DNA of 8,550 bases, from positions 1 to 8,550 of the forward strand of contig JACQWU010000253.1 in NCBI GenBank assembly GCA_016209155.1, given 5' to 3'. The translations under genes were made by a program, and so were the position numbers. This DNA is from Candidatus Desantisiibacteriota bacterium. Its GTDB lineage: Bacteria; JACRDZ01. Under the pieces are notes generated by a model that was given only the letters and a program-made list of their open reading frames with translations, was not told the DNA's origin and made no database searches. Positions 1 to 8,550 of the stretch are shown one piece after another; positions within the stretch are counted from its first letter, which is position 1; each line of letters opens with the position of its first letter.

Positions 1-200
1 AAGATATTTCTATTGAAGCAATATCAGGTGCTACTATTACTTCACAGGCTATAGTGTCTGCAACAAAAGAGGCTTCAATCAGAATAATTACTGAAATAAA
101 TGAGCGTAATTTGAAATCAATTGTTCCGATAAAAAAAGATGAAATTAAATTATGGCAGAATCAAAGTGTAAATCCTTCAGAAGCAAGTGAATACGATTGA
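1..200 (+). CDS. rnfG: RnfG, FMN-binding subunit of Rnf complex (5' truncated by window edge)
   Basis: Only the last 65 codons are present, read from base 3 to the TGA at 198-200. The translation contains SGATITS (bases 24-44), the conserved flavinylation motif of the RnfG/NqrC family. In that family FMN is attached through a phosphodiester bond to the second threonine of the motif, here codon 39-41. RnfG is a membrane-anchored subunit that relays electrons through the Rnf ferredoxin:NAD+ oxidoreductase. After the motif comes a helix-like stretch and a polar tail ending in SEYD. It sits 15 bp upstream of rnfE, in the G-E-A-B order of clostridial rnf operons; rnfC and rnfD are expected just outside the window. 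The call rests on the motif plus the neighbours. Confidence 0.88.
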   Translation, partial: DISIEAISGATITSQAIVSATKEASIRIITEINERNLKSIVPIKKDEIKLWQNQSVNPSEASEYD

Positions 201-215
201 TTATTAGGAGATTTT

Positions 216-881
216 ATGACTAAAAAGGAAATACTTTTACAGGGTATTATTAAAGAAAATCCAATATTTAAAATAGTATTGGGAATATGCTCTACACTCG
301 CAATAACCTCGTCAATGGAAAACGGTATGATGATGGGATTTGCCGTGATGTTTGTTTTGCTTGGTTCTAATCTTCTAATTTCTGTTTGCAGAACATTCAT
401 TCCGGACAAAGTCCGCATACCTGCTTTTATAGTAATAATAGCCACATTTGTTATTGTAGTTGAATTGATTATGCATGCATATGCCGAGTCAATTTATAAA
501 GCGCTTGGAATTTTTCTTCCTTTAATAGTAGTTAATTGCATTTTGCTGGGCAGAGCAGAAGCTTTTGCATCAAAAAACACTGTGATAGATTCAATATTGG
601 ATGCAATAGGTATGGGAATTGGTTATTTCCTTGCCATAATGTCCATCAGCTTCATAAGAGAGTGTCTTGGTTCAAATCAGATTTTTGGTTATACAATTAT
701 AAAAGGTTTCAGCCCTGCATCAATTTTTATTTTACCGCCCGGCGGATTCCTTACAATAGGTTTTTTACTTGCTTTTATTAATTGGTTGAGTTTAAGAAAA
801 AATAATAAAATTGTAATTGAAACCCCTGCTTGCTGTAATTTAAATGATTTGCAAAAAAAAGAATGTAAATGCAATGAATAA
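216..881 (+). CDS. rnfE: RnfE, integral membrane subunit of Rnf electron transport complex
   Basis: 221-residue, very hydrophobic protein of the RnfE/NqrD family, of normal family length, with about six membrane segments. N15-P16 and the VLGIC segment put a cysteine at position 25, and LIVVNC puts another at 108. Related RnfA/RnfE and NqrD/NqrE pairs use two such half-membrane cysteines per subunit to hold a [2Fe-2S] cluster at the subunit interface, so both ligands are present here. Other family signatures are YKALGIFLPLI near 94-104 and SFIRECLG near 145-152. The ATG at 216 has AGGAG at 206-210, five bases away. The tail is odd: four cysteines (206, 207, 217, 219) in the last 16 residues after the final membrane segment. 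It is co-transcribed with rnfG (15-bp gap) and probably with rnfA 79 bp downstream. Confidence 0.93.
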   Translation: MTKKEILLQGIIKENPIFKIVLGICSTLAITSSMENGMMMGFAVMFVLLGSNLLISVCRTFIPDKVRIPAFIVIIATFVIVVELIMHAYAESIYKALGIFLPLIVVNCILLGRAEAFASKNTVIDSILDAIGMGIGYFLAIMSISFIRECLGSNQIFGYTIIKGFSPASIFILPPGGFLTIGFLLAFINWLSLRKNNKIVIETPACCNLNDLQKKECKCNE

Positions 882-889
882 AATTCAGG

Positions 890-917
890 TGGATAAGGCT
901 GAAGGGATAAGGTTTTT
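890..917 (+). repeat. Degenerate heptad repeat in the rnfE-rnfA gap
   Basis: Four consecutive 7-base units can be read here: TGGATAA, GGCTGAA, GGGATAA, GGTTTTT. The GGCTGAA unit is identical to the unit in the elements around folK, and GGTTTTTAGA also occurs in the reverse complement of the first element's right arm. This may be an eroded relative of that element. It is short and degenerate, so chance similarity is possible. Confidence 0.3.
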
Positions 918-960
918 AGATGCTAATTAAAATAAACAGAAAATTATAGGAGGGAATAAA

Positions 961-1548
961 ATGGATATTGGAAGATTAATGTCTATTATTATAGGGTCAA
1001 TACTTATTAATAATTTTATTTTAACAAGATTTCTCGGATGCTGTCCATTTCTTGGAGTATCAAAAGATACAGATTCATCTATAGGAATGGGGCTCGCTGT
1101 AATATTCGTTATGACACTGGCATCCAGTATCTGCTGGGTTGTTGAAAGATATATTTTAATGTCACTGGGAATAGAATATCTGCGGACACTTGTGTTTATT
1201 CTTGTTATTGCAGTTCTTGTACAGATGGTAGAAGCTATTATTTTAAAAACAAGTCCGGGACTTTATAAATCATTGGGAATTTATTTGCCTCTTATTACTA
1301 CAAATTGCGCAGTGCTTGGAGTTGCTTTCCTCAATTCTGATAAGAGTTATAATTTTATCGAATCAACAATTCATGGTTTTGGCGGGGGAGTAGGATTTAT
1401 GCTCGCACTGATTTTAATGTCATGTATACGGGAGCGTATACAATTTTCAAAAATACCTAAACCCTTTGCAGGCACTCCAATAGTTTTCATTACAACAGGG
1501 CTTATGGCTATGGCTTTTATAGGTTTTGCAGGATTGATAATACAGTAA
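961..1548 (+). CDS. rnfA: RnfA, integral membrane subunit of Rnf electron transport complex
   Basis: 195-residue polytopic membrane protein of the RnfA/NqrE family, at the usual family length of about 190-200. The signature FLGCCPFLGVSK (residues 25-36) carries a family-invariant cysteine before proline (C28; C27 is an extra neighbour). TTNCAVLG (113-120) carries the second, C116. These pair with C25 and C108 of RnfE as the expected ligands of the interfacial [2Fe-2S] cluster. SLGIYLPLI (104-112) is another family mark, as is the CIRERI segment near the C-terminus. The start has a strong ribosome site, AGGAGGG at 948-954. RnfB follows after 21 bp. Together RnfA and RnfE form the membrane core through which electrons cross between RnfB/RnfD-G and RnfC during ion pumping. 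Whether the ion is Na+ or H+ cannot be told from this sequence. Confidence 0.95.
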   Translation: MDIGRLMSIIIGSILINNFILTRFLGCCPFLGVSKDTDSSIGMGLAVIFVMTLASSICWVVERYILMSLGIEYLRTLVFILVIAVLVQMVEAIILKTSPGLYKSLGIYLPLITTNCAVLGVAFLNSDKSYNFIESTIHGFGGGVGFMLALILMSCIRERIQFSKIPKPFAGTPIVFITTGLMAMAFIGFAGLIIQ

Positions 1549-1569
1549 TTATTTAAAAGGAAATTATTT

Positions 1570-2358
1570 ATGGACATAATAACTACTTCAGCTGTCATTG
1601 TTGGCGGCATGAGTTTTATTTTTGGTGCATGTCTTACATATGTAAGTTATAAATTTGCGGTTGTTCTTGATCCCAGGAAGGAATTACTGCTAAAAATTTT
1701 ACCCGGTGTAAACTGCGGTGCATGCGGATTTGCAGGATGTGGTAATTATGCGGATAAGCTGGCTGCGGGTGAAATATTGTCTCCGAATTTATGTGTCCCG
1801 GGAAGCGATGCTGTTGCACGTGAAATAGCAAAAATTTTAGGGATAGATGAGGTCTCATGCAAAAATCCATGCAAAGCTGTTATTATATGCGGGGGCGGCA
1901 GTAAAGAAGCTGTTAAACAATTTGAATATGACGGAGTTTACACCTGCAAAGGTGCCAATTTAATTGCAGGCGGTAATAAGGTATGCAAATACGGGTGTAT
2001 CGGTTTTGGCGACTGTACTCGTGTGTGTCCGTTTGACGCAATCCATATGAGTAATAATGGACTTCCGGTTGTGAACAATAAATGTAACGGATGTGGAAAG
2101 TGCATAAATGAATGTCCTAAAAAAGTACTAACACTTGTCGATAATAAACATTTTGTTAATATTTTATGTCATTCAAATGATAAAGGTGTCCTTGTAAGAA
2201 AAATATGCACAAAAGGTTGTATTGGATGTATGAAGTGTGTGAAAGCATGCCCGACGCAAGCAATTGAATATGAAAATTTTCTTGCAAAAATTAATTATAC
2301 AAAATGCAATAATTGCGGGGAATGCATTAAAGTCTGTCCAACCGGAACAATAATATAG
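1570..2358 (+). CDS. rnfB: RnfB, polyferredoxin subunit of Rnf complex
   Basis: 262-residue iron-sulfur protein that takes electrons from ferredoxin for the Rnf complex. Residues 6-32 are one N-terminal membrane anchor. A first [4Fe-4S] motif (C49, C52, C57, C75) lies in GVNCGACGFAGCG and downstream, as in all RnfB proteins. C97, C101, C107 and C126 lie in the linker. Four ferredoxin-type motifs follow: C139/C143/C149/C153-Pro, C172/C175/C178/C182-Pro, C217/C220/C223/C227-Pro and C246/C249/C252/C256-Pro. The protein ends six residues after the last cysteine, so it has none of the long C-terminal extension seen in some acetogens. The start has AAAGGAAA at 1556-1563. It is the last gene of the operon, as in the rnfCDGEAB arrangement; a 184-bp gap follows with no strong terminator. 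Confidence 0.95.
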   Translation: MDIITTSAVIVGGMSFIFGACLTYVSYKFAVVLDPRKELLLKILPGVNCGACGFAGCGNYADKLAAGEILSPNLCVPGSDAVAREIAKILGIDEVSCKNPCKAVIICGGGSKEAVKQFEYDGVYTCKGANLIAGGNKVCKYGCIGFGDCTRVCPFDAIHMSNNGLPVVNNKCNGCGKCINECPKKVLTLVDNKHFVNILCHSNDKGVLVRKICTKGCIGCMKCVKACPTQAIEYENFLAKINYTKCNNCGECIKVCPTGTII

Positions 2359-2483
2359 CCTTTATTATTTTTAATATCAAATGTTTATTCTGTACTCACT
2401 TTTTACATTTAAATGCTCTGATTCATCCCGATTAAATTTGAAAATTTCTACAATAATATAAATATGAAATTTAATTAAATTGT

Positions 2484-2512
2484 TTGACAATAGTATTGCC
2501 AGCGATTAAAAT
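2484..2512 (+). promoter_or_regulatory. Promoter of the dapA-dapB-dapL cluster (sigma70-type)
   Basis: TTGACA (2484-2489) is a perfect -35 box. It is separated by exactly 17 bp from TAAAAT (2507-2512), a one-mismatch -10 box. Transcription should begin near 2519, giving a leader of about 24 bases before the dapA ATG. That leaves room for the AGGAGA ribosome site (2531-2536) but not for a lysine riboswitch or attenuator. The rest of 2359-2483 is AT-rich with no other feature that I can support. Confidence 0.75.
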
Positions 2513-2542
2513 AGTTAAATATTTTTAAATAGGAGATATAAA

Positions 2543-3415
2543 ATGTTTAAAGGATCTATAACTGCAATTGTTACACCTTTTAAGGATAGTAAAATAGATG
2601 AAAAAGCTTTAAGGGATTTAATTGAATTCCAAATTAAAAACGGGACTCAGGGTATTGTGCCATGTGGAACTACAGGGGAGTCAGCCACATTAAGCTATGA
2701 AGAACATAAAAAAGTAATTTCTATTACTGTTGAAACTGTAAATAAAAGGATCCCTGTAATTGCAGGGTCAGGTTCGAATAATACGGAAGAAGCCATAGAA
2801 TTAACCAAATATGCTAAATCAGCCGGCGCGGATGGTGCGTTATTAATCACTCCTTATTATAATAAACCGACTCAGCAGGGACTTTTCAAACATTTTGAAA
2901 AAGTTGCAGGTGCGGTGGATATCCCAATAGTTCTTTATAATGTACCGTCACGCACAAGTGTAAATTTATTGCCTGCTACAGTTGAAAAATTATCAAAAAT
3001 TTCAAATATTGTGGCTGTCAAAGAAGCTACCGGAGATTTAAAACAATGCAGTGAAATAATAAATCTGTGCGGAGATAGAATTGTTCTTCTTTCAGGTGAT
3101 GATTTTACTGTATTGCCTCTTCTTTCAATAGGAGCAAAAGGTGTCATTTCTGTAGTATCAAATGTAGCTCCGAATGATATGTTTTTATTAATATCCGAAT
3201 TTAATAAAGGTAACATAGCAAAAGCGTGTGAAATTCATTACAGGATTTTCAATCTGACAAGTATGCTTTTTATTGAAACCAATCCGGTTCCGGTAAAAAC
3301 TGCTTTAGCTATGATGGGAAAAATAAAAGAAGACGTCAGATTACCTCTTTGCGGTATGCTGGAAGAAAATAAAAATAAATTAAAAGAAGTTCTTTTGAAA
3401 ATGAAACTAATATAG
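2543..3415 (+). CDS. dapA: 4-hydroxy-tetrahydrodipicolinate synthase (DapA)
   Basis: 290 residues, the standard length for this (beta/alpha)8-barrel enzyme. It condenses pyruvate with aspartate-semialdehyde in the first committed step toward diaminopimelate and lysine. All key residues can be seen: GTTGE with T43-T44, Y106 in TPYYNKP (102-109), the proton-relay Y132 and R137 in LYNVPSRT (131-138), and the Schiff-base lysine K160 in VAVKEATGDL. GDDF (185-188) and GVISV (200-204) complete the family pattern. It is cytoplasmic and normally tetrameric. The start is fixed by AGGAGA at 2531-2536 and by the MFKGSITAIVTPF N-terminus typical of the family. It is the first gene of a dapA-dapB-dapL cluster with its own promoter; dapB follows after 31 bp. 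The leader is too short for known lysine riboswitch control. Confidence 0.97.
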   Translation: MFKGSITAIVTPFKDSKIDEKALRDLIEFQIKNGTQGIVPCGTTGESATLSYEEHKKVISITVETVNKRIPVIAGSGSNNTEEAIELTKYAKSAGADGALLITPYYNKPTQQGLFKHFEKVAGAVDIPIVLYNVPSRTSVNLLPATVEKLSKISNIVAVKEATGDLKQCSEIINLCGDRIVLLSGDDFTVLPLLSIGAKGVISVVSNVAPNDMFLLISEFNKGNIAKACEIHYRIFNLTSMLFIETNPVPVKTALAMMGKIKEDVRLPLCGMLEENKNKLKEVLLKMKLI

Positions 3416-3446
3416 CAGTATTTTAAATCAGTTTGGGAGAAAAATT

Positions 3447-4256
3447 ATGATAAAAACAATAGTGACAGGTTGTTGCGGGAGAATGGGAAGAGCTATTATT
3501 AAATGTCTTGCTGATGAACCGGAAATGGCTTTGGTCGGAGCTATTGAATCCCCTGGACATCCAAATATCGGGAAAAATGTTAATGATATTATGGGATTGG
3601 ACAAATTTAAAATATTGATTGATGATAATTTTGAAGAAGTGATAGATAAAGCAGATGTGGTGATAGAATTTATACTTCCTGATGTCACTTTAAAACATTT
3701 AGAGATAGTAAAAAGCTATAATAAAAAAATTGTAATAGGTACAACGGGTTTTAAAGACGAAGAAAAAAATATAATAAAAAAATATTCAGAATCTATAGCT
3801 ATTGTTCTTTCCCCGAATATGAGTGTGGGAGTAAATCTTTTATTTAAGCTGGTAGAAGATGTGGTTGATGTTTTGCAAAGCGGATATGATATTGAAATAA
3901 TTGAAGCACATCATAACTTAAAAAAGGATGCTCCAAGCGGAACAGCCATGAAGATTGCTGAAATCCTGGCAAAACAGCAGAATAAAAAGCTTACCGATAT
4001 AAGTGTTTACGGAAGAAAAGGACTGGTAGGACAGCGCACGCGGGAGGAAATAGGAATTCATGCTGTTCGTGCCGGTGATATTGTGGGTGATCATACTGTA
4101 CTTTTCGGTGGTATGGGTGAGAGACTTGAAATTACTCATCGCGCGCATAGCAGAGACAATTTTGCTCTGGGTGCTATCAGAGCCGCAAAATTTATTGTCA
4201 GCAAAGAAAAAGGTATTTTTGATATGCTTGATGTATTGAAATTAAAGAAATCATGA
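3447..4256 (+). CDS. dapB: 4-hydroxy-tetrahydrodipicolinate reductase (DapB)
   Basis: 269 residues, normal for the family. It reduces the DapA product with NAD(P)H to tetrahydrodipicolinate. The N-terminal Rossmann nucleotide loop is GCCGRMG (8-14). GTTGF (98-102) and the SPNMSVGVN segment (122-130) are conserved. The catalytic motif E153-A-H155-H156-x-x-K159-x-DAPSGT (to 166) supplies the general acid histidine and the lysine. The C-terminal GERLEITHRAHSRDNFA stretch (224-240) is the substrate/tetramer signature. GGGAGA at 3435-3440 serves the ATG. It lies 31 bp after dapA and 99 bp before the ATG of dapL, almost certainly in the same transcript. The enzyme looks intact and its product is the direct substrate of DapL, so the defect in the next gene would break the pathway at that point. 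Confidence 0.97.
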   Translation: MIKTIVTGCCGRMGRAIIKCLADEPEMALVGAIESPGHPNIGKNVNDIMGLDKFKILIDDNFEEVIDKADVVIEFILPDVTLKHLEIVKSYNKKIVIGTTGFKDEEKNIIKKYSESIAIVLSPNMSVGVNLLFKLVEDVVDVLQSGYDIEIIEAHHNLKKDAPSGTAMKIAEILAKQQNKKLTDISVYGRKGLVGQRTREEIGIHAVRAGDIVGDHTVLFGGMGERLEITHRAHSRDNFALGAIRAAKFIVSKEKGIFDMLDVLKLKKS

Positions 4257-4314
4257 ATATTAATGAATAGAGAAAATATAAATAAATTTAGGATTGGAAT
4301 GAATCAAAATATGT

Positions 4315-4341
4315 AATTTGAAATTTGAGATTTGAAATTTG
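4315..4341 (+). repeat. Tandem heptad repeat (AATTTGA-type) before dapL
   Basis: Four head-to-tail 7-base units fill this stretch: AATTTGA, AATTTGA, GATTTGA and AATTTGC. They end five bases before the dapL ribosome site AGGAGG (4346-4351). The units share the 7-bp period and a TGA-ending form with the GGCTGAA/GACTGAA units near folK but differ in sequence. The repeat also creates an in-frame TTG at 4332, a misleading upstream start for dapL. Confidence 0.7.
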
Positions 4342-4355
4342 CTATAGGAGGAATA

Positions 4356-5225
4356 ATGGAAAATTTTTTTTTAGAACCGGCAGATAGAGTGAAAAATTTG
4401 CCAACCTATCTTTTTGCGGCAATTGATAAAATGAAATCAGAAGCTGTTAAAAAAGGCAGGGATGTTATAGACTTAGGAATCGGTGACCCTGATTTGCCTA
4501 CCCCTGCAGAAATAGTAGAAAGTCTTTATATATCTGCAAAAGAACCTGTGAATCATAGATATCCTTCATATATTGGGATGATATCTCTGCGTTCATCCAT
4601 TGCCGCATGGTATAAAAAAAGATTCGGTGTAGTTCTTGACCCTGAGACTGAGGTGCTGCCTTTAATAGGTTCAAAGGAAGGGATTGCTCATATTCCTCTT
4701 GCGTTTATTAATCCGGGTGATGTTGTTTTGTTTGGGGATCCTGGTTATCCTGTGTACCCGGCAAGCACTATTTTAGCCGGAGGAACACCTCATCCATTAC
4801 CTTTGCTTAAAGAGAATAACTTCTTGCCAATTCTTGAGAATATTAGTGCGGATATTTTAAAAAAGGCAAAATTGCTTTTTGTTAATTATCCAAATGGTAT
4901 AACCGCGCTAAATTCAGATCCAAAAATAATTGAGAACCAAAATAAAATATATAAACAGCGCAGAGATCTAATGATAGAAGGACTCCATAGAGCAGGTTTT
5001 AAAGTTGAAAAACCTAAAGCTACTTTTTATATATGGATGCGTATCCCTGACAGATATACTTCGCTTGAATTTACTACTATTATGCTTGAAAAAGCAGATG
5101 TTGTTTGTACTCCTGGAATAGGATTTGGTAAATATGGTGAAGGATACGTGCGTTTCAGTTTGACAGTAAATACAGAAATACTAAAGAAAGTTATCGAAAG
5201 ACTTAGCAGTTTAAAAATAGGCTGA
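4356..5225 (+). CDS. dapL: LL-diaminopimelate aminotransferase (DapL) with large internal deletion; probably inactive
   Basis: From the ATG at 4356 (AGGAGG at 4346-4351) the frame gives 289 residues; DapL is usually near 390. The N-terminal half matches well: EPADRVKNLP, IDLGIGDPDLPTP (38-50), HRYPSYIGM (67-75), IGSKEGIAH (104-112), FGDPGYPVYP (126-135). So does the C-terminal part: IYKQRRDLMIEGL (198-210), KATFYIW (221-227), CTPGIGFGKYGEGYVRFSLT with R266. Between N180 (NYPN) and G181 (GITALNSD), about 100 family residues are missing. They include the rest of the NPT loop, the aspartate that contacts the PLP ring nitrogen (CHDAAYSE in relatives), and the SLSK lysine that forms the PLP Schiff base. 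No stop or frameshift is present. As written it cannot act as an aminotransferase. The last codons and the stop overlap a heptad-repeat element. An upstream in-frame TTG at 4332 lies inside repeats and is unlikely to be the start. An assembly collapse is the main alternative explanation. Confidence 0.88.
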   Translation: MENFFLEPADRVKNLPTYLFAAIDKMKSEAVKKGRDVIDLGIGDPDLPTPAEIVESLYISAKEPVNHRYPSYIGMISLRSSIAAWYKKRFGVVLDPETEVLPLIGSKEGIAHIPLAFINPGDVVLFGDPGYPVYPASTILAGGTPHPLPLLKENNFLPILENISADILKKAKLLFVNYPNGITALNSDPKIIENQNKIYKQRRDLMIEGLHRAGFKVEKPKATFYIWMRIPDRYTSLEFTTIMLEKADVVCTPGIGFGKYGEGYVRFSLTVNTEILKKVIERLSSLKIG

Positions 5226-5322
5226 AGACTTAAGGTTGAAGGCTGAAGACTGAAAAAAATAATGATTAATTGAAATATTTATCCTTTAGTCTAAAATCTT
5301 CAGTCTAAAAACCTTCAGTCTA
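5220..5322. repeat. Heptad-built inverted-repeat element, copy 1 (dapL-folK gap)
   Basis: The left arm (5220-5254) is five 7-base units: GGCTGAA, GACTTAA, GGTTGAA, GGCTGAA, GACTGAA. An AT-rich spacer follows. The right arm (5282-5322) carries the complementary words TTTAGTC, TTCAGTC and TTCAGTC separated by A-rich steps. The arms are imperfectly complementary (for example AGACTGAA with TTCAGTCT), so RNA from here could fold. The right arm is nearly the same as that of copy 2. The first unit contains the dapL stop codon. There is no transposase gene and no T-tract after the fold. Confidence 0.8.
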
Positions 5323-5323
5323 A

Positions 5324-5329
5324 TATAAT
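5324..5329 (+). promoter_or_regulatory. Candidate -10 box for folK, possibly giving a leaderless mRNA
   Basis: A perfect TATAAT ends eight bases before the folK ATG, and no Shine-Dalgarno sequence can be seen in that gap. Transcription from this box would begin at or next to the ATG. No good -35 box lies at 16-18 bp. A second possible promoter, TTGAAA (5270-5275) with a 16-bp spacer and TAAAAT (5292-5297), lies inside the repeat element. In such AT-rich DNA both matches may be chance. Confidence 0.35.
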
Positions 5330-5337
5330 CATAGAAT

Positions 5338-5844
5338 ATGAAAATACAAAAAAATGTGTACTTAGGATTAGGATCTAATTTAGGAAATCGTGAGAAAAAT
5401 ATTGTTAATGTTTTAGCTATATTATCACAAAATCCCAAGGTGAAAATTTTAAAAATATCATCATTTTATGAGACTGAACCTGTTGGGTATAAAAATCAGG
5501 GATGGTTTTTAAACTGTGTAATTTTAATTAAAACAAGTTTGCCTCCTCTTAAATTGCTAAGCGAATTAAAAAATATTGAACTGGAGCTTAAAAGAAAAAA
5601 AAATATCCGTTTTGGACCTCGTACTATAGATATGGATATTTTGATGTATGGGAGTGATATATTGAGGTCAAAACAACTAATAATACCTCATCCCCGTATG
5701 CATGAACGCCGTTTTGTCCTTGCTCCCCTTGCTGAAATTGCAAGCGGCAGGATACATCCTGTTTTAAGGAAAAGAATATCCACTTTATTAAAAATTTTAG
5801 CTGATAAAGAAAGAGTAAAAAGATATAATAAGACTGAAGGCTGA
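5338..5844 (+). CDS. folK: 2-amino-4-hydroxy-6-hydroxymethyldihydropteridine pyrophosphokinase (HPPK)
   Basis: 168 residues, within the normal range. HPPK transfers pyrophosphate from ATP to the pterin alcohol in folate biosynthesis. Motifs seen: GLGSNLG (10-16), YETEPVG (44-50), and GPRTIDMDIL (93-102) with the two Mg2+-binding aspartates D98 and D100. PHPRMHERRFVLAPLAEI (117-134) holds the conserved histidine/arginine cluster. Unlike its neighbours it has no recognisable ribosome-binding site; an in-frame TAG at 5332-5334 blocks upstream extension. The last residues (T-E-G) and the TGA stop are encoded by heptad units of the second repeat element, so the natural C-terminus may have been replaced. 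The gene is isolated between two repeat copies, 112 bp after dapL and 111 bp before the kinase. Other folate genes are not in the window. Confidence 0.95.
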   Translation: MKIQKNVYLGLGSNLGNREKNIVNVLAILSQNPKVKILKISSFYETEPVGYKNQGWFLNCVILIKTSLPPLKLLSELKNIELELKRKKNIRFGPRTIDMDILMYGSDILRSKQLIIPHPRMHERRFVLAPLAEIASGRIHPVLRKRISTLLKILADKERVKRYNKTEG

Positions 5845-5919
5845 AGACTGAAGACCGAAGGTTAATAAGATATTAATCCTTTAGTCTAAAAGTCTTCAGT
5901 CTAAAATCCTTCAGCCTTT
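5832..5919. repeat. Heptad-built inverted-repeat element, copy 2 (folK 3' end and folK-dNK gap)
   Basis: The left arm (5832-5859) is four 7-base units: GACTGAA, GGCTGAA, GACTGAA, GACCGAA, followed by GGTTAAT. The right arm (5877-5919) shares blocks of 16 (ATCCTTTAGTCTAAAA), 14 (TCTTCAGTCTAAAA) and 7 (CCTTCAG) identical bases with copy 1, separated by single changes. The arms pair: GACTGAAGAC with GTCTTCAGTC, or an inner hairpin closed by TTAATA-AGA-TATTAA. The second unit contains the folK stop. No run of T follows, so a Rho-independent terminator is not obvious. Confidence 0.8.
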
Positions 5920-5955
5920 AAATTAATTCAAGAAATTAGATGGAGTATGATAATT

Positions 5956-6591
5956 ATGCAATCTTATAAATATATTGCAGTTGAAGGGCCTATCGGTGTC
6001 GGAAAAACTTCACTTGTGCATCTTCTTGGAAAGATGTTTAACGCTAAAGAAGTTCTTGAAGACATTGAAGATAATCCATTTCTTGAAAATTTTTATAAAA
6101 ATATTCGATTGCATGCTTTTCAGACACAGATATTTTTTTTAATAAGCCGGTACAAACAATTAGAACAGTTGATACAGCCGGGATTATTTGAAGATATGGT
6201 AATTACGGATTATATTTTAGATAAAGATAAAATTTTTGCAATGGTCACCCTTGATGATGATGAAATGAATATGTATAATCAGATTTATCCTTTGTTTAAC
6301 AGGAGAACACCAAACCCGGATCTTTTAATTTATTTACAGGCAAGCACAGATGTTCTCTGGGAAAGAATAAAAAAAAGAAACAGGCATTTTGAAAAGAACA
6401 TTTCAAAAGAATATTTAAAAGAAATAAATCAGGCATATGACAGCTATTTTTTTACTTATTCAGAGACACCGCTTCTGGTAATTAATACTAATGAGATAGA
6501 TTATGTTCATTCAAGCGCGGATCTTGATGATTTGATTAAACAAATAAAAGAAATGGGAAAAGGAACAAAATATTATATTCCTAAACTTTAG
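5956..6591 (+). CDS. Deoxynucleoside kinase (dNK / dGK-dAK family)
   Basis: 211 residues from the ATG at 5956. That start was chosen over the ATG at 5947 because GGAG (5942-5945) touches the first ATG but lies ten bases before the second. The P-loop is GPIGVGKTS (11-19) after the beta strand YIAVE. EDNPFLENFY (38-47) and AFQTQIFFLISRY (54-66) are typical of deoxynucleoside kinases, as are PDLLIYLQAS (121-130) and the arginine-rich lid ERIKKRNRHFEKNIS (136-150). It should phosphorylate deoxynucleosides (dA, dG or dC) for salvage; base specificity cannot be read. The usual ERS word is replaced by DMVITDY (80-86), which I recall from a bacterial branch of the family. It follows folK, a pairing I recall from other bacteria. 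The LTxxQ protein starts 18 bp downstream, so the two may be co-transcribed. Confidence 0.88.
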   Translation: MQSYKYIAVEGPIGVGKTSLVHLLGKMFNAKEVLEDIEDNPFLENFYKNIRLHAFQTQIFFLISRYKQLEQLIQPGLFEDMVITDYILDKDKIFAMVTLDDDEMNMYNQIYPLFNRRTPNPDLLIYLQASTDVLWERIKKRNRHFEKNISKEYLKEINQAYDSYFFTYSETPLLVINTNEIDYVHSSADLDDLIKQIKEMGKGTKYYIPKL

Positions 6592-6609
6592 ATAAGGAGA
6601 ATGTGAAAA

Positions 6610-7269
6610 ATGTTAAAAAAATTGTATGTTGTTTTTATGTTTGCAGGTTTTTTTTTATTTACAGTATGTCTATACGCCGCACAGGAAGGAAAGTCTGAAA
6701 ATGAAGTGAGAAATGCGCCTCCGCTGCAGCCATTTTCAATGATGCATGGAAATATGAGTAATATGAGCAATATACCGCAAAACATGGAAATCCCGGGGCG
6801 GAAGAAAAGTTGCGCATTCTGTGTTAAATTAGATATGATAATAAGAAATGGGGCAATCTTAGGATTAACTCAAGAACAAACGGGGAAAATTATTGATCTG
6901 AAAAATGAATGCAAAAAGACTCATATTATTAAAAATGCCGAAATAGAAACATTCGAAGTGGATTTGGAAGCTTTTCTTAATAAAGAAGAAATCGATTACA
7001 CTGCATTAAAAGAAAGAATAAAAAAGACAGCTGAAATTGGTTCAGGAATTCAAGTATTTTGTATTGATTCATTATCTAAAGGTATGGAGCTTTTAACCAA
7101 AGAACAGCAAAAGAATCTTTTTCATATAACTGATATGCAGAGAAGAAATATGATGATGCAAAATGATAGAATGAATTCTCAAATGAGAAATATGATGCCG
7201 CAAATGCCGAATAAAATGAATCGGCAGCCGGAAGATACCACAGGACAAAAGCAGGAACAATTAAAATAG
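6610..7269 (+). CDS. Exported Met-rich LTxxQ-motif protein (CpxP/Spy-like)
   Basis: 219 residues. Residues 1-23 are a Sec signal peptide (LKK, then a hydrophobic run, cleavage near LYA-AQ); there is no proper lipobox at C20. The mature protein has two LTxxQ words, LTQEQ (86-90) and LTKEQ (162-166), the hallmark of the periplasmic CpxP/Spy/zinc-resistance helical family, and is mostly helical between them. It carries a CAFC pair (C68, C71) plus C101 and C151. Ten of its 19 methionines fall in residues 176-203 and another group in 44-59. This suggests metal (copper) or chaperone-type surface binding, but that is inference. The start has AGGAG at 6595-6599. It lies 18 bp after the kinase and 41 bp before a lipoprotein gene, with which it probably shares a transcript. 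No Cpx-type regulator is nearby. Confidence 0.72.
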   Translation: MLKKLYVVFMFAGFFLFTVCLYAAQEGKSENEVRNAPPLQPFSMMHGNMSNMSNIPQNMEIPGRKKSCAFCVKLDMIIRNGAILGLTQEQTGKIIDLKNECKKTHIIKNAEIETFEVDLEAFLNKEEIDYTALKERIKKTAEIGSGIQVFCIDSLSKGMELLTKEQQKNLFHITDMQRRNMMMQNDRMNSQMRNMMPQMPNKMNRQPEDTTGQKQEQLK

Positions 7270-7289
7270 CTGAATACTAATTATTCAGC
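7269..7289 (+). other. Perfect 8-bp stem with 5-base loop between the envelope genes
   Basis: GCTGAATA (7269-7276) pairs exactly with TATTCAGC (7282-7289) around the loop CTAAT. It begins on the last base of the upstream stop codon and ends about eight bases before the ribosome site AAGGAGG of the lipoprotein gene. It is followed by A-rich sequence, not T, so it is not a Rho-independent terminator on the + strand. It could protect the upstream message or tune translation of the next gene; this is inference. Confidence 0.45.
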
Positions 7290-7310
7290 AAAAATAAGGA
7301 GGAAACAAGT

Positions 7311-8201
7311 ATGGGGAAAAAAGTGCTGGCAGTTTTTTTTCTGTTAATATTAGCAGGATGTGGTGGAGTACAAATATTTAACTCGGAAGATTTTAAAAAT
7401 AATGCGTTGAATATGGCAAAAGAATATGTTAATGCTCCAAAAGAAAAACAATTAAAGCATTTTAAAGAATTAAATATAAAAAAAGTTGTGATTACCGAAT
7501 TTAATGTTATATTTTTTACAAGATTTAATGGTAAGGAAGACGAGGCATTAATTACGGAAAAAGTGTATAATACTATTGTGGAAACAGTTCAAAAAGAACT
7601 TGGCTGGGAAGTAGTATCACGAGAGGAATTGGTTAAAAGCGGAAAATATCAGTCTCTTGTAAAAGAAGAATACTTAAGTGAAAATAATAAAAGTAATAAA
7701 GATAATATAAATAAAGATGATATATTTGTTCTTCCGGCAAAAGGACTTGGAATTGTATCAACTGAAATAGTGCAAAAAATAAAAGGTTTTAGAAGTATTG
7801 GCAGCACTTTAAAAATGGCGAATAATGTTCATAATGAAGCTGGAGTGCTTGAAGATATTGGGGCTGATGCTGCGATAAAAGTTAGCCTTGTAGCAAGCGA
7901 TCATTTTACGGGCAGAGGCGGTAAAGATAATATGCGTGCGGAAATAAGCAACTATGCAGGTAATTATACTGTTGTTGATATTTTGGTGGGGTATGCTAAA
8001 GATGATGTGCGATACAGCTATAAAGAAACAATGCGTTTTGCACTAAAGAGTGATAAGAATCATGTCATTATTTCAAGTGTCAACTGTTATGACAATAGCC
8101 AGGAAATCTTTGTTAATACTGAAAAATATTTGCAGGGATATAATGATATTGTCAAAGCTTTTGCGGAAATGATATCAGTAAGAATTAAAAATGCACAATG
8201 A
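7311..8201 (+). CDS. Lipoprotein of unknown function, possibly CsgG/TolB-N-like fold
   Basis: 296 residues. The N-terminus MGKK plus a hydrophobic run ends in the lipobox LAGC, so C17 should be lipidated after signal peptidase II cleavage. The next residue is glycine, which does not signal inner-membrane retention. I do not recognise the family. KKVVITEFNV (57-66), a helix 79-97, GWEVVSREELV (98-108) and GADAAIKVSLVAS (184-196) follow a strand-helix-strand order. That order recalls the CsgG-type alpha/beta fold of envelope lipoproteins (strand, helix, "vvsReel", "GaDaai"); this is a pattern impression only. A polar Asn/Lys-rich insert lies at 124-137. An unpaired C259 is the only other cysteine. 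The start is fixed by AAGGAGGAAA just upstream. It follows the LTxxQ protein after 41 bp, suggesting a joint envelope role. No T-tailed terminator was found after it. Confidence 0.7.
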   Translation: MGKKVLAVFFLLILAGCGGVQIFNSEDFKNNALNMAKEYVNAPKEKQLKHFKELNIKKVVITEFNVIFFTRFNGKEDEALITEKVYNTIVETVQKELGWEVVSREELVKSGKYQSLVKEEYLSENNKSNKDNINKDDIFVLPAKGLGIVSTEIVQKIKGFRSIGSTLKMANNVHNEAGVLEDIGADAAIKVSLVASDHFTGRGGKDNMRAEISNYAGNYTVVDILVGYAKDDVRYSYKETMRFALKSDKNHVIISSVNCYDNSQEIFVNTEKYLQGYNDIVKAFAEMISVRIKNAQ

Positions 8202-8297
8202 TTAATTTAATCAGCCGTTTGAATTAAAATTAATAGTATTTCCGTTGTTTTATTATGTTTATTTAGAGTAATAATTGATTAGTACTGTTTTTCTCAC

Positions 8298-8326
8298 TTG
8301 ACAGGCGCAAATAAAGAGGTTAAAAT
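8298..8326 (+). promoter_or_regulatory. Promoter of the tRNA cluster (sigma70-type)
   Basis: TTGACA (8298-8303), a 17-bp spacer and TAAAAT (8321-8326): the same boxes and spacing as the dapA promoter. Transcription would start near 8333, about 19 bases before the mature 5' end of tRNA-Arg. GAGG and TT, not a GC-rich stringent discriminator, flank the -10 box. The upstream stretch 8202-8297 is AT-rich and holds no gene that I can support. Confidence 0.75.
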
Positions 8327-8351
8327 ACCAAATCTTAATAGATTATTTTTT

Positions 8352-8428
8352 GCGCCTGTAGCTCAGTAGGATAGAGCAACGGATTTCTAATCCGTTGGCC
8401 GGAGGTTCGAATCCTCTCAGGCGCGCCA
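8352..8428 (+). tRNA. tRNA-Arg (anticodon TCT)
   Basis: A full cloverleaf can be drawn. Acceptor GCGCCTG (8352-8358) pairs exactly with CAGGCGC (8418-8424), followed by discriminator G and encoded CCA (8426-8428). The D arm is GCTC/GAGC. The anticodon stem ACGGA/TCCGT closes the loop TTTCTAA with anticodon TCT, which reads AGA/AGG arginine codons. The T arm is GGAGG-TTCGAAT-CCTCT with one G-T pair. It is first in a tRNA cluster behind a near-consensus promoter. Confidence 0.95.
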
Positions 8429-8452
8429 TATGCACATTTGTGACATATTTAT

Positions 8453-8530
8453 GGTGGGTGTAGCTCAACTGGTTAGAGCATCAGGTTGTGGACCTGAGGG
8501 TCGAGGGTTCAAGTCCCTTCACTCACCCCA
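8453..8530 (+). tRNA. tRNA-His (anticodon GTG)
   Basis: Acceptor GTGGGTG (8454-8460) pairs with CACTCAC (8520-8526) with one G-T pair. The base before it, G8453, is the extra G-1 of histidine tRNAs and faces the discriminator C73 (8527), the two identity elements for histidyl-tRNA synthetase. CCA is encoded at 8528-8530. The anticodon stem TCAGG/CCTGA closes the loop TTGTGGA with anticodon GTG. The T arm is GAGGG-TTCAAGT-CCCTT. It lies 24 bp after tRNA-Arg, probably in one transcript. Confidence 0.95.
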
Positions 8531-8536
8531 ATTTTT

Positions 8537-8550
8537 GCGCCCGTAGCTCA
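8537..8550 (+). tRNA. 5' end of a third tRNA, cut by the window edge (possibly Arg)
   Basis: GCGCCCG-TA-GCTCA matches the acceptor 5' strand, the conserved T8-A9 and the start of the D arm of a tRNA. It is preceded by the same TTTTT as the tRNA-Arg above and differs from that gene's first 14 bases at one position. The anticodon lies outside the window, so identity is not known; this opening is common in tRNA-Arg genes. Spacing from tRNA-His is six bases. Confidence 0.65.

Follow-up and report, generated by a model that had tools for sequence, protein, structure and literature searches.

The shortened LL-diaminopimelate aminotransferase (DapL) gene encoded at positions 4356-5225 (+) of the window, the whole stretch of 8,550 nucleotides analysed here, is very probably the outcome of a local misassembly that kept the reading frame by chance, in an otherwise ordinary gene cluster. 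This reading is drawn from the pattern of deletions in the assembly. The same clean cuts occur in at least seven other sampled genes, mostly out of frame, which points to an assembly error and not to biology. The window makes up the entire contig (C210), and its parent assembly is a MAG of 3.08 Mb in 352 contigs, 78.8% complete.

The open reading frame specifies a product of 289 amino acids, for which the best profile scores are those of DapL models. The match to TIGR03540 (DapC_direct) and NF006756 is, however, divided into two stretches: residues 1-180 run up to profile position 177, and residues 181 onward resume at position 278, so that TIGR03540 positions 178-277 are absent from the protein. 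The N-terminal part (4356-4895, +; TIGR03540 positions 3-177) closes with the word NYPN and shares 54-59% identity with intact DapLs from its own phylum. The C-terminal part (4896-5225, +; positions 278-382) opens with GITALNSD and ends in a normal stop; it shows 45% identity to the relatives, against 47% among the intact relatives themselves. Between them, at the AAT/GGT junction 4895/4896 (+), about 306-309 nt (102-104 codons) are absent at what is probably an assembly join, and similar joins are found at seven other places of the MAG. When the protein is aligned with 11 DapLs of full length, it alone is blank over columns 200-303, opposite 102-104 residues. Because positions 178-277 are absent, the TIGR03540 total remains at 399.5 bits, below the cut-off of 593.25; NF006756 gives 402.3 against 507. 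The preliminary description had reported a loss of about 100 internal residues between these two words, in a frame that stays open to a normal C-terminus, and the junction, the motifs and the open frame are all as it had placed them.

Four motifs fall within the absent block: NPT, HDAAY with its Asp and Tyr, S(L/F)SKT with its Lys, and GWRIG with its Arg. Across the 11 relatives, these are either present or almost without variation. The PLP Schiff-base lysine and the contacting Asp/Tyr, which had been named as lost, correspond to columns 228, 231 and 263; these are empty in the window protein and filled in 11/11 relatives. In Arabidopsis DapL, the equivalent of the absent lysine, K270, binds PLP (PMC3102117). 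The small-domain Arg and the C-terminal motifs (GEGYVRFSLT) are kept, with R266 and the adjacent Gly residues invariant in the alignment. The predicted intact product would be a PLP-dependent fold-type I aminotransferase, converting tetrahydrodipicolinate to LL-diaminopimelate in one step. Were the deletion true, this essential step of diaminopimelate (DAP) synthesis would be missing.

Against the 11 relatives, the two flanks of the window DapL reach 59% and 45% identity; the relatives among themselves share 58% and 47%. The flanks are thus as conserved as those of intact DapLs, which indicates that, before the break, the protein had been evolving like any complete DapL. Only three further members of the phylum were matched as relatives of this genome (G001-G003), none of them from its family, and in all three DapL is of full length with the middle block present. 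Likewise, the best 80 matches in named genomes all carry the middle block, each spanning about 300 nt beyond the query residues covered.

The neighbourhood of the gene is an ordinary one. It comprises an intact dapA, for 4-hydroxy-tetrahydrodipicolinate synthase (2543-3415, +; TIGR00674, 387.6 bits, above cut-off), an intact dapB, for 4-hydroxy-tetrahydrodipicolinate reductase (3447-4256, +; TIGR00036, 297.6 bits, above cut-off), the shortened dapL, folK (5338-5844, +; TIGR01498, 149.9 bits, above cut-off) and a small deoxynucleoside/dTMP-kinase-like P-loop kinase (5947-6591, +; weak TIGR00041 match, below cut-off). Thus, in both flanks, in the gene order after dapA-dapB and in the level of conservation, the window protein resembles DapL of TIGR03540/NF006756, and it differs in the missing profile positions.

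The rest of the contig was also surveyed. Rnf complex genes take up positions 3-2358, immediately 5' of dapA: first the 3' end of a gene that, as a guess from the sequence, may be rnfG, and then rnfE, rnfA and rnfB. On either side of folK lies one copy of an intergenic repeat (5217-5321 and 5829-5917) whose arms are inverted (GGCTGAAGACTGAA ... CTTCAGTCTAAAA); the word of this repeat occurs five times on four sampled contigs of the MAG, and not in the samples of two phylum relatives. Two ORFs at 6610-8201 have no NCBIfam match; the product of one is rich in Met and Asn and begins with a signal-like stretch, and that of the other is lipoprotein-like. Genes for tRNA-Arg and tRNA-His lie at 8352-8550, and the last bases of the contig resemble the start of another tRNA gene (GCGCCCGTAGCTCA). 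A scan of the window against IMG/VR gave no matches.

Evidence on the nature of the break comes from a symmetrical comparison, in which proteins of one genome were searched against the DNA of the others for places where two conserved pieces abut in the subject with at least 45 nt missing between them. The samples consisted of 0.61 Mb of the MAG and, as controls from the phylum, 0.42 Mb of G003 and 0.50 Mb of G001. Contigs were picked by number, except those already taken for aminotransferases or as the window, and non-overlapping ORFs served as queries for the deletion counts. Clean internal deletions, in which conserved sequence on each side meets at a subject gap close to 0 and 100-310 nt are missing, were observed in 7 of 180 gene comparisons for the MAG and in 1 of 368 for the controls (Fisher p = 0.0022). 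The single control case came from G001 (1/191; low identity, in frame), and G003 had none (0/177). When dapL, the gene that prompted the test, is set aside, six places in the MAG stand against one in the controls; six of the seven places sit on contigs picked by number only.

Apart from dapL (C210, 4895/4896; 306 nt missing, in frame), the affected genes encode an Mg-translocating P-type ATPase of the MgtA type (L125 at about 13839, contig C3; 140 nt, with flanks of 77/78% identity), pyruvate synthase alpha (L176 at about 3627, C50; 140 nt, 84/58%), a nucleotide-sugar (UDP-glucose) dehydrogenase (L156 at about 3614, C34; 254 nt, 75/73%), a PseB-like dehydratase (L142 at about 9402, C20; 134 nt), an unnamed protein (L179 at about 7206, C53; 103 nt) and MutL (L154 at about 3760, C32; 245 nt), the last being a weaker case in a variable region. 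The frame is changed at all six. An eighth case is hisC on C342 (5132-6048; L030:1133-2049), which surfaced first in an Aminotran_1_2 search as a second broken aminotransferase (C342:5240-6024). TIGR01141 matches it in two pieces, at positions 1-149 and 214-349, which meet at about 5630 of C342, with about 60 residues missing (150-213), the lysine motif FSK kept and the frame changed. Thus, the frame is altered in 7 of 8 cases. An assembly collapse had been offered earlier as one of the two ways to read the gap, and this excess of clean, mostly frame-breaking deletions in conserved genes of the MAG supports it.

Local misassembly of the deletion type occurs in draft and metagenome assemblies, and the artificial frameshifts and lost genes to which such errors give rise have been described (PMC5596377). 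The present case resembles it in the abrupt join, the conserved flanks, the 100-310 nt missing and the frame mostly broken across the assembly; the breaks recur above the level of comparable genomes and ignore the reading frame. It is unlike in one respect, namely that the frame of the window dapL stayed open, and for this reason the gene looked like a protein variant. By chance, one deletion in three would be expected to keep the frame, and one in eight did so here. The draft assembly would, on this account, have lost about 306 bp within dapL. The organism itself probably has these bases, and contig extension, scaffolding or gap filling may have produced the join. The sampled 0.61 Mb of the MAG carries 17 short N-runs of 6-106 nt, which shows that the assembly was scaffolded; the two control samples together hold two, wholly masked contigs being left out of these counts, and two further contigs of the MAG sample are masked along their entire length. 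The length missing at the dapL junction exceeds these estimated N-gaps. A join driven by repeats was considered and found unsupported: there is no long direct repeat at the junction, and no 14-mer around it recurs in the sampled 0.6 Mb.

A second explanation, which we consider improbable, is a real and recent in-frame deletion, by which dapL would be a fresh pseudogene in the strain, or in some members of the population, with diaminopimelate or lysine drawn from another source. Undecayed flanks would also be expected from a very recent deletion, and dapF, present in G001, G002 and G003, was not detected in the MAG. Nevertheless, lysA was found there, and the absence of dapF is compatible with a completeness of 79%. 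A truly decaying genome is expected to show stops and small frameshifts besides deletions. The MAG has no internal stops over about 30,500 aligned residues and two small frameshifts, similar to the one in each control, so it is not generally decaying; moreover, seven other conserved genes of the MAG have the same type of break.

The preliminary description had further reasoned that, if the short gene were genuine, a second dapL or another diaminopimelate route must exist. The search covered a second DapL, Ddh and the acetyl-type DapD. In the MAG assembly, a profile search found no second DapL, Ddh gave no matches, and for the acetyl-type DapD only hexapeptide-repeat matches below the cut-off were obtained. 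As there is no sign of a replacement among these, dapL would be expected to be intact. When the missing block alone was searched over the MAG, it recovered only other aminotransferases (C258, C320 and C250) and the C-terminal fragment of the interrupted hisC. That the missing 306 nt were not recovered elsewhere in the assembly counts against an assembly loss, although a fragment so short would not survive binning.

Lastly, a real short DapL-like protein with its own non-catalytic or changed role, dispensing with PLP chemistry or relying on a different lysine and kept in frame in the lineage, is highly implausible, since, for all its kept frame and normal termini, it has lost the cofactor-binding core with the PLP lysine, has no short counterpart among the best 80 named loci or in G001-G003, and keeps its remaining residues at the conservation of the complete enzyme, something a new function would have no need of. 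The earlier suggestion of a dead DapL or a new role accordingly finds no support.

Taken as a local assembly deletion, the finding suggests that the dapL of the organism is most likely intact and ordinary. It also carries a caution. The MAG loses stretches of about 100-310 bp within genes, with about eight seen in 0.61 Mb. Such recurrent losses mean that truncated proteins or apparent pathway gaps in this genome need a check against the reads first.
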